This document shows positions 1 through 64,000 of a stretch of 64,000 nucleotides of DNA, in pieces. The notes below the pieces were generated by a model. The model had not been told where the DNA came from and searched no databases. It worked only from the letters and a program-made list of their open reading frames with translations. Position 1 is the stretch's first letter; every line of letters starts with the position of its first letter. Source of the DNA: Caldicellulosiruptor danielii (lineage in GTDB: Bacteria > Bacillota > Thermoanaerobacteria > Caldicellulosiruptorales > Caldicellulosiruptoraceae); the NCBI RefSeq assembly GCF_034343125.1, contig NZ_CP139957.1:1635001-1699000 (forward strand), written 5' to 3'. Position numbers and translations under genes: made by a program.

Positions 1-88
1 GATCATTCACAAATTTTTCTACCTTCTCTTTTGAGATGGCAAAAACTCCAAGCCCAATGTTGATAACCTTTTCTAATAAATCCTTCAA
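1..88 (-). CDS. Phasin-like small protein, partial (C-terminus beyond the left edge)
   Basis: Only the first 29 codons are inside the window. They read LKDLLEKVINIGLGVFAIS and then a lysine/glutamate-rich stretch. The start is a TTG at 86-88, with a strong GGGGAGGTG ribosome site just upstream (about 93-101). A short amphipathic protein of this type, annotated as phasin-family or polyhydroxyalkanoate-regulator-like, often follows ubiB-type kinases in Firmicutes. It lies 20 nt downstream of the UbiB-like kinase on the same strand, so the two are probably cotranscribed. The family call is tentative because most of the protein is missing. Confidence 0.6.
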   Translation of the reverse strand, partial: MKDLLEKVINIGLGVFAISKEKVEKFVND

Positions 89-108
89 TTCTCACACCTC
101 CCCAAATA

Positions 109-1752
109 TTATTTTTCTTTTCTGATAATCATAACAAGCATGAAGATAATAAGAACAATCAATATTAATATACCCAATCTTAAAGTCCATAAATACCATG
201 CTGATAAAATTGTTTTATACAAGGCTGGAGAAAGCAAACCTCCAACCGTCATACCTGCAATAATAATGCTAACTGAAAGAAGAATAACCGAAAGCGAAAC
301 CTTGTTAGCAAGTCTTTCCATCTGGTGCAGAATCTTGTCTATGTTTTTAATCTCGATATTAACTGTAAGTTCGTCCTCTTCAAGCTTTTCTAATATTGTC
401 TCTGTCTTTTTGGGCAAAAACTCAAGTAAACTAAAGTAAGATGAAAAGATGTTAAACAAATTAGCAATGCTGAGTTTGGAAAGCCTATTTTTGAACACAA
501 GCCTGTTTACATATGGCAAAACCGCCTCTAAAATATTTAAATCAATTTTCAAAAGAGCAATGTCATTCTCAAGAAGGCTGAGCGTCCTGCCAAACAGAAC
601 AAACTGCTGCGGAATTTTTAGCTTGTATTTAAACGTAAGCTTAAAAACATCATTAAACACATCTGCCACTTTAATAGAACTGATTGGCTGGTTTATATAG
701 TGATTAACAATACTTTCAATATCATTGTAAAACTTGTTGGCATCAATATCTTTTTGAATTATTCCAAGATCTTTGAAAGCCTTTAAAGACCTTTTTTTGT
801 CGTTAAGAACTATTCCTAAAAGCAAGTTAGAAAGATTTTCTCTCTCTTGTTTGGTAAGGTAGCCTACCATTCCAAAGTCTACAAAGGCAATCTCGTGATT
901 ATCTGTAATCAAAATATTACCTGGATGAGGGTCTGCATGAAATACTCCCAGCTCAAATATCTGTGATAGATACAGATTTACAAGTTTTTTGCCAAGCTTC
1001 ACTCTCTTAACAAGCGGAATTTTTTCAACATCTATATTTCCTAAGGTCCTTGCCTCAACAAAACTTGTAACAAGAACCTCTTCAGAGCAAAGCTCATCAT
1101 ATACATCAGGAATAATAACTTCTTTGGTTGAAAGAGTTTTTCTTAGCTTTTTTATGTTGTTTTGTTCAAACCTAAAATCTATTTCTTTTAAAAGCACGTT
1201 TGCAACTTCATTTACTATATCCGAAAAACTGACAATATTTTTTACTGGTGAGTACTTGTCTAAAATTGCACTTATTCTTTTTAATATATCTATATCAGTT
1301 TTAACTTCATTATCAACATTAGGTCTCCTTATTTTCACAGCAACCTTTTTGCCATCTATATAACCTATGTGGACCTGACCAATTGAAGCTGTTGCAATTG
1401 GATCTTTTTCTATATATTCAAACTTATCAAAGATGCCATTTCGGATCAAAATCCTTTTTGCTTCATCAAATGAAAATGATTTTACGTTTTCCTGAAGATT
1501 TTTAAGCTCTGCAATAATGTCTTCTGGCACAAGGTCAGGTCTGTTTGCAAGAAGCTGACCCATCTTTATAAAAGTTGTTCCAAGCTCTTCTAAAGCATTT
1601 TTGAGCCTTTGGCCCCTGTTTATTTTGCTATCTGAAAATCTTTTAAATTTTACAAGTGGTGTGCTGCTGAAGATATAACCAAATCCGTGTTTTACAAAGA
1701 CATTTATAATGAACCTGAGCCTGTTTATCCTTTTTCTTTTTGTATTTGGCAA
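109..1752 (-). CDS. UbiB/ABC1/AarF-family protein kinase-like ATPase
   Basis: 547 residues with the full UbiB signature: the KMGQ motif in the N-terminal extension (about residue 63), an alanine-rich nucleotide loop (ATASIGQ), the ion-pair lysine in KVAVKIRRP, the DPHPGN catalytic loop and a DFGMVG metal-binding motif. Two hydrophobic helices end the protein (roughly 488-512 and 520-543), so it should sit at the membrane with its kinase domain inside. The family supports isoprenoid quinone or lipid metabolism through ATPase activity. In an anaerobe that may lack ubiquinone the real role is unknown, so I give no symbol. The start is a TTG at 1752, with GGAG overlapping the end of ligA 6 nt upstream, which suggests translational coupling to the ligase gene. 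Confidence 0.9.
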   Translation of the reverse strand: MPNTKRKRINRLRFIINVFVKHGFGYIFSSTPLVKFKRFSDSKINRGQRLKNALEELGTTFIKMGQLLANRPDLVPEDIIAELKNLQENVKSFSFDEAKRILIRNGIFDKFEYIEKDPIATASIGQVHIGYIDGKKVAVKIRRPNVDNEVKTDIDILKRISAILDKYSPVKNIVSFSDIVNEVANVLLKEIDFRFEQNNIKKLRKTLSTKEVIIPDVYDELCSEEVLVTSFVEARTLGNIDVEKIPLVKRVKLGKKLVNLYLSQIFELGVFHADPHPGNILITDNHEIAFVDFGMVGYLTKQERENLSNLLLGIVLNDKKRSLKAFKDLGIIQKDIDANKFYNDIESIVNHYINQPISSIKVADVFNDVFKLTFKYKLKIPQQFVLFGRTLSLLENDIALLKIDLNILEAVLPYVNRLVFKNRLSKLSIANLFNIFSSYFSLLEFLPKKTETILEKLEEDELTVNIEIKNIDKILHQMERLANKVSLSVILLSVSIIIAGMTVGGLLSPALYKTILSAWYLWTLRLGILILIVLIIFMLVMIIRKEK

Positions 1753-1758
1753 ACAAAC

Positions 1759-3789
<2,031 letters not shown>

Positions 3790-3823
3790 TCACCCTCTTT
3801 GTTTACAATTTTAAAATTTAGGT

Positions 3824-4924
3824 TTAGTAAATGCTTGTAAAGCCTGTATTGATTTTGGACTTGTAAATCTTCAGTTCATCTTTTTTCTTAAAATTCTCAA
3901 AAAGATTGTAAACTATATCCACAAACACCTTCTCGCTCTCATAATGTCCAAGCTCTATTATGCTCATGGATAGCGACTTTGCCAGCAATATCCCGTGGTG
4001 ACCAACTTCCCCTGTGATAAGACAGTCTGCACCTTTGAAATATGCATCCTTTATAAGATCCTTACCAGAACCACTGACAATGGCTATCTTTTTAAAAGCA
4101 TCTTTTTGAATACTTGCTTTTACAAAATCAATATTTAGTTTCTGTTTTAACTCCAATATAAGATCTTTTGCCAAAACCTCTCTCTCTCCAACAACTCCTA
4201 AACTTTCATACGATATTTCATTTTCAAGCCGGTATATGTCATATGCGACCTCTTCATAGGGATGAGCTTTTAACATCGCTCTTATCACACTTTTAAGCTT
4301 CTCTTCAGGTACTATGCTCTCAAGCCTCACCTCTTTAACCCTTTCAAGTCTTCCCACCTGTCCCAAAAAAGGTTTTGCACCTTCTTGAGGCTTGAAACTA
4401 CCTTCACCTTCTACTGCAAAAAAGCAATGGCTGTATTTTCCAACAAAGCCCGCACCTTCATTTGCCATTGCCTCTAACACATTTTGAACATAGTCTACTG
4501 GAACATACACAACAACTTTAAAATAACCATTTTCTTGCTTGATGCTCAAACCTTCAATGTTTTCAAGACCTATGAGATTGGCTAGCCAGTGGTTTATACC
4601 GTGTTTTGAGACGTCTGCACTTGTGTGAGCAGAGTATATATTTATGCTATTTTTGATAGCATCTATGATAATCCTTCCTTCTGTTGTGTCATCTTTAATG
4701 GTTTTGATTCCCTGAAAAATAAGGGGATGATGAGAAATTATAAGCTTTGATCCAAGTTCAACTGCTTCTTTTATAACCTCTTCTGTTATATCAACACAGA
4801 TTAAAACCGAATCTACTTTGTCCGAATAACTTCCAACCTGAAGACCGCAGTTGTCCCATTCATATGAGAGTTTTTTGGGGAAATAGGTTTCTATAAACGA
4901 AATTATCTCATGAATGCTTACCAC
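3824..4924 (-). CDS. Nif3-like dinuclear metal centre protein
   Basis: 366 residues, the long Nif3/YqfO form with a PII-like insert (about residues 130-230) between the two halves of the Nif3 fold. Metal-ligand motifs are visible: ISHHPLIF near residue 65 and GEVGHHG near residue 308. The family is often described as a GTP cyclohydrolase I type 2-like protein, but its reaction is not settled. The start is GTG at 4924, inside the end of the trmK gene (7-nt overlap), with GAGGA nine bases upstream. The pair trmK-nif3 is a conserved Firmicute neighbourhood (yqfN-yqfO in Bacillus), so the genes are surely cotranscribed. Confidence 0.95.
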   Translation of the reverse strand: MVSIHEIISFIETYFPKKLSYEWDNCGLQVGSYSDKVDSVLICVDITEEVIKEAVELGSKLIISHHPLIFQGIKTIKDDTTEGRIIIDAIKNSINIYSAHTSADVSKHGINHWLANLIGLENIEGLSIKQENGYFKVVVYVPVDYVQNVLEAMANEGAGFVGKYSHCFFAVEGEGSFKPQEGAKPFLGQVGRLERVKEVRLESIVPEEKLKSVIRAMLKAHPYEEVAYDIYRLENEISYESLGVVGEREVLAKDLILELKQKLNIDFVKASIQKDAFKKIAIVSGSGKDLIKDAYFKGADCLITGEVGHHGILLAKSLSMSIIELGHYESEKVFVDIVYNLFENFKKKDELKIYKSKINTGFTSIY

Positions 4925-5583
4925 TTTTTCAATTCCTCCTCAATCATAGTTAAAATCTTCTCTTCATGTAAGGTATCTATAAAGCTCTTTTTTTTCATAT
5001 TAATAATTTTTTCCATCTTTTCTTTCATTTTTAAAAGAAATTCATAAGTTTCTTCTCTCCTGTCAACTATGTGTCTTCCAATATAAATATCCTTATCTGA
5101 AAAAGATATTCTTTCTGGTAAATAGCAGGATTTTATAATAACATAAAACCTGTTTTTATCTTTTATAACCCTTTCCTTTAATATATCAAACCCATTTTCA
5201 AAAAGCCACTTTCTTAAAAGTTCAACATCTTTCATTGGCTGCAATATCAAGGTGGTATTAGATATTCTATCCTTTGCCCTGGATAAAATATCGCATATGT
5301 TTTCTGCACCCATCCCTGCTATAACAGCTTCACCAACTTCCTCTTCAATCGGGTCAAATCCATTGCCAAGCAAAAATTCTATTTTATTATCCACATTTTC
5401 CTTTTTAGATAGCTCTTTTGCTTTCAAAAGAGGCTTTAGATTAATGTCAACCGCAAAGACTTTTTTTGCAACTTCTCTTTTGATAGCCTCTACCGCAACA
5501 TATCCATGGTCACATCCTATATCTGCAAGAGTATTGCATCTGTCCAATAGATTTATAATTTCTTCAATTCGTTTTGAAATCAC
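4918..5583 (-). CDS. trmK: tRNA (adenine-N1)-methyltransferase, TrmK family
   Basis: 221 residues. The class I SAM-binding motif is LADIGCDHGYVAVEAI near residues 18-33, followed by AVDIN at the end of the second strand, as in TrmK/YqfN enzymes that methylate adenine 22 of tRNA. The C-terminal third is a charged helical region, also typical. Start is GTG at 5583 with GGGAG eleven bases upstream. It overlaps the downstream nif3 gene by 7 nt. The family identification is firm; the tRNA target is taken from the family. Confidence 0.92.
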   Translation of the reverse strand: MISKRIEEIINLLDRCNTLADIGCDHGYVAVEAIKREVAKKVFAVDINLKPLLKAKELSKKENVDNKIEFLLGNGFDPIEEEVGEAVIAGMGAENICDILSRAKDRISNTTLILQPMKDVELLRKWLFENGFDILKERVIKDKNRFYVIIKSCYLPERISFSDKDIYIGRHIVDRREETYEFLLKMKEKMEKIINMKKKSFIDTLHEEKILTMIEEELKKW

Positions 5584-5682
5584 CTATATATCTTCTCCCA
5601 AAGTCCATCTTTTTCTTTCTAATAACAATTATAATTTTTGTCAATAATAATATCAAACACTTCCTTAGCAGGATTAAAAGAA

Positions 5683-5835
5683 ATGAAAAAGCCAAGTGAT
5701 ATTGAAAGAATAACTGAAACATTTCAAAACTATTTGAACCTTAGCAAGGAAGATAGTCAAAGCAATCTTAAAACAACCATAGAAAATCAAAATACACCAA
5801 TTTTTAAAAAATTAGAAGAAAAAAAGAGGTTGTGA
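5683..5835 (+). CDS. Small hypothetical protein (50 aa)
   Basis: A 50-codon plus-strand frame beginning MKKPSDIERITETFQNYL, rich in charged residues and without membrane segments. AGGA lies nine bases before the ATG, and a TATAAT-like box sits at about 5629-5634. The frame could also be read from a TTG at 5638, but the ATG has the better ribosome site. Its last codons form the left arm of the hairpin at 5823-5854. I do not recognise the protein, and conservation would have to show that it is made. Confidence 0.4.
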   Translation: MKKPSDIERITETFQNYLNLSKEDSQSNLKTTIENQNTPIFKKLEEKKRL

Positions 5836-5854
5836 GAACTTACACAACCTCTTT
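5823..5854. terminator. Bidirectional terminator between convergent genes
   Basis: A 12-bp perfect stem (AAAGAGGTTGTG / CACAACCTCTTT) with an 8-nt loop. It is followed by a T-rich run on the plus strand and preceded by an A-rich run, so it can act both ways. Both arms are coding: the left arm holds the end of the small plus-strand frame, and the right arm encodes the last residues (KEVV) of the minus-strand toroid protein. Confidence 0.8.
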
Positions 5855-6922
5855 GTTCTTTTCTTCACTCTTAACAAGCTCTTCGATGAAAAGCCGTGCT
5901 AAGAGGTAACAAATGGTAGACTCTGCACCTTGGTTCTGGTTAATACCATCCTCTTCTATACCATCTCTGCATCCTCCTGTTTTTTCATCATACAGAGGCC
6001 TTTTGTGAATATTTTCGCCCAAAAACCACTTGAAAGCTTTGAGAGCTTTTTCTTTGTATTCTTTTTCTTCAGTAATTTTATAAGCCTCAGTATAGGCAAT
6101 CACACAGTCACATGCATCAATTGGTTGCTCATCAAAATAAGGACGTTCCTTTCCTTTTTCATACCATCCTCTGTTTCCAATGACTCTCAATACACCATTT
6201 TCAAAAAGAATTCCAGACAAAAAATCAAGGGCTTCTTTTGCAACCTTTAAATACTTTTCTTTTTCTGTAACAGCAAAAGCTCTAAACAAAGCATAGGGAA
6301 TTATTGCATTGGCATATGTGAGCTTGTCAGAAAACCATTTCCAGTTCTCATCTGAGTGTTTGTGGTAAAAGTTTAAAAGTTTTTCAGAAAGAGCTTCTAA
6401 GTACATTTTTGCTTCGCTTGAAAACTCTTTTATGTCGTGCAGTATTGAAAGTGCAATCACTGAATATGCGATGCTAATTGGATATGTGAGGTGCAAAACA
6501 TTTCTGAGTGAGCGTTTTAACATCACATACGCAAGCTCTTTAATGGAGTTATCAAGTATCTCAGAGCTGTAAACATACGAAAGAGCAATTAAAGACCTTG
6601 CAAAACAGTCTTCTGTGCCTTTTTCGTCAAGAAACACCCTTGAATAATTCATTAAGTTTCTGAAAAAGCCATCCTCAGTGTAAGCATTGTATAAAAACGC
6701 CATGTATCTGTAAACAAGGTCAAGGTAAGATTTGTCTCCCGTCTTTTCATATAGTCTTAAAGTAACAATCAGCGCTCTTGCATTATCATCTGTGGTATAT
6801 CCTTCTTTGTAGTTTGGAACTGAGAATTTAGCGTGCTGCAAGATTCCTGTCGAGTCTGTCATTCTAAAAAGATGTTTTGTGTTCAAAGAAGGAAGGGCAA
6901 TCCTTTTTGTTCCTCTTCTCAT
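5840..6922 (-). CDS. Alpha/alpha-toroid glycosidase-like protein
   Basis: 360 residues made of repeating helical hairpins with aromatic and acidic patches (for example GYTTDDNARAL near residue 42 and DEQPIDACD near 264), which looks like the (alpha/alpha)6 toroid of six-hairpin glycosidases. There is no signal peptide, so it is cytoplasmic. It overlaps the GT4 gene by four bases (ATGA), so the two products are made together. Such a pair is often found near GH130 mannoside phosphorylases, which suggests work on an intracellular or cell-envelope oligosaccharide. The substrate and catalytic residues are not identifiable from here. Confidence 0.75.
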   Translation of the reverse strand: MRRGTKRIALPSLNTKHLFRMTDSTGILQHAKFSVPNYKEGYTTDDNARALIVTLRLYEKTGDKSYLDLVYRYMAFLYNAYTEDGFFRNLMNYSRVFLDEKGTEDCFARSLIALSYVYSSEILDNSIKELAYVMLKRSLRNVLHLTYPISIAYSVIALSILHDIKEFSSEAKMYLEALSEKLLNFYHKHSDENWKWFSDKLTYANAIIPYALFRAFAVTEKEKYLKVAKEALDFLSGILFENGVLRVIGNRGWYEKGKERPYFDEQPIDACDCVIAYTEAYKITEEKEYKEKALKAFKWFLGENIHKRPLYDEKTGGCRDGIEEDGINQNQGAESTICYLLARLFIEELVKSEEKNKEVV

Positions 6923-8079
6923 GCTATCACCCCTACCTTCTTGTTTATCTCAACAACATCATAGAATATATCTATCATTCTCTTTGCAACATTGTGCCAG
7001 TACATCTCTTTGCCAACTTCTGCGGTCTTTCTTTCAATCTCTTTCCTCAGATTCTCATCTCTCAAGAGCATCAATATGCCATCTGCAATCGACTGGGCAT
7101 CTTCAAACTCTACAAGAACACCTCTGCCCTCCGAGAGCATCTCTTGAGCATAAGTATATGGCGTCGAAACTATAGCCTTGCCAGAACCAATAGCATATGC
7201 GAGCGTCCCTGATACTGCCTGCTCCCTCCCTATGTAAGGAGTCAGGTAAATATCGCTCAACCGTAAATACTCCATTATTTCTACTTTTGTTAGATATTTG
7301 TCGACAAATTGGACATTGTTTTCTAACTTTAATTCTTTTACCATATTCATAAGTTTTTCTCTGTACTCTTCGCCTTTTATTCTTTTAATATTTGGATGTG
7401 TTTGACCCAAAATCAGATACACAGCCTCTGGAAATCCTTTTCTTACCCTGTTCATTGCTTCAATCGCATACTCTAAACCCTTGCCAGGGCTAATAAGCCC
7501 AAACGTGGATATCACTTTTCTACCTTTTAATCCATACTTTTCTTTTAAAGTCTCTCTATCTTCAAGTTCCATATATGGTACACCATGGTGAACAATTTCA
7601 ATCTTTTCTTCTTCTATGTCATACACTTCCATGAGAATATCCCTGGTCGTTTTAGCCATTGTAATGACCTTGAAACTTGCATCCGCCAACTTTTTCAGTA
7701 TCTCAAATTGTTTTGCAGTTGGATTTTTCAAAACTGTGTGGAAGGTTGTAATAATTGGTTTTTTGATAAGCTTTACAAATGGAATTATATAATCTCCATC
7801 CTCCCCGCCAAATATTCCATATTCATGCTCAATTACCACAACATCAATGTCAGACATGTTAATAAGATTAGCCGCTTTTACATAATTCGAAAATTTATCT
7901 TGATTAATATCATACAGTACTCTATTGTCATAAATATGTTTGTCTTTGCTCAGAGAAATTATATAACAACGTCTTACATCATTATATTTTTCAATTGCAT
8001 TTACCAAATCCTGTGTAAAAGTGGCAATACCACACTCTCTCGGAGGATATGTGCTTACAAATACTGGCTTTATCGCCAC
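6919..8079 (-). CDS. Glycosyltransferase family 4 protein
   Basis: 386 residues, GT-B fold. The N-terminal half opens with a STYPPRECGIATFT loop typical of GT4 enzymes. The C-terminal donor domain contains STFGLISPGKGLEYAIEA and the acidic E-x7-E type region near VSGTLAYAIGSGKAIVSTPY. It should transfer a sugar from an activated donor in the cytoplasm. The GTG start at 8079 has AAGGAGG seven bases upstream. A consensus sigma-A promoter lies at 8245-8272, leaving an untranslated leader of about 160 nt. The product is coupled to the downstream toroid protein. Confidence 0.9.
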   Translation of the reverse strand: MAIKPVFVSTYPPRECGIATFTQDLVNAIEKYNDVRRCYIISLSKDKHIYDNRVLYDINQDKFSNYVKAANLINMSDIDVVVIEHEYGIFGGEDGDYIIPFVKLIKKPIITTFHTVLKNPTAKQFEILKKLADASFKVITMAKTTRDILMEVYDIEEEKIEIVHHGVPYMELEDRETLKEKYGLKGRKVISTFGLISPGKGLEYAIEAMNRVRKGFPEAVYLILGQTHPNIKRIKGEEYREKLMNMVKELKLENNVQFVDKYLTKVEIMEYLRLSDIYLTPYIGREQAVSGTLAYAIGSGKAIVSTPYTYAQEMLSEGRGVLVEFEDAQSIADGILMLLRDENLRKEIERKTAEVGKEMYWHNVAKRMIDIFYDVVEINKKVGVIA

Positions 8080-8244
8080 TTCAATCCCTCCTTTTCAAAA
8101 AATATTTGGCTTGTAGCTAAAATTATTTTTCCCCCTGCCACTTTTACTTATACCTTACTTCTGAAAACCACTGGAAACCCACAGACGACATGAGATTTAG
8201 ACTTTATACCCTGATTTGTTTTACTTTGACCTTCCTTGATTTTC

Positions 8245-8272
8245 ATTATACCCATCTGTGAATACTTGTCAA
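8245..8272 (-). promoter_or_regulatory. Sigma-A promoter of the GT4/toroid operon
   Basis: On the minus strand TTGACA (8272-8267) is followed after 16 bases by TATAAT (8250-8245), a perfect match to consensus at a slightly short spacing. It lies in the 405-bp divergent region 8080-8484. The rest of that region holds the roughly 160-nt GT4 leader and the csoR-side promoter; I see no riboswitch fold or further gene in it. Confidence 0.75.
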
Positions 8273-8421
8273 TTATTAAAAAAGTTTATTTCGGGCAATT
8301 TTAGCTTAAAATTAACGATTATCTTTAATTTTTTTGAGAAAAACCAATTCTATCTTTAATTATCTCTTAAAATCTAATGATAATTATAAAAATCTTGCAC
8401 AAAAAATTATTTTTAAAAATG

Positions 8422-8449
8422 TTGACAAAATGAAAAAAGAGGGTATAAT
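8422..8449 (+). promoter_or_regulatory. Sigma-A promoter of the CsoR-family gene
   Basis: TTGACA at 8422-8427 and TATAAT at 8444-8449, separated by 16 bases, 36 bp upstream of the TTG start of the CsoR-family regulator. The upstream DNA is very A/T rich, as expected for a strong promoter. Confidence 0.8.
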
Positions 8450-8458
8450 AAATAAGAG

Positions 8459-8483
8459 ATAGGGGTATATGGTATAGGGAGGG
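8459..8483 (+). promoter_or_regulatory. Candidate operator of the CsoR-family regulator
   Basis: The short leader just after the promoter carries repeated GGGTATA-type words (8441-8447, 8463-8468 and 8471-8476). A further GGGTATATATA lies before the thioredoxin gene at 8769-8779. G-rich tracts next to TAT resemble operators bound by CsoR/CstR tetramers, so autoregulation is likely. The assignment rests on position and word repetition only. Confidence 0.4.
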
Positions 8484-8484
8484 T

Positions 8485-8760
8485 TTGAAAGTGGACGAAC
8501 TGAGCAAGGAAAAAGAAAATTTACTGCTGCGACTCAGAAAGATTGAAGGACAGATTAAGGGTATTCAGAAGATGATTGAGAATGACAAGTCTTGCAACGA
8601 TGTTTTAACTCAAATTGCAGCTGTAAAAGCTGCACTCAATAAGGTAGGAACAATCATACTTGAAAAGTATTCAAAATCATGCATAGCCGAGTACAAAAAT
8701 ACTGAAAATGAAAAAAGCATTGATGAGCTGATTGAAACCTTATTAAGGTTTATCAAATAA
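8485..8760 (+). CDS. CsoR/FrmR-family transcriptional sensor, CstR-like ligand set
   Basis: 91 residues forming the three-helix CsoR/RcnR/FrmR fold (LLLRLRKIEGQIKGIQKMI in helix 1). The two sensor cysteines are present at 37 (DKSCNDVLTQ) and 66 (SKSCIAEY), 29 residues apart as in CsoR and CstR. The copper-ligand histidine four residues before the second cysteine is replaced by Tyr62. This favours a thiol/persulfide sensor (CstR-like) over a Cu(I) sensor. The TTG start follows GGGAGGG closely. The next gene is thioredoxin, 44 nt downstream, which fits redox or sulfur control. Confidence 0.85.
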   Translation: MKVDELSKEKENLLLRLRKIEGQIKGIQKMIENDKSCNDVLTQIAAVKAALNKVGTIILEKYSKSCIAEYKNTENEKSIDELIETLLRFIK

Positions 8761-8804
8761 ATAAAATTGGGTATATATAAAAATTGAAAGGAGATGTGAT
8801 AAAT

Positions 8805-9131
8805 ATGGCAGATAACATTGTAACTTTAACATCTGAAAATTTTGAGAGAGAGGTCTTGCAATCAGATATTCCTGTTGTTGTTGATTTCTGGGCAGCTTGG
8901 TGCGGACCTTGCAGAATGGTAGCACCTGTTATAGAAGAGCTTGCTCAGGAATATGCAGGGAAAGTAAAATTCGCAAAACTCAATGTTGATGATTACGGCG
9001 ACATAGCATATGCATTCAGAATCATGAGCATTCCGACAATAATGCTCTTCAAAAATGGCAAGGCAGTTGACAAAATTATCGGTGCAAGACCAAAGAGCGA
9101 CTTTGTAAACTTTATAAACAGAAATCTGTAA
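8805..9131 (+). CDS. trxA: Thioredoxin
   Basis: 108 residues with the classic thioredoxin fold: [14 protein letters not shown] active site (residues 25-38), the buried Asp in the strand before it, and the cis-proline motif SIPTIMLF. It reduces disulfides in the cytoplasm. I chose the ATG at 8805 because AAAGGAG lies upstream at good distance; an earlier in-frame TTG at 8784 would place the ribosome site inside the protein. It follows the CsoR-family sensor on the same strand and ends before a strong terminator. Confidence 0.96.
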
Positions 9132-9148
9132 TATCTTAAAACTACTTG

Positions 9149-9180
9149 AAAAGGCGGCAGCTTTACCCCTGCCGCCTTTT
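9149..9180. terminator. Terminator after trxA
   Basis: A 12-bp perfect stem AAAAGGCGGCAG / CTGCCGCCTTTT with an 8-nt loop, 17 nt after the thioredoxin stop and ending in T residues. It lies between convergent genes and may also end transcription of the SIMPL-protein strand. Confidence 0.9.
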
Positions 9181-9201
9181 TGCATATATTTTTAGGAAAT
9201 C

Positions 9202-9927
9202 TCAATATACCAGTGTTATCTCTGCCTTTATCTCAATTGTTCCAGGTTGAATTTGGGTTGATGTTGAAGAAGCTAAAGCTTCTGCCTTGTAATAGACTAT
9301 AGGAGGATTGTTCACATAGCTATTTTCAGTAACAGATTTTGGCTTGCCAAGGCTTATACCAAGTCCTTTTGCAATTGTTGCTGCCTTTTGCTTTGCATTT
9401 TCAAGTGCTTTTGAGAGTGCCTGGTTGCAGTAAGGCGATGAATTAGAAATATCAAATGTTAGGCTACTGAAAGTATTTACACCGTTTTTGAATGTAGTGT
9501 CAATAACCTTTCCAACAATAGAAAGATTTCTCACAGTTACGGTCAAATCAGTTGATGCATAAAACCCTACTATCCTTGAAGTGCCGTCATCTTTGTTGTA
9601 AGAATATTTTGGATAAACATTTACTCTAATTGTCTTTATATCCTTTGGCTCAATTCCAAGCTTTTTTACTGCATCGATGGTTTTGCTAATCTTTGCTGTA
9701 GTCTGAGAGTATGCAACATCTGCACTGATGTCTTCGCTCACAACTCCAAATGTCAAAATGGCTATGTCAGGCTCAACAAAAACCGATGCCTGTCCTTTCA
9801 CAGTAATCTCTGTTTTTGCTTGAGAAGATGCAGACGATGCATCCACATTCCGTGCAAAAAATACTAAAAAAGTTGCCACAAGCAGCAAGCTTGCCAAACT
9901 CACAGCTATAATTTTTTTGTTTTTCAT
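9202..9927 (-). CDS. SIMPL-domain (DUF541) exported protein
   Basis: 241 residues. The N-terminus KNKKIIAVSLASLLLVATFL is a signal peptide or membrane anchor ending near an ASA-type site at about residue 30. The rest is a SIMPL domain: TEITVKGQASVFVEPDIAILTFGV near residues 40-64 and the repeated asparagine/serine-rich beta strands that follow. Members are periplasmic or cell-surface oligomers of uncertain function, and some bind cargo or resist stress. It is a single-gene unit facing the trxA terminator, with AGGAGGG about 12 bases before the ATG. Confidence 0.88.
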   Translation of the reverse strand: MKNKKIIAVSLASLLLVATFLVFFARNVDASSASSQAKTEITVKGQASVFVEPDIAILTFGVVSEDISADVAYSQTTAKISKTIDAVKKLGIEPKDIKTIRVNVYPKYSYNKDDGTSRIVGFYASTDLTVTVRNLSIVGKVIDTTFKNGVNTFSSLTFDISNSSPYCNQALSKALENAKQKAATIAKGLGISLGKPKSVTENSYVNNPPIVYYKAEALASSTSTQIQPGTIEIKAEITLVY

Positions 9928-10031
9928 TTTCGATTACAAATTCCCTCCTCTATAGCATTTTTTATTGTTTTTACGCTCTAATTTATATAACGCTGCATTT
10001 TTCACAAATGTTGTGCTTGTGAATAAAATTT

Positions 10032-10853
10032 CTAACCAAAAAGCCTTTTGAACTGCAACGGAGTTATTCCTTCTAATTTTTTGAACATATAGCAAAAATA
10101 ACTTGGATTTTTGAATCCAACCTCATAACACACTTCTTTTATTTGAACCATTGGATTTTTTATCAAAAGTTCTTTTGCTTTCTGAATTCTAATTCTTATT
10201 AAGTATTCGTAGGGCGTCGTTTGAAAAGTCTTTTTAAAAACTGAGCAAAGATGCTGTGGTGAAAGACCTATCAGCTTAGAAAGCTCTTCAAGCGTGATGT
10301 TTTTAGAATAATTCTCTTCAATATATTTTAAAATTGGGAGTAACTTTAAATAGTTGCTCTCAAAATTTCTCTCAATTTTATTTTGAAGATTTAATGCCAT
10401 GTGAAGGATGAAGCTATAAATGAGCTGTGAACATTCAATTGATACAATATAATTGTAAAATGATGCTTTATTCGAAATAGCTTCTAAAATGCCTTCTAAA
10501 TACTGCTTGCTTGAAAGTTTAAATATTTCAAAAGGTTTTATTCCCATGGTTTTTAAAATCATCTCAGAGGCAGGTCCATTGAAAGTAAGCCACACTGTAG
10601 ACCATACGGAAGATAAAGCATAATATTCATGAGGAACACCTGGCCACAAGAAAAATGCCACAGACTCATCAACAATGTATTCCTTCCCAGCCACAATTAA
10701 AACTCCTCTACCTTGTGCGGTGTGAAGATAATGAAAATCCGGATGCCCATTCTTTCGAACAATATGCTCCTGAGACTGGTTAAAGCCCACACTTTTGAGA
10801 TAAATAGGAAGTCCTTTTTCCAAAGAAGTGTTGACTATAAAGCAGGTCTTCAT
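10032..10853 (-). CDS. AraC-family transcriptional regulator with cupin sensor domain
   Basis: 273 residues. Residues about 20-130 are an AraC-type cupin (HPDFHYLHTAQGRGVLIVAG) that probably binds a sugar. Residues about 170-273 hold two helix-turn-helix units (ITLEELSKLIGLSPQHLCSVFKK and the C-terminal GFKNPSYFCYMFKKLEGITP). It resembles regulators of carbohydrate use in clostridia. It starts with ATG after AGAGGGGA. No sugar operon is adjacent, so the target is unknown. Confidence 0.92.
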   Translation of the reverse strand: MKTCFIVNTSLEKGLPIYLKSVGFNQSQEHIVRKNGHPDFHYLHTAQGRGVLIVAGKEYIVDESVAFFLWPGVPHEYYALSSVWSTVWLTFNGPASEMILKTMGIKPFEIFKLSSKQYLEGILEAISNKASFYNYIVSIECSQLIYSFILHMALNLQNKIERNFESNYLKLLPILKYIEENYSKNITLEELSKLIGLSPQHLCSVFKKTFQTTPYEYLIRIRIQKAKELLIKNPMVQIKEVCYEVGFKNPSYFCYMFKKLEGITPLQFKRLFG

Positions 10854-10932
10854 AACACTGTCTTTCCCCTCTTAAAAAGTCTCAAAGCTTGTTTTCTAAA
10901 ATCTGTAAAATGATATTATATTGAATAATCTT

Positions 10933-11364
10933 TTAGCCCAGGGCAACAAATATAGAACCTGCGGCAATTAGCAGCACTCCAATTGCTGTGTAAAATGAAA
11001 CTTTCTCGCCAAGGAAAATGGCTGCAAGTACAATTGCAAATACAACCGAGAGCCTATCGATTGGCGCAACCTGCTGAACCTTCCCATTCTTGAGAGCCAG
11101 AAAATAAAAAAGCCATGACATAGCTCCTGCAACACCACTTAAGACAATAAACAAAATAGCCTTTTTATCAGCAAAAACATCTGAAACCTTGCTCAGTCTT
11201 CCCTGAAATGCAACTACAATGATTAAAAAAGCAGCCATAATTACAGCTCTTATAGCTGTTGCAACGTTTGTATCAATGCCTTTGAGTCCAATCTTTCCAA
11301 ATATTGCAACAAGAGAAGCAAACAGAGCTGATAAAAGTCCGAATATTAGCCATAAATAGTTCAT
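10933..11364 (-). CDS. EamA/DMT-family small transporter
   Basis: 143 residues, about half the length of a full EamA transporter, with four to five hydrophobic helices and one EamA domain (LSALFASLVAIFGKIGLK at the start, IDRLSVVFAIVLAAIFLGEKVS near residue 105). Half-size proteins of this family work as dimers. I chose the ATG at 11364 because GGGGG precedes it by about nine bases; a start at 11385 is also open. The substrate is unknown. Confidence 0.85.
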   Translation of the reverse strand: MNYLWLIFGLLSALFASLVAIFGKIGLKGIDTNVATAIRAVIMAAFLIIVVAFQGRLSKVSDVFADKKAILFIVLSGVAGAMSWLFYFLALKNGKVQQVAPIDRLSVVFAIVLAAIFLGEKVSFYTAIGVLLIAAGSIFVALG

Positions 11365-11472
11365 TTCAACATACCCCCAAATCAACCAGATGTATAGCTA
11401 ATTACATTTTAGCCAATAATCAAAATGATAGCAATTAAAATTTTTAAATAGAGGGAGAGGTATTGAGGTCAA

Positions 11473-11673
11473 ATGAAAGGGTCAACTGATATTTTATCTC
11501 AAATTTCACAACTCAAAGAGGTTGACTATAAGACTACTTTGATGATAACCTCGCTGATTGAAGTTTTGGTTGACAAAGGTATTATCGCAAGAAAAGAAGT
11601 ATTCGAAAAATCTATATTTTTGGACAGGCTAATTGAAAGTGAAGCACAAAGGAGGATTGAGAAGAGCACATAA
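11473..11673 (+). CDS. Hypothetical protein (66 aa)
   Basis: A small acidic helical protein without membrane segments; the ATG at 11473 follows a purine-rich GAGGGAGAGG tract and a nearer GAGG. The end reads RRIEKST and overlaps the left arm of a terminator. I do not recognise it. Spacing and strand place it just before the H-NOX chemoreceptor, but the terminator separates the two. Confidence 0.6.
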
Positions 11674-11686
11674 AAGTTGTGCTCTT
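11662..11686 (+). terminator. Terminator after the 66-aa gene
   Basis: A 9-bp stem AAGAGCACA / TGTGCTCTT around a 7-nt loop, followed by TTTTCATTTTTT. The gene's stop codon lies in the loop region. The next gene therefore needs its own promoter; a TATTAT box at about 11703-11708 is a candidate. Confidence 0.8.
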
Positions 11687-11747
11687 TTTCATTTTTTGTG
11701 GTATTATTTATATATATCGCACTTTTTTTGAAAGGGGAAATGAAAGT

Positions 11748-13565
11748 TTGAAAGGAACTGTGGTTTTAACCTGGCTTGAGACAATTGGTAATATATGGGG
11801 AGAGGATGTTAAAAAGTATGCAAGACAAGGTATGGGACTTGACGAGTCGGTTATAATTTCACCCACAGATGATATTGACGATGAGCTTGTTCACAGGATG
11901 ATTGAAAAGGCGTGTGAAAAAGCAAATATTACCCCTTCCCAGATGTGGAGAGAAATTGGCAAAAACAATATAAAAACATTTAGTAAATGGTTCCCTTCAT
12001 ATTTTCAAAGACTATCACTAAAAGGCTTTTTAGAATACATGGACGATGTTCACAGCCAGCTTACCCGAATGATAAAAGGTGCAAAACCGCCCAGAATAAT
12101 CTTTGAAGAGATATCTCCAAACGAAGCTTACATAACGTATGTGTCCAAAAGAGGATTTTACGATTATTTTCTTGGTCTTCTTGAAGGAAGTGCTGAATTT
12201 TTCAATGAGAAACTGAATTTTGAAGAGCTTGAAAGGTACAAAGATGAAGAGGGATTTTATCATTTAAAAATTAGAATTAGATTTGAAAAAACAAATCGAA
12301 AGGTTAAAAAAGCCTACTTCAATATAATAGCGGGTTTAGGTTTTATAAGGTCTTTGGAGTTCAAGATTTCTATATTCTCATCAATTGCAGTCATAGTTTT
12401 AAGTTTTATACTCGACTCAAACAAAACTGAATATGCCAGCCATCTTCTTACGGCAGGCATCACGTTCATAACCACTTTCATTGCCGCGTTTTTCATCTTA
12501 AGACCTCTAAAGCCTATTCACGAAGAGTTAAATTCTCTAAAGGACTTGGATTTTAGCGGATCACTGATTATAAAGACAAATGACAAGTTAGAAAACTTTG
12601 CAAAAATGTTAGCAACCACAAAATCTTCTGTTAAAAAAGATTTGCTTTTGCTCAAAGGTGGAAGTGATGAGATATACAACTTTTCTAAAAACATAAGAGA
12701 AATTGCTGATAAGATGAAAAGTCTCTCTGATTCTGTTAGTGGAATTGTAAATGACGTTGCACAAGGTGCCATTCATCAGGCAGAAGAGATTGAAAAAGCT
12801 GTAACAACACTCAATGAAAATATTGAAAATCTAAAATTAATTGTGTCACAGCAAACTCAGACAAAAGACATTTTGACAGACGTTAATCAAATACTTAATA
12901 ATTCTGGAAAAGACATAAGCGAAGCTGCAAAGGATATAAACATAATTAGCACAGAGTTTTCTGAGATAGTTCAAAAAGGTAATAAGCTTTCTGAAGAGGC
13001 AAATGAAGTCATGAAGATAACATCAACAGTAGCAGAGATTTCAAACCAGATTAACATGCTTGCACTCAACGCTTCAATTGAAGCTGCAAGGGCTGGAAAT
13101 GTCGGTGTTGGATTTGCAGTTGTCGCAGATGAGATAAGAAAGCTTGCAGACAGTACAATGTCGTTTGCAAAGACAATTAACAAAAGTCTCAAGACATTTG
13201 TTGAGGAGATTGAAACTCTTTCAACCACTTTGACTCAGCAGTTTGAAAAACTTGCAAAGAGTGAGTCTACTTTAAATGATGTTGTGAATAGGAACAATCA
13301 AAACATTGAAAGAATATCAAATGTGATTGAGACATTGATTTCGCAAATTGAATCTCTTTCCCAGGAAGCCGAAAGGATTTCAAGCGTATTTGAAACAATT
13401 ACATCTCTTTCGGCAATATCTCAAGAAAACTCTGCATCTGCACAGGAAATGGCAGCTTCAATTTCTATGTATGCAGAGAGTATAAAAGAACTTTTGAACA
13501 AGGTTGCCGACCTCGAAAATCTTTCAAATGTCTTTAAAGAAGAGCTTTCAAAATACCGATTATAA
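11748..13565 (+). CDS. H-NOX (heme O2/NO-binding) methyl-accepting chemotaxis protein
   Basis: 605 residues from a TTG at 11748 with AGGGGA at good spacing. Residues 1-185 are an H-NOX domain that aligns without gaps to the thermophilic Tar4-type H-NOX: proximal heme ligand His102 (MDDVHSQLT), propionate motif Tyr131-Ser133-Arg135 and Pro115. The distal O2 hydrogen-bond network Trp9, Asn74, Tyr140 is also present. Two membrane helices follow (about 203-223 and 234-253). A cytoplasmic methyl-accepting domain comes next, with the hairpin tip [16 protein letters not shown] near residue 440. It should steer flagella in response to oxygen, consistent with the flagellar genes in this window. The heme domain precedes the membrane helices, so it is probably cytoplasmic. 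Confidence 0.95.
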
Positions 13566-13588
13566 GAATAAAGGGGAGGGTTTTGAAA

Positions 13589-13843
13589 ATGTGCAAAACT
13601 TTTATAGCTGCAATTTTAGTTGACAACAGGCTGCACGATGCACCAAAACTTCAGGAGATTTTGACAAAACATGGATGTATTATCAAAACAAGACTTGGAA
13701 TTCATGAGGCAGGCGAGAGCTGTTCAAACCAGGGACTTATCATCTTGCACATGCAGGCAACAGAGGATGAGATAAAGGCATTTGAAAATGATGTGAAACA
13801 GCTTGAGCATGTGAAACTTCAGTATATGAATCTTGAATGCTAA
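13589..13843 (+). CDS. TM1266-like small ACT-fold regulator (iron-only hydrogenase system type)
   Basis: 84 residues with a ferredoxin-like ACT/NikR-C pattern: a first strand FIAAILVDNR, then LQEILTKHGCIIKTRLGIHEA, then LIILHMQATEDEIKAFENDVKQL. This resembles the small regulator found next to HydEFG maturation genes. Ribosome site GGGGAGG lies about nine bases before the ATG at 13589; a TTG at 13583 is also in frame but too close to it. It follows the chemoreceptor by 23 nt and may be cotranscribed. The family call is moderate because no hydrogenase genes are adjacent. Confidence 0.65.
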   Translation: MCKTFIAAILVDNRLHDAPKLQEILTKHGCIIKTRLGIHEAGESCSNQGLIILHMQATEDEIKAFENDVKQLEHVKLQYMNLEC

Positions 13844-13879
13844 AGGAATTTAAAAGAAATTAGCTGAGGGGATTTTGTT

Positions 13880-14551
13880 ATGGCTATTTATAACGTTCAG
13901 GATTTAATTGTGCAAAAATTTTCCCAGATAGTACAAAGAATATCAAACAAAACTAATCTGCCCCAAAATTTCAAAGATATATTGGTGCAGAGCTTTGAAA
14001 ATGCCGTTCAAGTAGCCAATGTAGAAACTGATACTCAGATTTTTAGCACACAGGCTAAAACTTCTGATATTATTTTGAACAAACAACTTGGCAGTTACAA
14101 TCTTAAAAGCTCAAGCTATTCTTTTGAACCTTTGCCCGACAACAAATTTAATCTTAGCAAAAACGATATAATATCAATCGCCGCACAAAAGGCAAAACAA
14201 TATGGAGTTTTGCCAAGCCTGGTTCTAAGCGTAATTGAGGCAGAATCAGGTTTTCGTCAAGATGCAGTCTCGAGAGCCGGCGCAATTGGTCTTATGCAGC
14301 TGATGCCTCAAACTGCAAAAGCTCTTGGTGTAAACCCATACGACCCTATTGAAAACTTAGATGGTGGTATAAGATACTTGAAGGAAAAAATTGAAGAGTT
14401 TGGTGGTAATATTGAACTTGCACTGGCAGCTTACAATGCAGGGCCAGCAAACGTTTTAAAGTTTGGTGGAGTTCCACCGTTTGATGAGACAATAAACTAT
14501 GTTCGAAAGGTGATTTTGCTTTCTCAAAAATACAGAGAATATGATGCATAA
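13880..14551 (+). CDS. SLT-type lytic transglycosylase
   Basis: 223 residues. The C-terminal half is a Slt70-like lysozyme fold: catalytic glutamate in [15 protein letters not shown] (near residue 118), then [17 protein letters not shown] and [12 protein letters not shown]. It cleaves peptidoglycan with formation of anhydro-muramic acid. The first 90 residues are low in hydrophobic content with no signal peptide, so export would need another route; some flagellar muramidases share this form. The ATG at 13880 follows GAGGGG. Confidence 0.92.
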
Positions 14552-14600
14552 TCCCCCTCATACGATGCACACATTAATAGAAAGAGGGGGAGATTTAAAG

Positions 14601-14759
14601 ATGGTAAGAACAAGAAAACTGTACAATCGCCAAAGAAGTAGATACACCAGATTCAAGGCAAAAAAGAATATGCTGTGTTTGCTTGGAACATATCTTACAG
14701 GGCTTTTTAAGGGTATGATGATTGGAATGATAATTGGGAAAAAACTTAGAAAAGATTAA
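14601..14759 (+). CDS. Small basic membrane protein (52 aa)
   Basis: Starts MVRTRKLYNRQRSRYTRFKA, strongly basic, followed by one hydrophobic segment (CLLGTYLTGLFKGMMIGMII) and a short KKLRKD tail. GAGGGGGAG lies upstream at good spacing, so I prefer the ATG at 14601 over an earlier in-frame ATG at 14541 that would overlap the lytic transglycosylase gene. Function unknown. Confidence 0.6.
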   Translation: MVRTRKLYNRQRSRYTRFKAKKNMLCLLGTYLTGLFKGMMIGMIIGKKLRKD

Positions 14760-14780
14760 AATGGTTTTTAAGAAATTCTT

Positions 14781-14824
14781 AACGCCACCTTGTAAGATGG
14801 CCCAAAAGAAAGTGAGGTGGCGTT
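14781..14824 (+). terminator. Terminator after the small membrane protein
   Basis: A 10-bp perfect stem AACGCCACCT / AGGTGGCGTT around a 24-nt loop, followed by TTTATTTTG. It closes the lytic transglycosylase unit before ychF. Confidence 0.75.
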
Positions 14825-14845
14825 TTTATTTTGCACAATTCTAAA

Positions 14846-14874
14846 TTGATTTTTGCCCCAAAGTATTCTATACT
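14846..14874 (+). promoter_or_regulatory. Sigma-A promoter of ychF
   Basis: TTGATT at 14846-14851 and TATACT at 14869-14874 with a 17-bp spacer, 48 bp before the ychF start and just after the preceding terminator. Confidence 0.6.
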
Positions 14875-14922
14875 GTTTATTTGTAAAAAACAAAAGATTT
14901 TCATAGGGGGCATAAAAGCAAA

Positions 14923-16011
14923 ATGCGACTTGGTATTGTTGGACTTCCAAATGTAGGCAAGAGTACTCTCTTTAATGCAATAACAAAAGTAGGTGCAGAA
15001 GCTGCCAACTACCCGTTTTGTACAATTGAACCCAACGTGGGAGTTGTGGCGGTGCCTGATGAAAGGCTCGATGTACTTGCAAAGATATACAATCCTGAAA
15101 AGGTGACACCTGCTTTTATTGAATTTGTTGATATTGCAGGGCTCGTAAAAGGTGCAAGTAAAGGTGAAGGCCTTGGCAATAAGTTTTTGTCTCATATAAG
15201 AGAGGTTGACGCAATTGTTCATGTTGTTCGCTGTTTTGACGACACTGATATTGTTCATGTGGAAGGAAGTGTTAACCCGAGAAGAGACATTGAAACAATC
15301 AATTTAGAGCTGATATTTGCTGACATGGAAGTGCTGGAAAGAAAATTTGACAAGACAAGAAAACTTGCAAAGAACAGCAAAGAAGCAGCACATGAACTTG
15401 AAATCATGGAAAAGATTTATTCTACATTAGAAAGTGGCAAAATGGCAAGAACGCTCAAATTCGATGATGAAGATGATTTGAAATTTGTAAACTCCTTGAA
15501 TCTTCTTACATTCAAGCCTACAATTTATGCAGCAAATATCTCTGAAAAAGATATTGGAAAAGAAAATGAATATGTAAAAGTAGTTAAAGAAATTGCAGCA
15601 GAAGAAGGGTCAGAAGTAATTGTCATCTGTGCTAAAATCGAAGAAGAAATTGCTGCACTGCCAGATGAAGAAAAGAAAGAATTTTTGAAAGAGCTTGGCA
15701 TTGAAAAGTCTGGGCTTGATAATCTAATCCAGGCAGGATACAGACTTCTGGGGCTGATATCGTTTTTGACAGCGGGAGAAAAAGAAGTAAGGGCTTGGAC
15801 TATTAAGAAAGGAACTAAAGCACCACAGGCGGCTGGCAAAATTCACAGCGATTTTGAAAAAGGATTTATAAGGGCAGAAGTTGTGCCGTTTGAAGTGCTG
15901 GTAGAATGTGGCGGGTTTGTCCAGGCAAAAGAAAAAGGACTTGTCAGGTCAGAAGGGAAAGATTATGTTATGCAAGATGGTGATGTGGTCATATTCAGGT
16001 TCAATGTGTAA
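14923..16011 (+). CDS. ychF: Obg-like ATPase YchF
   Basis: 362 residues, full length. The P-loop GLPNVGKSTLFNA (residues 6-18), the switch motif VDIAGLVKGAS, the altered G4 region typical of this ATP-preferring clade, a coiled-coil insert (about 130-170) and a C-terminal TGS domain ending MQDGDVVIFRFNV are all present. YchF binds ribosomes and responds to oxidative stress. The ATG is preceded by GGGGG at 12 bases. It stands alone between a promoter and a terminator. Confidence 0.97.
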   Translation: MRLGIVGLPNVGKSTLFNAITKVGAEAANYPFCTIEPNVGVVAVPDERLDVLAKIYNPEKVTPAFIEFVDIAGLVKGASKGEGLGNKFLSHIREVDAIVHVVRCFDDTDIVHVEGSVNPRRDIETINLELIFADMEVLERKFDKTRKLAKNSKEAAHELEIMEKIYSTLESGKMARTLKFDDEDDLKFVNSLNLLTFKPTIYAANISEKDIGKENEYVKVVKEIAAEEGSEVIVICAKIEEEIAALPDEEKKEFLKELGIEKSGLDNLIQAGYRLLGLISFLTAGEKEVRAWTIKKGTKAPQAAGKIHSDFEKGFIRAEVVPFEVLVECGGFVQAKEKGLVRSEGKDYVMQDGDVVIFRFNV

Positions 16012-16044
16012 AGACTTTATTAATTCTTTTTAAAAATTTAAAAT

Positions 16045-16086
16045 AAAAAGGATGTGCAACTGATGGATTTTGTGCACATCCTTTTT
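16045..16086. terminator. Bidirectional terminator between ychF and larC
   Basis: A 14-bp stem AAAAAGGATGTGCA / TGCACATCCTTTTT with a 14-nt loop between convergent genes. A/T tracts on both sides allow it to end transcription from either direction. The larC stop codon is 8 nt beyond it. Confidence 0.85.
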
Positions 16087-16093
16087 TATTTTT

Positions 16094-17214
16094 TCACTCA
16101 CTTAGTTTCTTAATATCTTCAAACTCAATCTTAATTCTTTTTATGTCTTTATATGAACTTATCTTTAACCTTAGTTCAGGATTTTCCTGAACTCTTTTCA
16201 CTTCCCTTTCCATCTCTATTCTTTGCACCTCTACAAATCTGATACCAATTGTTGATGTCCAGCGAAAGATTGCAGAGGCTACATCCTCAAAGTTTTGAGC
16301 TTTTGTTATAACTCCAATCTTGTAAGCAGGCCGACCTTTTTTCATGAAAATTGGAGTAAAATAGACATCCAAAGCACCGCTTTGCATTATCTTCTCAAGT
16401 GCAAGCGAAAGCTCCTCGCCCGTCATATCATCAATGTTTGCAAATATCTCAAAATAATCGCCATCAAAATTCAGTTTTTTTTTCCAATTATAGCTCTCAC
16501 AACATTGGGAATAGGAAGTTCTTTTGTCCCTGCACCATATCCAATCTTTTCGATGGTCATGCTCGGCATTTGTGAAAATGAGCTTGCAACTGCTGCTGCA
16601 ATCCCAATGCCTGTGGGTGTTATAAGTTCAGATTCAATATTCTTTGTGGAAAGTGGAATACCATTTTGCCTTGCAATCTCTAAAACAGCTGGTGCTGGCA
16701 CGGGAATAATACCGTGCATCGATTTTGTAAAACCTCTGCCGTCACAAAGAGGCGAGAAAATTATTTTTTCAGGCTTTAAATTGTCTATGCAAAGAGAAAA
16801 TGAAACAATATCCACTATTGAATCATCTGCTCCAACCTCATGGAAAGAAATATCTTCTGGATTCTTGCTGTGCACCTTAGCCTCTGCCAAAGCTATTTTC
16901 TCAAATATTTTTATCGACATCTCTTTTACAGCTTCTGGCAAAGAGCTTTCTATCAACATCCTTTTTATATCTTTAAATGTTCTGTGGTGATAGGTGTTAT
17001 CCCTGTGATGTTCATGGTCATGTGGATGAGTATTTACTATAAACCTCTTTGCTTTAATACCATTTACAAACTTCTCCTCAACCGAAAGCTCCACGTCAAG
17101 CTTTAAAAGTGAAATATTTGATTTTATATACTCAAAATCAACTCCACAGTCAATCAGCGATGCAACAAGCATATCACCCGCAAGGCCTGAGATTGCATCA
17201 ATATAAAGAATCAT
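16094..17214 (-). CDS. larC: LarC nickel-pincer cofactor cyclometallase, two frames joined by -1 frameshift
   Basis: The first frame (17214-16471, 247 aa) is LarC1: MILYIDAISGLAGDML, then a His-rich stretch near residue 60, then GGCxD-like core motifs and an end at VVRAIIGKKN. The second frame (continuing to 16094) carries LarC2, beginning KLNFDGDYFEIFANIDD, and has no ribosome site of its own. The frames meet at an A9 tract that contains the slippery heptamer A AAA AAC, so a -1 shift gives one protein of about 373 residues. LarC inserts nickel into the pincer cofactor of lactate racemase-type enzymes in a CTP-dependent reaction. It is the last gene of larE-larB-larC, 30 nt after larB. Confidence 0.88.
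16474..16480 (-). other. Slippery heptamer A AAA AAC for -1 frameshift in larC
   Basis: On the minus strand nine A residues (16483-16475) are followed by C at 16474. In the LarC1 frame the codons are GGA AAA AAA AAC TGA, which gives the classic X XXY YYZ heptamer A AAA AAC directly before the TGA stop. Slipping back one base reads AAA CTG AAT TTT and enters LarC2 in frame. Transcriptional slippage on the A9 tract could give the same product. Confidence 0.75.
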
Positions 17215-17244
17215 AAAATTTTTCCTCCTCTTTTTCTTCTTTCT

Positions 17245-18006
17245 TTACAAGTTCTGATTTGCAAGCGAATTTATCATATGGGCAACAATGGCTGCACCAA
17301 ATCCATTGTCAATGTTGACAACACAAACACCGTTTGCACACGAGTTTAGCATGGTAAGAAGGGCTGAAAGCCCTTTGAAATTTGCGCCATATCCAACAGA
17401 TGTTGGAACAGCAATGACAGGTTTTGAAACAAGCCCGGCAACAACTGATGCAAGTGCACCTTCCATGCCAGCAACTGCAACAACTGCGTTTGCCGACTGA
17501 ATATCGTCAAGGTGAGCAAACAGCCTGTGGATTCCTGCAACACCAACATCGTACATCTTCTTTACATTGTTCCCCAAAATCTCTAAAACTATAGCTGCTT
17601 CTTCTGCCACTTTCAAATCGGCAGTCCCAGCAGACACAACTGCAACGTGTCCTTTCGGATTTTTGACAATCTCAACCCTCTTTGCACAGATAATTCTACC
17701 TGTCTCGTAATATATCACATCATCTTTTAGGTGTTTTCTTAAGTATTCATACTGCTCCCTGCTTGCCCTTGTGCCAATAATGTTTACTTCTCCTCTTTCA
17801 ATCATCCTCTCAAAAATCTTTAAAACCTGGTCTTTTGTCTTCCCTTCACAAAAGATTACCTCAGAGATACCCTGTCTGAGCTTGCGGTGATGGTCAATCT
17901 TTGCAAAATCAATGTCTTCAAACGGCATCTTGGCAAAAACCTTCAATGCCTCGTCAACTGAAATTATGCCATCTCTAACATCCTCAAGTATTCTTCTTAC
18001 ATCCAT
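17245..18006 (-). CDS. larB: LarB, nickel-pincer cofactor biosynthesis carboxylase/hydrolase
   Basis: 253 residues from the ATG at 18006, which has AAGGAAGAAGG just upstream; an in-frame ATG at 18027 is less likely. The C-terminal half is a PurE-like fold with VAVVSAGTADLKVAEEAA, GVAGIHRLF and SVGYGANFKGLSAL. LarB carboxylates the pyridinium ring of nicotinic acid adenine dinucleotide and cleaves its phosphoanhydride. It lies 27 nt after larE and 30 nt before larC. Confidence 0.95.
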   Translation of the reverse strand: MDVRRILEDVRDGIISVDEALKVFAKMPFEDIDFAKIDHHRKLRQGISEVIFCEGKTKDQVLKIFERMIERGEVNIIGTRASREQYEYLRKHLKDDVIYYETGRIICAKRVEIVKNPKGHVAVVSAGTADLKVAEEAAIVLEILGNNVKKMYDVGVAGIHRLFAHLDDIQSANAVVAVAGMEGALASVVAGLVSKPVIAVPTSVGYGANFKGLSALLTMLNSCANGVCVVNIDNGFGAAIVAHMINSLANQNL

Positions 18007-18033
18007 ATTGTACCTTCTTCCTTTCATGTCAAA

Positions 18034-18840
18034 TCAGTTCATGCTTCCTGTTCTATAGCCGCAAAGGTCAAGCGTTACATACTTAAAACCCAAAGATTTT
18101 AAAACGTTTGAAACTTCATCAATCAGTTCAAGGTCGAAAAACCTTGAAAGTTCCTCCTTCGCAACCTCTATTCGCGCAACAGCGCCGTGATGTCTTACTC
18201 TCACCTGTGAAAATCCTTTTTGAACTAAAAAATCCTCTGCCTTTTCTATCATTTGAAGTTTTTCTAATGTAATTTCATCATCATATGGGATTCTTGTAAC
18301 CAAGCAAGCAGCAGACGGTTTTTGATATGTGGAAAGCCCAAACTCTTTCGACAAATACCTTATCTCCTCTTTTGTAAGTCCTGCTTCAACCAGCGGGCTT
18401 TTGATACCTTCTTCTTCAAGAGCTTTTCTGCCAGGCCTAAAATCCTGAAGGTCATCTATATTTGAACCTTCAACTATCTCGTTTAAATTCAATTCTTCTT
18501 TAAATATTTTTAACTTCTTTATCAAATCTTTCTTGCAATAATAGCATCTAAGTCTATCATTTTTCATAAAATCATCATTTGTAAAAATGTCTCTATCTAT
18601 AACAATCAGCCTTGCACCAATTTCTTTCGCAAGCTTTGCTGCATCTTCCTTTTCCCTTTGCGGGCTTAAAACTGAACTTGAAAATACTGCGACGGCTTTA
18701 TCACCCAGAACATCAAACGAAACCTTTAGCAAAAATGTAGAGTCGACTCCCCCAGAAAACGCAACAAGCACGCTTTTATAGCCCTCTATAATTTTTTTTA
18801 GCCTTTCAAGTTTTTCATATGCAATTTTTTTATCAACCAA
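18034..18840 (-). CDS. larE: LarE, ATP-dependent sulfur transferase of the nickel-pincer cofactor
   Basis: 268 residues. The PP-loop ATP-pyrophosphatase motif AFSGGVDSTFL is at residues 27-37. The conserved cysteine of the AACLVTRIPY motif is Cys179, at the place of the sacrificial cysteine of lactobacillar LarE. A CxxC pair, Cys99 and Cys102 (RCYYCKK), is also present; three such cysteines are the pattern of LarE forms that use an iron-sulfur cluster as sulfur carrier. The start is TTG at 18840 after AGGGA. First of larE-larB-larC; no larA racemase lies in this window. Confidence 0.94.
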   Translation of the reverse strand: MVDKKIAYEKLERLKKIIEGYKSVLVAFSGGVDSTFLLKVSFDVLGDKAVAVFSSSVLSPQREKEDAAKLAKEIGARLIVIDRDIFTNDDFMKNDRLRCYYCKKDLIKKLKIFKEELNLNEIVEGSNIDDLQDFRPGRKALEEEGIKSPLVEAGLTKEEIRYLSKEFGLSTYQKPSAACLVTRIPYDDEITLEKLQMIEKAEDFLVQKGFSQVRVRHHGAVARIEVAKEELSRFFDLELIDEVSNVLKSLGFKYVTLDLCGYRTGSMN

Positions 18841-18868
18841 CGTTTTAATCCCTGCCTTTTTTAGTTAC

Positions 18869-19738
18869 TCATTTTGCAAGTTTAATTGCAAACCATCCTT
18901 CAAAGATTGATCCTGGCTCTAAGTAATAAAACTTGTTATTGATATATCCTTCATGCTCGCCCATCCAAGGTTCAACACATACAAAGTCAAAATCTTTTAA
19001 AGACCAAACTACTACGTTTTTAAAACTCTTATCTTTCAAAAGCACTATTTTTTTATCCCTGTCAAGTGTAATTTCAACTTCACTACTTACAACATCCAAA
19101 AAGTCAAGGTTAACCTCAGGTTCTGAAAAATCAATCTCTTTGAAATCCTGTAGATCAATAAACCTTTTTTCAACGTCGTCAAAGCATCTCTCACATTCAA
19201 GTTTTATAGTAAACTCGTCTTTATTGCACAGAAAATAAGGATGAAATCCTGCATAAAAAGGCATTATACTACTATCCTCATTCTTAACAACCATCTTTAC
19301 TTCAAATATTTCATCATTTAGTGTATATTGCATTAAAAGCTCAAAGTCGTATGGATAAAATCTCTTTGTAAACTCGCTGCTTGAAAGTCTCAATACTATA
19401 CCATTTTTATCTGGCATATCAATGTAACCTGCTACACTGAAACTGCTGTCTCTTGCAAAACCATGATTTTTCATCTCAAATTCCTGACCTTTAAAAAAAA
19501 TTTTGCCGTTCACAACTCTGCCACATATCGGGAACAAAATTGGTATTCCGCCTCTTATGTTTTTTGTTCTGTCAAAAAGGGTCGCCTCATTCAAATAAAG
19601 AATCTCTTTTCCTGAAAGATTGAGTAAAACAACAATTGCACCCCTCTCGGGTGCAACTGTAAAATATGAATTTTTTGTCTTTGAATATATCTTAACAAGC
19701 TCCAAACCATTTTCAAAATATTTTTCTACAAACTCCAA
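18869..19738 (-). CDS. Aldose 1-epimerase-family protein
   Basis: 289 residues of galactose-mutarotase-like beta-sandwich. Recognisable parts are GGIPILFPICGRV near residue 63, the catalytic-type histidine in KNHGFARDS near 93, FYAGFHPYF near 170, and CVEPWMGEHEG toward the end. It interconverts sugar anomers in the cytoplasm; the group also includes hexose-6-phosphate epimerases, and I cannot choose. The TTG start at 19738 has GGGAGG eight bases upstream. It precedes larE by 28 nt on the same strand. Confidence 0.88.
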   Translation of the reverse strand: MEFVEKYFENGLELVKIYSKTKNSYFTVAPERGAIVVLLNLSGKEILYLNEATLFDRTKNIRGGIPILFPICGRVVNGKIFFKGQEFEMKNHGFARDSSFSVAGYIDMPDKNGIVLRLSSSEFTKRFYPYDFELLMQYTLNDEIFEVKMVVKNEDSSIMPFYAGFHPYFLCNKDEFTIKLECERCFDDVEKRFIDLQDFKEIDFSEPEVNLDFLDVVSSEVEITLDRDKKIVLLKDKSFKNVVVWSLKDFDFVCVEPWMGEHEGYINNKFYYLEPGSIFEGWFAIKLAK

Positions 19739-19770
19739 AATGACTTTCCTCCCTTATTGAAAACTCCTGA

Positions 19771-21800
<2,030 letters not shown>

Positions 21801-21889
21801 TCAACCCTCCGAATTACTCAAATTTTTGTAAATAACAAATCTATCATAAATATAAATTTTTATTGCCATCATCGTTTTTTAGCCTCGAA

Positions 21890-22447
21890 CTATTTCACTA
21901 CTCCTGCGCGGCTGAGCGGCCATATCCTGAAGACTACCTTGCCTATAATATCATCTCTTGACACATACTTGTGTTCCCAGAACCGGCTATCGTGAGAGTC
22001 ATTCCTGTTATCACCCATCATGAAATAGTGTCCAGGCGGAACTTTGTATGGTCCAAAGCTTCCTACCATGGGTTCTTTCAGATAATTTTCTTTGTAGACT
22101 TTACCGTTAATGTACAAAACACCATCTTTTATCTCGATTGTGTCGCCAGGAAGACCTATAACTCTTTTAACATATAAAGTTTTTCTATCGTCTGGATACT
22201 TGAAAACGACAATGTCTCCTCTTTTGACATCTTCTATATGAAGGACATAACCAAGCTTGTATACAAAAAGCCTATCGTTTAGCTGAATTGTGTTGAGCAT
22301 TGAGCCGGTCGGGACAATCACAAGTGAAAAGACATAAGTGCGCAGGATAAGAGCAATAAGCACTGCACCACCAATCCATAAAATCCATTCAACTGCTTCT
22401 CTTACCACTTTGTTTTGAAGTTTAAGCGTTTGATGCTGTTCCATCAT
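21890..22447 (-). CDS. lepB: Signal peptidase I
   Basis: 185 residues. One N-terminal membrane helix (about 19-42) is followed by the catalytic box with Ser49 (PTGSMLNT) and the general base Lys94 (YVKRVIGLPGD), and box E GDNRNDSHDSR. It removes signal peptides of secreted proteins on the outer membrane face. The ATG at 22447 follows GAAGGAGA. It stands alone between mutS2 and the DUF6106-like gene. Confidence 0.97.
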   Translation of the reverse strand: MMEQHQTLKLQNKVVREAVEWILWIGGAVLIALILRTYVFSLVIVPTGSMLNTIQLNDRLFVYKLGYVLHIEDVKRGDIVVFKYPDDRKTLYVKRVIGLPGDTIEIKDGVLYINGKVYKENYLKEPMVGSFGPYKVPPGHYFMMGDNRNDSHDSRFWEHKYVSRDDIIGKVVFRIWPLSRAGVVK

Positions 22448-22541
22448 CGATATTCGTCTCCTTCTTTTCTGAAGTTAAAAAATAGAAGCTTAAATATAAG
22501 TTTAATTGAATTTATCTGCCAAGTCAATATCAAGAAAATCA

Positions 22542-24905
22542 TTAGTCTTTCAGCTCAACTACCGTAACACCCTGTTCACCCTCACCATATGTTCCGTCTC
22601 TGAATGATTTTACATGTGGATGCCGTCTCAAAAAATTCCTTATCGCCTGACGCAAAATCCCCATACCTTTTCCATGGATTATTGTCACCTGTTTTAGTCC
22701 CGCTGTGTATGCATCATCTAAGTACTTGTCAACCTCCAAAATGGCATCGTCGCTTGTCTTACCTCTCACATCAATAGACATGTCAATACTCTTTTCTTTG
22801 ATTTTGACATTTTTAGATGCTATTTGATATATTTTGTTATCTTGAGCTTCTACCTCTTCAATGTCAGCGATGTTGACATTTAGCTTCATAATGCCTATCT
22901 GGACAGTCAAATTCCCCTTTGAGTCAGGCAGGCTCTCGACAAATCCCACAGCATCAAAGTTTCTGACATACACCTTTTGACCCAGGCGAATATTCTGTGG
23001 TGTTTTTTTGGTTTTGGACTCAGCTTCCTGTTTTTCCTGCTGTGATATACTTTGAATCAACCTTTCATATTCTCTTTTTTTCTCTTCTAACTCCTTTAAA
23101 ACTTCTTTTTCTTTTAAGTTCTCAGCAAGTTTTCGGAGGTCTTTAAAAAGATTTTCTATCTCATATTGCGCTCTTTCTACAATCTCTTTTGCTTCATTTA
23201 TTGCCTTTTTGCGAATCCTTTCCTTTTCCTGCTCAAACCTTTTCTTCTCCTCTTCATAAGCTGCCTTTAAAGCTTGTACTTCAAGCTTCAATTTCTGAGC
23301 AAGTTCAAGGTTTTTTTCAGCTTCTTTTCTCTTTTGATCCATTTCATTTATTATTTTGTCAAGCTCAATTGTCTTTTGAGACAAATACCCTCTTGCCATC
23401 TCAACAATACCTTTGTCAAGCCCAAGGTTAGATGAGATTACAAGTGCGTTACTCCTTCCAGGAATACCTATCAAAAGCCTGTACGTAGGCTTTAGTGTTT
23501 TTACGTCAAACTCGCATGAGGCATTTTCGAACCGTTCTTCTTGCTGGGCAAATATCTTAAGTTCACCATAGTGCGTGGTTGCTATCACCTTGCAACCCTT
23601 TTTATAAAGATATTTCAAGATTGCCCTTGCCAAAGCTGCACCTTCTTCAGGGTCTGTACCTGCTCCAATCTCATCTAATAGCACAAGAGTTTTATCATCT
23701 GCATTTTTTGTTATTTCAATGATGTTTTTTATATGTGCTGAAAATGTGGAAAGACTCTGGACTATACTTTGATCATCTCCTATGTCAGCAAAAATCTTTT
23801 GAAATATGCAAAGCTGTGAGCCCTCATCTGCTGGGATGAATATTCCGCTTTGGCAAAGAAGGCAAAAAAGCCCTACTGTCTTCAGTGTTACAGTTTTTCC
23901 ACCTGTGTTTGGACCTGTTATTATAAGAACGTCAAAGTCTTTGCCTAAATGAATATCAATAGGAACAACTTTTTCTTTTTCAATCAAAGGATGGCGGGCT
24001 TTTTTGAGATTTATAATGCCATTTGTGTTAATAACTGGTTTGCTTGCATTCATTTCTTTTGCCCAAATAGCTTTTGTAAATACTATATCAAGCTCAACAA
24101 GTGCATAAAAAGAGCTTTCAATTTCATCACAGTAGCTTGCTATCAAGGAAGATATCTCTTGTAAAATCCTCTCTATTTCCTCTTTTTCTTGGTTTTTCAA
24201 AATTCTGATTTGATTTGATATCTCAACACAAACAAAAGGCTCAACAAATAAAGTTGCACCTGTTGCTGACTGGTCATGGATAATTCCCTTTATTTCATTT
24301 CTATATTCTGCCTTTACGGGAAGTAGTAATTTTTCACCTCTGATTGTTATAATTGGCTCTTGTAAAAACCTTTGGATTTTAGGGTCGCGAATCATGCTAT
24401 TTAGTTCATCTCTTATTCTACTTTCAAGCTTTCTAATCCTATCTCTTATCTCCTTGAGTCTTGGTGATGCAGTATCTAAGATTTCATCTGCTGTTAAAAA
24501 TGTCTGGTCAATTCTTGAGACTACTTCTTTTAAATTTACAAGATTTTTTTTCATACTTTCAAGAAAACTAAAGTCTTGTGTGTAAGAAAGATAAGAGCGC
24601 ATCTCATAAGAAAGTTTTAACACCTTTCCAATTTGTAAAATTTCATGAGGATTTAAAGTTGCCCCAAGCTTTGATTTCTTAAGGCTTGGCAGTATATTTT
24701 CAAACTCCAAAGTTGGTGGATTTCCATACTTTAGAACGTACCTGTAGCTTTCATCAACCTTATTAAGTTCATTTTCTATATTTGCAATATCTGTTGATGG
24801 AATAAGGTTTTCAAAATATTCCTTTGCTGGAGTTGACTTTGCCATGTTTTTTAAAATCTCAACTATCTTGTCATACTCCAAAACTTTTAGTGTCTTTTGG
24901 TTCAA
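22542..24905 (-). CDS. mutS2: Endonuclease MutS2
   Basis: 787 residues. The MutS-type ATPase shows Walker A GPNTGGKTVTLK (about 332-343) and Walker B DEIGAGTDPEEG. A long coiled coil (about 510-640) and a C-terminal Smr nuclease domain with IHGKGMGILRQAIRNFL follow. MutS2 lacks the mismatch-binding domain and acts in recombination control or on stalled ribosomes. The TTG at 24905 has AAGGGG at nine bases. Confidence 0.97.
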   Translation of the reverse strand: MNQKTLKVLEYDKIVEILKNMAKSTPAKEYFENLIPSTDIANIENELNKVDESYRYVLKYGNPPTLEFENILPSLKKSKLGATLNPHEILQIGKVLKLSYEMRSYLSYTQDFSFLESMKKNLVNLKEVVSRIDQTFLTADEILDTASPRLKEIRDRIRKLESRIRDELNSMIRDPKIQRFLQEPIITIRGEKLLLPVKAEYRNEIKGIIHDQSATGATLFVEPFVCVEISNQIRILKNQEKEEIERILQEISSLIASYCDEIESSFYALVELDIVFTKAIWAKEMNASKPVINTNGIINLKKARHPLIEKEKVVPIDIHLGKDFDVLIITGPNTGGKTVTLKTVGLFCLLCQSGIFIPADEGSQLCIFQKIFADIGDDQSIVQSLSTFSAHIKNIIEITKNADDKTLVLLDEIGAGTDPEEGAALARAILKYLYKKGCKVIATTHYGELKIFAQQEERFENASCEFDVKTLKPTYRLLIGIPGRSNALVISSNLGLDKGIVEMARGYLSQKTIELDKIINEMDQKRKEAEKNLELAQKLKLEVQALKAAYEEEKKRFEQEKERIRKKAINEAKEIVERAQYEIENLFKDLRKLAENLKEKEVLKELEEKKREYERLIQSISQQEKQEAESKTKKTPQNIRLGQKVYVRNFDAVGFVESLPDSKGNLTVQIGIMKLNVNIADIEEVEAQDNKIYQIASKNVKIKEKSIDMSIDVRGKTSDDAILEVDKYLDDAYTAGLKQVTIIHGKGMGILRQAIRNFLRRHPHVKSFRDGTYGEGEQGVTVVELKD

Positions 24906-24970
24906 CTTTCAAAACCCCTTCTTATATGAATTTAAGTTCTCAAGTTTTAATTATATCACAAAACAAAAGC

Positions 24971-25001
24971 GGGCTGTCTTCATATTTCGTGAAAACAGCC
25001 C
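24971..25001 (-). terminator. Terminator after the broken nucleotidyltransferase
   Basis: A 12-bp stem with one C/A mismatch (GGGCTGTcTTCA / TGAAAACAGCCC) and a 7-nt loop; on the minus strand it runs into GCTTTTGTTTTG. It lies 15 nt after the nucleotidyltransferase stop and closes the proBA transcript. Confidence 0.75.
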
Positions 25002-25015
25002 ATTATTGAATATAC

Positions 25016-25364
25016 TCATCCATACAATACAATCCCTTCGTTCTCTATATTTTTATAGTAAGGTAAGATTTCTTTATATTGCATATATCTCTGATAACTG
25101 ATGTCTACTATAGAAATTAATTTCAAGCTTCTATATCCAATTTCACTTATTATTTCATCCAACTTATTTTCATAGTCTTTTAACACTTGCTCGTCCTCAT
25201 CAACTAATACCCGCTATATCAATATCAGATTCTTCATTTTGAGTTCCTTTAGCATATGAACCATAGAGGACTATTTTTTTTAGTTTATCACCATATAATC
25301 CTTTTAACTCTTCAACCACTTCATTGATAATATCTTGGTAATTTCCCAGTTTTATATCACTCAT
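25016..25364 (-). pseudogene. MNT-type nucleotidyltransferase, broken by one extra G
   Basis: The frame opens MSDIKLGNYQDIINEVVEEL and has the catalytic GSYAKGTQNEESDIDI signature (GSx10DxD), then runs to TGA straight after GIS. Deleting one base of the GGG at 25212-25210 restores VLVDEDEQVLKDYENKLDEI and an open frame to 25016, giving about 115 residues. The full protein would be a minimal nucleotidyltransferase such as the antitoxin of HEPN/MNT pairs, but no HEPN gene adjoins it. It lies 22 nt after proA and ends before its own terminator. A sequencing error in the G run is the alternative. Confidence 0.75.
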
Positions 25365-25386
25365 AACAAATCAACTCCAATTTCTT

Positions 25387-26646
25387 CTATTCTCTTACCT
25401 GCCCGCTTCCATAGATAATGTATTTTATAGTTGTGAGCTCTTTCAAGCCCATAGGTCCTCTTGCATGAAGCTTTTGAGTAGAGATTCCAATCTCTGCACC
25501 AAAACCAAACTCAAAACCGTCTGTGAACCTTGTTGAGGCGTTTACATACACTGCCGCAGCATCTACATAGTCCAAAAACTTTTGAGCATTGAAATAATCT
25601 CTTGTTACAATTGCCTCTGAGTGCTTTGACCCATATTTGTTTATATGCTCTATTGCTTCTTCTACGCTATCAACAACCTTCACACCCATTATCAAATCCA
25701 AATATTCTGTGTACCAGTCATCTTCAGTTGCCTCTTTTACTTCTATACCGTTTTGCTTGCAGATTTCAACTGTCTTGCTGCAACCTCTTATTTCAACACC
25801 TTTTGACATCAGTTCTTTTACAATCATTGGCAAAAAGCTCTCTGCTATATTTTTGTGGACAATGAGCTTTTCAGCTGCATTGCAAACACCGGGCCGCTGT
25901 GTTTTTGCGTTAACTACAATTCTTTTTGCCATCTCAAAATCAGCGCTCTCATCCACAAACACATGGCAATTGCCAACACCTGTTTCAATTACAGGCACAG
26001 TTGCATTTTGAACAACTGTCTTTATCAAATTTGCTCCCCCGCGCGGAATTAAAAGGTCTAAATACTCGTTGAGTTTCATCATTGCAACTGCTGTCTCTCT
26101 TGATGTGTCTTCTACAATCTCTATGCTACCTTCCTCAATCCCTGCTTCAATTAGTCCTTCTTTCATTGTCTTGACAAGCGCAATGTTAGAATTTATAGCT
26201 TCAGACCCGCCTCGCAAAAGAACACTGTTTCCTGCTTTTAAACACAAGACGGCTGCATCAACAGTAACATTTGGTCTTGCCTCATAGATTATTCCAATTG
26301 CACCAATCGGCACTCTCTTTTGACCTATTACAAGCCCATTCGGGCGCTTCCACATAGAAATAACCTCACCAACCGGGTCAGGAAGTTTTATAACATCCTC
26401 AATTCCCTTGCAGATTTGCTTTATTCTGTCCTCTGTTAGCTTTAACCTGTCTAAAAGTGCTCCTTTTATACCTTTAGAGATAGCATTTTCCATATCTTTT
26501 TGGTTTTCTTGCAAAATAAAATCCATCTTTTCTAATATCTTTTGAGATATACATGAAAGTGCTTTGTTTTTTTCATTTTCAGAAAGGTTCATAAGTTTTT
26601 TTGAAGCCTCTTTCACCTTTTTTGCTTTGTAAATCAAGTCACTCAT
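25387..26646 (-). CDS. proA: Gamma-glutamyl phosphate reductase
   Basis: 419 residues of the aldehyde dehydrogenase superfamily, with the catalytic cysteine in RPGVCNAAEKL near residue 257 and NAD(P)H-binding segments upstream. It reduces glutamyl 5-phosphate to the semialdehyde in proline synthesis. It follows proB by 9 nt. The ATG at 26646 has GGGAG about eleven bases upstream. Confidence 0.98.
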   Translation of the reverse strand: MSDLIYKAKKVKEASKKLMNLSENEKNKALSCISQKILEKMDFILQENQKDMENAISKGIKGALLDRLKLTEDRIKQICKGIEDVIKLPDPVGEVISMWKRPNGLVIGQKRVPIGAIGIIYEARPNVTVDAAVLCLKAGNSVLLRGGSEAINSNIALVKTMKEGLIEAGIEEGSIEIVEDTSRETAVAMMKLNEYLDLLIPRGGANLIKTVVQNATVPVIETGVGNCHVFVDESADFEMAKRIVVNAKTQRPGVCNAAEKLIVHKNIAESFLPMIVKELMSKGVEIRGCSKTVEICKQNGIEVKEATEDDWYTEYLDLIMGVKVVDSVEEAIEHINKYGSKHSEAIVTRDYFNAQKFLDYVDAAAVYVNASTRFTDGFEFGFGAEIGISTQKLHARGPMGLKELTTIKYIIYGSGQVRE

Positions 26647-26655
26647 CTTTTCACT

Positions 26656-27462
26656 TCACTCCCTCTTTGATAATACTTCTTTGCAAATAAACAGTGTGCC
26701 AACATCTTTCCCTGCTAAGATGTCTCTCAAAACTGATGGATTTTCCCCATTTGCAATTACCATAGGAATTTTGTTTTGCATTGCAATCTTTGCTGCCTCA
26801 ATTTTAGTTTGCATACCACCAGTTGAGTTCAAAGACCCAGCTCCTCCTGCAATGCTCTCTATGTATGAGTCAATCTCAAAAACCTCTTTTATAAGCTCAG
26901 CATCCTTGTTCAGTCTTGGGTCACATGAATACAGTCCGTCTATGTCAGAAAGAATTATCAAAAGGTCAGCATCAATTATTGTAGCAACATAAGCAGACAA
27001 AGTATCGTTGTCGCCAAATTCAAGCTCTTCAATTGCAACAACGTCATTTTCATTCACAATTGGAATTGCTCCAAACCTGAAAAGCTGCTCAAATGTGTTT
27101 TTAACATTCAGCATCTTTTTTTCCTCATCAACAACATCTTTTGTCAAGAGCACCTGTGCAACAACAACTCCATACTCACCGAATAGCTTTTCGTAAATCT
27201 GCATCAAAATTCCCTGGCCAATTGCCGCCAAAGCCTGTTTTTCTTGTGTTGTTTTGTGATTTTTTGTAAGCCCAAGCCGCCCCAAACCTGAGGCAACAGC
27301 ACCAGATGTGACAAGCACAACGTCTCTTCCCTCATTTTTTATGTCAGAAAGAACCCTTGCAAGTTTTTCCAGTCGCGAAAGATTTAGTTTGCCGGTTGGA
27401 TATGTAACAGTGCTTGTTCCAACCTTTACAACAACCTTTTTTACATTTCCAAAGTCTCGCAT
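26656..27462 (-). CDS. proB: Glutamate 5-kinase without PUA domain
   Basis: 268 residues of amino-acid kinase fold: KVVVKVGTSTVTYPTGKLN at the start, LVTSGAVASGLGRL, VNENDVVAIEELEFGDND and the GGMQTKIEAAKIA motif. It phosphorylates glutamate in proline synthesis. The C-terminal PUA domain of the Escherichia coli enzyme (about 100 residues) is absent, a short form seen in several bacteria. First of proBA; the 100-residue unknown gene lies 10 nt upstream. Confidence 0.97.
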   Translation of the reverse strand: MRDFGNVKKVVVKVGTSTVTYPTGKLNLSRLEKLARVLSDIKNEGRDVVLVTSGAVASGLGRLGLTKNHKTTQEKQALAAIGQGILMQIYEKLFGEYGVVVAQVLLTKDVVDEEKKMLNVKNTFEQLFRFGAIPIVNENDVVAIEELEFGDNDTLSAYVATIIDADLLIILSDIDGLYSCDPRLNKDAELIKEVFEIDSYIESIAGGAGSLNSTGGMQTKIEAAKIAMQNKIPMVIANGENPSVLRDILAGKDVGTLFICKEVLSKRE

Positions 27463-27472
27463 TTTCCACTTT

Positions 27473-27775
27473 CTACTCCTTTTCTATGGTAAAATCTTTC
27501 AAGCTATTGTTAAAAATGATTTTATACTTTGAATTCTCGTCAACCACATAAAGCTGGGTTTGGGTTACAATATTAATGTTTATTCTGTTTAGAATTTCTT
27601 CCTGTATGATGGAAGCAATATTTGGTATAAATCTTTTTGGGTCGTTTTCATCAAGGCTTTTGATGTATATTGGAAGCTTTCCTTGTTGGGGTTTATAAAT
27701 TTCAACGTTTATGACACCTGGTGATACAGGGATGTCTGTTGGATATAAAAGTTTTATGTTATAAAGTACTTCCAT
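27473..27775 (-). CDS. Hypothetical protein upstream of proB (100 aa)
   Basis: 100 residues, mixed alpha/beta, no membrane helix or known motif. It reads MEVLYNIKLLYPTDIPVS and ends FTIEKE. Its 10-nt distance to proB suggests cotranscription. I do not recognise the family. Confidence 0.6.
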   Translation of the reverse strand: MEVLYNIKLLYPTDIPVSPGVINVEIYKPQQGKLPIYIKSLDENDPKRFIPNIASIIQEEILNRININIVTQTQLYVVDENSKYKIIFNNSLKDFTIEKE

Positions 27776-27893
27776 AATGCACTTCCCCCTGATAAAATTT
27801 AAGATATGAGCTGTTTATATTTATTCTATCAAATTAATGTGTACCCTTCAAAGATTTTTCTAAAAATTCTGTATTGAAAGGAATGAAGATAGA

Positions 27894-28445
27894 ATGCGAA
27901 CATTCATTGGTATTGACTTCCCAAAAAGCTTAAAAGAGCAGATTGTTGAAGTGCAAAGCTTTTTAAAGTCAATCAGTAAAAAAGGCAGATGGAAGTACAT
28001 TGACAACTTTCATTTAACCCTTAAATTCTTGGGTGAGATTGAATATGAAAAGGTAGAAAAAATCAGACAGGCGCTTGAAAAAAATCTAAAAGATTTTTCT
28101 CGTTTTTCTTTAAAAATCTCATCGTGCGGATATTTTAAAGGGCATGGAAACTTGAGAGTTGTGTATCTAAAGCCAGATGGCAATCTTGAAAAACTTAATA
28201 CCCTTTTTTCTCTTGTTGAGGATGCAATGGCAGAGGTTGGCTTTGAAAGAGAAAAAAGAGAGTACATACCCCATATAACAATTGCCCAGGATGTTGTGTT
28301 AAATGAGCCTTTTGAGAATTTTCATAAGTATGTTGAATGCTTTTCTTTTGATGAAATTCCTGTTGAAAAGGTCATTCTTTTTTTGAGTGAGGAGATAGAT
28401 AGAAAAAGAGTCTATACACCTATATTTGATATTGAGCTTGTATAA
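27894..28445 (+). CDS. thpR: RNA 2',3'-cyclic phosphodiesterase
   Basis: 183 residues of the 2H phosphoesterase family. Both HxTx motifs are visible: HLTLKFLG near residue 43 and HITIAQD near 127. These enzymes open 2',3'-cyclic RNA ends and were first described as 2'-5' RNA ligases. ATG at 27894 has AAAGGAA upstream. The MFS gene begins 40 nt downstream. Confidence 0.93.
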   Translation: MRTFIGIDFPKSLKEQIVEVQSFLKSISKKGRWKYIDNFHLTLKFLGEIEYEKVEKIRQALEKNLKDFSRFSLKISSCGYFKGHGNLRVVYLKPDGNLEKLNTLFSLVEDAMAEVGFEREKREYIPHITIAQDVVLNEPFENFHKYVECFSFDEIPVEKVILFLSEEIDRKRVYTPIFDIELV

Positions 28446-28485
28446 ATAAGTCAATCTTAAATTTTACAGAAAGGAATGAAAGATT

Positions 28486-29667
28486 GTGCCACAGTTCAGT
28501 TCAAAGCAGGGCTTAAAAGTTCTTCTCTCAAGTATTTCCTTATTTATTTTGGCAAATGCTTTTATGGGAATTGGCGGTGGGATAAACGACACAATATTTA
28601 ACAACTACATTGCTGCAACATACAAGATATCCCCCATGGCAAGAGGAGTTCTGGAGTTTCCGCGCGAAACCCCTGGTTTTTTAATTATCTTTCTTATTGG
28701 TTTTTTATACTTCCTTGGCGACCTAAGGGTAAGCATAATTGCCACTTTTCTTTGCTCATTTTCGCTGATTGGTCTTGGATTTCTTGCCCCAAGCTTTCTG
28801 CTTTTGATTGTTTGGACAGCCATATACAACACAGGCACACATCTTAATATGGTTCTGACCTCAAGCATTGGAATGGAGCTTTCGAAAGAGGATGAGTATG
28901 GTAAAACCTTGGGGCTCATTGGCTCTGTTGCAACAGCAGCATCTATAATTGGATATTTCATAGTAATGGTGGGTTTTAAGTTTTTAAACTTTTCTTTTCA
29001 AGCTGCATATGTTGTTGCCGCTGTGATGTATCTTTTTGCAGCCCTGTTTCTTGTGCCAATAAAACTTCCAAAAAAGACACAGCACAAGGGATTTAAGTTT
29101 GTGATAAAAAAGGATTACTGGCTTTACTATGTGCTTTCAATCTTCTTTGGAGCAAGAAAACAAATATTTATCACCTTTGCACCCTGGGTCTTGATTAAGA
29201 TTTTCAAACAACCTGTTGCAAATTTTGCGCTTGTGGGAATTATTTGTTCATTTTTAGGAATTGGTTTTAGAAATATAATCGGTAGGCTCATTGACAGGCT
29301 TGGCGAAAAGAAGATACTCACATTCGATGCGGTAGTAATCTTTCTTATATGCCTTGGATATGCAGCAACTGAGAACATAAAAATAAAATGGCTCGCACTT
29401 GCCATTGCCTATGGGTGTTACATCATTGATAACTTGATGTTTGCAACATCAATGGCAAGGTCAACATACATAAAAAAGGTCATCAAAAACCCTGATGATT
29501 TGACCCCTACACTTTCAACAGGCACAAGCATGGATCATGCAGTTTCAATGAGCCTTCCTATGCTATCTGGCTTTTTGTGGAATAAGTTTGGGTATGAATA
29601 TGTGTTCTTGCTTGCGGCTCTCTTTGCGTTGGGGAACTTGTATTTTGTAAGGAAGATAGAAATTTGA
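28486..29667 (+). CDS. MFS transporter
   Basis: 393 residues with about twelve hydrophobic helices and the loop FRNIIGRLIDRLGEKK between helices 8 and 9, a variant of the MFS loop motif. The GTG start at 28486 follows AAAGGAATG. Substrate unknown; the protein resembles the clostridial exporters that lie next to thpR. Confidence 0.88.
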   Translation: MPQFSSKQGLKVLLSSISLFILANAFMGIGGGINDTIFNNYIAATYKISPMARGVLEFPRETPGFLIIFLIGFLYFLGDLRVSIIATFLCSFSLIGLGFLAPSFLLLIVWTAIYNTGTHLNMVLTSSIGMELSKEDEYGKTLGLIGSVATAASIIGYFIVMVGFKFLNFSFQAAYVVAAVMYLFAALFLVPIKLPKKTQHKGFKFVIKKDYWLYYVLSIFFGARKQIFITFAPWVLIKIFKQPVANFALVGIICSFLGIGFRNIIGRLIDRLGEKKILTFDAVVIFLICLGYAATENIKIKWLALAIAYGCYIIDNLMFATSMARSTYIKKVIKNPDDLTPTLSTGTSMDHAVSMSLPMLSGFLWNKFGYEYVFLLAALFALGNLYFVRKIEI

Positions 29668-29761
29668 CATTGACCTTAAAATTTTTGAGGTGAAGTTAAA
29701 CCTAATTTGAAAGGTATTTTTATTTTAGATAATTTATGCTTAATTGGGGAGAGAACCGAAA

Positions 29762-30022
29762 ATGCTTGAAATATCTCTGTTTTATGGCATAAGAATTACA
29801 ATGTACTACGATGATCACAATCCCTCTCATTTTCATGCAACCTATAATGGGTTTGAAGCAGAGATTGATATAATTAATGGTAGAGCTTTAAAAGGATATC
29901 TGCCAAAAAGACAACTAAAACTTGTTTTGGCCTGGGCAGAAATTCATAAAGATGAGCTTATGCAAAACTGGGAACTTGCAAAAGATCACAAGCCTTTGAT
30001 GAGAATTAATCCTTTAGTGTAG
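29762..30022 (+). CDS. DUF4160 protein
   Basis: 86 residues: ISLFYGIRITMYYDDHNPSH at the start with the DHNPSHFHATY core, then EAEIDIINGRALKGYLPKRQ, diagnostic for DUF4160. The ATG at 29762 follows GGGGAG by about eleven bases. It forms a pair with the DUF2442 gene 26 nt downstream. Such pairs are common in bacterial genomes and are suspected toxin-antitoxin modules, but I see no proof of that here. Confidence 0.85.
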   Translation: MLEISLFYGIRITMYYDDHNPSHFHATYNGFEAEIDIINGRALKGYLPKRQLKLVLAWAEIHKDELMQNWELAKDHKPLMRINPLV

Positions 30023-30048
30023 AGTATACTTTACGAGGTGATTGGCGC

Positions 30049-30396
30049 ATGATGGAATATTATCCTGAGGTTGTTCAGGTTATACCGACAGAAGACTATA
30101 AAGTTTATATTTATTTTGATGATGGCAGCATTAAACTCTTTGATGCATCAAGTCTTCTTGAAAAGGGCGAATTTCAAAGACTTAAAGACAAAAAGTTTTT
30201 CATGGAAAGATGTACAGTTTTAAATGGCACACTTGCATGGGATGTAAGTGGTACTTACGATGAAACAACCTGTCTTGATTTAGACCCTCTTGTTCTATAT
30301 CAAACCTGTCCTGAGGTGGAAGAGCCCACATGGCTTTTTGAAAAGATTGAAAATGAATTTATTAAGCAAAAGGATAACAAAGAAGGGGCTTTTTAG
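30049..30396 (+). CDS. DUF2442 protein
   Basis: 115 residues. The DUF2442 core VVQVIPTEDYKVYIYFDDGSIK is followed by LFDASSLLEKG and GTLAWDVSGTYDETTCLDLD. Usually the partner of DUF4160. Starts at ATG 30049 after GAGGTG and ends in a shared terminator. Function unknown. Confidence 0.85.
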   Translation: MMEYYPEVVQVIPTEDYKVYIYFDDGSIKLFDASSLLEKGEFQRLKDKKFFMERCTVLNGTLAWDVSGTYDETTCLDLDPLVLYQTCPEVEEPTWLFEKIENEFIKQKDNKEGAF

Positions 30397-30405
30397 AAAG
30401 CCCCT
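30384..30405. terminator. Bidirectional terminator between DUF2442 and the flagellar operon
   Basis: A 9-bp stem AGGGGCTTT / AAAGCCCCT with a 4-nt loop. The plus-strand stop codon is in the loop and the minus-strand stop begins in the right arm, so both genes end inside the hairpin. Confidence 0.8.
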
Positions 30406-30868
30406 ATTCTTTCCTGTCAAAGCCAGATGGAAACTGGGTCTGTTTGTACTGCGAATAGTCCTTCAGAGCCTCTTTTTTGTACTTCATGCTTTTTATTGTC
30501 TTTTTTAGCTCATCAAATTTTGCTCGAATCAGAACATTATTTTTTTCATCAATGTCCTTTATAACCTGAAGCTTTTGCAAAATAGATGATGTGAGATTCT
30601 TAAGTAAAATACCTGTCTCTTTGTCTATGTCAGTTATCTCATCAAAGCTTTTGATATTCTTTGCCTTCTTTATCCCTTCAAATTCCTTTATAAACTCATC
30701 ATCAATGGAATTTATCCTTTCAATTAGTCTTGCTTTTTTATCAACAATTTCACCCAGCTCATCAAAATTGTCATTTAAAATATACTCCTGCTGAATATTT
30801 GTAAGCTGTAAAAATTGGTCTATAAGCTTTTCCTTTTCCTCAAGAAGATTTATCAATTTTTCATACAT
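30404..30868 (-). CDS. FlgN/FliT-like flagellar export chaperone
   Basis: 154 residues, almost all helix, with heptad-like spacing (YEKLINLLEEKEKLIDQFL at the start). The short helical form and the place directly after fliS fit the FlgN family, which holds hook-filament proteins for export, but the sequence alone is weak. I prefer the ATG at 30868, nine bases after AAGGG; an upstream TTG at 30877 has no spacing from it. Confidence 0.65.
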   Translation of the reverse strand: MYEKLINLLEEKEKLIDQFLQLTNIQQEYILNDNFDELGEIVDKKARLIERINSIDDEFIKEFEGIKKAKNIKSFDEITDIDKETGILLKNLTSSILQKLQVIKDIDEKNNVLIRAKFDELKKTIKSMKYKKEALKDYSQYKQTQFPSGFDRKE

Positions 30869-30882
30869 AAACCCCAACCCTT

Positions 30883-31260
30883 TTATTTGTTTTTCTGCTG
30901 TCTGGCAATCTTGATTGCCTCAGCCCAGGTATTTCGCATCTCCTCAACAATTTCAAGCGCTTCCTGTAAGTATTTCTTATCTTTTTTAAGATTTGCCTGA
31001 ATAAGCCACCTGTATACAAAATCATATAGGCTCATGAGATTTTTAGAAATCTCATAACTCATATCAAGTGTTGACATGAGCTCTGTAATGATATTCTCTG
31101 CCTTGATTATATTTTCATTTGCCCTGTCAAGCTTTTTTTCATCAATTGCCTGCATGGCAAGTTTTATAAATCTTATACACCCGTCATAAAGCATAAGCGT
31201 CAGTTCCTCAGGCGGCTTTGTCATTATTATCTCTTCCTGATATCTTGCTGCTGCGTCCAT
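30883..31260 (-). CDS. fliS: Flagellar export chaperone FliS
   Basis: 125 residues, with RYQEEIIMTKPPEELTLMLY and then the helical bundle with GCIRFIKLAMQAI, typical of FliS. It binds the flagellin C-terminus and keeps it unfolded until export. It follows fliD by 40 nt. Confidence 0.96.
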   Translation of the reverse strand: MDAAARYQEEIIMTKPPEELTLMLYDGCIRFIKLAMQAIDEKKLDRANENIIKAENIITELMSTLDMSYEISKNLMSLYDFVYRWLIQANLKKDKKYLQEALEIVEEMRNTWAEAIKIARQQKNK

Positions 31261-31300
31261 GTATTTTCCCCCTTGTCAATTTTTGTTTATATCTCTTTTA

Positions 31301-33166
31301 TTATCTACCACTGAACTGCTGAGAAAGCCATGAACTTTGAGTGTTCATCTGAGCAATTAGCCTCTCGAGCTGTGTAAACTGCCTGTAGTATCTATCTTCA
31401 ATCTGCTTGAGTCTATCTTGCTCAGCATTCATCTGGTCTATAATTGTTCTCAGCTGTTTTCCTATCGCACTATTTGGGTCATATGAACTTGTAAAATATG
31501 GTTTGCCGGCTTTGTCGTATATCTTCTTAAGAGTATCATTGGCAATATTGTAAATGCGCTGCAAAATCCCGTCATCTTCATTAGACTTAGAATCAGAACC
31601 GGTTAAAGTAAACAGTTTAACAAATGCATCAAAATTATTTGCTATTGCATCTTTTAGCTTACTCTCATCTTTTATATAAATCTTCCCTTCTTTGCTTTCA
31701 AAATAGCTAAAAGTCTCTATTCCTGCCTCTGAAATTGTATCCAGATTGGATGGAAGCCCGGGAACCTGCTTGTAAAGATAATATCTGACGTTGTCTAAAA
31801 AACCAGATAAGATTGAATCACCATACAATAGTCCTTTTTTTGCAGCATCTTCCCATTTTTGAATATCAGTATCTTTCATCTGAGACTTTTGCTCATCTGT
31901 CAGAGGTAAATAATCTCTGTTTCGTTTTTCTGTTATTTTACTATAAATCTTGCTGACAAGGTCGTTGTATTTGTTTATAAATTCTTTGATATTGTTTACA
32001 ACAGCATCTACATCTTTTGAGATGGAAAATGACTTTAATCCACTCGTTATACTTTTTAATCCTATGCTCATTCCATAAAGATTGAAAGTATTTGATGAAG
32101 AATATAAATAAGAAGACAAATTTCCAAAAGGGTCTTCTATGCTTATTACAGAATCCTGACCAACTGCTTTGTATTCTCCACTCCCTATAGTTGATGAGGA
32201 TATTGAAGTCAAATCTGTATTTGAAGAATCAAGGTTTTGTGAAGATGTTGTTATAATATACAATTTATCCTCTTGCGCGCTATATGAAGCCTTTATACCA
32301 GTATCTGCTAAATTTTTATTAATAGCTATTGCTATTTGATATCCGACTTTATCTTTGTCCTGTAATGTATTAGGGTCTAAATTTACATTCACAGTAGTAT
32401 CCTTAATTTTGATGGTAAAATTAGGATTTGAGATATTTTGGTCCAATACAAAAGAATAAACTTTATTATCTGGGGTTAAATCTGCCGAATTTATAGAAAT
32501 ACTAACATTTGACCCTGTTTTGTTAGAAGTTAAAATAAGTTTGTCTAATGTTGAATCGTAATAAGCTTTAAGACCAACACTACTAAACTGTTTATTTACT
32601 TCTTCTGCAACCTTCGAACCAAAATTTGACTCTGTAATACTTGTATCTAAATTAATTGTAATTGTACGCGATTGCGGAGCACTTATTCCATCACTAAATT
32701 CTATCCCTAAAGATATAGATGTTTTTGAGTTTTGTTTTGCTTCATTATATTTCATTTTTAATTCCGAAAACATTACCACAGGTGAAGCCGCCAACTGTTT
32801 CACATCAATTTGATAATTCCCCTCTAAGACATTTGCCGAACCTGTAACATCAATATACCCATTATCCACAGCTTCACCGCTTGTTTTGTATTTTACAAAA
32901 TTGCTCGAAAGTTTTAGATTAAATATATAATCTTTAAAGCTGGAAATTGCATTTGCCATATCCATATAATCTTGGCGCTGCCACTCAAGTAGCTGCTTTT
33001 GCTGATAAAGTTTGTTGTATTTTGTCTTTTCTATGCTCATCAAACCCTGTATGATAGAGTCTGTATCAAGTCCGCTTGCAAGCCCACCAATTCTGGTGTA
33101 ATACTTATATGTCGAATACGGATTTGTCGAAGTTGTAGAACTTGTTGAATTGACATTCATACCCAT
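31301..33166 (-). CDS. fliD: Flagellar filament cap FliD
   Basis: 621 residues. The N-terminal domain RIGGLASGLDTDSIIQGLM (about 26-44) and C-terminal coiled coil (RLKQIEDRYYRQFTQLERLI) are those of FliD/HAP2; the middle is a variable beta-rich region. The cap folds flagellin at the filament tip. A second ATG at 33160 is as well placed after AAAGGTGG as the first at 33166. It is in the operon flaG-fliD-fliS. Confidence 0.97.
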   Translation of the reverse strand: MGMNVNSTSSTTSTNPYSTYKYYTRIGGLASGLDTDSIIQGLMSIEKTKYNKLYQQKQLLEWQRQDYMDMANAISSFKDYIFNLKLSSNFVKYKTSGEAVDNGYIDVTGSANVLEGNYQIDVKQLAASPVVMFSELKMKYNEAKQNSKTSISLGIEFSDGISAPQSRTITINLDTSITESNFGSKVAEEVNKQFSSVGLKAYYDSTLDKLILTSNKTGSNVSISINSADLTPDNKVYSFVLDQNISNPNFTIKIKDTTVNVNLDPNTLQDKDKVGYQIAIAINKNLADTGIKASYSAQEDKLYIITTSSQNLDSSNTDLTSISSSTIGSGEYKAVGQDSVISIEDPFGNLSSYLYSSSNTFNLYGMSIGLKSITSGLKSFSISKDVDAVVNNIKEFINKYNDLVSKIYSKITEKRNRDYLPLTDEQKSQMKDTDIQKWEDAAKKGLLYGDSILSGFLDNVRYYLYKQVPGLPSNLDTISEAGIETFSYFESKEGKIYIKDESKLKDAIANNFDAFVKLFTLTGSDSKSNEDDGILQRIYNIANDTLKKIYDKAGKPYFTSSYDPNSAIGKQLRTIIDQMNAEQDRLKQIEDRYYRQFTQLERLIAQMNTQSSWLSQQFSGR

Positions 33167-33175
33167 TCACCACCT

Positions 33176-33580
33176 TTACTTTCGCTCATCAACAAATATG
33201 CCTGCAAGCTCCCACAACTTTGCAATTATGTCCAAAATCTTCTCTGGCGGAATTTCACGAATGAGCTCATTTGTCTCTTTGTCATATACCTTCACAACTA
33301 TCTCATGGGTCTCTTTGTGTATTGAAAACTCAAGCCTTGTATATTTTGCCTCAAAAGCTTTGTTTGCCTGATTTATCATCTTTATGAGAGTGTCTTCATC
33401 TATTTCTTTTTTGTTATTTTTATCTGCTAATTTATCATAAACCTCATCCTTATTTATGCCCTTTTCACCCTGAAGGTTAATCTCTGCATTCTCAGGTTTC
33501 ATTTTACTTTCTTGAAATCTTGGCACTGCATTTGATATATCAATGGTCTTGACACCAATACCATCAACAACCATTTTCAA
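33176..33580 (-). CDS. flaG: FlaG-family flagellar protein
   Basis: 134 residues. The C-terminal FlaG domain is clear: LEFSIHKETHEIVVKVYDKE, then IREIPPEKILDIIAKL. The first half is polar and variable. FlaG affects filament length. First gene of the operon, with a sigma-28 promoter upstream. Confidence 0.92.
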   Translation of the reverse strand: MKMVVDGIGVKTIDISNAVPRFQESKMKPENAEINLQGEKGINKDEVYDKLADKNNKKEIDEDTLIKMINQANKAFEAKYTRLEFSIHKETHEIVVKVYDKETNELIREIPPEKILDIIAKLWELAGIFVDERK

Positions 33581-33611
33581 ATTCCCTCACTTTGTAGTAT
33601 TTCTTTATATA

Positions 33612-33639
33612 TTATCGGTGGAAAAAAGAAAAAAGTTTA
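33612..33639 (-). promoter_or_regulatory. Sigma-28 (SigD) promoter of flaG-fliD-fliS
   Basis: On the minus strand TAAA (33639-33636) and ACCGATAA (33619-33612) are 16 bases apart, matching the flagellar sigma consensus TAAA-N15/16-GCCGATAA. The flagellin promoter in this window has the same spacing. Confidence 0.8.
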
Positions 33640-33674
33640 ATAAGTAAACTGAGACAAAACACAATTTTAATTGT

Positions 33675-34322
33675 TTACATTTCCTCTTCACTTTCAACCG
33701 GTGGAAGTAAATTGATAAACCTTGCCAAGCATAGCAATGTCATAAATAAACCTGTGATGTTTTCAAAAAATATCAAATTTGCAATAGTTGAATTTTTACT
33801 ACCTGCTATTTGTTCTATTTCATCTGCATTGAATATTGTAACATTTAAAATATTTGCACGTATAAAATCCCAAACAGAACTATCATCAGGAAAGTTTCCG
33901 CCTATCTTTAAAAGACAAATCATCATTACTGAATACCACAGCATAATTTCAACAAAATTATGAAGAAGCAATATAATTGTCCTCGTTACAGATTTTATTT
34001 TATATTCTCTTTTATTTTTCTTAGTTCTTATTCTATCAAAAAATAAAACATTTACCTGATACACTATTATTTCAAAAACTCTCAAAACTCCATAAATTAA
34101 AATTATCCAAAAGATAGCTTTAAAACGGGAATTTATGTAATATGTTGAAACTACAGCCAGAAAAGAAAGAAGTATGTTTCCCAATACCCATGCATCAACT
34201 AAAAAATAGCCCTTATTTTTTGCAATCTTTCTAACCCAGTAAAATATTGATATTTTACTTAAGTAATAAAAAATTCTTTCCCAAAAAGTGACTATAAAGC
34301 TGTCATTATAATCTTTGCTCAT
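33675..34322 (-). CDS. Hypothetical multi-pass membrane protein
   Basis: 215 residues from ATG 34322 (GAGGT seven bases upstream) or 218 from GTG 34331. About four hydrophobic segments are visible (for example FWIILIYGVLRVFEIIVY and IILLLHNFVEIMLWYSVMMICLL). Residues after about 135 include ICLLKIGG and a short acidic tail. No known family. Its first 122 bases lie in the 506-bp repeat copied to 36672-37177. Confidence 0.7.
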   Translation of the reverse strand: MSKDYNDSFIVTFWERIFYYLSKISIFYWVRKIAKNKGYFLVDAWVLGNILLSFLAVVSTYYINSRFKAIFWIILIYGVLRVFEIIVYQVNVLFFDRIRTKKNKREYKIKSVTRTIILLLHNFVEIMLWYSVMMICLLKIGGNFPDDSSVWDFIRANILNVTIFNADEIEQIAGSKNSTIANLIFFENITGLFMTLLCLARFINLLPPVESEEEM

Positions 34323-34706
34323 GTGTGACACCTCATATATTCAGTTATTAGTAGCTATGGTTTTAAATAATACATTACAAAATTTTTATAATAATGATTG
34401 ATTCTAGTATATTTACTTGCATATTAAAAAATTTCAAATTAAAAACTTTAATTCATATATTTGTATAATTAAATGATTTTTAGGTTAAACTCCAAGGAAT
34501 TTTATTTTCTTTTGAGATCTTTTCGTATTCTTCTATCTGTTGTAATGAATAGTCATACATGTCAATTTCTTTATTATAATAGTAATGTTTATACCATTCT
34601 ATCGTCTTATAAATGGTCTTCTGTATATCTAAAATGGGTTTCCAACCCAAATATGATTTTGCTTTACTAGTGTCTAATTTTAACAAATCTGTCTCGTAAA
34701 AATTAT
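34201..34706. repeat. 506-bp direct repeat, left copy
   Basis: Identical to 36672-37177 as far as I compared line by line. It holds the 5' part of the membrane-protein gene, the intergenic region and the 3' end of rfbG. It lies directly against the left end of the IS element. The first base before it (34200 T versus 36671 G) and the first after it (34707 T versus 37178 C) differ, which sets its limits. Confidence 0.9.
34480..34706 (-). pseudogene. rfbG 3' fragment (copy made by IS insertion)
   Basis: Repeats the last 75 codons of the CDP-glucose 4,6-dehydratase (LKLDTSKAKSYLGWKPILDI onward to the stop) and is cut by the IS at 34707. It has no start of its own. The intact gene is at 36951-38057. 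Confidence 0.9.
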
Positions 34707-36671
34707 TTTGACTTTGTCAGTTGGAAATTTAAAAAGCTTGATAGTACTGGGATTGGAAATAAAAGGGTGGGGAATTTGTCACTACACTATTTCCTCACCC
34801 CATATTCTTCTAATGCCTCCTCTATCATCATTAAATTCTTCGGCGGCTCTATCTTCATAACCTGTAATATCTCCTTCGCTTCTTGCTCTATCTTCGCCTT
34901 CAGTAAAATCTTCCTCCCTTCTACATCTATTTGCATAAAATTCATCGAATTTATTGCTTCCTTTATTTTCTCACTACTCATATCTTTTCCTTTCTCCCTT
35001 AATTTAAATTCCAATGTCCTTTCTAACAGAAATGCCAAAAAACAAACCACAAAATGTCCTCTTATTCGCTTCTCGGTCCAATGAAAAATGGGTCTTACCT
35101 CTAATGAACTTTTCATCACTCTAAATGATTCTTCTATTTTCCATAAATCATGGTATGCTCTTAAAATCTCTTCAGCTGTCAAGTCTAATTTACTCGTTTG
35201 AATTGCATAATACCCATCAAATCTTTCATCTTCCTTTATCGCTTCTTCATTAAGTTGATACTCCTCTTTACTGTTGCTATTTACCCGTTTTAAAAACTTT
35301 TTTCCTCCTCTTTTCTCTAAAGCCCTGATTTTACTCGGCTCTCTCAGCAGCTCTTTTGCCTTCTCTATAAACCTCTCTCTATCCTGCTTGTCTTTTTTAG
35401 CTCTCTTGCTTGAATAGGTTATCACCATCTTCTCTTCTAACTTGTACTTTTTGCCATTCTCATCTTTTACATAGTTCTCATAATCTATTACCTTAAACTT
35501 AAATCCTTCTCCATATATACTTTCAAAATCTTTATTTGTTAAATATCTATAACCATCATTGTTAAAAACTTCTTCTAAAACTTCTTTACTCATGCTCTTT
35601 AGCCTTGAGGCCACAATGTAATCGTATCCTGCTTCCTTTATCATCTTAAGATTCAACTTACTGTTTATACCTTTATCTGCTACTATTACCACTTTGTCTA
35701 TGCAAAATTTCTCCTTCAGCTTCTCCAAAACTTTTATAACAGTTTTGCTGTCTATAGTGTTACCAGCAAAAAGTTCATATCCAACCGGTCTTCCTTCTTT
35801 GTCTATCAACATCCCCATTACTACTTGAACTTCATTGACTTTGTTGTCCTTGCTAAATCCATATTTTCTTAGCTCATCAGCTTTTACACTCTCAAAGTAA
35901 AAAGTTGTTACATCATAAAACACAACATCTACCTGGAAATTAAACAATGTCCTGTTCTTTTGATAAAGATAAACTTCTAATTCTTCCTTTACATCTGCTA
36001 ATATATCTAAACCCCTGTAAAGATGATTCAAATCAATTTCTTGCAATGGAAAACCAAAGTATTGATGTCTCTTTTCATATGTTCTTAATTTGCTCACTGG
36101 CTGCAGCAGTCTTTGAACTGTCATTAAAAAACTTACAATGTCAATGTCAAATTTAATTTTGTATCTTCTGTAGCAGTATTCTTCTAAGAATTTATCTATT
36201 CTAAAAAGTTCCCACAGTTTGCGATAGACAATATATCCATAGTTTAATATTGTTCCTTCAGAAACATTATCTTCTGTCAGTTCAATGGTGGCATTTTTAT
36301 TTTTTTCTTTAGCAAATACTTCATAAAGTTTGTCTATGACATTTACAAAAGACTCATTATTTTTCAGCAGATCAAGTCTTCCGAGGTTAAGAAGGACTTT
36401 TTGTTTTATTTTGCCATTTTCTCTATAATTATGGACGATTTTAACATACTCATATCCACCAGCTTTAGTAATTTTAACAAACAATAGAGATCACCCAAGT
36501 ATCTTTTTGAGATATTATACTACATAAATATCAGAAAGTCAACTAATATCAGGATATAAATGGAAATAATTTGTCCCTACATGACAAAAAATTTTTTATT
36601 TTTTTAGTCCGCAAACCCGCATAAATTAAGACTTTTACATTTTTTGGACTTCAGAAACTGACAAAGTCAAG
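34707..36671 (-). mobile_element. IS1634-family insertion sequence
   Basis: A 1.97-kb element. Ends are inverted repeats: left TTGACTTTGTCAGTT from 34708, right AACTGACAAAGTCAA to 36670, 15 bp perfect. A single long transposase gene fills it. It is flanked by perfect 506-bp direct repeats, much longer than the usual target duplication of a few bases. The founder of the family is reported for just such long, variable direct repeats. Confidence 0.9.
34787..36484 (-). CDS. IS1634-family transposase (IS4-like DDE)
   Basis: 565 residues. The N-terminal KITKAGGYEYVKIVHNYRE block is followed by a long all-alpha part and the DDE region: DVVFYDVTTFYFES with the first aspartate (near residue 190), VVIVADKGINSK with the second (near 275), and DLWKIEESFRVMKSSLEVRP with the glutamate (near 470). 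It is apparently intact from TTG 36484 to the stop, so the element may still move. It catalyses cut-and-paste or copy events at the 15-bp inverted repeats. Confidence 0.93.
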   Translation of the reverse strand: MFVKITKAGGYEYVKIVHNYRENGKIKQKVLLNLGRLDLLKNNESFVNVIDKLYEVFAKEKNKNATIELTEDNVSEGTILNYGYIVYRKLWELFRIDKFLEEYCYRRYKIKFDIDIVSFLMTVQRLLQPVSKLRTYEKRHQYFGFPLQEIDLNHLYRGLDILADVKEELEVYLYQKNRTLFNFQVDVVFYDVTTFYFESVKADELRKYGFSKDNKVNEVQVVMGMLIDKEGRPVGYELFAGNTIDSKTVIKVLEKLKEKFCIDKVVIVADKGINSKLNLKMIKEAGYDYIVASRLKSMSKEVLEEVFNNDGYRYLTNKDFESIYGEGFKFKVIDYENYVKDENGKKYKLEEKMVITYSSKRAKKDKQDRERFIEKAKELLREPSKIRALEKRGGKKFLKRVNSNSKEEYQLNEEAIKEDERFDGYYAIQTSKLDLTAEEILRAYHDLWKIEESFRVMKSSLEVRPIFHWTEKRIRGHFVVCFLAFLLERTLEFKLREKGKDMSSEKIKEAINSMNFMQIDVEGRKILLKAKIEQEAKEILQVMKIEPPKNLMMIEEALEEYGVRK

Positions 36672-36793
36672 AAAAAATAGCCCTTATTTTTTGCAATCTT
36701 TCTAACCCAGTAAAATATTGATATTTTACTTAAGTAATAAAAAATTCTTTCCCAAAAAGTGACTATAAAGCTGTCATTATAATCTTTGCTCAT
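36672..36793 (-). pseudogene. Membrane-protein gene 5' fragment (copy made by IS insertion)
   Basis: Repeats the first 40 codons of the membrane-protein gene at 33675-34322 (MSKDYNDSFIVTFWERIF), then runs into the IS at 36671. The ribosome site is copied too, so a short truncated peptide could be made. Confidence 0.85.
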
Positions 36794-37177
36794 GTGTGAC
36801 ACCTCATATATTCAGTTATTAGTAGCTATGGTTTTAAATAATACATTACAAAATTTTTATAATAATGATTGATTCTAGTATATTTACTTGCATATTAAAA
36901 AATTTCAAATTAAAAACTTTAATTCATATATTTGTATAATTAAATGATTTTTAGGTTAAACTCCAAGGAATTTTATTTTCTTTTGAGATCTTTTCGTATT
37001 CTTCTATCTGTTGTAATGAATAGTCATACATGTCAATTTCTTTATTATAATAGTAATGTTTATACCATTCTATCGTCTTATAAATGGTCTTCTGTATATC
37101 TAAAATGGGTTTCCAACCCAAATATGATTTTGCTTTACTAGTGTCTAATTTTAACAAATCTGTCTCGTAAAAATTAT
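36672..37177. repeat. 506-bp direct repeat, right copy
   Basis: Identical to 34201-34706. It lies at the right end of the IS and carries the native 3' end of rfbG. The 466-bp stretch 36485-36950 without an intact gene is made of the IS right end, the truncated gene copy and intergenic DNA of this repeat. Confidence 0.9.
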
Positions 37178-38057
37178 CTTTCGGATTATCTATTTCATAA
37201 CTTCCTCCACCCCATACTTTTATAACTAAGTTTACTATTTCTTCTACAGTTAATATGTTTCCTTCCTCAGGTCCAAAATTCCAAGCACTATTAAAACTTT
37301 TATTATCGCTCAGCATATTAGCACCCAACCATAAATAACCTGCCAAAGGTTCCAAAATATACTGCCATGGTCTTATTGCCTTGGGCTTTCTGATTTTTAT
37401 TACTTTGGCTTCAGATAAAGCTTTGATACAATCAGGTATCAATCTTTCGTCTGACCAATCTCCTCCACCAATTACATTGCCTGCTCTTACAGTAGCTAAC
37501 GCTTTACCTATTTGATTATAGTAGCTGTTTCGATATGCAGCTACAATAAGTTCACAACAGCTTTTACTTGAACTATAAGGATCAAAACCACCTAAAGGAT
37601 CATTTTCTCTATATCCATATATCCATTCTTTATTTTCATAACATTTGTCTGAAGTTACAACAATGACAGCTTTTATACTATCAATTTTTCTTGCTGCTTC
37701 CAAAACATTTACAGTCCCCATTATATTCGTTTCATATGTTGAAATTGGTTCTCTATACGCCAGTCTAACTAACGGCTGAGCAGCTAAATGAAATACAATT
37801 TCCGGTTTGCTCTTTTTCATAGCCTTATATAAGCTTTCATAATCTCTTATATCTCCAAAAATACATTCTGATTTTATACTCAACTTGCATATATCAAACA
37901 TATTAGGTACTGTATATGGTGGCAATGCATACCCAACAACGTTAGCATTCAATTTATTAAGCCAAATTGTCAGCCATGAACCCTTAAATCCAGTATTGCC
38001 TGTTATAAAAACGTTTCTATATTTATATATTCCTTTAAATGGCTCATTTTTTATCAT
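36951..38057 (-). CDS. rfbG: CDP-glucose 4,6-dehydratase
   Basis: 368 residues of extended SDR fold: FITGNTGFKGSWLTIWL (residues 12-28), VTSDKCYENKEW, and the active-site YSSSK near residue 165. The GGGDW and RPWQYILEPLAGYLWL motifs are typical of RfbG. It makes CDP-4-keto-6-deoxyglucose from the product of RfbF. It overlaps the upstream epimerase gene by 14 nt. It lies in the flagellin-side sugar island. Confidence 0.95.
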   Translation of the reverse strand: MIKNEPFKGIYKYRNVFITGNTGFKGSWLTIWLNKLNANVVGYALPPYTVPNMFDICKLSIKSECIFGDIRDYESLYKAMKKSKPEIVFHLAAQPLVRLAYREPISTYETNIMGTVNVLEAARKIDSIKAVIVVTSDKCYENKEWIYGYRENDPLGGFDPYSSSKSCCELIVAAYRNSYYNQIGKALATVRAGNVIGGGDWSDERLIPDCIKALSEAKVIKIRKPKAIRPWQYILEPLAGYLWLGANMLSDNKSFNSAWNFGPEEGNILTVEEIVNLVIKVWGGGSYEIDNPKDNFYETDLLKLDTSKAKSYLGWKPILDIQKTIYKTIEWYKHYYYNKEIDMYDYSLQQIEEYEKISKENKIPWSLT

Positions 38058-38961
38058 CCATATCCTCTCCGTCTAACCTTAACATAAGTCTTATACCTTC
38101 TTCTAACGAAATTTTTGGTTGCCAACCTGGTAAATTCTCATACACTTTTATTGGAACAAAAACTTCTCGTTTTCTATATTCTCTTCCACCCCATATAGCA
38201 TTTATGTTTCTTCCCGAGACCTTTTGAAATAAGTTAACCAATTCTTTCAAAGTAATAAAATTAGATGAAGACAAAGTATATTTATAATGCCCTGAAGTTT
38301 GTAAATTACCAATATACTCAAATGCCTTAATAAATCCATCAATAATGTCATCAATATAAGTTAAATTTAACAATTGTTCACCCGGTGATATAAGCAAATT
38401 CGCACCTGTTTTACTGTAGCGATTCAACAAACTTAATATTTTGCCTCTGTCATCACTTGGTCCATATGTATCATAAAGAATTAAGGTGATAACAGTAAAA
38501 TCATGAACTTTTACATAATATTCAAGAATTTTTTCAAAAGCTTCTTTTGTAGCTGCATAAAGGCAAACAGGGTTATATATTTCATTGTTATAGTTTTGCC
38601 ATGACGTTCCAACATTTATTAATTTTTTTGTATTGCTAAGCCTCATGGCTTCTAATATATAAGTCCCAAATTTAATATTACTATCAATTAACTGTTCAAT
38701 ATGCTCAGGTAAATGTTCAGCAACATAGAATGAGGCTAAATGAAATACAACTTCAAAACAATTATCTTTTAAATAATCTGTTAGTTTTTTTAAATCGTAA
38801 TCATACTCAAAAATTTGGATTCTGTCTAAATAATCTCTCAACTTATCCAACTTGGATCTTTTTCTAATAATTATATGAACATCAAAACCAAGATCTACTA
38901 AGCGCTTTGTGAGATTAGAGCCAATATATCCTGTTGCCCCAGTTATTAAAATTTTTCTCAT
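38044..38961 (-). CDS. NAD-dependent sugar epimerase/reductase (RfbJ-like)
   Basis: 305 residues of extended SDR fold: KILITGATGYIGSNL at the start, VFHLASFYV near 73, and the catalytic YAATK near residue 140. It resembles the 4-ketoreductases that finish CDP-linked deoxysugars. Substrate inferred from its neighbours rfbG, rfbF and the 3,5-epimerase. It overlaps rfbG, so the two are translated together. Confidence 0.85.
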   Translation of the reverse strand: MRKILITGATGYIGSNLTKRLVDLGFDVHIIIRKRSKLDKLRDYLDRIQIFEYDYDLKKLTDYLKDNCFEVVFHLASFYVAEHLPEHIEQLIDSNIKFGTYILEAMRLSNTKKLINVGTSWQNYNNEIYNPVCLYAATKEAFEKILEYYVKVHDFTVITLILYDTYGPSDDRGKILSLLNRYSKTGANLLISPGEQLLNLTYIDDIIDGFIKAFEYIGNLQTSGHYKYTLSSSNFITLKELVNLFQKVSGRNINAIWGGREYRKREVFVPIKVYENLPGWQPKISLEEGIRLMLRLDGEDMDDKK

Positions 38962-39011
38962 AAAATCACCTTTTTGGCTTTATTAATTTTATAAATAATA
39001 TTCCTACATCC

Positions 39012-39788
39012 TTAGCTCCAAACTTTCCACGGTGCCTTACCTTCATTCCATAGTTTTTCTAAGTTCAATTTATCCCTCATTGTATCCATACACTGCCAAA
39101 AGCCTTTGTGCTTATATGCTACAATTTGCCTGTCATTAGCCAGCTTTATTAAAGTTTCTCTTTCAAAAGAAGTCATATCCCCCTCTATATAATCAATAAC
39201 CTTAGGTTCCAATACAAAAAAGCCACCGTTTATCCAAACATCCTGTGTTTTTGGTTTTTCTACAAATTCCAAAACTGTTGAATCTTCACTTAATCCAAGA
39301 ACACCATAACGACCTGTAGGTTGTACTGCTGTAACCGTAGCAAGTTTACCATGTGAAAAATGAAAATCCACTAATTCTTTAATGTTTACATCCGAAACTC
39401 CATCTCCATATGTCATTAAAAAAGTCTCATTGTTCAAATAATTTTTGATTCTTTTTAATCGACCACCTGTTTGAGTATCAATTCCTGTATTTACAAGAGT
39501 AACTTTCCATGGTTCTACATCTTCAGATGATACAATCTCTATATTATTATTTGTAAAATCAAAAGTAACATCTGAGGCATGTAACAAATAATTAGCAAAA
39601 TATTCTTTTATTACATAACCTTTATATCCCAAACATATTATAAAATCGTTAAATCCATAATGTGAATATATTTTCATTATATGCCATAATATAGGTCTTT
39701 CGCCAATTTCAATCATTGGCTTTGGTTTTAAGTACGACTCTTCACTGATTCTTGTTCCATAACCGCCTGCTAATATAACTACTTTCAT
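39012..39788 (-). CDS. rfbF: Glucose-1-phosphate cytidylyltransferase
   Basis: 258 residues. The nucleotidyl-transfer loop VILAGGYGTRISEESYLKPK (residues 4-23) with a lysine and the YGDGVSDVNI metal site near residue 128 are diagnostic for RfbF. It makes CDP-glucose, the entry to CDP-6-deoxysugars. 9 nt after the 3,5-epimerase. Confidence 0.96.
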   Translation of the reverse strand: MKVVILAGGYGTRISEESYLKPKPMIEIGERPILWHIMKIYSHYGFNDFIICLGYKGYVIKEYFANYLLHASDVTFDFTNNNIEIVSSEDVEPWKVTLVNTGIDTQTGGRLKRIKNYLNNETFLMTYGDGVSDVNIKELVDFHFSHGKLATVTAVQPTGRYGVLGLSEDSTVLEFVEKPKTQDVWINGGFFVLEPKVIDYIEGDMTSFERETLIKLANDRQIVAYKHKGFWQCMDTMRDKLNLEKLWNEGKAPWKVWS

Positions 39789-39797
39789 AACAAGCCA

Positions 39798-40355
39798 TCA
39801 CCTTTTCCTTTTATTTAATGAAATTCTTATAGAATCATTAAATGGTGGTAAATTCATATCTTTGTCAGATAATATCGGGTTTTTTATTGGCCACGGAATA
39901 CTAAGTGAATCCCACCTAATTCCACCTTCATGCTCTGGTGAGTAAATTTCTGACATATTATATAACACTATAGTATCATCTTCTAAAACTAAATATCCAT
40001 GTGCAAATCCTACAGGCACATAAACAATGTTATTCTTCTTAGAATCAATATGAAAACATTCAAACTTACCATATGTAGGTGAATTTTCTCGTATATCAAC
40101 TACAACATCAAATATGCTACCTCTTAAGCAAGATACTAATTTTGCCTGACAAAATGGAGGTTTTTGATAATGCAAACCACGAAGAACATTCTTATGCGAT
40201 TTTACACATAGCACCTCTTTTAACACATCTTTAATTCCTAAACTTTTAAATATCTCACTGTGATATAGCTTGATAGATGTTCCACGATGATCATCAAATA
40301 TATTTGGTATAATTTCTACACAACCGGGTAACTTTGTTTTATTTATTGTATACAT
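39798..40355 (-). CDS. rfbC: dTDP-4-dehydrorhamnose 3,5-epimerase-like protein
   Basis: 185 residues from ATG 40355, after GGTGGTGA; the upstream in-frame start at 40385 is less likely. It has GLHYQKPPFCQAKLV with the catalytic histidine, VDIRENSPTYGK and VPVGFAHGYLVLEDD, which define the RmlC cupin family. Next to CDP-sugar genes it probably acts on CDP-4-keto-6-deoxyglucose; no dTDP-sugar genes lie here, so the symbol states family only. Confidence 0.88.
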   Translation of the reverse strand: MYTINKTKLPGCVEIIPNIFDDHRGTSIKLYHSEIFKSLGIKDVLKEVLCVKSHKNVLRGLHYQKPPFCQAKLVSCLRGSIFDVVVDIRENSPTYGKFECFHIDSKKNNIVYVPVGFAHGYLVLEDDTIVLYNMSEIYSPEHEGGIRWDSLSIPWPIKNPILSDKDMNLPPFNDSIRISLNKRKR

Positions 40356-40420
40356 TTCACCACCGCCACTATTTTTATTTAACAATCGAAAAGTATTAGA
40401 ACTAACATATTTTTTGTAGA

Positions 40421-41437
40421 TTATTCAAATAAGGATTTTAACTTTTCAGCATAATCATCAAGTACATCTTCTTTGTACATTGCATATCTATATTGTTTAC
40501 ATCTTGAGCAAACATCAGAAGCATTTTTTACTCCATCGAGCATCTTTCTTTGGAATTCTTTAAATTTTTTACTATACCATATATCAACAATATTTTTCTC
40601 AGATACGTTGCCTAAAATGATTGGATAAGATGCTGAACAACATGGAACTACGTTACCATCAGGATTAACTTGTAACATATAAAATGGTTGTGGACAAATC
40701 TTAGAATTCAATATCAGACTACCATTTTGCGTTACATTAAGTTCTCTGCCATTAACCATACTTTGATAATCTATTTCATCAACAGCTGGAGTTAAATATT
40801 CTATAGCAATAAAGTCTGCAATCTCACCAAATATATCAAAAAATTGCTTTTTTTCTTTTTCATTCTCTAATGCACAATCTATTATCTTTATGTATACCTT
40901 TGTATTCCCCCTGTTCTTATAAAAGAAAGTCAACTTCTTAATCAATGATTTAAAGTCTATGTCAACACCACATATATCCTTATATTTTGCTTCAGACAAA
41001 CCTTCAATTGAAATTCTCAATTTATCCAATCCCGCCTCAACTAAAGCTAAAGACACCTTTTCATTAAGTAAGTATCCATTAGTTACTATGTCGACGCTGT
41101 GAGCAATATCTTTTTCTTTTGCATATTTCACCATCTCAGCTATGTTGGGATGAAGCAGTGGTTCCCCCCATCCTGCAAATCTGAGCATTTTTATCTTCTT
41201 ATTGAACAAAGTCATATCATCTATACATTTTTTATATAATTCAATATCCATAAAAGTCTCATTAGACATATAACCGTGTTTATCTTTTGGTAATGAATGA
41301 ACACAATATTTACATCTAAAATTACATGCATAAACTGGAAATATTTGAATTAAAAATGGTGTATCTAATGGTAGCACTTCTCCTAAGACAGTTCTTTCTC
41401 CTCCTGGAGTTATACCTTTTACAATTTTATTCTTCAT
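40421..41437 (-). CDS. Radical SAM/SPASM protein 1 of 3
   Basis: 338 residues. The radical SAM cluster cysteines are Cys38, Cys42 and Cys45 (CNFRCKYC). The C-terminal SPASM-type region has a CPQPF cysteine, a VPCC pair and a CSRC pair, which can hold one or two more iron-sulfur clusters. Such proteins modify peptides or sugars by radical chemistry. It is a paralogue of the two genes upstream (41472 and 42500), with the same TPF and CNF layout. Target unknown; probably part of flagellin glycan or protein modification. Confidence 0.88.
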   Translation of the reverse strand: MKNKIVKGITPGGERTVLGEVLPLDTPFLIQIFPVYACNFRCKYCVHSLPKDKHGYMSNETFMDIELYKKCIDDMTLFNKKIKMLRFAGWGEPLLHPNIAEMVKYAKEKDIAHSVDIVTNGYLLNEKVSLALVEAGLDKLRISIEGLSEAKYKDICGVDIDFKSLIKKLTFFYKNRGNTKVYIKIIDCALENEKEKKQFFDIFGEIADFIAIEYLTPAVDEIDYQSMVNGRELNVTQNGSLILNSKICPQPFYMLQVNPDGNVVPCCSASYPIILGNVSEKNIVDIWYSKKFKEFQRKMLDGVKNASDVCSRCKQYRYAMYKEDVLDDYAEKLKSLFE

Positions 41438-41471
41438 GGTGTATCATTTCCTTTTTAATCATTTTTAATAT

Positions 41472-42476
41472 CTATTCTAATTTTTTTATTAGTTCTTCAC
41501 AATCCTGATCCAAATCATCTTCAGGATGAGCCACATCATCAGGAGCATAACATACACGACATTTATCATTTTTAAATCTCAATTTTCTTAATTGCAACAA
41601 CCAAAACTCTTTAAGTTTATCACTATTCCACATACTTATTAAAGAATCACTGTGTACATTCCCAAGGTTAATAGGCTTATATATAGAATCACATGGAACA
41701 ACATCACCATTTGGATATATAGCCAACATATAAAATGGTAGAGGGCATACTTTTCTTCCTTGATGCTCTCTGCCATATCTATCTATTTTTCTATATACAT
41801 CCTCTGGATATTCAACTCCGTTATAAACTGGCTTACACTTTTCAATAAACATTCTATCACTTATATCTGAAAAGATTGAATAAAACTTTTCATCCTCGCC
41901 TTCCTGTAAGGCAACATCTATAACTTTAACAAAAACCTTGCAGTTATTTTTATTTTTATAAAAATAACTTATTTTGTCTATTATATCTTCAAACTTTATA
42001 TCACTTCTGCAAATCTCCTTATATTTATCGGAAGAAAGCCCCTGAATTGAAATCCTTATTACATCTAATCCTGCTTCTATTAACTGTTTTGCCATTTCAT
42101 AATCCAACAGCGAAGCGTTAGTTATAATTTCTACTCTTTCAGCAATATTATACTTTTTTGCATACTCCACCATTTTAGCAATATTTGAATTTAACAATGG
42201 TTCACCCTGCCCTGTAAGAGATAAAAGTTTTAATTTTTCAGGAAATCTTCTTGCCTGTTCAATAACTAACATAAAAGTTTCCATGCTCATATTTTGAGCT
42301 TCAAAATTATATTTTTCTTTCATCTTTGAAAGTCCCAAAGAGTGTGCACAATAAATGCATTTAAAATTACAAAAAGTTGTTGGAAAAACATACAAACTAA
42401 ATGGAGTTTTCAATGGTATAACCTCAGATAGTTTAACTCTATCAATCCCGCATATCGGCTTAATTTGCGCCACCAT
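41472..42476 (-). CDS. Radical SAM/SPASM protein 2 of 3
   Basis: 334 residues. Radical SAM cysteines 36, 40 and 43 (CNFKCIYC); SPASM region with CPLPF, VPCDS (one Cys of the pair replaced by Asp) and CRVC. The GQGEPLLN motif near residue 107 matches the GGEP-type SAM-binding strand. Same order and length as its two neighbours, with 34-nt and 23-nt gaps. The changed cysteine in the middle SPASM motif may alter the auxiliary cluster. Confidence 0.88.
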   Translation of the reverse strand: MVAQIKPICGIDRVKLSEVIPLKTPFSLYVFPTTFCNFKCIYCAHSLGLSKMKEKYNFEAQNMSMETFMLVIEQARRFPEKLKLLSLTGQGEPLLNSNIAKMVEYAKKYNIAERVEIITNASLLDYEMAKQLIEAGLDVIRISIQGLSSDKYKEICRSDIKFEDIIDKISYFYKNKNNCKVFVKVIDVALQEGEDEKFYSIFSDISDRMFIEKCKPVYNGVEYPEDVYRKIDRYGREHQGRKVCPLPFYMLAIYPNGDVVPCDSIYKPINLGNVHSDSLISMWNSDKLKEFWLLQLRKLRFKNDKCRVCYAPDDVAHPEDDLDQDCEELIKKLE

Positions 42477-42499
42477 GTAATTACATCCCCTTAGAAAAA

Positions 42500-43528
42500 T
42501 TATTCGAAGCGTTTTAAAAGATCCCCAGCAACATCGTCTAAATATTCATTTTTATCATTAGGCGTAGCACACATAAAAGCTACGCAATCAGAACAACCAA
42601 TTATTAAATTTCGATTAAACTTCAAATGTTTTTTAATTAAATCAATCCGTTTTTTACCATTCCATATTTGAACTAAACCCTCTTCTTTTACATTACCAAT
42701 TATCAATTCCTTAGGAAGAGTAAGTGCACAACATGGAAATACGTTTCCATCAACATCTATTTGCAATGAATAAAATATAACAGCACATACCCTTTTAAAT
42801 TCAACCATTTCACTATTGAGATTACGAGAATTATCAACCAATCCTCTAATATTACCCATTGGTTGTTGGGCTGCTATCAAGTGCTCAACATATATTTCAT
42901 CACTTATTTCTCCAAATAACTCATAAAATCTATTCTCATCTTCTTTGCTATCCAAAAGAACATCTATTATTTTTACAAAAATAGTACAATTCCCCTTATG
43001 TTTATACAAATATCTCAAATTCTCGTAAAACTTCTCGAAATTCAAATTAATCTTCGACACCTCTTTATATTTTTCTGAATTAAGACCCTGCAAAGAAATT
43101 TCTATTCTCGTAACACCTGCTTCAATAAGAGCATCAGAAAGTTCAGGAGTCAGCAAAGAAGCATTTGTCACAACGTCCAATCTATCTGCAATATTTAATT
43201 CCCTTGCTCTTGCAACCATTTTTGGAAGTTCAGGATTCATAAGTGGTTCTCCTAACCCTGAAAAAACTACTCTTTTTAATCTTTCAGGAAATTTTGTTAT
43301 ATCGCATAATATTTTCTCATACATCTCAAATTCCATGTGTTTTAAATTATATCCATATCTACTCCAAGCTCCTCTTTGTTCCTCTCTCGTGCTGTGAATA
43401 CAGTAAAAGCATTTAAAATTGCAATAACGAGTTGGTTCAATCAATATGGTAAATGGTGTTGATAATGGAATAATATCAGCAAGTTTTTGACGGTTAATAT
43501 CATATCTTGGCTTAATTTTGGCTTTCAT
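42500..43528 (-). CDS. Radical SAM/SPASM protein 3 of 3
   Basis: 342 residues. Radical SAM cysteines 36, 40 and 43 (CNFKCFYC); SPASM region with CAVIF, FPCC and CSDC. It has the longest N-terminal insert of the three after the cluster motif (EEQRGAWSRYGYN). Paralogous to the two following genes. First of the three transcribed; the FkbM gene lies 32 nt upstream. Confidence 0.88.
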   Translation of the reverse strand: MKAKIKPRYDINRQKLADIIPLSTPFTILIEPTRYCNFKCFYCIHSTREEQRGAWSRYGYNLKHMEFEMYEKILCDITKFPERLKRVVFSGLGEPLMNPELPKMVARARELNIADRLDVVTNASLLTPELSDALIEAGVTRIEISLQGLNSEKYKEVSKINLNFEKFYENLRYLYKHKGNCTIFVKIIDVLLDSKEDENRFYELFGEISDEIYVEHLIAAQQPMGNIRGLVDNSRNLNSEMVEFKRVCAVIFYSLQIDVDGNVFPCCALTLPKELIIGNVKEEGLVQIWNGKKRIDLIKKHLKFNRNLIIGCSDCVAFMCATPNDKNEYLDDVAGDLLKRFE

Positions 43529-43560
43529 AACTTTCGCCCACCCTTCTCTTTATAAACCAA

Positions 43561-44682
43561 TTAATATGTAACATATAAAACAGTATCTATGCCATGTGAT
43601 GCATGACATCTTAAATAAAGTTTACATTCTGGATTTAATTGTTTTATTAGGTAAGGAATTTCCCATATATGTTCGATTTTGTGATACACGCTTATAGCTA
43701 AATCTGGTTTATACTCTTTTATAATGTTTTTGGCACCCAAAATAGCTTCATATTCAGCTCCTTCAATGTCCATCTTGATAAAGGTTGGTGCAAAATCCAT
43801 TATCACATCATCCAATGCCACACATTGTACATAAATATCACCATTTTGTGAAATTTGGCTGCCCATAGCCTTACCTGACAAAAACTTCATCATTGTTGTG
43901 TTACTCCACACTCCACACGGAAATAATATATGTTCTTTTGCAACCGGTTTTTCTTTTAATCTATTTACTAATTTTTTGAAGTTTTCCGGTTCAGGCTCAA
44001 ACAAAGCTACTTTTTCAACTTGCCCTATCAACTTATTTAACATATAGACAGTATCACCGTCATAAGCCCCACAATCAATAAATCGTAAATATCTGTGTTT
44101 ATGCTCAATGCCATCAGCAAAATACTGAATACTGTTATCAGGCTTAGGCAATTTTCCCATATCCGTAGAAAAACTAGCTTCAAGAAAATTTAAAAAAATT
44201 TCTTGACTTCTTTTGTCTTCTAAATAAGATGCTACTCTAATCATTTTGTCTTTATGATGTTTAAGAAGTTCTTTACCGAAATTGAAAATATAAGACATAC
44301 ATACTTCATAGAAATAAAAAACTTTTTTATACTTTAATGCAAACAAATATTCCTTTACCTTCTTTATCTCTTCCTCATTGCATAAAAAAGCCACTATAAT
44401 AAGAGCTTTATCTTTATTTATCTCTTTAGTATCAACAGTATAAACAGGTTTACCAAAGTAAGTTTTTAAATCTGACGCTCTTTTATCTATAAACCCAACT
44501 ATGTTCAAATTTGATCTTTGTAATAATTCATATGTCATTATCCCACTATTTCCTGCACCATAAATAAAAATATCAGATGAAGTGATATCATTAAAAAATT
44601 CATCAAACTGTTCACCATTCTCGTAAGACATAATCAATTTTTCTATTTTGCTCTGAAAACTATTGTTATTTAAAACATTCAT
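43561..44682 (-). CDS. FkbM-family methyltransferase with N-terminal Rossmann-like domain
   Basis: 373 residues from ATG 44682, ten bases after GGAGGG; the longer frame to 44730 overlaps the GT4 gene more. N-terminal part (about 35-125) has a nucleotide-binding IFIYGAGNSG motif; C-terminal part (about 205-373) is an FkbM domain with FIDCGAYDGDTVYML, ALFEPEPENF and FIKMDIEGAEYEAI. It probably O-methylates a sugar using SAM. It overlaps the upstream GT4 gene by 17 nt. Confidence 0.9.
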   Translation of the reverse strand: MNVLNNNSFQSKIEKLIMSYENGEQFDEFFNDITSSDIFIYGAGNSGIMTYELLQRSNLNIVGFIDKRASDLKTYFGKPVYTVDTKEINKDKALIIVAFLCNEEEIKKVKEYLFALKYKKVFYFYEVCMSYIFNFGKELLKHHKDKMIRVASYLEDKRSQEIFLNFLEASFSTDMGKLPKPDNSIQYFADGIEHKHRYLRFIDCGAYDGDTVYMLNKLIGQVEKVALFEPEPENFKKLVNRLKEKPVAKEHILFPCGVWSNTTMMKFLSGKAMGSQISQNGDIYVQCVALDDVIMDFAPTFIKMDIEGAEYEAILGAKNIIKEYKPDLAISVYHKIEHIWEIPYLIKQLNPECKLYLRCHASHGIDTVLYVTY

Positions 44683-45991
44683 AATTTTGTCCCTCCATAA
44701 TCGTCGCCCATAGATTAAGATAATCATCATCTAGAAACTTTCTTCTATAGTGAAACACTGAAGATTTATTCTTTTGCTTCAACAACGGACTTGTTGATAT
44801 AATTAATTTTTTTATTTCTTCACTCTGATTATTTATCCCTACTTCATAGCTAATTTTAAAAGCTTCATAATCTTTACCTAAACAAGACATAAACCATTCA
44901 GCAGGGGTTTTGCCTAAATACCTTCTGAAATTAACACACTTTTTTGGTTCATTCATAACTAATTCGCAATTGTTAAGAAAAGATTCTATAAAGCTTTTAG
45001 AGGTATACTTTTTTAAAACAAATTCTCGAGCTTTTTCACCCATTTCTTTTCTTTTATCAGGATTGTAAAATAAATATCTTATGGCTTTTCCATATTCCTC
45101 TATACTATTAACTAAGATACCTGTTTCACCGTCTTTCACTATATACCTTTCTGTCAACTGATTGAGAAGCACAGGTGGAATTCCTACAGCCATAGCTTCT
45201 ACAATAGAATTTTCTGTAGTACATGTATGGTATGGCATTAAAGGACACCCTAAAACATCAATTTCTGAAAGCATTGTCTTTACATCATCTACATATCCAG
45301 TAAAAACAAACTTATCTTTCAATCCATTTTCTTTTGCTCTCTTTTCAATATACTCTTTTGCCGGTGCATCTCCAACTAAAACAAACTTAGCTTCCTTCAA
45401 TTTAACAGCTGAGCAAAACTCAACAAAATTAGGATGTAATTTTGAAAAATCAACCAACCCTATATAGCCTACATTAAAACCATTATGTTCTTTCTTTTTT
45501 ATGTTTACAAAATCATCTATACCTGGACAGCCATATACAACCCCTGTTTTCTTTTCTAAAATGTTTGTTGGAATTTTTTCAAAAACTTTTGCTTCATAAG
45601 AGGCTTCTGTAGAGAAAATAACCCTGGTTGCTTCTATTAAAAAGTTCGGATTTAAAGCTGGAACAGTTAAATTATTAATATGCGTCCATATAACTATGCG
45701 TAATGGTATTTCAGGTAAATAATACAAAAATTCAGATGTCTTGGGATGATGCCACCAGTGAATAATAACTATATCACTTTCAGAAAGTAAATTCCTTATT
45801 TCAACACTTTCAGGGGATATTGAAATCTTAGCCCCTGCCTCAATGGCTGAATCAACAAAATTCCACTTCTGTGGTTGTTCTAACAAAATTATTTTGTGTT
45901 GTATTTTATCGGCAGTTAACTTAACTAAACCGGAAATAACTCTACCAACTCCTCCGCCCATATGGGGAGTAACATGGAGAATTTTAATCAT
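44666..45991 (-). CDS. GT4-type glycosyltransferase
   Basis: 441 residues, GT-B fold: ILHVTPHMGGGVGRVISGLV at the N-terminus and the donor-binding FTGYVDDVKTMLSEIDVLGCPLM region, then ENSIVEAMAVGIPPVLL. The last 100 residues are an extra charged segment. Transfers a sugar from a nucleotide donor. In the island downstream of flagellin. Confidence 0.88.
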   Translation of the reverse strand: MIKILHVTPHMGGGVGRVISGLVKLTADKIQHKIILLEQPQKWNFVDSAIEAGAKISISPESVEIRNLLSESDIVIIHWWHHPKTSEFLYYLPEIPLRIVIWTHINNLTVPALNPNFLIEATRVIFSTEASYEAKVFEKIPTNILEKKTGVVYGCPGIDDFVNIKKKEHNGFNVGYIGLVDFSKLHPNFVEFCSAVKLKEAKFVLVGDAPAKEYIEKRAKENGLKDKFVFTGYVDDVKTMLSEIDVLGCPLMPYHTCTTENSIVEAMAVGIPPVLLNQLTERYIVKDGETGILVNSIEEYGKAIRYLFYNPDKRKEMGEKAREFVLKKYTSKSFIESFLNNCELVMNEPKKCVNFRRYLGKTPAEWFMSCLGKDYEAFKISYEVGINNQSEEIKKLIISTSPLLKQKNKSSVFHYRRKFLDDDYLNLWATIMEGQNYECFK

Positions 45992-46076
45992 TCTTTACCA
46001 TTCCTTTTTATATTTTTTGTTGTAACATCTAAATGTTTTATAATTAACTGGGTTAATAAAATGTTTTTAGAAACTC

Positions 46077-48464
46077 CTAAATATAATTAACAATCTTAAT
46101 AATTTCAGGTGGTATATATTCACCCATATCTAAGTTATATATATCCTTAATACTCTCAATAAACTTTTCAACGTTTTTCTTCTCAAAAATATACTTTACC
46201 ATTATATTTGTAAAGCTAATTTCTAAACCATATAAGTTTTTCAATAGCTGCGCCCTATTTAATAAAGAGTCTATAATTTCATCTTTACTAAGTAAAGAAT
46301 TCTTTAAACAATAATAAGCTGCAATTAACATTGAAATTAAATGAGAATAAAGTTTTTGTTCTTTCATTGTGGATAAAGATGAGGTATTATTGTTACCATA
46401 TCTCTGTATATAAAGATATTTATCGGTTATAATTATTTTTTTATCAGGTTTATTTCCAAACAGTCTCGCTAATAGTACATAATCACCACAATTATAGAAT
46501 ATTGGTTCGGGAAGATAATTATTAAGAAAATGTTTCATCTCATACGTACAAAGTATAGCTCCGTTCGTAAACATTTCAATTTCTCCTGTTTTAGTCATAT
46601 TTATTAAAAAATCTTTTCCATATAAACCATTATACTTATATCTATCATAAAAAGGTATAAGCCCCTTGTCCTTTATTAACTTCATCACGTATCTACAGCA
46701 CAGAAAAACATTGTCGTTTCCAATCTTTCTTAATAATTCATCCAGTTTCTCTGTTGAATCTTTAACTAAAATAATATCATCATCAGGTAAAAGCGTAACA
46801 AATTTTGTTTCAACTTGTTCTAACCCAATTTTGGGACCTTCATTTGGCCCTATATTTTTGTTTAAATAAATAATTTTTTGAATTCCATATTTATCTAAAT
46901 TAAGATTTTTAATAACATTAACGTGATTAGGTTCTGAACCATTTTCAACAATTACTTTTTTTATCCTTCCCATTTTCAAATCATTTTCAAGATCTTCTTT
47001 TAAAATATGACTCCTGTTATAGGTTGTAATAACTATTGTTAATAATTCAGTAAAGTCATTGTTCACGGAATAATTGTTTTGAACAAGACTATTTACTTTA
47101 TGAACTAAATCAACTACACTCATTTCTCTATTTTTTTTCGGCATTCTATCTAAACTTACAATCACTTTTTTGATTTCACTAATTTCTTTTTCTATTGAGT
47201 AATTGCTACTTATAAAATCCCTGTATTCTACTGAATCATAATCACTTCTTAAAATTATTTCTATTGCCTCATCTATAGTGTTCCACAAATATTTAATGGG
47301 ATAGATGTTCCTTGCCCCCACAAAATTATGTATCACTGGTTTTATCCCTTTTGCCATTGCTTCCATTATCGCTACAGGATGTCCTTCGGTAATACTACAG
47401 CTTAGTATATAATTCTTATCTTCTAACCATGAATTTATATCTTTTTGCCATCCATCGAATATTACATGCTCCTCTAAACCCATTTCTTTTATCATTTGGT
47501 TAAAATATAAAACATATCTTTCATCTTGAAACTGTCCAGCAATATATAATTTGTATCTGTTATCTTTATCATATAAACTTTTAAAAAGTTGCAATAACAG
47601 CATAGGACCTTTTTTATAGTTTATATAACCCACATATGCAATGTTAAATCCCTTTTGTCTTTCTTTAAAAGTATACTTGTTAAGATCAATTCCATTTGGA
47701 ATAACAATACTTTTTGAAGATATAGCGTTATTAAGTTTGTTGTTTACAATTTCGAATATATGTTTAGCCACAAATATAATCTTATCAATATTCTCCCAAT
47801 TAACATTAAAAATATAATCGGTAAATGCTTCATAGCTATGTAATCTACAAACTAATTTTTTCTCCCTTGCAAGCTCATGTCTACTTCCATATATCACAAG
47901 CTCATCGCACCATTCAAACCAACAAATATCAGCCCATTGCATACCTTCGTCAATTTGTTTAAAGTCAGTTACAATAATTTTTTGGACAAAGTAATCATCC
48001 ATTAACCCTAATATAATGTCATCTATAAAATTATCCAAACCAGCTTTAATAAAGAAAGCTATTTTAGTTTCGTTAATAGACGCAGCAATGCTTTCATGAA
48101 CCTTTAATTTTTCCAAAACATCTTTCTTTTCTTCCTCAGTCTTTGAAAACTCCAATGCTCTTTTGAAATATCTTATTGCTGTTTGTATATCTCCTTCGGA
48201 TTCAAAAACACACCCTAAATTAAAGTACAAATCAAAATATGTGGAATTTATCAATAAACCTTTCTTGAAAATTTCTTTTGCTTTATCCAACTCATTTTTC
48301 GCATAATAAATAACACCTTTAAAAGAAAGTATTTCCACATCATTTAGCACTACTTTTTCGTATTGACGGATAATCTCTAAAGCATAATCTAAATCGCCTT
48401 TTTCTATAAGATCTCTTAACATCCTTTTTATCCTTGTTATTCTATTTAAAATCTCTTCACTCAC
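46077..48464 (-). CDS. Three-part protein: TPR, GT4-like and GT2 glycosyltransferase
   Basis: 795 residues. Residues 1-125 are TPR-like helices (LDYALEIIRQYEKVV, ELDKAKEIFKKGL). A GT4-like region follows (about 145-445, with GFNIAYVGYINYKKGP and AIMEAMAKGIKPVIH). The C-terminal part (about 480-795) is GT2, with LLTIVITTYNRSHI and the metal-binding LLPDDDIIL. One chain thus has two transferase modules and a protein-binding module, as in enzymes that elongate a glycan on a protein. Its N-terminal TPR module resembles the C-terminal one of the gene upstream. Confidence 0.88.
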   Translation of the reverse strand: MSEEILNRITRIKRMLRDLIEKGDLDYALEIIRQYEKVVLNDVEILSFKGVIYYAKNELDKAKEIFKKGLLINSTYFDLYFNLGCVFESEGDIQTAIRYFKRALEFSKTEEEKKDVLEKLKVHESIAASINETKIAFFIKAGLDNFIDDIILGLMDDYFVQKIIVTDFKQIDEGMQWADICWFEWCDELVIYGSRHELAREKKLVCRLHSYEAFTDYIFNVNWENIDKIIFVAKHIFEIVNNKLNNAISSKSIVIPNGIDLNKYTFKERQKGFNIAYVGYINYKKGPMLLLQLFKSLYDKDNRYKLYIAGQFQDERYVLYFNQMIKEMGLEEHVIFDGWQKDINSWLEDKNYILSCSITEGHPVAIMEAMAKGIKPVIHNFVGARNIYPIKYLWNTIDEAIEIILRSDYDSVEYRDFISSNYSIEKEISEIKKVIVSLDRMPKKNREMSVVDLVHKVNSLVQNNYSVNNDFTELLTIVITTYNRSHILKEDLENDLKMGRIKKVIVENGSEPNHVNVIKNLNLDKYGIQKIIYLNKNIGPNEGPKIGLEQVETKFVTLLPDDDIILVKDSTEKLDELLRKIGNDNVFLCCRYVMKLIKDKGLIPFYDRYKYNGLYGKDFLINMTKTGEIEMFTNGAILCTYEMKHFLNNYLPEPIFYNCGDYVLLARLFGNKPDKKIIITDKYLYIQRYGNNNTSSLSTMKEQKLYSHLISMLIAAYYCLKNSLLSKDEIIDSLLNRAQLLKNLYGLEISFTNIMVKYIFEKKNVEKFIESIKDIYNLDMGEYIPPEIIKIVNYI

Positions 48465-48503
48465 TTTTCAATCCCACTCCTCAAGTATAAACTGAATCTA
48501 TAA

Positions 48504-50819
48504 TTAATTTAGATTCCGATACAATTTATTCTGCAAATACACTATTTTTCCTTCTATTTCTTCATCTTTTACAAAATTAAGCAACTTTTTATATTGTTCT
48601 AAAGCTTTCAAGTCATCACCCATAAGTTCATAAACATAACCCAGATTATAATTTAAATTATCATCTTCAGGATACAACTTTAAACCATTTTTAAGCAGGG
48701 AAATCGCAGATGCAAAATCTCTCTTATTTATCTTAATCATTGCTCTCAAACTATAAATATCTGGATCATTTCCCACTAATTTCTCGTATTCGTCTATCAA
48801 TTTTTCCGCTTCTTCTAAAAAACCCTGATCAATTAAACCCTTTATCTTATTTTTCACAACATTTTTATACATTTCAAATTCGGCACTTAAAAATTTAGAA
48901 TCAGACACTTTGTTAGCGGACTTTTCAATTAGTTTTTTTATACCATCTGCCATATAAGGGTATATTCCTACTGCTTTTTTAACATATTCTTTTCTCTTTT
49001 CTAAATCTTGTTCTCTTATTATTAATCGAACGAATGCAAAAAATCTATCGTTATCAAAGCGGATAATTTCCGGATTTTTTTCTAAAATCTCTTCTCTGTA
49101 TATTTTCCCGATATATTGAATTCCAGTCTTAACATAACTATTAAAAACTCTTTCAAAAGGTATATCAATTTTCTTTTCATAGTAAACATTTAACACTTGA
49201 TGATATAATAACAATTTCTTTAAAAGAACATTAATATTCTCTTTGAATTTTTCTATCTCACTTTCAAGAGTAGTCATCCACTCTTCAATATTTTCGAAAT
49301 ATTTTTTTGTTAAATATTCCACAAAAACAATCCATTGGTCATTGCTTATTTTCTCGATTATGTTCTTAATCCCCAACTTTATCATTAATGAATAATATAT
49401 AATATCTGCATAGTAAAATGGTAACATATCAAAATTTTCTTTTTCAAGAAACATTTGAAGTATATTTTTTGCATTTTCAGTCTGTCCTTCTATAAAATTG
49501 AATCGTACTTTGTTCAAAGTACCATATAAACTGTCATCTCTCATAAAGGCTCCGCTATAGTTTAAAAATAACCTTTCATCATTTCTTTCTAAAAGATTAA
49601 ATTCAATATTAGCAATAATTTTGTCAAGCCATTCATTGTTTTCTTTCCTTAACTGTTGATAGTAATCAAATAAATCTTCTATTTTTCCATTTTCAAAGCA
49701 AATTTTAATTATAAGCTGTAAAGCTTCATCTATCACAGTTTTACTTCTTACTTTACAAGCAAAAGAAAGAGCTTTGTCATATTCTTCTTTATCTTTATAA
49801 AGCTTGGCTAAAATCATATAAACCTCATCTTTAAATCCAACCGTAAACAATTCTACACTCGGATTTTTTGTAATTTTTAAACCAGAAAACCTTCCAAGCA
49901 GCTTTAGATAATTAATAAAATCTTTAATTGCATAATCTTCTCTCTTTTTTACTAAATTAATTTTAGCCCGATAATAATACAAATCAATAAATTCAGGTTC
50001 TAATTTAATACCTTCATCACAAACTTCAAAAGCCTTATTTATTTCATTATTTGCTATATAACACTTTACAATATGTTGATACAAAAACAAAAAATGTATT
50101 CTAAACTCAAAAGGTACTCTTTTCTGCATAAGCTCGTAGGCTTTTTCAGCAACTTCTAAAGCTTCTTTATAATCTTTATGCATTAAGTAAGAAGCTGAAA
50201 GCTGATAAAGATAGTAAATATTTTCTGGATCTTCTTCTAATTTCTTTTTTAAAAGAGCAGAAGTTCTTTTAAATTTTCTTTCTACCAATTCATTATCAGT
50301 AGAGATATACCCATAATGAATTAACATAACATCAAGGTGTTTTACAGGTCCTTTTGATTTAGGTAAGTTGTGTACAAATCCTTCATAGCGAAATGTTCCA
50401 TCATTTCTAAAAAGTCTTTCTGAAGCAACAATTGAAAAGTTATCATTGTCAATATCGAGTAAATTCTTTACTAAAATTGTAATGGTATTATAACCCTTAC
50501 TTTCTTTACTGCAAAGAAAATTATATAAAATTTTACCATCTTCTGCTCTCAATTCTTCATCAGCATCAATTATAAATATCCACTCACCTTGAGCCTTTGA
50601 TATACTAAAATTCCTTGCTGCAGAAAAATCGTCTTTCCATTCATAAAAATAAACCTTCTCTGTATACCTCTTCGCAATTTCAACTGTTTTATCAGTTGAA
50701 CCAGTGTCCACAATAATCAATTCAACATCTTTATTTTCTGTCAATTCTTTTAAAGAGTCTAAACATCTCGGTAAATTTTTTTCTTCATCTTTTACTATCA
50801 TGCATATACTTAATAACAT
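48504..50819 (-). CDS. GT2 glycosyltransferase with C-terminal TPR repeats
   Basis: 771 residues from ATG 50819 (AGGTGGGTAGGA upstream). N-terminal GT2 domain: LLSICMIVKDEEKNLPRCLD, IIVDTGSTDKTVEIAKRY and the DADEE metal motif (residues 1-110). Then long helical repeats, including a clear TPR run (YYLYQLSASYLMHKDYKEAL) and a final module at about 675-770. Such SunT-type enzymes with TPRs add the first sugars to proteins. It starts 38 nt after the flagellin terminator, which fits flagellin as acceptor. Confidence 0.9.
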   Translation of the reverse strand: MLLSICMIVKDEEKNLPRCLDSLKELTENKDVELIIVDTGSTDKTVEIAKRYTEKVYFYEWKDDFSAARNFSISKAQGEWIFIIDADEELRAEDGKILYNFLCSKESKGYNTITILVKNLLDIDNDNFSIVASERLFRNDGTFRYEGFVHNLPKSKGPVKHLDVMLIHYGYISTDNELVERKFKRTSALLKKKLEEDPENIYYLYQLSASYLMHKDYKEALEVAEKAYELMQKRVPFEFRIHFLFLYQHIVKCYIANNEINKAFEVCDEGIKLEPEFIDLYYYRAKINLVKKREDYAIKDFINYLKLLGRFSGLKITKNPSVELFTVGFKDEVYMILAKLYKDKEEYDKALSFACKVRSKTVIDEALQLIIKICFENGKIEDLFDYYQQLRKENNEWLDKIIANIEFNLLERNDERLFLNYSGAFMRDDSLYGTLNKVRFNFIEGQTENAKNILQMFLEKENFDMLPFYYADIIYYSLMIKLGIKNIIEKISNDQWIVFVEYLTKKYFENIEEWMTTLESEIEKFKENINVLLKKLLLYHQVLNVYYEKKIDIPFERVFNSYVKTGIQYIGKIYREEILEKNPEIIRFDNDRFFAFVRLIIREQDLEKRKEYVKKAVGIYPYMADGIKKLIEKSANKVSDSKFLSAEFEMYKNVVKNKIKGLIDQGFLEEAEKLIDEYEKLVGNDPDIYSLRAMIKINKRDFASAISLLKNGLKLYPEDDNLNYNLGYVYELMGDDLKALEQYKKLLNFVKDEEIEGKIVYLQNKLYRNLN

Positions 50820-50856
50820 TCCTACCCACCTATTCTGTATCAATTTTAAAATAAAA

Positions 50857-50882
50857 CAAAAGGGGAGAAAACTCCCCTTTTG
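50857..50882 (-). terminator. Terminator of flagellin
   Basis: An 11-bp perfect stem CAAAAGGGGAG / CTCCCCTTTTG with a four-base loop, followed on the minus strand by TTTATTTT. It lies 20 nt after the flagellin stop. The glycosyltransferase gene just beyond may rely on read-through. Confidence 0.9.
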
Positions 50883-50902
50883 CTGTAACTATTTTACACG
50901 CT

Positions 50903-52117
50903 TTACCTTAACAACTGAAGCACTGCCTGCGGCAGCTGATTTGCTTGTGCAAGCATTGCTGTTGCAGCCTGCATTAAGATATTATTCTTTGTATAAGACA
51001 TCATCTCTTTTGCCATATCAACATCTCTAATTCTTGACTCAGAAGCAGTTAAGTTTTCAGAAGCTGTTCCCAAGTTGTTGATTGTATGCTCGAGCCTGTT
51101 CTGGTATGCACCAAGTCGTGAACGCTGTTCAGATACCTTTGATATAGCATTGTCCAAAACAGCTATAGCTGCACTTGCTGCATATTTTGTGTTAACTTTT
51201 ATAGTGTTACCATTCGCATCAATTACACCCAAATCAATACCCTTCATACTGTCAATTCCTATTTGCATTGTTTGCCCTGTATTCGCACCAATTTGTGTTG
51301 TAATAGCCTTTGAAGTATCTGTTTGAGCAGCTTGATATGCTGTTAATGTCAATGTAATACTCTCGCCAACTTTCATATTTCCAATATTATTAAATTTTAT
51401 ACTAAATTGCGAAGAAGATGTAAGAACATTAGTTTTAAAACCTATAATAATAGATGTTGCAGAACCTGCAAAATATATAGTAGTATTTCCTGTCAAGACA
51501 TTACCAAAAACATCTCTAATTTCAAAATCAGTAGGATTAGTACCACTACCAATCCTTACAATATTAACAGCTCCATTAACTGCTGCATGGTTTTGAATTG
51601 TTGTAGCCGCATTCCCAAGTAGAGTAATATCAGTTGTTTTTAATGAACTATTATTGTTTATTGAATAAGAACCCAGAACCGCAGCCTTAATTCCTACAAC
51701 TGTTCCATCAAGAAGTTTCTTTGTATTAAACTCTGTTGTATTAGCTATCCTATCGATTTCACTTACAAGCTGATCTACCTCATTTTGGATAGCACTTCTG
51801 TCAGCATCAGTGTTTGTATCATTTGCTGCTTGAACCGCAAGTTCTCTCATTCTCTGTAAGATTGAGTGCACTTCATTCAAAGCACCTTCAGCTGTCTGGA
51901 TAAGAGAAATTGCATCTTGCGCATTTCTCTGAGCTTGGTTCAATCCTCTGATCTGGCTTCTCATCTTTTCTGAAATTGCCAAACCTGCTGCATCATCGCC
52001 CGCTCTGTTAATTCTCATACCAGATGAGAGTTTTTCAAGTGACTTTGACAAAGCATCATTGTTGATTGTCAACCTGTTATAAGTATTTAGCGCCTGAATA
52101 TTGTTATTAATACGCAT
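50903..52117 (-). CDS. hag: Flagellin
   Basis: 404 residues. Conserved D0/D1 ends: MRINNNIQALNTYNRL with SSGMRINRAGDDAAGLAISE at the start, and SRIRDVDMAKEMMSYTKNNI then LPQAVLQLLR at the end. The middle (about 140-300) is a variable surface region rich in Thr, Asn and Ser, likely O-glycosylated. It forms the filament outside the cell. GGGAGGG ribosome site, a 5' stem-loop and a sigma-28 promoter lie upstream. Confidence 0.97.
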   Translation of the reverse strand: MRINNNIQALNTYNRLTINNDALSKSLEKLSSGMRINRAGDDAAGLAISEKMRSQIRGLNQAQRNAQDAISLIQTAEGALNEVHSILQRMRELAVQAANDTNTDADRSAIQNEVDQLVSEIDRIANTTEFNTKKLLDGTVVGIKAAVLGSYSINNNSSLKTTDITLLGNAATTIQNHAAVNGAVNIVRIGSGTNPTDFEIRDVFGNVLTGNTTIYFAGSATSIIIGFKTNVLTSSSQFSIKFNNIGNMKVGESITLTLTAYQAAQTDTSKAITTQIGANTGQTMQIGIDSMKGIDLGVIDANGNTIKVNTKYAASAAIAVLDNAISKVSEQRSRLGAYQNRLEHTINNLGTASENLTASESRIRDVDMAKEMMSYTKNNILMQAATAMLAQANQLPQAVLQLLR

Positions 52118-52150
52118 CTTACAACACCCTCCCTGAAATTAATTTTTTTC

Positions 52151-52170
52151 GCTTCACGTCCCTGTGAAGC
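52151..52170 (-). other. Stem-loop in the flagellin leader
   Basis: A 7-bp stem GCTTCAC / GTGAAGC with a 6-nt loop in the roughly 65-nt leader, 33 nt before the start. It may protect the abundant mRNA or affect CsrA binding; its loop holds AGGGAC on the minus strand, a near match to the GGA-containing CsrA site. Confidence 0.45.
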
Positions 52171-52191
52171 TTTATTTTGTTTTCATTAAAT

Positions 52192-52219
52192 TTATCGGAA
52201 GGTTAGTTTTAATAGTTTA
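52192..52219 (-). promoter_or_regulatory. Sigma-28 (SigD) promoter of flagellin
   Basis: On the minus strand TAAA (52219-52216) and TCCGATAA (52199-52192) are 16 bases apart, a clear sigma-28 promoter, placed just after the helicase gene stop at 52242. Confidence 0.85.
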
Positions 52220-52241
52220 GTGTTAACCATAAAAAAATTTT

Positions 52242-54344
52242 TTAGAAAATCAATTTTTCAAGATGCTCCTCTATTTCAGTATTAGAAGCATCATAGAATT
52301 TAACCTTTTTAAGTATTTCAATCTCTTCTTCAATGTTCAAAATCCTCAACACTTCTTTTATTCTGACCTTCAAAGGAAGAAGCTTGTTCAGAGGGTCAAT
52401 TTTGAGATCTTTTTCAATTCTATCAATATCTCTTTCTATAAAGCTAATTAATGAGTAAATACCTTGATTTTTGAAATTTTTGAAAAATGAAATAATAGTT
52501 TTGCAATTATCCTTTTCAAATTGTACCAAAAAGGAATTAACTTCCATAACAGCTTTTAAATTATAAGCCCTTATTAATAACTTTATGAAAAACTCCCTCT
52601 GTGTGGAACCTAAATGAAAAACATAAACTTTATTGTCTCTAATAATATATGGACATTCATTATCTTCTATTCCCAGATATGCTCTTACTGCATACGGCTG
52701 CATATTAAAAAAGATTGTTTCATAAGGTGTATAAGTTACAAGACCACCATCTATTTTATCGGATGTATTTTTTACAAGTATACTGCTTCCCTGAACATCA
52801 ACAACCGATTTGTTTTTGCCCACAATTTTTATCTTTTTATCCTGAACATCCTGAACATTTGTTGCTAAAACCTTATTCTTTTCCAAATCATAAATAGACA
52901 TACCACTTGCAAATCTGATTGTTGAGTGAATTTGACCATTTGCAAACTTTTCAAACCACTCTCTATTTACTGTTAATTTATCACCATCTGTTTGGACAAG
53001 CTGGCTATTTGAAATTAAATTATGTATTATGTCATCAGCTACTTGTAAGTCTTCAAAGTAATAATTAAGGCAAGACTTTATAAGGCTTGTCAGTGCATCT
53101 TTGCTTCGTTTATATTCTTTTGACTGAAATATGTATGACAATATTTGCTGGATTACAACATGAAAAATATTCCCCAATGCTTCACTAAAAAGAATTCCAT
53201 TTTGTGCACAATAAAGCATAGCTTTTTGTATCAAGCGCTGAGCATCATCTTCAGCACATAAAATAACATCTATTCTATCACTTTTTCTATTTCCGCGTCC
53301 AATTCTTTGTAAAAAACTATTCATATCAAGTGGTGGTTCTGCTAAAACAATCAAATCTATTGAGCCAATATCTATTCCTATTTCAAACGTAGAAGATGAA
53401 ATGGCTATTACTCTTTCATGCTTTTTTACAATCTCTTCAACTTCTTCTCTTTCAGACTTCACAAGACTACCATGATGAGATACAATTTGATAGTTTGAAT
53501 CTTTTAATAAGCTTCTTAGCTTTGCTGTTAATGCATCAACTTTGTTTCGTGAATTGCAAAAAATCAGTATCTTCTTAAACCTGTTTTGAAAATCAGAATT
53601 ACAAAAATATTTAAAAATTGTTTTATCAATTGACTCAATCTCATCTGAAACCAGATTTATTTCTCTTTTACCATGCGAAATTACAATCTCACCATTTGGA
53701 ACAAAATATTTTAACACTTTTTCAGGATTTTTCATTGTTGCACTCATTGCAACAATCTGTATTCTCTCATCTTCACACCACTTTTCTCTAACAGCCTGAG
53801 CTTTTAGTCTTCTTAGCCTTTCAATTAACCATCTAACCTGCTCACCCCTGGAGCTGCCATATAAAAGATGTACCTCATCTAAAACAATTGCATAGACACA
53901 GGATAAAACATGTCCAAAGTTATTTTGAAGTCTTGCTCTGCACATCATACTGTCAAATGACTCTGGTGTTGTAATAATAATGTTTGGGATGGCTTTAAAT
54001 TGAGTCTGATAATCTCCTGTTTTTCTTAATATCTCAATACCAAAGTACACAAGTCGTGAATAAAGTCTTTCATAGATATCGTTAACCAGTGCTCTTGTTG
54101 GGCATACGTATAGAATTGTCCAGACCTTGAACCTTGACTTTAATCTTTCAATCAAAGGTGCACATGCAGCCTCTGTTTTACCACTTGCAGTAGGTGAACA
54201 TATTAAAACATCCTTGCCCTCAAGTATTTTGGGTATTACCTTCCTTTGAACATCCTTTAGTCTACCATAGCCACCAAAAAACATATCCCAAGTATATGAA
54301 AGCTGAGATTTAATATTCAAATCTTCCAAATAGTTATTGTCCAT
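52242..54344 (-). CDS. DEAD/DEAH-box helicase of the triple-ATPase operon
   Basis: 700 residues from ATG 54344, nine bases after AGGTG; an earlier GTG at 54356 would put the ribosome site at its own start. Superfamily 2 helicase motifs are complete: Walker A SPTASGKTEAA, LDEVHLL (DEVH), VAMSATMKNPEK and QRIGRGNRKSDRID. The C-terminal 330 residues are unlike the common DNA-repair helicases. The core resembles Lhr/BrxHI-type helicases of BREX type 2 and Shango defence. Last gene of the operon, overlapping the ATPase C gene by 11 nt. Confidence 0.88.
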   Translation of the reverse strand: MDNNYLEDLNIKSQLSYTWDMFFGGYGRLKDVQRKVIPKILEGKDVLICSPTASGKTEAACAPLIERLKSRFKVWTILYVCPTRALVNDIYERLYSRLVYFGIEILRKTGDYQTQFKAIPNIIITTPESFDSMMCRARLQNNFGHVLSCVYAIVLDEVHLLYGSSRGEQVRWLIERLRRLKAQAVREKWCEDERIQIVAMSATMKNPEKVLKYFVPNGEIVISHGKREINLVSDEIESIDKTIFKYFCNSDFQNRFKKILIFCNSRNKVDALTAKLRSLLKDSNYQIVSHHGSLVKSEREEVEEIVKKHERVIAISSSTFEIGIDIGSIDLIVLAEPPLDMNSFLQRIGRGNRKSDRIDVILCAEDDAQRLIQKAMLYCAQNGILFSEALGNIFHVVIQQILSYIFQSKEYKRSKDALTSLIKSCLNYYFEDLQVADDIIHNLISNSQLVQTDGDKLTVNREWFEKFANGQIHSTIRFASGMSIYDLEKNKVLATNVQDVQDKKIKIVGKNKSVVDVQGSSILVKNTSDKIDGGLVTYTPYETIFFNMQPYAVRAYLGIEDNECPYIIRDNKVYVFHLGSTQREFFIKLLIRAYNLKAVMEVNSFLVQFEKDNCKTIISFFKNFKNQGIYSLISFIERDIDRIEKDLKIDPLNKLLPLKVRIKEVLRILNIEEEIEILKKVKFYDASNTEIEEHLEKLIF

Positions 54345-55509
54345 TTTGTAAATCACCTACTTTTTGAGGTGGTCCATATTTCATATCCATCAGACTCAGA
54401 TACCATTTTATTACAGAACGAATTTGCCTGCTCTCATTGTCAGGAAGTTTACTTTCTATTAACTTTGTAAGATTCTCTCCTGTGTTTAAGCTAAATTCAG
54501 TCCGCAACTGATAAGTCTCACAGTATAAACTATGCAGCTTCTTTAAAAGCTCTATTTTTTGATAATCTGCCCATTTACTTACTTCAAAGATACTTTCATG
54601 GGTGGTCGAAATATATCTTGTAATGTCTGGGTCTCCCTTTTCGCCACCTTGATTAATAGCTGCAAAGACTATACAAAGCGGTGATTTTGGTATGTTAATA
54701 TTACCATTTAAATACCTGCCAATTATACGTAACGCATCCTGAACTATTTTATAGTTACTTGGATTTTTTATCCTCTCAACTTCATATTCGTCTATCGTAA
54801 CCATAAGTCCTTTGTAGCCTGCAGCAGATACTAAAATGGCAATGCCTGCTAATGTTTCAATAAAATCAAGGTATCGTTCATCAACTTTTCTACTGATAGG
54901 AGTTTTTAATTTTAAATCATAATAGCCAGAATACCTCAAAACATTTGCAAGCATTTTATTAACATCAGTTGCACTTACTTCATCACTACATAAAAATAGC
55001 GATTCTACAAAATGTGAATATTCTTCTAACAAATTAGTATCTGCTAAAGCACTTGTAACATTTAAATATCTTTGAATTGTATCAAAATTTTTTAATTTAC
55101 CAAAATTTGAATTTTTCAATAGCAATGCCTTCAAAAAAAGACTTGTCCACGGATAGTCTGAATATATACCATTGTCTTGAATACTCAGCAGTAAAACATT
55201 CATTAGCTTCAATGGATTTGCAAGACTTATACTCTCTCCATCAACTTCGGCTTTTAAAGTAATAAAACCTTCCTTTCTTGCTATATATCTCATCACAGAC
55301 AATGTATGACTTTTACCACAACCATATTCACCACAAACCTGAAATCCAACAGGCAAAAAGGACTCGCATTTTTTCAATATCTTTTTTGTAACCTCCTCAA
55401 TACGCTCAAAACCTATTGTAAGCTTGTCTATGTAGTATTCTGGCACTAATCCAAATCTGAGTGATTCTAAAACTCTCAATTTTATAAACGTTTTATCTTC
55501 TTTAATCAT
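54334..55509 (-). CDS. BrxD/DUF2791-like P-loop ATPase C
   Basis: 391 residues from ATG 55509 (GAGGT nine bases upstream) or 394 from ATG 55518, which overlaps the previous stop. Walker A GEYGCGKSHTLS near residues 60-71 and Walker B GLMVTIDEYEVERI with the DExE pattern near 235. The layout matches ATPases A and B: short N-terminal domain, P-loop, long helical insert, Walker B. It should be a AAA+-like DNA or protein remodeller. Paralogous to the two upstream genes. Confidence 0.82.
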   Translation of the reverse strand: MIKEDKTFIKLRVLESLRFGLVPEYYIDKLTIGFERIEEVTKKILKKCESFLPVGFQVCGEYGCGKSHTLSVMRYIARKEGFITLKAEVDGESISLANPLKLMNVLLLSIQDNGIYSDYPWTSLFLKALLLKNSNFGKLKNFDTIQRYLNVTSALADTNLLEEYSHFVESLFLCSDEVSATDVNKMLANVLRYSGYYDLKLKTPISRKVDERYLDFIETLAGIAILVSAAGYKGLMVTIDEYEVERIKNPSNYKIVQDALRIIGRYLNGNINIPKSPLCIVFAAINQGGEKGDPDITRYISTTHESIFEVSKWADYQKIELLKKLHSLYCETYQLRTEFSLNTGENLTKLIESKLPDNESRQIRSVIKWYLSLMDMKYGPPQKVGDLQNGQ

Positions 55510-55514
55510 CTTTC

Positions 55515-56738
55515 TCATACCTCATCTTCAAATATGGTTTGCGCTTTTATTCTTCCTGACATTTCATTGTTTTGTCCTTTGTTCCCAAGTACTTCTAACA
55601 AATATGTGCAAACTGCCTTTGTGATTTCGCGCTTATTTGAACTTGAAACTCCTTTTTTGATGATTGCCTCTGTTATCTCATCCACTTTTTTAAGCAACTC
55701 ATCCTTTGAAATACTGATTTGGTCTTTAAAAGTTTCATAAAACACATCTGAAATCTTCAGGGCAATCTTTTTTGACAAGTCAATAGAATCAAGACGTGTA
55801 AGGTCAATAATTGGTGCCAAAACATTTCCACTAAAAAAGTCTCTTTCATAAGGGCTTGAAAGCCTTTGCTGAAGAGCAGGATATTTGTTCATCTCTTCAT
55901 ACACATCATTTGTCATAGCATATACAATCAGGGCAGAAGCATCTTTGAGGTTAACAGTTGCATCTATTAATGAGCGCAACGTTGAAAAAATCTTAGCAAG
56001 CTTTTTCCTATCGACATTAAAGCTTTGTTCTGCTTCATCAAATGCAACAACCATTCCTCTGTATCCAATGTAATAAACAAACTGGAAAAGAGAAACGAGC
56101 ATATCTTCTGCACGTTTATTCTGTGCAGACTTTGTGATCTTAGCCACGCCTAATTCCTTACAAAGCCTGTTGTCCGAAATATTGCCCAATAGATAATCAC
56201 AGGATAACTCAAACATGTACATATCGTTATTTAAATAAGAAATTACTGCTATTTTTATAACCTTTCTAAATTCCGGTGATTTAAATATTCCACTATCTAC
56301 ATCTCTTAAAAACTTTTGTTTTAAATACTGTGGATTTTTAGTGTCATTTATTATGTTCTCAAGAGTATATTTTAGAAATTCATGAATTCCCACTCTTTGC
56401 TGCAAAGGTGCTCTTATGTTGCGAACAACTTCGCTATAAATTAGTAGTTTATCTAAAAAATTTATATCTTTACTAAGTGAAACTTCAGAAGTAACACAAT
56501 TTTCATCTCTTGCAACTTCCATTAACTGTCGTAAAAAATGTGTTTTGCCAGAACCATAAGGACCTATTACAAACTTTTGTGCACAAATGTTTCTACCAAA
56601 CTGTTCATAAAAGTATTTTTGCACAATAGCTTCAAACACATTTTCATAACCCACACCAAAATATTTACATCCCTCAGTTGGTGCAGTGCCATACTGTGCC
56701 ATTGTTTTCAGTGCATCATAAAATAAATTTTTGTCCAA
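55515..56738 (-). CDS. BrxD/DUF2791-like P-loop ATPase B
   Basis: 407 residues from a TTG at 56738 with GAGG five bases upstream. Walker A GPYGSGKTHFLRQL (residues 59-72), Walker B GMVVAFDEAEQSFN near 234. The middle has a helical insert; the C-terminus ends with NKREITKAVCTYLLEV. Such ATPases occur as BrxD in BREX type 2. It overlaps ATPase C slightly and starts 2 nt after ATPase A. Likely cytoplasmic, acting with the helicase. Confidence 0.83.
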   Translation of the reverse strand: MDKNLFYDALKTMAQYGTAPTEGCKYFGVGYENVFEAIVQKYFYEQFGRNICAQKFVIGPYGSGKTHFLRQLMEVARDENCVTSEVSLSKDINFLDKLLIYSEVVRNIRAPLQQRVGIHEFLKYTLENIINDTKNPQYLKQKFLRDVDSGIFKSPEFRKVIKIAVISYLNNDMYMFELSCDYLLGNISDNRLCKELGVAKITKSAQNKRAEDMLVSLFQFVYYIGYRGMVVAFDEAEQSFNVDRKKLAKIFSTLRSLIDATVNLKDASALIVYAMTNDVYEEMNKYPALQQRLSSPYERDFFSGNVLAPIIDLTRLDSIDLSKKIALKISDVFYETFKDQISISKDELLKKVDEITEAIIKKGVSSSNKREITKAVCTYLLEVLGNKGQNNEMSGRIKAQTIFEDEV

Positions 56739-56740
56739 TT

Positions 56741-57896
56741 TTACCTCATCCTTTCCAAAATCATAGTTGAAATAGTTTTTGCAAGTTCTCTTTTATAACC
56801 CGAACCGACATTTCTTTTTAATACCATTATGCAATTGTTAATAACCTCTTTTTTAAAATTTTCATTCAGTATTCCTAAAATTTGAGCCAATCTTAAATAA
56901 CTCTCAACCATTTTTATCATAAAAAGTTCGTGATTGTTGCTAAGTGTATTAACAAAGTCAATTTTTTGAAGAGGAAGTCGCCCAACCTATGCTCTTACTT
57001 TCTCCCTGGACTATCTGCAAACGCTGAGCCAAAGCCTCATATCTATTTGCAACCTGCGATATGAAATCTGGTAAAACCGAAAAAACTATTAAAACACCTT
57101 CTAAAGTACCATTTGAACAACTATCTACAAGTCGCCTCATAAGATTTGCAGCAAGTTGATTGCGCCTTGAAATTCTTTCGCCAAAACCAGAAAGTGTTCT
57201 CTCGTTTTCATCAAACAATAATACAACACCTTTGAAACCTAAGATATGTAAAGATGACAAAATTGTTTTTAAGATATATTCAGCATTTGACTTACTTAGA
57301 CTTGCTCTTATATCAGTGATTCCTAAACTTTTAAAAGTCTGAACGTTAACCTTTCGCCCAATCAGATATTCTCTTATAACTTCCCATGTCCTGCTACTTA
57401 AAACCCTTTTGTTAAGAGCAAGTAAAATGGCATTTTTAAAGCTATTTGATGGCAACTGTGTGGACTTTAGAATTTTCTTTTGCTCACTATCCACCAAATA
57501 TTCTCCAGCAAATGCTAAAATCTCAGGAAGTGATTTAATTGTTATATCTTCATACCTAAACTCAACATTTTCCAAAATATACTCAACCACCAATTTCCAA
57601 TCAGTCAATGAAATTGCACTATCTAAATTTGTACATGCAACAAGCATACCCTTTTCTAAAGCCTTTTTGTAAATCAAGTTTAAAAGATGAGTTTTTCCAG
57701 CGCCATAAGCACCTTCAATAAATTTACATGTCGCTCCACCTTTGGCTATAAGGTTTTCAATAACTTCATTTTCCAGATAGTCCATATAATCTTTATTTCC
57801 AACATCAATCAAATCAGCAATCTCAATATCATCAGTTCCACTATGAGCTATGTTATGAAGTGAACTTATCAGGTTATCTTTGTTAATTGTTTGCAT
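56741..57896 (-). pseudogene. BrxD/DUF2791-like P-loop ATPase A, frameshifted by one base
   Basis: As it stands the frame from ATG 57896 stops after 312 residues at GWATSSSKN. Removing one G from the GGG at 56983-56981 gives GWRLPLQKIDFVN and continues to a stop at 56741, making about 384 residues, the same size as paralogues B and C. The restored C-terminus NVGSGYKRELAKTISTMILE matches KREITKAVCTYLLEV of ATPase B. Walker A GAYGAGKTHLL (62-72), Walker B GVVLLFDENERT. It is 2 nt from each neighbour, so the restored form fits the operon exactly. A real lesion and a sequencing error are both possible. Confidence 0.78.
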
Positions 57897-57898
57897 TC

Positions 57899-58735
57899 TT
57901 AAACACCTTCTTTAACTTCATAAACATAACACATTATCTTATATTCATCATCAGGATTGAGTCCATTTACATACATTCCTTTTCCTTGCATTGTCTCTTG
58001 CATACTTCCAGTTTGCAAAGCAATTCTCTTATTTTTGGGTATCTCACTCCACATACTCCTGTAAACATCTAAATTATAAAGAAATGCCCATTTAGGAAAC
58101 TCAATGTATTTTGTTATCTTGCTATCAGGTTTGTTTTTTTCTAAATATTTTCTTAATAGAACCAGTCTAAATTCTGTATAAAAATCTATGATGCTCACCA
58201 CATCTTTACCACTTTTAAATTTAGCGTATCTGTATGCGTCCCAGCATACATCTATAAGATCTTCTTTGGATAGTAGATATTGATTGAGTAACTTTTCTGC
58301 TTCATCTATCAACGATTTAATCTCTTCTTTTGAATTAACCTTTGTCCAATCAATTATTACTTGATTATTGTAAGAAATACTAACAGCTGAAGATTGCGGT
58401 TTTGTCTTTAAATAAATGCTTTTAATTCTCCAACCGTCACTACACTCTCTTAACGCAATTCCCTTTTCTTTTAACTCCATTACCAACTCAGATTCAATTA
58501 ACTTGAAATTCTCAAACATTCTTTCTTTCTCTTTGACAATAACTTCTTTAGCTTTGCTTATAGTATTATTCAGGGTATCAAAAATGCTATTTAGATTTGA
58601 AGAACTATTTATAAATTTTTCTAATTTTTCTATTGCATCCTTATCATTTGGCTTTATTTCGTTTATTTTACTAAATATTTTCAAAACATCTTTTAACTCC
58701 TTTATTATATTTTCAACTTCACTTTGCTGTTTCAT
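57899..58735 (-). CDS. Coiled-coil protein heading the triple-ATPase operon
   Basis: 278 residues. The first 110 are a long charged helix (KELKDVLKIFSKINEIKP, then KAKEVIVKEKERMFENFKL); the rest is globular, with IDWTKVNSKEEIKSLIDEAE and a C-terminal GKGMYVNGLNPDDEYKIM. No family recognised. It begins the operon, 2 nt before ATPase A, with AGGGGTGGG upstream. It may load or regulate the ATPases. The 164-bp gap on its upstream side (58736-58899) holds a TATAAA-like box but no clear promoter. Confidence 0.8.
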   Translation of the reverse strand: MKQQSEVENIIKELKDVLKIFSKINEIKPNDKDAIEKLEKFINSSSNLNSIFDTLNNTISKAKEVIVKEKERMFENFKLIESELVMELKEKGIALRECSDGWRIKSIYLKTKPQSSAVSISYNNQVIIDWTKVNSKEEIKSLIDEAEKLLNQYLLSKEDLIDVCWDAYRYAKFKSGKDVVSIIDFYTEFRLVLLRKYLEKNKPDSKITKYIEFPKWAFLYNLDVYRSMWSEIPKNKRIALQTGSMQETMQGKGMYVNGLNPDDEYKIMCYVYEVKEGV

Positions 58736-58899
58736 ATTATCCCACCCCTATTGACTTTGGTTATTTTGTTAAAACAAATTGCTTTTAGTTTATTTATACC
58801 ACTTAGGTTGTATTTTAAAAACATGATTATTAAATGCTCATTTAACTCTATTTCAACCATTAATAATTATCCCTTTTGAAAAAACACTGCTAATTTCTA

Positions 58900-60339
58900 T
58901 CATCTCCCAAACAAATACATAAACACAAAAGCCGGAATTTTTACAATTGGTACTTTTGTATCAAGCTCAACTTTACCAAAGTCTTCTGCTTTCTTTGTAA
59001 CAAGCACAGCTGAGATTATATCTTTTTCTTTCTGGCACATCTCTACAATTGCATCACTTATGCTAAGAGTGCTATCTTCTCTGAACTTTACCTCAATCAG
59101 GCTCTTACCATTTGGAAACTCAACTACCACATCAATCTCTTTTTGATTATCACCTGGCTTTCTAAAATATCCTATTTTTGCATTTGCTTCGCTGTAGAAG
59201 TTATATACATGCTTAAAAATTGCTGTTTCAACTGTAATTCCAAGTTCCTGGCTATCTGTAAATAGATTATCTATCATCAAAACTGCATTTCTGATAGCCG
59301 GGTCAGATATATATATCTTAGGTTTTGCCTTCAAAATTTTTTTGCCACCTAATTCAACTGGGAAACTTTTATAAATTAAATTTGCATTTTCAAGTAAGTG
59401 AATATAATTTTCTATTGTGGTCACTGATACATTTTCAATTTGTTTGCTGATAGTTGAAATGTTTATCACACTTGAAGAGTTAAAGCACAAGTACAAGAAA
59501 ACTTTTTCTAATACTGTCAAGTTTCTGACATTAAATAGTGAAGGAATATCTCTTTTGATGACCTTATCTACTACATCTTCTCTTAAAATTCTCTGATTTA
59601 AAAACCAATCCTCTGAAAATACAAATTCAGGAAAGCCCCCAACCATCAAATACCTGTTGAAATATTTCTGCAGAGGCATAAGCAAAAAGACAAGTTCAGA
59701 AATCTGATGATCATTAAAATTTGAAAGCTCTCTTAAATCTAAATTTGGCAAATCCTTGGGTCTTTCTTCAACACCAAGTATTTCGCAAAATTCATAAAAC
59801 GAAAGAGTTGGAACAGAAACGACTGTCCAGCGACCAACACCGCTTTCCTTTACTCCTTCAATAAGTTTCGGTGAAGCAGAGCCTGTAGCAACAATTTTCC
59901 ATTTTGGTTTTGTATCGTAATATACTTTTAACCACCTGTCCCAATCGCCTGCGTATTGAATTTCATCTAAAAATATATAAGCTTCTTCTGACTGGTTAAT
60001 GTTCAGTTCATAAAGAGTCAAAATTTGATCAAATGAACAAAGCTTGAATAAAGGATGATCAAACGAAACATACAGTATTTTTTTGGGATTAACTTTACCC
60101 TTTAAAAGTGACTCTATTATCTGGTATAATATAGTAGTTTTGCCTACACGACGTGCACCTGAAAGTATAATATATCTTCTGATAGTTGGATGATTTAGCA
60201 GGCTAAAAACTCTATGGTATGCCATTCTCTTTACAGGTTTAGATAAATCTTGTGGAAAGTATCCTTCTCTCCACCAGGGATTATAAGAGTATAAAATTCT
60301 CAAAATGTTCTCTGAGCTTGTTATTGACAATTTCTTCAC
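58900..60339 (-). CDS. AAA ATPase with C-terminal DUF4143 domain
   Basis: 479 residues (476 if the TTG at 60330 is used, which has AGGGGG at a better distance than the GTG at 60339). Walker A ILSGARRVGKTTILYQII near residue 60, Walker B AYIFLDEIQYAGDWDRWL near 127, sensor VATGSASPKL, and the C-terminal DUF4143 region with a nuclease-like EIDVVVEFPNGKSLIEVKF stretch (about 415-435). Such ATPases are common in mobile and accessory DNA; the role is unknown. Three 33-bp repeats precede it. Confidence 0.88.
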   Translation of the reverse strand: MKKLSITSSENILRILYSYNPWWREGYFPQDLSKPVKRMAYHRVFSLLNHPTIRRYIILSGARRVGKTTILYQIIESLLKGKVNPKKILYVSFDHPLFKLCSFDQILTLYELNINQSEEAYIFLDEIQYAGDWDRWLKVYYDTKPKWKIVATGSASPKLIEGVKESGVGRWTVVSVPTLSFYEFCEILGVEERPKDLPNLDLRELSNFNDHQISELVFLLMPLQKYFNRYLMVGGFPEFVFSEDWFLNQRILREDVVDKVIKRDIPSLFNVRNLTVLEKVFLYLCFNSSSVINISTISKQIENVSVTTIENYIHLLENANLIYKSFPVELGGKKILKAKPKIYISDPAIRNAVLMIDNLFTDSQELGITVETAIFKHVYNFYSEANAKIGYFRKPGDNQKEIDVVVEFPNGKSLIEVKFREDSTLSISDAIVEMCQKEKDIISAVLVTKKAEDFGKVELDTKVPIVKIPAFVFMYLFGR

Positions 60340-60351
60340 CCCCTATTTAAT

Positions 60352-60357
60352 ATTATA
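60352..60357 (-). promoter_or_regulatory. TATAAT box upstream of the DUF4143 ATPase
   Basis: On the minus strand TATAAT at 60357-60352, about 20 nt before the gene and directly downstream of the 33-bp repeats. No good -35 box at 17 bp, so the repeats may hold an activator or be an operator. Confidence 0.5.
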
Positions 60358-60360
60358 ACA

Positions 60361-60446
60361 TATACTTTAAATTTTTAGCCCAAAAATATAAAGTATACTT
60401 TATATTTTTAAGCTAATTATTTAAAGTATACTTTGTATTTTTGAGA
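60361..60446. repeat. Three 33-bp-phased repeats with a 28-bp palindrome
   Basis: The word TATACTTT, followed by two bases and ATTTTT, starts at 60361, 60394 and 60427, exactly 33 bp apart. The first two units are similar over their whole length; the third matches for about 16 bases. A perfect 28-bp palindrome centred on AAGTATACTT spans 60382-60409 and a 12-bp one (AAAGTATACTTT) lies at 60423-60434. This looks like a set of binding sites on one helix face. Confidence 0.8.
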
Positions 60447-60481
60447 CTATATTTTATCAAATTGACCTGCTATAAAAATAA

Positions 60482-60505
60482 AAAGGCAGGTTTTTCCGCC
60501 TGCCT
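60482..60505 (-). terminator. Terminator after HEPN/MNT pair 1
   Basis: An 8-bp stem AAGGCAGG / CCTGCCTT with an 8-nt loop; on the minus strand it runs into TTTTATTTTTA. It lies 12 nt after the HEPN stop and closes the long flgL-to-HEPN transcript. Confidence 0.8.
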
Positions 60506-60517
60506 TAAAGCATTTAA

Positions 60518-60937
60518 TTAAATTCCACAGTATTCTACAAACTTACTCACGATTAACTCTATATCAGCTAATTTGTTTTTGAATATATTGTATACAATAT
60601 GCAAATCTATTTTAGAATATTCATGAGCAATTATATTTCTAAATTGAATCATAGACCTAAAAATTTGCATTTCATTTTCACTTAATATTTTTGCACGTTT
60701 TAAAATAATAGGTATATCGCTATAAGCTGAAGGTTCTCCTAAACCGTTATCTGAAATAATGTGATTCCCTATGTCAATAAGATTTTGGACAATCAAAAAC
60801 AGATTGAAAACTACAACATCTTGAGCTATTTCATCTTCTAAAAATTGTTCTAATGTAAAATCTGAAAACAATCTAATTTTTTTTAAACTTGCTTTTATGT
60901 TCTCAATCTTTTGAGTTACAATCTCTCTTTTTACCAT
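60518..60937 (-). CDS. HepT-like HEPN toxin, pair 1
   Basis: 139 residues from ATG 60937, nine bases after GGGAG. All-helical HEPN fold with the RNase motif Rx4HxY as RNIIAHEY near residue 105. In the family, the nucleotidyltransferase partner adds AMP to the tyrosine of this motif and so blocks the RNase. It overlaps the MNT gene by 35 nt. A paralogue lies at 62073-62492. Confidence 0.88.
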   Translation of the reverse strand: MVKREIVTQKIENIKASLKKIRLFSDFTLEQFLEDEIAQDVVVFNLFLIVQNLIDIGNHIISDNGLGEPSAYSDIPIILKRAKILSENEMQIFRSMIQFRNIIAHEYSKIDLHIVYNIFKNKLADIELIVSKFVEYCGI

Positions 60938-61343
60938 GCAGAAAATACTCCCTTTGATAAAGTGCACAAATTTCAAGATACCTTTTTTTGTCCATATATT
61001 CATAAAAGTTTTTTACTCTAACATCAACATATAAATCATGATCTTTGTCAATTACCAATATACCATCACTAAAAACCTCATGCTTTAAAAGAGGATCAGC
61101 ATCATTCAAAATAACAAAATCTACTCTTTTATTCAAAATCTTCTCAAGATACCTTTTTGTATCAAGTTGATATAACAGATCTTCAGTTGCATCTTTGCCT
61201 TTTTTGATGTATGCAGCAATATCAATATCACTTGATTTGTTAGCATTTCCTCTTGCGTATGAACCAAAAAGATATGCAAATATAACCTTATCATCTTTCT
61301 CAAAATATTCTCTCAAAATCTTTACAATCTCATCTTTCACCAT
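60903..61343 (-). CDS. MntA-like nucleotidyltransferase antitoxin, pair 1
   Basis: 146 residues from ATG 61343. The minimal nucleotidyltransferase signature GSYARGNANKSSDIDI (GSx10DxD) is intact near residue 30, with VDFVILNDADPLLKHEV after it. It should AMPylate the HEPN partner. It overlaps csrA by 14 nt and the HEPN gene by 35, so it is translated with the flagellar genes. Confidence 0.88.
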   Translation of the reverse strand: MVKDEIVKILREYFEKDDKVIFAYLFGSYARGNANKSSDIDIAAYIKKGKDATEDLLYQLDTKRYLEKILNKRVDFVILNDADPLLKHEVFSDGILVIDKDHDLYVDVRVKNFYEYMDKKRYLEICALYQREYFLHGKKRDCNSKD

Positions 61344-61572
61344 CTTCAAAAAGTCCTTTCAAATCTTTGATTCTAATAAGTCTTTCTTTGCCCTGCAATG
61401 CTTCAAGATTTTCGTTTTTGACCTCTTGGAGTAGTTCATATCGCAAAACCTTGACGTTTTTTGGTGCATCTATTCCAAGCTTTACGCTATCTTTTTCTAT
61501 GCTTATAACCTTTACTATTATATCCTCTCCAATTAGAATCTGCTCACCTTCTTTTCGCGAAAGAACAAGCAT
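61330..61572 (-). CDS. csrA: Carbon storage regulator CsrA
   Basis: 80 residues. LVLSRKEGEQILIGEDIIVKV and the RNA-contact region IGIDAPKNVKVLRYELLQEV are standard for CsrA; the protein is slightly longer than many, with a charged tail. It binds flagellin mRNA in Firmicutes and is itself checked by FliW, encoded just upstream. Confidence 0.97.
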   Translation of the reverse strand: MLVLSRKEGEQILIGEDIIVKVISIEKDSVKLGIDAPKNVKVLRYELLQEVKNENLEALQGKERLIRIKDLKGLFEDGER

Positions 61573-61584
61573 CTTTTGTATACC

Positions 61585-62043
61585 TCATTTCTGTGAATTT
61601 GAATCTAAGTTCTCAAAAAGGTAGTATCTTATAGGATATCTTTCATCATCTAAAAGGTATTGCATACCTTTTCTCTTGTTGACATTAATAATAACTGGAG
61701 CTTTTAAATTCACCCTTGTTTGCTTTACATCCTCTGGAATTACAACAATGCAAAATACTGCAACATCTTGTGAAGAATCTATTTCCAGTTTTTTTACAAC
61801 ATCATCTGGTATGTCAAATTCATAGTCTGGCTTTATCTCAAAAGGATTGATTAACACAAATGCAATATCTTTGTCTTCAACAGACTGAAGCCAGTAAAAC
61901 GGACCTTCATCTTCTTTTATAATTACAAACTTTTTTAAGTTCTCAAACGCAGGGATGCCCTCTTCAAAAAATATAATATTCTCTTCACTGACTTCAAGCT
62001 CGCCAAAAACTCTTGATTTTACAACTGATCTTTGAACTACCAT
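61585..62043 (-). CDS. fliW: Flagellar assembly factor FliW
   Basis: 152 residues: VVKSRVFGELEVSEENIIFF, GIPAFENLKKFVII, FYWLQSVEDKDIAFVLINPF, characteristic FliW. It binds flagellin or CsrA and so couples flagellin synthesis to secretion. 12 nt before csrA; the HEPN gene of pair 2 lies 29 nt upstream. Confidence 0.96.
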   Translation of the reverse strand: MVVQRSVVKSRVFGELEVSEENIIFFEEGIPAFENLKKFVIIKEDEGPFYWLQSVEDKDIAFVLINPFEIKPDYEFDIPDDVVKKLEIDSSQDVAVFCIVVIPEDVKQTRVNLKAPVIINVNKRKGMQYLLDDERYPIRYYLFENLDSNSQK

Positions 62044-62072
62044 TTTAAATCTCCTCTTTATTGATATATTGT

Positions 62073-62492
62073 TTAAAGATTTGTATATTTTATGATTTCA
62101 TAAATAATTTTATTTATGTCATCAATACCATTAATCAGAATATCGTAAACTTTTGCCAAATCAATTTTAGAATATTCATGCACAATTATATTGCGAAATG
62201 AAATCATTTTTTTAAAAACTGAAGCTAAATTTTCTGAAATAACCTTTTCTTTTGACAATATCTCAGGAATCTCGCCATAATAACCTGGTGTTTCAAAACC
62301 ATCATCAGCTATTATATGATTTCCTATGTCTATTAGATTTTGTATTGCCAAAAAAAGATTATGAATAACTATGTCCTGAGCATCTTGGTCTTTTTTGAAT
62401 TCTTCCAAGCTCATATTTTGAAACCTTTTTATTCTGTTTAAGCTGAACCATATCCTATCTATTTTTTCACTGACCAGCGCCTTTTTTACCAT
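62073..62492 (-). CDS. HepT-like HEPN toxin, pair 2
   Basis: 139 residues, a paralogue of the protein at 60518-60937. RNase motif RNIIVHEY near residue 107. It overlaps its MNT partner by 26 nt. The N-terminal third SEKIDRIWFSLNRIKRFQNM differs most from pair 1. Confidence 0.88.
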   Translation of the reverse strand: MVKKALVSEKIDRIWFSLNRIKRFQNMSLEEFKKDQDAQDIVIHNLFLAIQNLIDIGNHIIADDGFETPGYYGEIPEILSKEKVISENLASVFKKMISFRNIIVHEYSKIDLAKVYDILINGIDDINKIIYEIIKYTNL

Positions 62493-62910
62493 TATCTGAT
62501 ATCCTCTCTTTTATATACATCATCTTAATCTTCATAATATGCAGCCAATCTTGATAGTAATAGAAACTCATCTTTTTAAAATTTACTAACTTATCATGGT
62601 CTTTTTCAACAATCAAAATGCCTTCTGAAATTACCTCGTGCCTTAAAAGTGGTGAAGCTTGATTTAAAATTACTAAGTCAACTTCTTTTCTTAGAATGTC
62701 TGAAATACCCAACATATGTTTGACTTGAAATTCTAATAACCTTTTAGAATCATTTGCCAGCTCCTCATTTACATATACAGCAATGTCAACATCGCTATCT
62801 TCCCGTTCTTTTCCTTTTGCATATGACCCAAACAGATATGCAAATACAATAGCACTTTCTTTCTCAAAATATTCCTTTAAAACTTCTAAAATCTTGCTCT
62901 TTTCTATCAT
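62467..62910 (-). CDS. MntA-like nucleotidyltransferase antitoxin, pair 2
   Basis: 147 residues. GSYAKGKEREDSDVDI (GSx10DxD) near residue 29 is intact; VDLVILNQASPLLRHEV follows. Paralogue of pair 1. Its start overlaps the stop of the DUF6470 gene (4 nt), so it is coupled to the flagellar operon. Confidence 0.88.
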   Translation of the reverse strand: MIEKSKILEVLKEYFEKESAIVFAYLFGSYAKGKEREDSDVDIAVYVNEELANDSKRLLEFQVKHMLGISDILRKEVDLVILNQASPLLRHEVISEGILIVEKDHDKLVNFKKMSFYYYQDWLHIMKIKMMYIKERISDNGKKGAGQ

Positions 62911-63284
62911 ATCCTCACATCAACCTTGCCCATCTCAAAATCTATATAAACTTTGCCACCTTCAAAGTAAATTTGTGGGCGGCTTTTGGGAATGACATCT
63001 ACGTTGTAGTCATACTCAGGAAATGCTTCTTCAACGCAGATGTCAATTATAGGCTGACCACCATCTTCTATTCTTGCAAGCCTGTTTCCATTTTCTGCTG
63101 TCTTTTGTATATACCTTAAAACCTGTTCATATCCTTGCTGAGCACTTTTACGAACCAGGTAATCTGTTGAGCCCAAATTTACCTCTTCCCAGCACCTGTC
63201 TTGGTTTATCCTAACTTTCACATGTTCCTGATAAAGTTTTACCTTTACAAACTCCTGGTGAATCTGAATCCTTGCAATTTGCAT
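62907..63284 (-). CDS. DUF6470 flagellar-locus protein
   Basis: 125 residues, beginning MQIARIQIHQEFVKVKLYQE, a family that sits between flgL and fliW in Firmicutes. No membrane segment. Function unknown. It lies 38 nt after flgL and overlaps the MNT gene of pair 2. Confidence 0.85.
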   Translation of the reverse strand: MQIARIQIHQEFVKVKLYQEHVKVRINQDRCWEEVNLGSTDYLVRKSAQQGYEQVLRYIQKTAENGNRLARIEDGGQPIIDICVEEAFPEYDYNVDVIPKSRPQIYFEGGKVYIDFEMGKVDVRI

Positions 63285-63322
63285 TTTTTAGCACTTCCTC
63301 AAGTTTTTCTGTCAAAGACTAT

Positions 63323-64000
63323 TTAAAACCTCAGAAAATCCAATAGTGTTGGCGGCAAAATCTGTGCACCTGTCTGAAGTGCTGCTCTGTAGACATTCTC
63401 TGCCTCTTTTAGTTTCATAATAATCTCTGCCATGTCAACATCTTCATTGTTAGAAAGTAAAGTAGTAAAGTTTACATTGTCGTCACTCAGCCTGTTTTTA
63501 ATAAGCTCAAGTCTGTTCTGAAGTGCTCCAATATCGCCGCGCTGAGCAACAACATTGTCAATGTGCCTGTCAATGTCGCTCAAAAGTGAGTTTACTGTGT
63601 TTGCATCCCCACTCTCAAGAGCATTTATCAGATTGTCCAATACTTTGAAAAGATTTCCTTTATTTTCATCTGTCTCGCCCTGAATGTAAAAAATCTGGTT
63701 GGCTGTTTTGTTAATACCGATATAATTTGCTTTCATAAGCTCAATCTGGATAATATTTTCACCTGTCGACAAATCAATGGGATATCCACCAGTTGAAGTA
63801 AAATTGCCTGTATCTGAAAAAGAACCATCTGAATTAAGTGGTGCTGTGTCAGTTTTAAAACCAGAGAATATATATCTTCCTGCATAATTTGTATTTCCTA
63901 CTTGAATTATATGCTGTTTTATCTGAGCAACCTCTTTTGCAATCTGAGCCATGTCTTCTTTTGTATTTGTGCCATTTGCACCTCTGACTGCAAGTTCTCT
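63323..64000 (-). CDS. flgL: Flagellar hook-filament junction protein FlgL, partial
   Basis: The 5' end is beyond the right edge; 226 codons are in view. The first visible residues RELAVRGANGTNTKEDMAQ belong to the flagellin N-terminal domain, and the C-terminus has NRLSDDNVNFTTLLSNNEDVDMAEIIMKLKEAENVY and LPPTLLDFLRF. The second junction protein between hook and filament. Upstream gene of the DUF6470-fliW-csrA run. Confidence 0.93.
   Translation of the reverse strand, partial: RELAVRGANGTNTKEDMAQIAKEVAQIKQHIIQVGNTNYAGRYIFSGFKTDTAPLNSDGSFSDTGNFTSTGGYPIDLSTGENIIQIELMKANYIGINKTANQIFYIQGETDENKGNLFKVLDNLINALESGDANTVNSLLSDIDRHIDNVVAQRGDIGALQNRLELIKNRLSDDNVNFTTLLSNNEDVDMAEIIMKLKEAENVYRAALQTGAQILPPTLLDFLRF

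What the first reader, a model, noticed from the sequence alone, without database searches (positions are those of the whole stretch)
34201..37177. IS1634-type element flanked by perfect 506-bp direct repeats that spare both neighbouring genes
Seen: a 1.97-kb element with 15-bp inverted ends sits between two identical 506-bp copies (34201-34706 and 36672-37177). The outer copies keep rfbG and the membrane-protein gene whole, while the inner fragments are truncated copies. Known: the IS1634 founder is described as making long, variable direct repeats, unlike most IS. Inference: a staggered or replicative insertion copied 506 bp of target. Identity of the copies suggests a recent event.
Basis: partly seen in the sequence, partly recalled or inferred. 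Interest (0 to 1): 0.75.

Follow-up and report, generated by a model that had tools for sequence, protein, structure and literature searches.

The report
Jumping gene that duplicates long targets
This bacterial jumping gene copies a long, random-length piece of its landing site (506 bases here) instead of the usual five or six; this proves to be the shared habit of one whole branch of its family, and several sub-branches land one end exactly on gene promoters, which the long copy then keeps intact.

Summary
In detail: a 1,965-bp IS1634-family element (34707-36671) lies between two identical 506-bp copies. Long repeats at IS1634 and IS1549 were already known, but were treated as oddities of two members in a family with 5-6 bp repeats, and no model was offered (PMC2266710). 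A survey of about 200 family copies shows three things. (1) Long variable repeats (94 copies, 13-1362 bp, median 125) against 5-6 bp repeats coincide with one split of the transposase tree (28 versus 20 lineages, support 100/100). Both kinds occur in the same genome, so the element sets the length, not the host. (2) A 478-bp repeat is single-copy and contiguous in eight related genomes, so insertion makes the repeat. (3) The two ends choose sites separately. In three sub-branches the downstream end sits at the edge of sigma-A -10 boxes. The repeat then duplicates the promoter and the gene keeps it. The window's own sub-branch lacks promoter targeting but is biased to replication direction (36 of 49). 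Best model: the two strand transfers are uncoupled, and the repeat is the stretch copied between them. That the repeat is a target duplication is well supported; uncoupling and strand displacement are inferred.

The parts
34201..34706 (.). left copy of the 506-bp direct repeat (target duplication)
   Evidence: identical to 36672-37177
34707..36671 (-). IS1634-family insertion sequence, 1965 bp, sub-branch A of the long-repeat clade
34707..34722 (+). terminal inverted repeat at the end downstream of the transposase gene, TTTGACTTTGTCAGTT
36656..36671 (-). terminal inverted repeat at the end upstream of the transposase gene, CTTGACTTTGTCAGTT on the minus strand
34787..36484 (-). transposase, 565 aa, TTG start, DDE residues D191, D270, E451; Tn5-like predicted fold
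36672..37177 (.). right copy of the 506-bp direct repeat
36951..38057 (-). CDP-glucose 4,6-dehydratase gene (rfbG), whole; its 3' part lies in the right repeat copy
34480..34706 (-). truncated 3' copy of rfbG inside the left repeat
33675..34331 (-). membrane-protein gene (218 aa), whole; its 5' part lies in the left repeat copy
36672..36802 (-). truncated 5' copy of the membrane-protein gene inside the right repeat

Best explanation
The 506-bp repeat is a target-site duplication made when the element inserted. The element belongs to one clade of IS1634-family DDE transposases whose two ends do not attack the target at a fixed short stagger. One 3' end joins one target strand at a preferred short motif. 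The other end joins the opposite strand later, as a rule on the side that gives duplication, at a distance that behaves like a memoryless waiting length of tens to over a thousand bases. Copying across the open stretch, by strand displacement or at a fork, makes two identical copies. In sub-branches B, C and D the first end most likely joins at the downstream edge of a promoter -10 box, so the gene keeps a full promoter. In the window's sub-branch A both ends prefer A(A/G)AA and the orientation follows the replication fork. Shown: repeats arise at insertion, clade-wide; half-site motifs at separate ends; promoter targeting in B-D. Inferred: order of the two transfers, strand displacement, involvement of melted DNA.
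For: Long repeats at 94 of 121 full copies of the clade, 13-1362 bp. One change of repeat type on a 48-transposase tree, support 100/100, shuffled mean 15.6 changes (43-row tree). Both types in one genome: G103 1129 versus about 5 bp, G363 81/183/1362 versus 5-6 bp. Empty site with a single 478-bp copy in eight genomes. Two repeat-less copies of G020 regain 175- and 276-bp repeats when flanks are swapped, i.e. later IS-IS recombination. Lengths fit an exponential (n=39, Monte Carlo p=0.72); no 10.5-bp phase. Downstream end of B-D at -10 boxes: 15 promoters at 39 sites at offset 0/+1 against about 0.4 expected; -35 quality above matched -10-like hexamers (p=1.2e-4; 7 of 28 with at least 5/6 matches, p=4e-7) and gene start downstream 14 of 28 against 21% (p=6e-4). 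Sub-branch A co-oriented with the fork 36 of 49 (p=0.0014), irrespective of flanking gene strand (18/24, 7/9, 11/15).
Against: 27 of 121 full copies show no repeat; only two are explained as an exchanged pair, the rest may be old, recombined, or deletions made by the reverse geometry. One short-clade element (L275) carries a 181-bp repeat while four sisters have 6 bp. No transposition was observed, so order of events and strand displacement are untested. The fork bias rests on dnaA as origin and an assumed opposite terminus. Long-clade transposases lack the C-terminal beta-clamp motif, so a clamp-based fork link is not supported.
Confidence: 0.72

Rival explanations
1. Two ordinary insertions of the same IS at nearby sites in sister chromosomes, each with a 5-6 bp duplication, followed by recombination between the two IS copies, leave one IS flanked by the segment between the two sites.
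For: Gives the same anatomy at a single site. IS-IS recombination does occur here. Could explain the lone 181-bp repeat of a short-clade element (L275).
Against: Would need two nearby insertions for almost every copy, including elements with few copies; 39 of 43 copies of one element have long repeats, and short-clade elements at high copy number in the same genome (G363) mostly do not.
Confidence: 0.08
2. Replication-fork model: one end joins the leading-strand template, the other joins single-stranded lagging template behind it, so repeat length reflects the single-stranded gap and only duplications arise.
For: Orientation follows the fork in sub-branch A irrespective of local genes, with no such bias in the short clade, 32 of 56; lengths stay within roughly one Okazaki fragment; no helical phase. 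An IS1634-family transposase binds the beta clamp (PMC4549789).
Against: In B-D the orientation bias (10 of 70 with the fork) is as well explained by promoter direction; long-clade transposases lack the clamp motif.
Confidence: 0.2
3. A pre-existing tandem duplication of 506 bp into whose junction the IS inserted.
For: Cannot be excluded at this one site, because no full empty site was found.
Against: Repeat borders coincide with the IS ends at 94 sites; single-copy empty site for L092 in eight genomes.
Confidence: 0.02

Closest known systems
IS1634 of Mycoplasma mycoides and IS1549 of Mycobacterium smegmatis
   Same: same family; long direct repeats of variable length, 8-514 bp as cited in PMC2266710
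   Different: described as exceptions without a model; their own sequences were not in hand. Here the trait covers one whole clade, reaches 1362 bp, and target choice of each end is resolved
ISGka5 of Geobacillus kaustophilus (IS1634 family)
   Same: same family; transposition observed
   Different: 6-bp repeats (PMC8024623), as in the short clade here; a Geobacillus plasmid relative (L267) falls in the short clade with 5-6 bp
IS1634-family element of Acidiphilium with beta-clamp-binding transposase (PMC4549789)
   Same: same family; link to replication
   Different: a C-terminal clamp motif of that kind is absent from long-clade transposases; an Acidiphilium plasmid relative (L264) is in the short clade
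Tn5 (IS4-type DDE transposase)
   Same: predicted fold of the window transposase is nearest to Tn5
   Different: Tn5 makes a fixed 9-bp duplication (own knowledge)
LINE-1 type retrotransposons
   Same: works like: two target cuts that are not coupled give duplications of variable length (own knowledge)
   Different: no reverse transcriptase here; not a relative

Membership tests
IS1634 family | transposase above the curated family score | tested here: met
   NF033559, 415.1 bits against cut-off 100
IS1634 family | element length 1500-2000 bp | tested here: met
   1965 bp; range from PMC2266710
IS1634 family | DDE residues with an IS4-like motif usually lacking the R of YREK | tested here: met
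   D191, D270, E451, K458 invariant; YHDLWKIEESFRVMK has L where R is expected
IS1634 family | ends of the form C-----YT | tested here: inconclusive
   CTTGACTT at one end fits; TTTGACTT at the other has T for C
long-repeat clade within IS1634 | transposase inside the clade | tested here: met
   L010 (transposase identical to the window's) groups with L048 and L080 inside the 28-lineage clade, 100/100
long-repeat clade within IS1634 | direct repeats long and variable among copies | tested here: met
   506, about 67-89, and about 1.6-2.2 kb (diverged) in one genome
promoter-targeting sub-branches B-D | downstream end at the edge of a -10 box | tested here: not met
   sub-branch A, to which the window element belongs, shows no clear promoter excess; not filed there
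IS1634 and IS1549 founders | position of the founder transposases in the clade | not tested
   founder sequences not in hand; a Mycoplasmopsis IS1634-type element (L263, 108-bp repeat) falls in the long clade on a long branch

The most novel reading that the evidence does not exclude
A clade of DDE transposases has lost the coupling of its two strand transfers. One end is joined first at transiently melted DNA (the -10 box of promoters in sub-branches B-D, probably replicating DNA in sub-branch A), and repair or fork synthesis then runs a random distance before the second end joins. Each insertion therefore tends to duplicate, rather than destroy, the promoter or gene border it lands on: a built-in way of inserting at active promoters without harm.
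Probability: 0.4. Interest if true: 0.88.

Novelty: new variant of a known kind. Interest (0 to 1): 0.7.

Why it matters
Fixed short target duplications are a hallmark of DDE transposition, since both ends act in one complex. A clade in which the stagger is free, with a close sister clade that keeps 5-6 bp and both types in the same hosts, turns a curiosity reported in 1998-1999 into a testable question with a natural comparison: few conserved residues separate the clades (window positions 228, 358, 452). The promoter landing in sub-branches B-D, with the promoter duplicated so that the gene keeps it, would be a new solution to the problem of inserting near genes without harm, and would add second promoter copies and long direct repeats to genomes.

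Tried and rejected
Helical phasing of repeat lengths: none. Intrinsic terminators at sub-branch A sites: no hairpin excess. Promoters at sub-branch A sites: no clear excess. Replication as driver of the B-D orientation bias: kept open, but promoter direction explains it as well. C-terminal beta-clamp motif in the long clade: 1 of 28, below the shuffled expectation. Explaining all repeat-less copies by exchange of flanks: only L089/L091 form a clear reciprocal pair. Empty site for the 589-bp repeat L048: no homologous site in the genus. Sequence search of solved structures: no hit; the fold search was needed. The original IS1549 and IS1634 papers and the 2014 paper on IS orientation are not held.

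Full report
Observation. The 506-bp copies at 34201-34706 and 36672-37177 are identical and end exactly at a 1965-bp element with 15-bp inverted ends. The element encodes a 565-aa transposase of the IS1634 family (NF033559, 415 bits) with Pfam DDE_Tnp_1; its AlphaFold model (pLDDT 83) is nearest to Tn5 transposase. The repeat spans the 3' end of rfbG, the intergenic region and the 5' end of a membrane-protein gene, so each outer copy leaves a whole gene.

What was known. De Palmenaer and colleagues (PMC2266710) give 5-6 bp AT-rich duplications for the family and note that IS1549 and IS1634 make repeats of 8-514 bp, with no mechanistic model proposed. In Geobacillus kaustophilus an IS1634 member (ISGka5) gave 6 bp in an observed transposition (PMC8024623). 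I found no later model in the papers searched.

Survey of copies. I fetched elements with flanks from 61 relatives, from 398 genomes of the phylum and from plasmids and measured the repeat at each copy whose ends could be defined. Copies of the sister element (66% identical transposase) in five genomes of the genus: 39 of 43 have long repeats. Over the whole long-repeat group 94 of 121 copies have repeats of 13-1362 bp, median 125, nearly all exact. Another set has 5-6 bp. Caveat on single values: at the nested site L053 the repeat can be read as 448 or 235 bp, because the newer IS lies inside an older one.

Clade trait. On a maximum-likelihood tree of 48 transposases the long (28) and short (20) lineages lie on the two sides of one branch with support 100/100; shuffled labels need 15.6 changes on average (43-row tree). 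Some rows have long branches (Mycoplasmopsis L263, L255, L283), so their exact places are unsure. G103 holds a long-clade copy with 1129 bp and short-clade copies with about 5 bp. G363 holds long-clade copies with 81, 183 and 1362 bp and short-clade copies with 5-6 bp. Host factors alone therefore do not set the length. Columns conserved in the long clade and rare in the short one include D228, S358 and E452, the last directly after the catalytic E451.

Repeats arise at insertion. For L092 (478 bp) the joined flanks with one repeat copy align without interruption to eight other genomes of the genus. Two repeat-less copies in G020 (L089, L091) regain 175- and 276-bp repeats when their flanks are exchanged, the signature of later recombination between two IS copies. 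For the window itself the nearest relative, G006, has no IS and a single copy of the first 135 bp; the rest of the neighbourhood differs, so the window's own empty site is untested.

Length law. The 39 lengths of the sister element fit an exponential (mean 167, Monte Carlo p 0.72; lognormal also fits) and show no 10-11 bp phase. In sub-branches B and C no exact repeat is under 30 bp (6.5 expected, p 7e-4). This fits a need to keep the -35 region, or occlusion by RNA polymerase; both readings are inference.

Target choice. In sub-branch A both ends face A(A/G)AA outward. In B, C and D the downstream end faces ATTATA or TTATA and the other end has little preference. Reconstructed target sites show that this motif is the -10 box: promoter matches ending exactly at the junction (offset 0 or +1) number 15 at 39 sites against about 0.4 expected, on one strand only. 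Against matched -10-like hexamers in the same DNA, the junction boxes have better -35 boxes at 16-18 bp spacing (p 1.2e-4; 7 of 28 with at least 5/6 matches against 1.8%, p 4e-7) and more often a gene start with a ribosome-binding site downstream (14 of 28 against 21%, p 6e-4). Because the repeat extends upstream from the -10 box, the gene keeps -10, -35 and upstream DNA when the repeat is longer than about 35 bp, which most are. Only 1 of 39 such insertions breaks an open reading frame outright, against 13 of 40 in sub-branch A.

Orientation. With dnaA as origin sub-branch A elements point with the fork in 36 of 49 cases (p 0.0014), in about the same share whether flanking genes run with, against or mixed to the fork (18/24, 7/9, 11/15). 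B-D point against the fork in 60 of 70 (p 8e-10), which promoter direction explains as well. Short-clade elements show no bias (32 of 56). A beta-clamp link is known for one IS1634-family transposase (PMC4549789), but long-clade transposases lack the motif.

Mechanism proposed. One end joins first at a preferred half-site. The freed target 3' end is extended, or a fork passes, and the other end joins the opposite strand after a variable distance. The result is a duplication when completed in this geometry. The order of ends, the strand displacement and the role of melted DNA are inferred. The 27 repeat-less copies are mostly unexplained, and one short-clade copy (L275) with a 181-bp repeat shows that long repeats can arise otherwise, for instance from two insertions and recombination.

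Verdict. As a single case it is a new member of a known oddity. Taken together with the survey it is a new variant: a clade-wide loss of fixed stagger, with promoter targeting in part of the clade. The host genus is not named by the tools; Caldicellulosiruptor is my guess from genome size and relatives.

Noticed in passing
L010 3950-4000 (G000:C1:1766474-1766524): The other identical copy of this IS sits in a poly-T tract that is much longer in one repeat copy (about 38-40 T) than in the other (17 T), so the tract changed length at or after insertion.
   Followed up: partly
L011 1791-4000 and 5965-7537: Third copy in the genome: an old direct repeat of about 1.6-2.2 kb (90-96% identical) duplicates a 328-aa gene; a 208-aa gene is missing from one copy.
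   Followed up: partly
L275 3553-3733 and 5812-5992: A short-clade IS1634 element has a 181-bp repeat with one mismatch, while four sister copies in the same genome have 6 bp.
   Followed up: partly
L053 and L059 (G011): A 213-bp IS fragment fused to a full IS is shared by two loci; in L059 the 2197-bp composite has a 54-bp repeat of its own, as if it had moved as a unit.
   Followed up: partly
L089 and L091 (G020:C1:269173 and 2793771): Reciprocal exchange of flanks between two oppositely oriented IS copies implies a large chromosomal inversion.
   Followed up: partly
L012 3001-3091 and L013 3001-3061: Solitary end fragments (91 and 61 bp) of this IS without the rest, remains of lost copies; the L013 piece lies next to a terminator-like inverted repeat.
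   Followed up: no
window 30883-41437: The IS lies between flagellar genes (fliS, fliD, flaG) and a CDP-hexose sugar cluster (rfbF, rfbG, an rmlC-type epimerase) with a radical SAM gene, probably a flagellin-modification or surface-sugar island that differs between relatives.
   Followed up: partly
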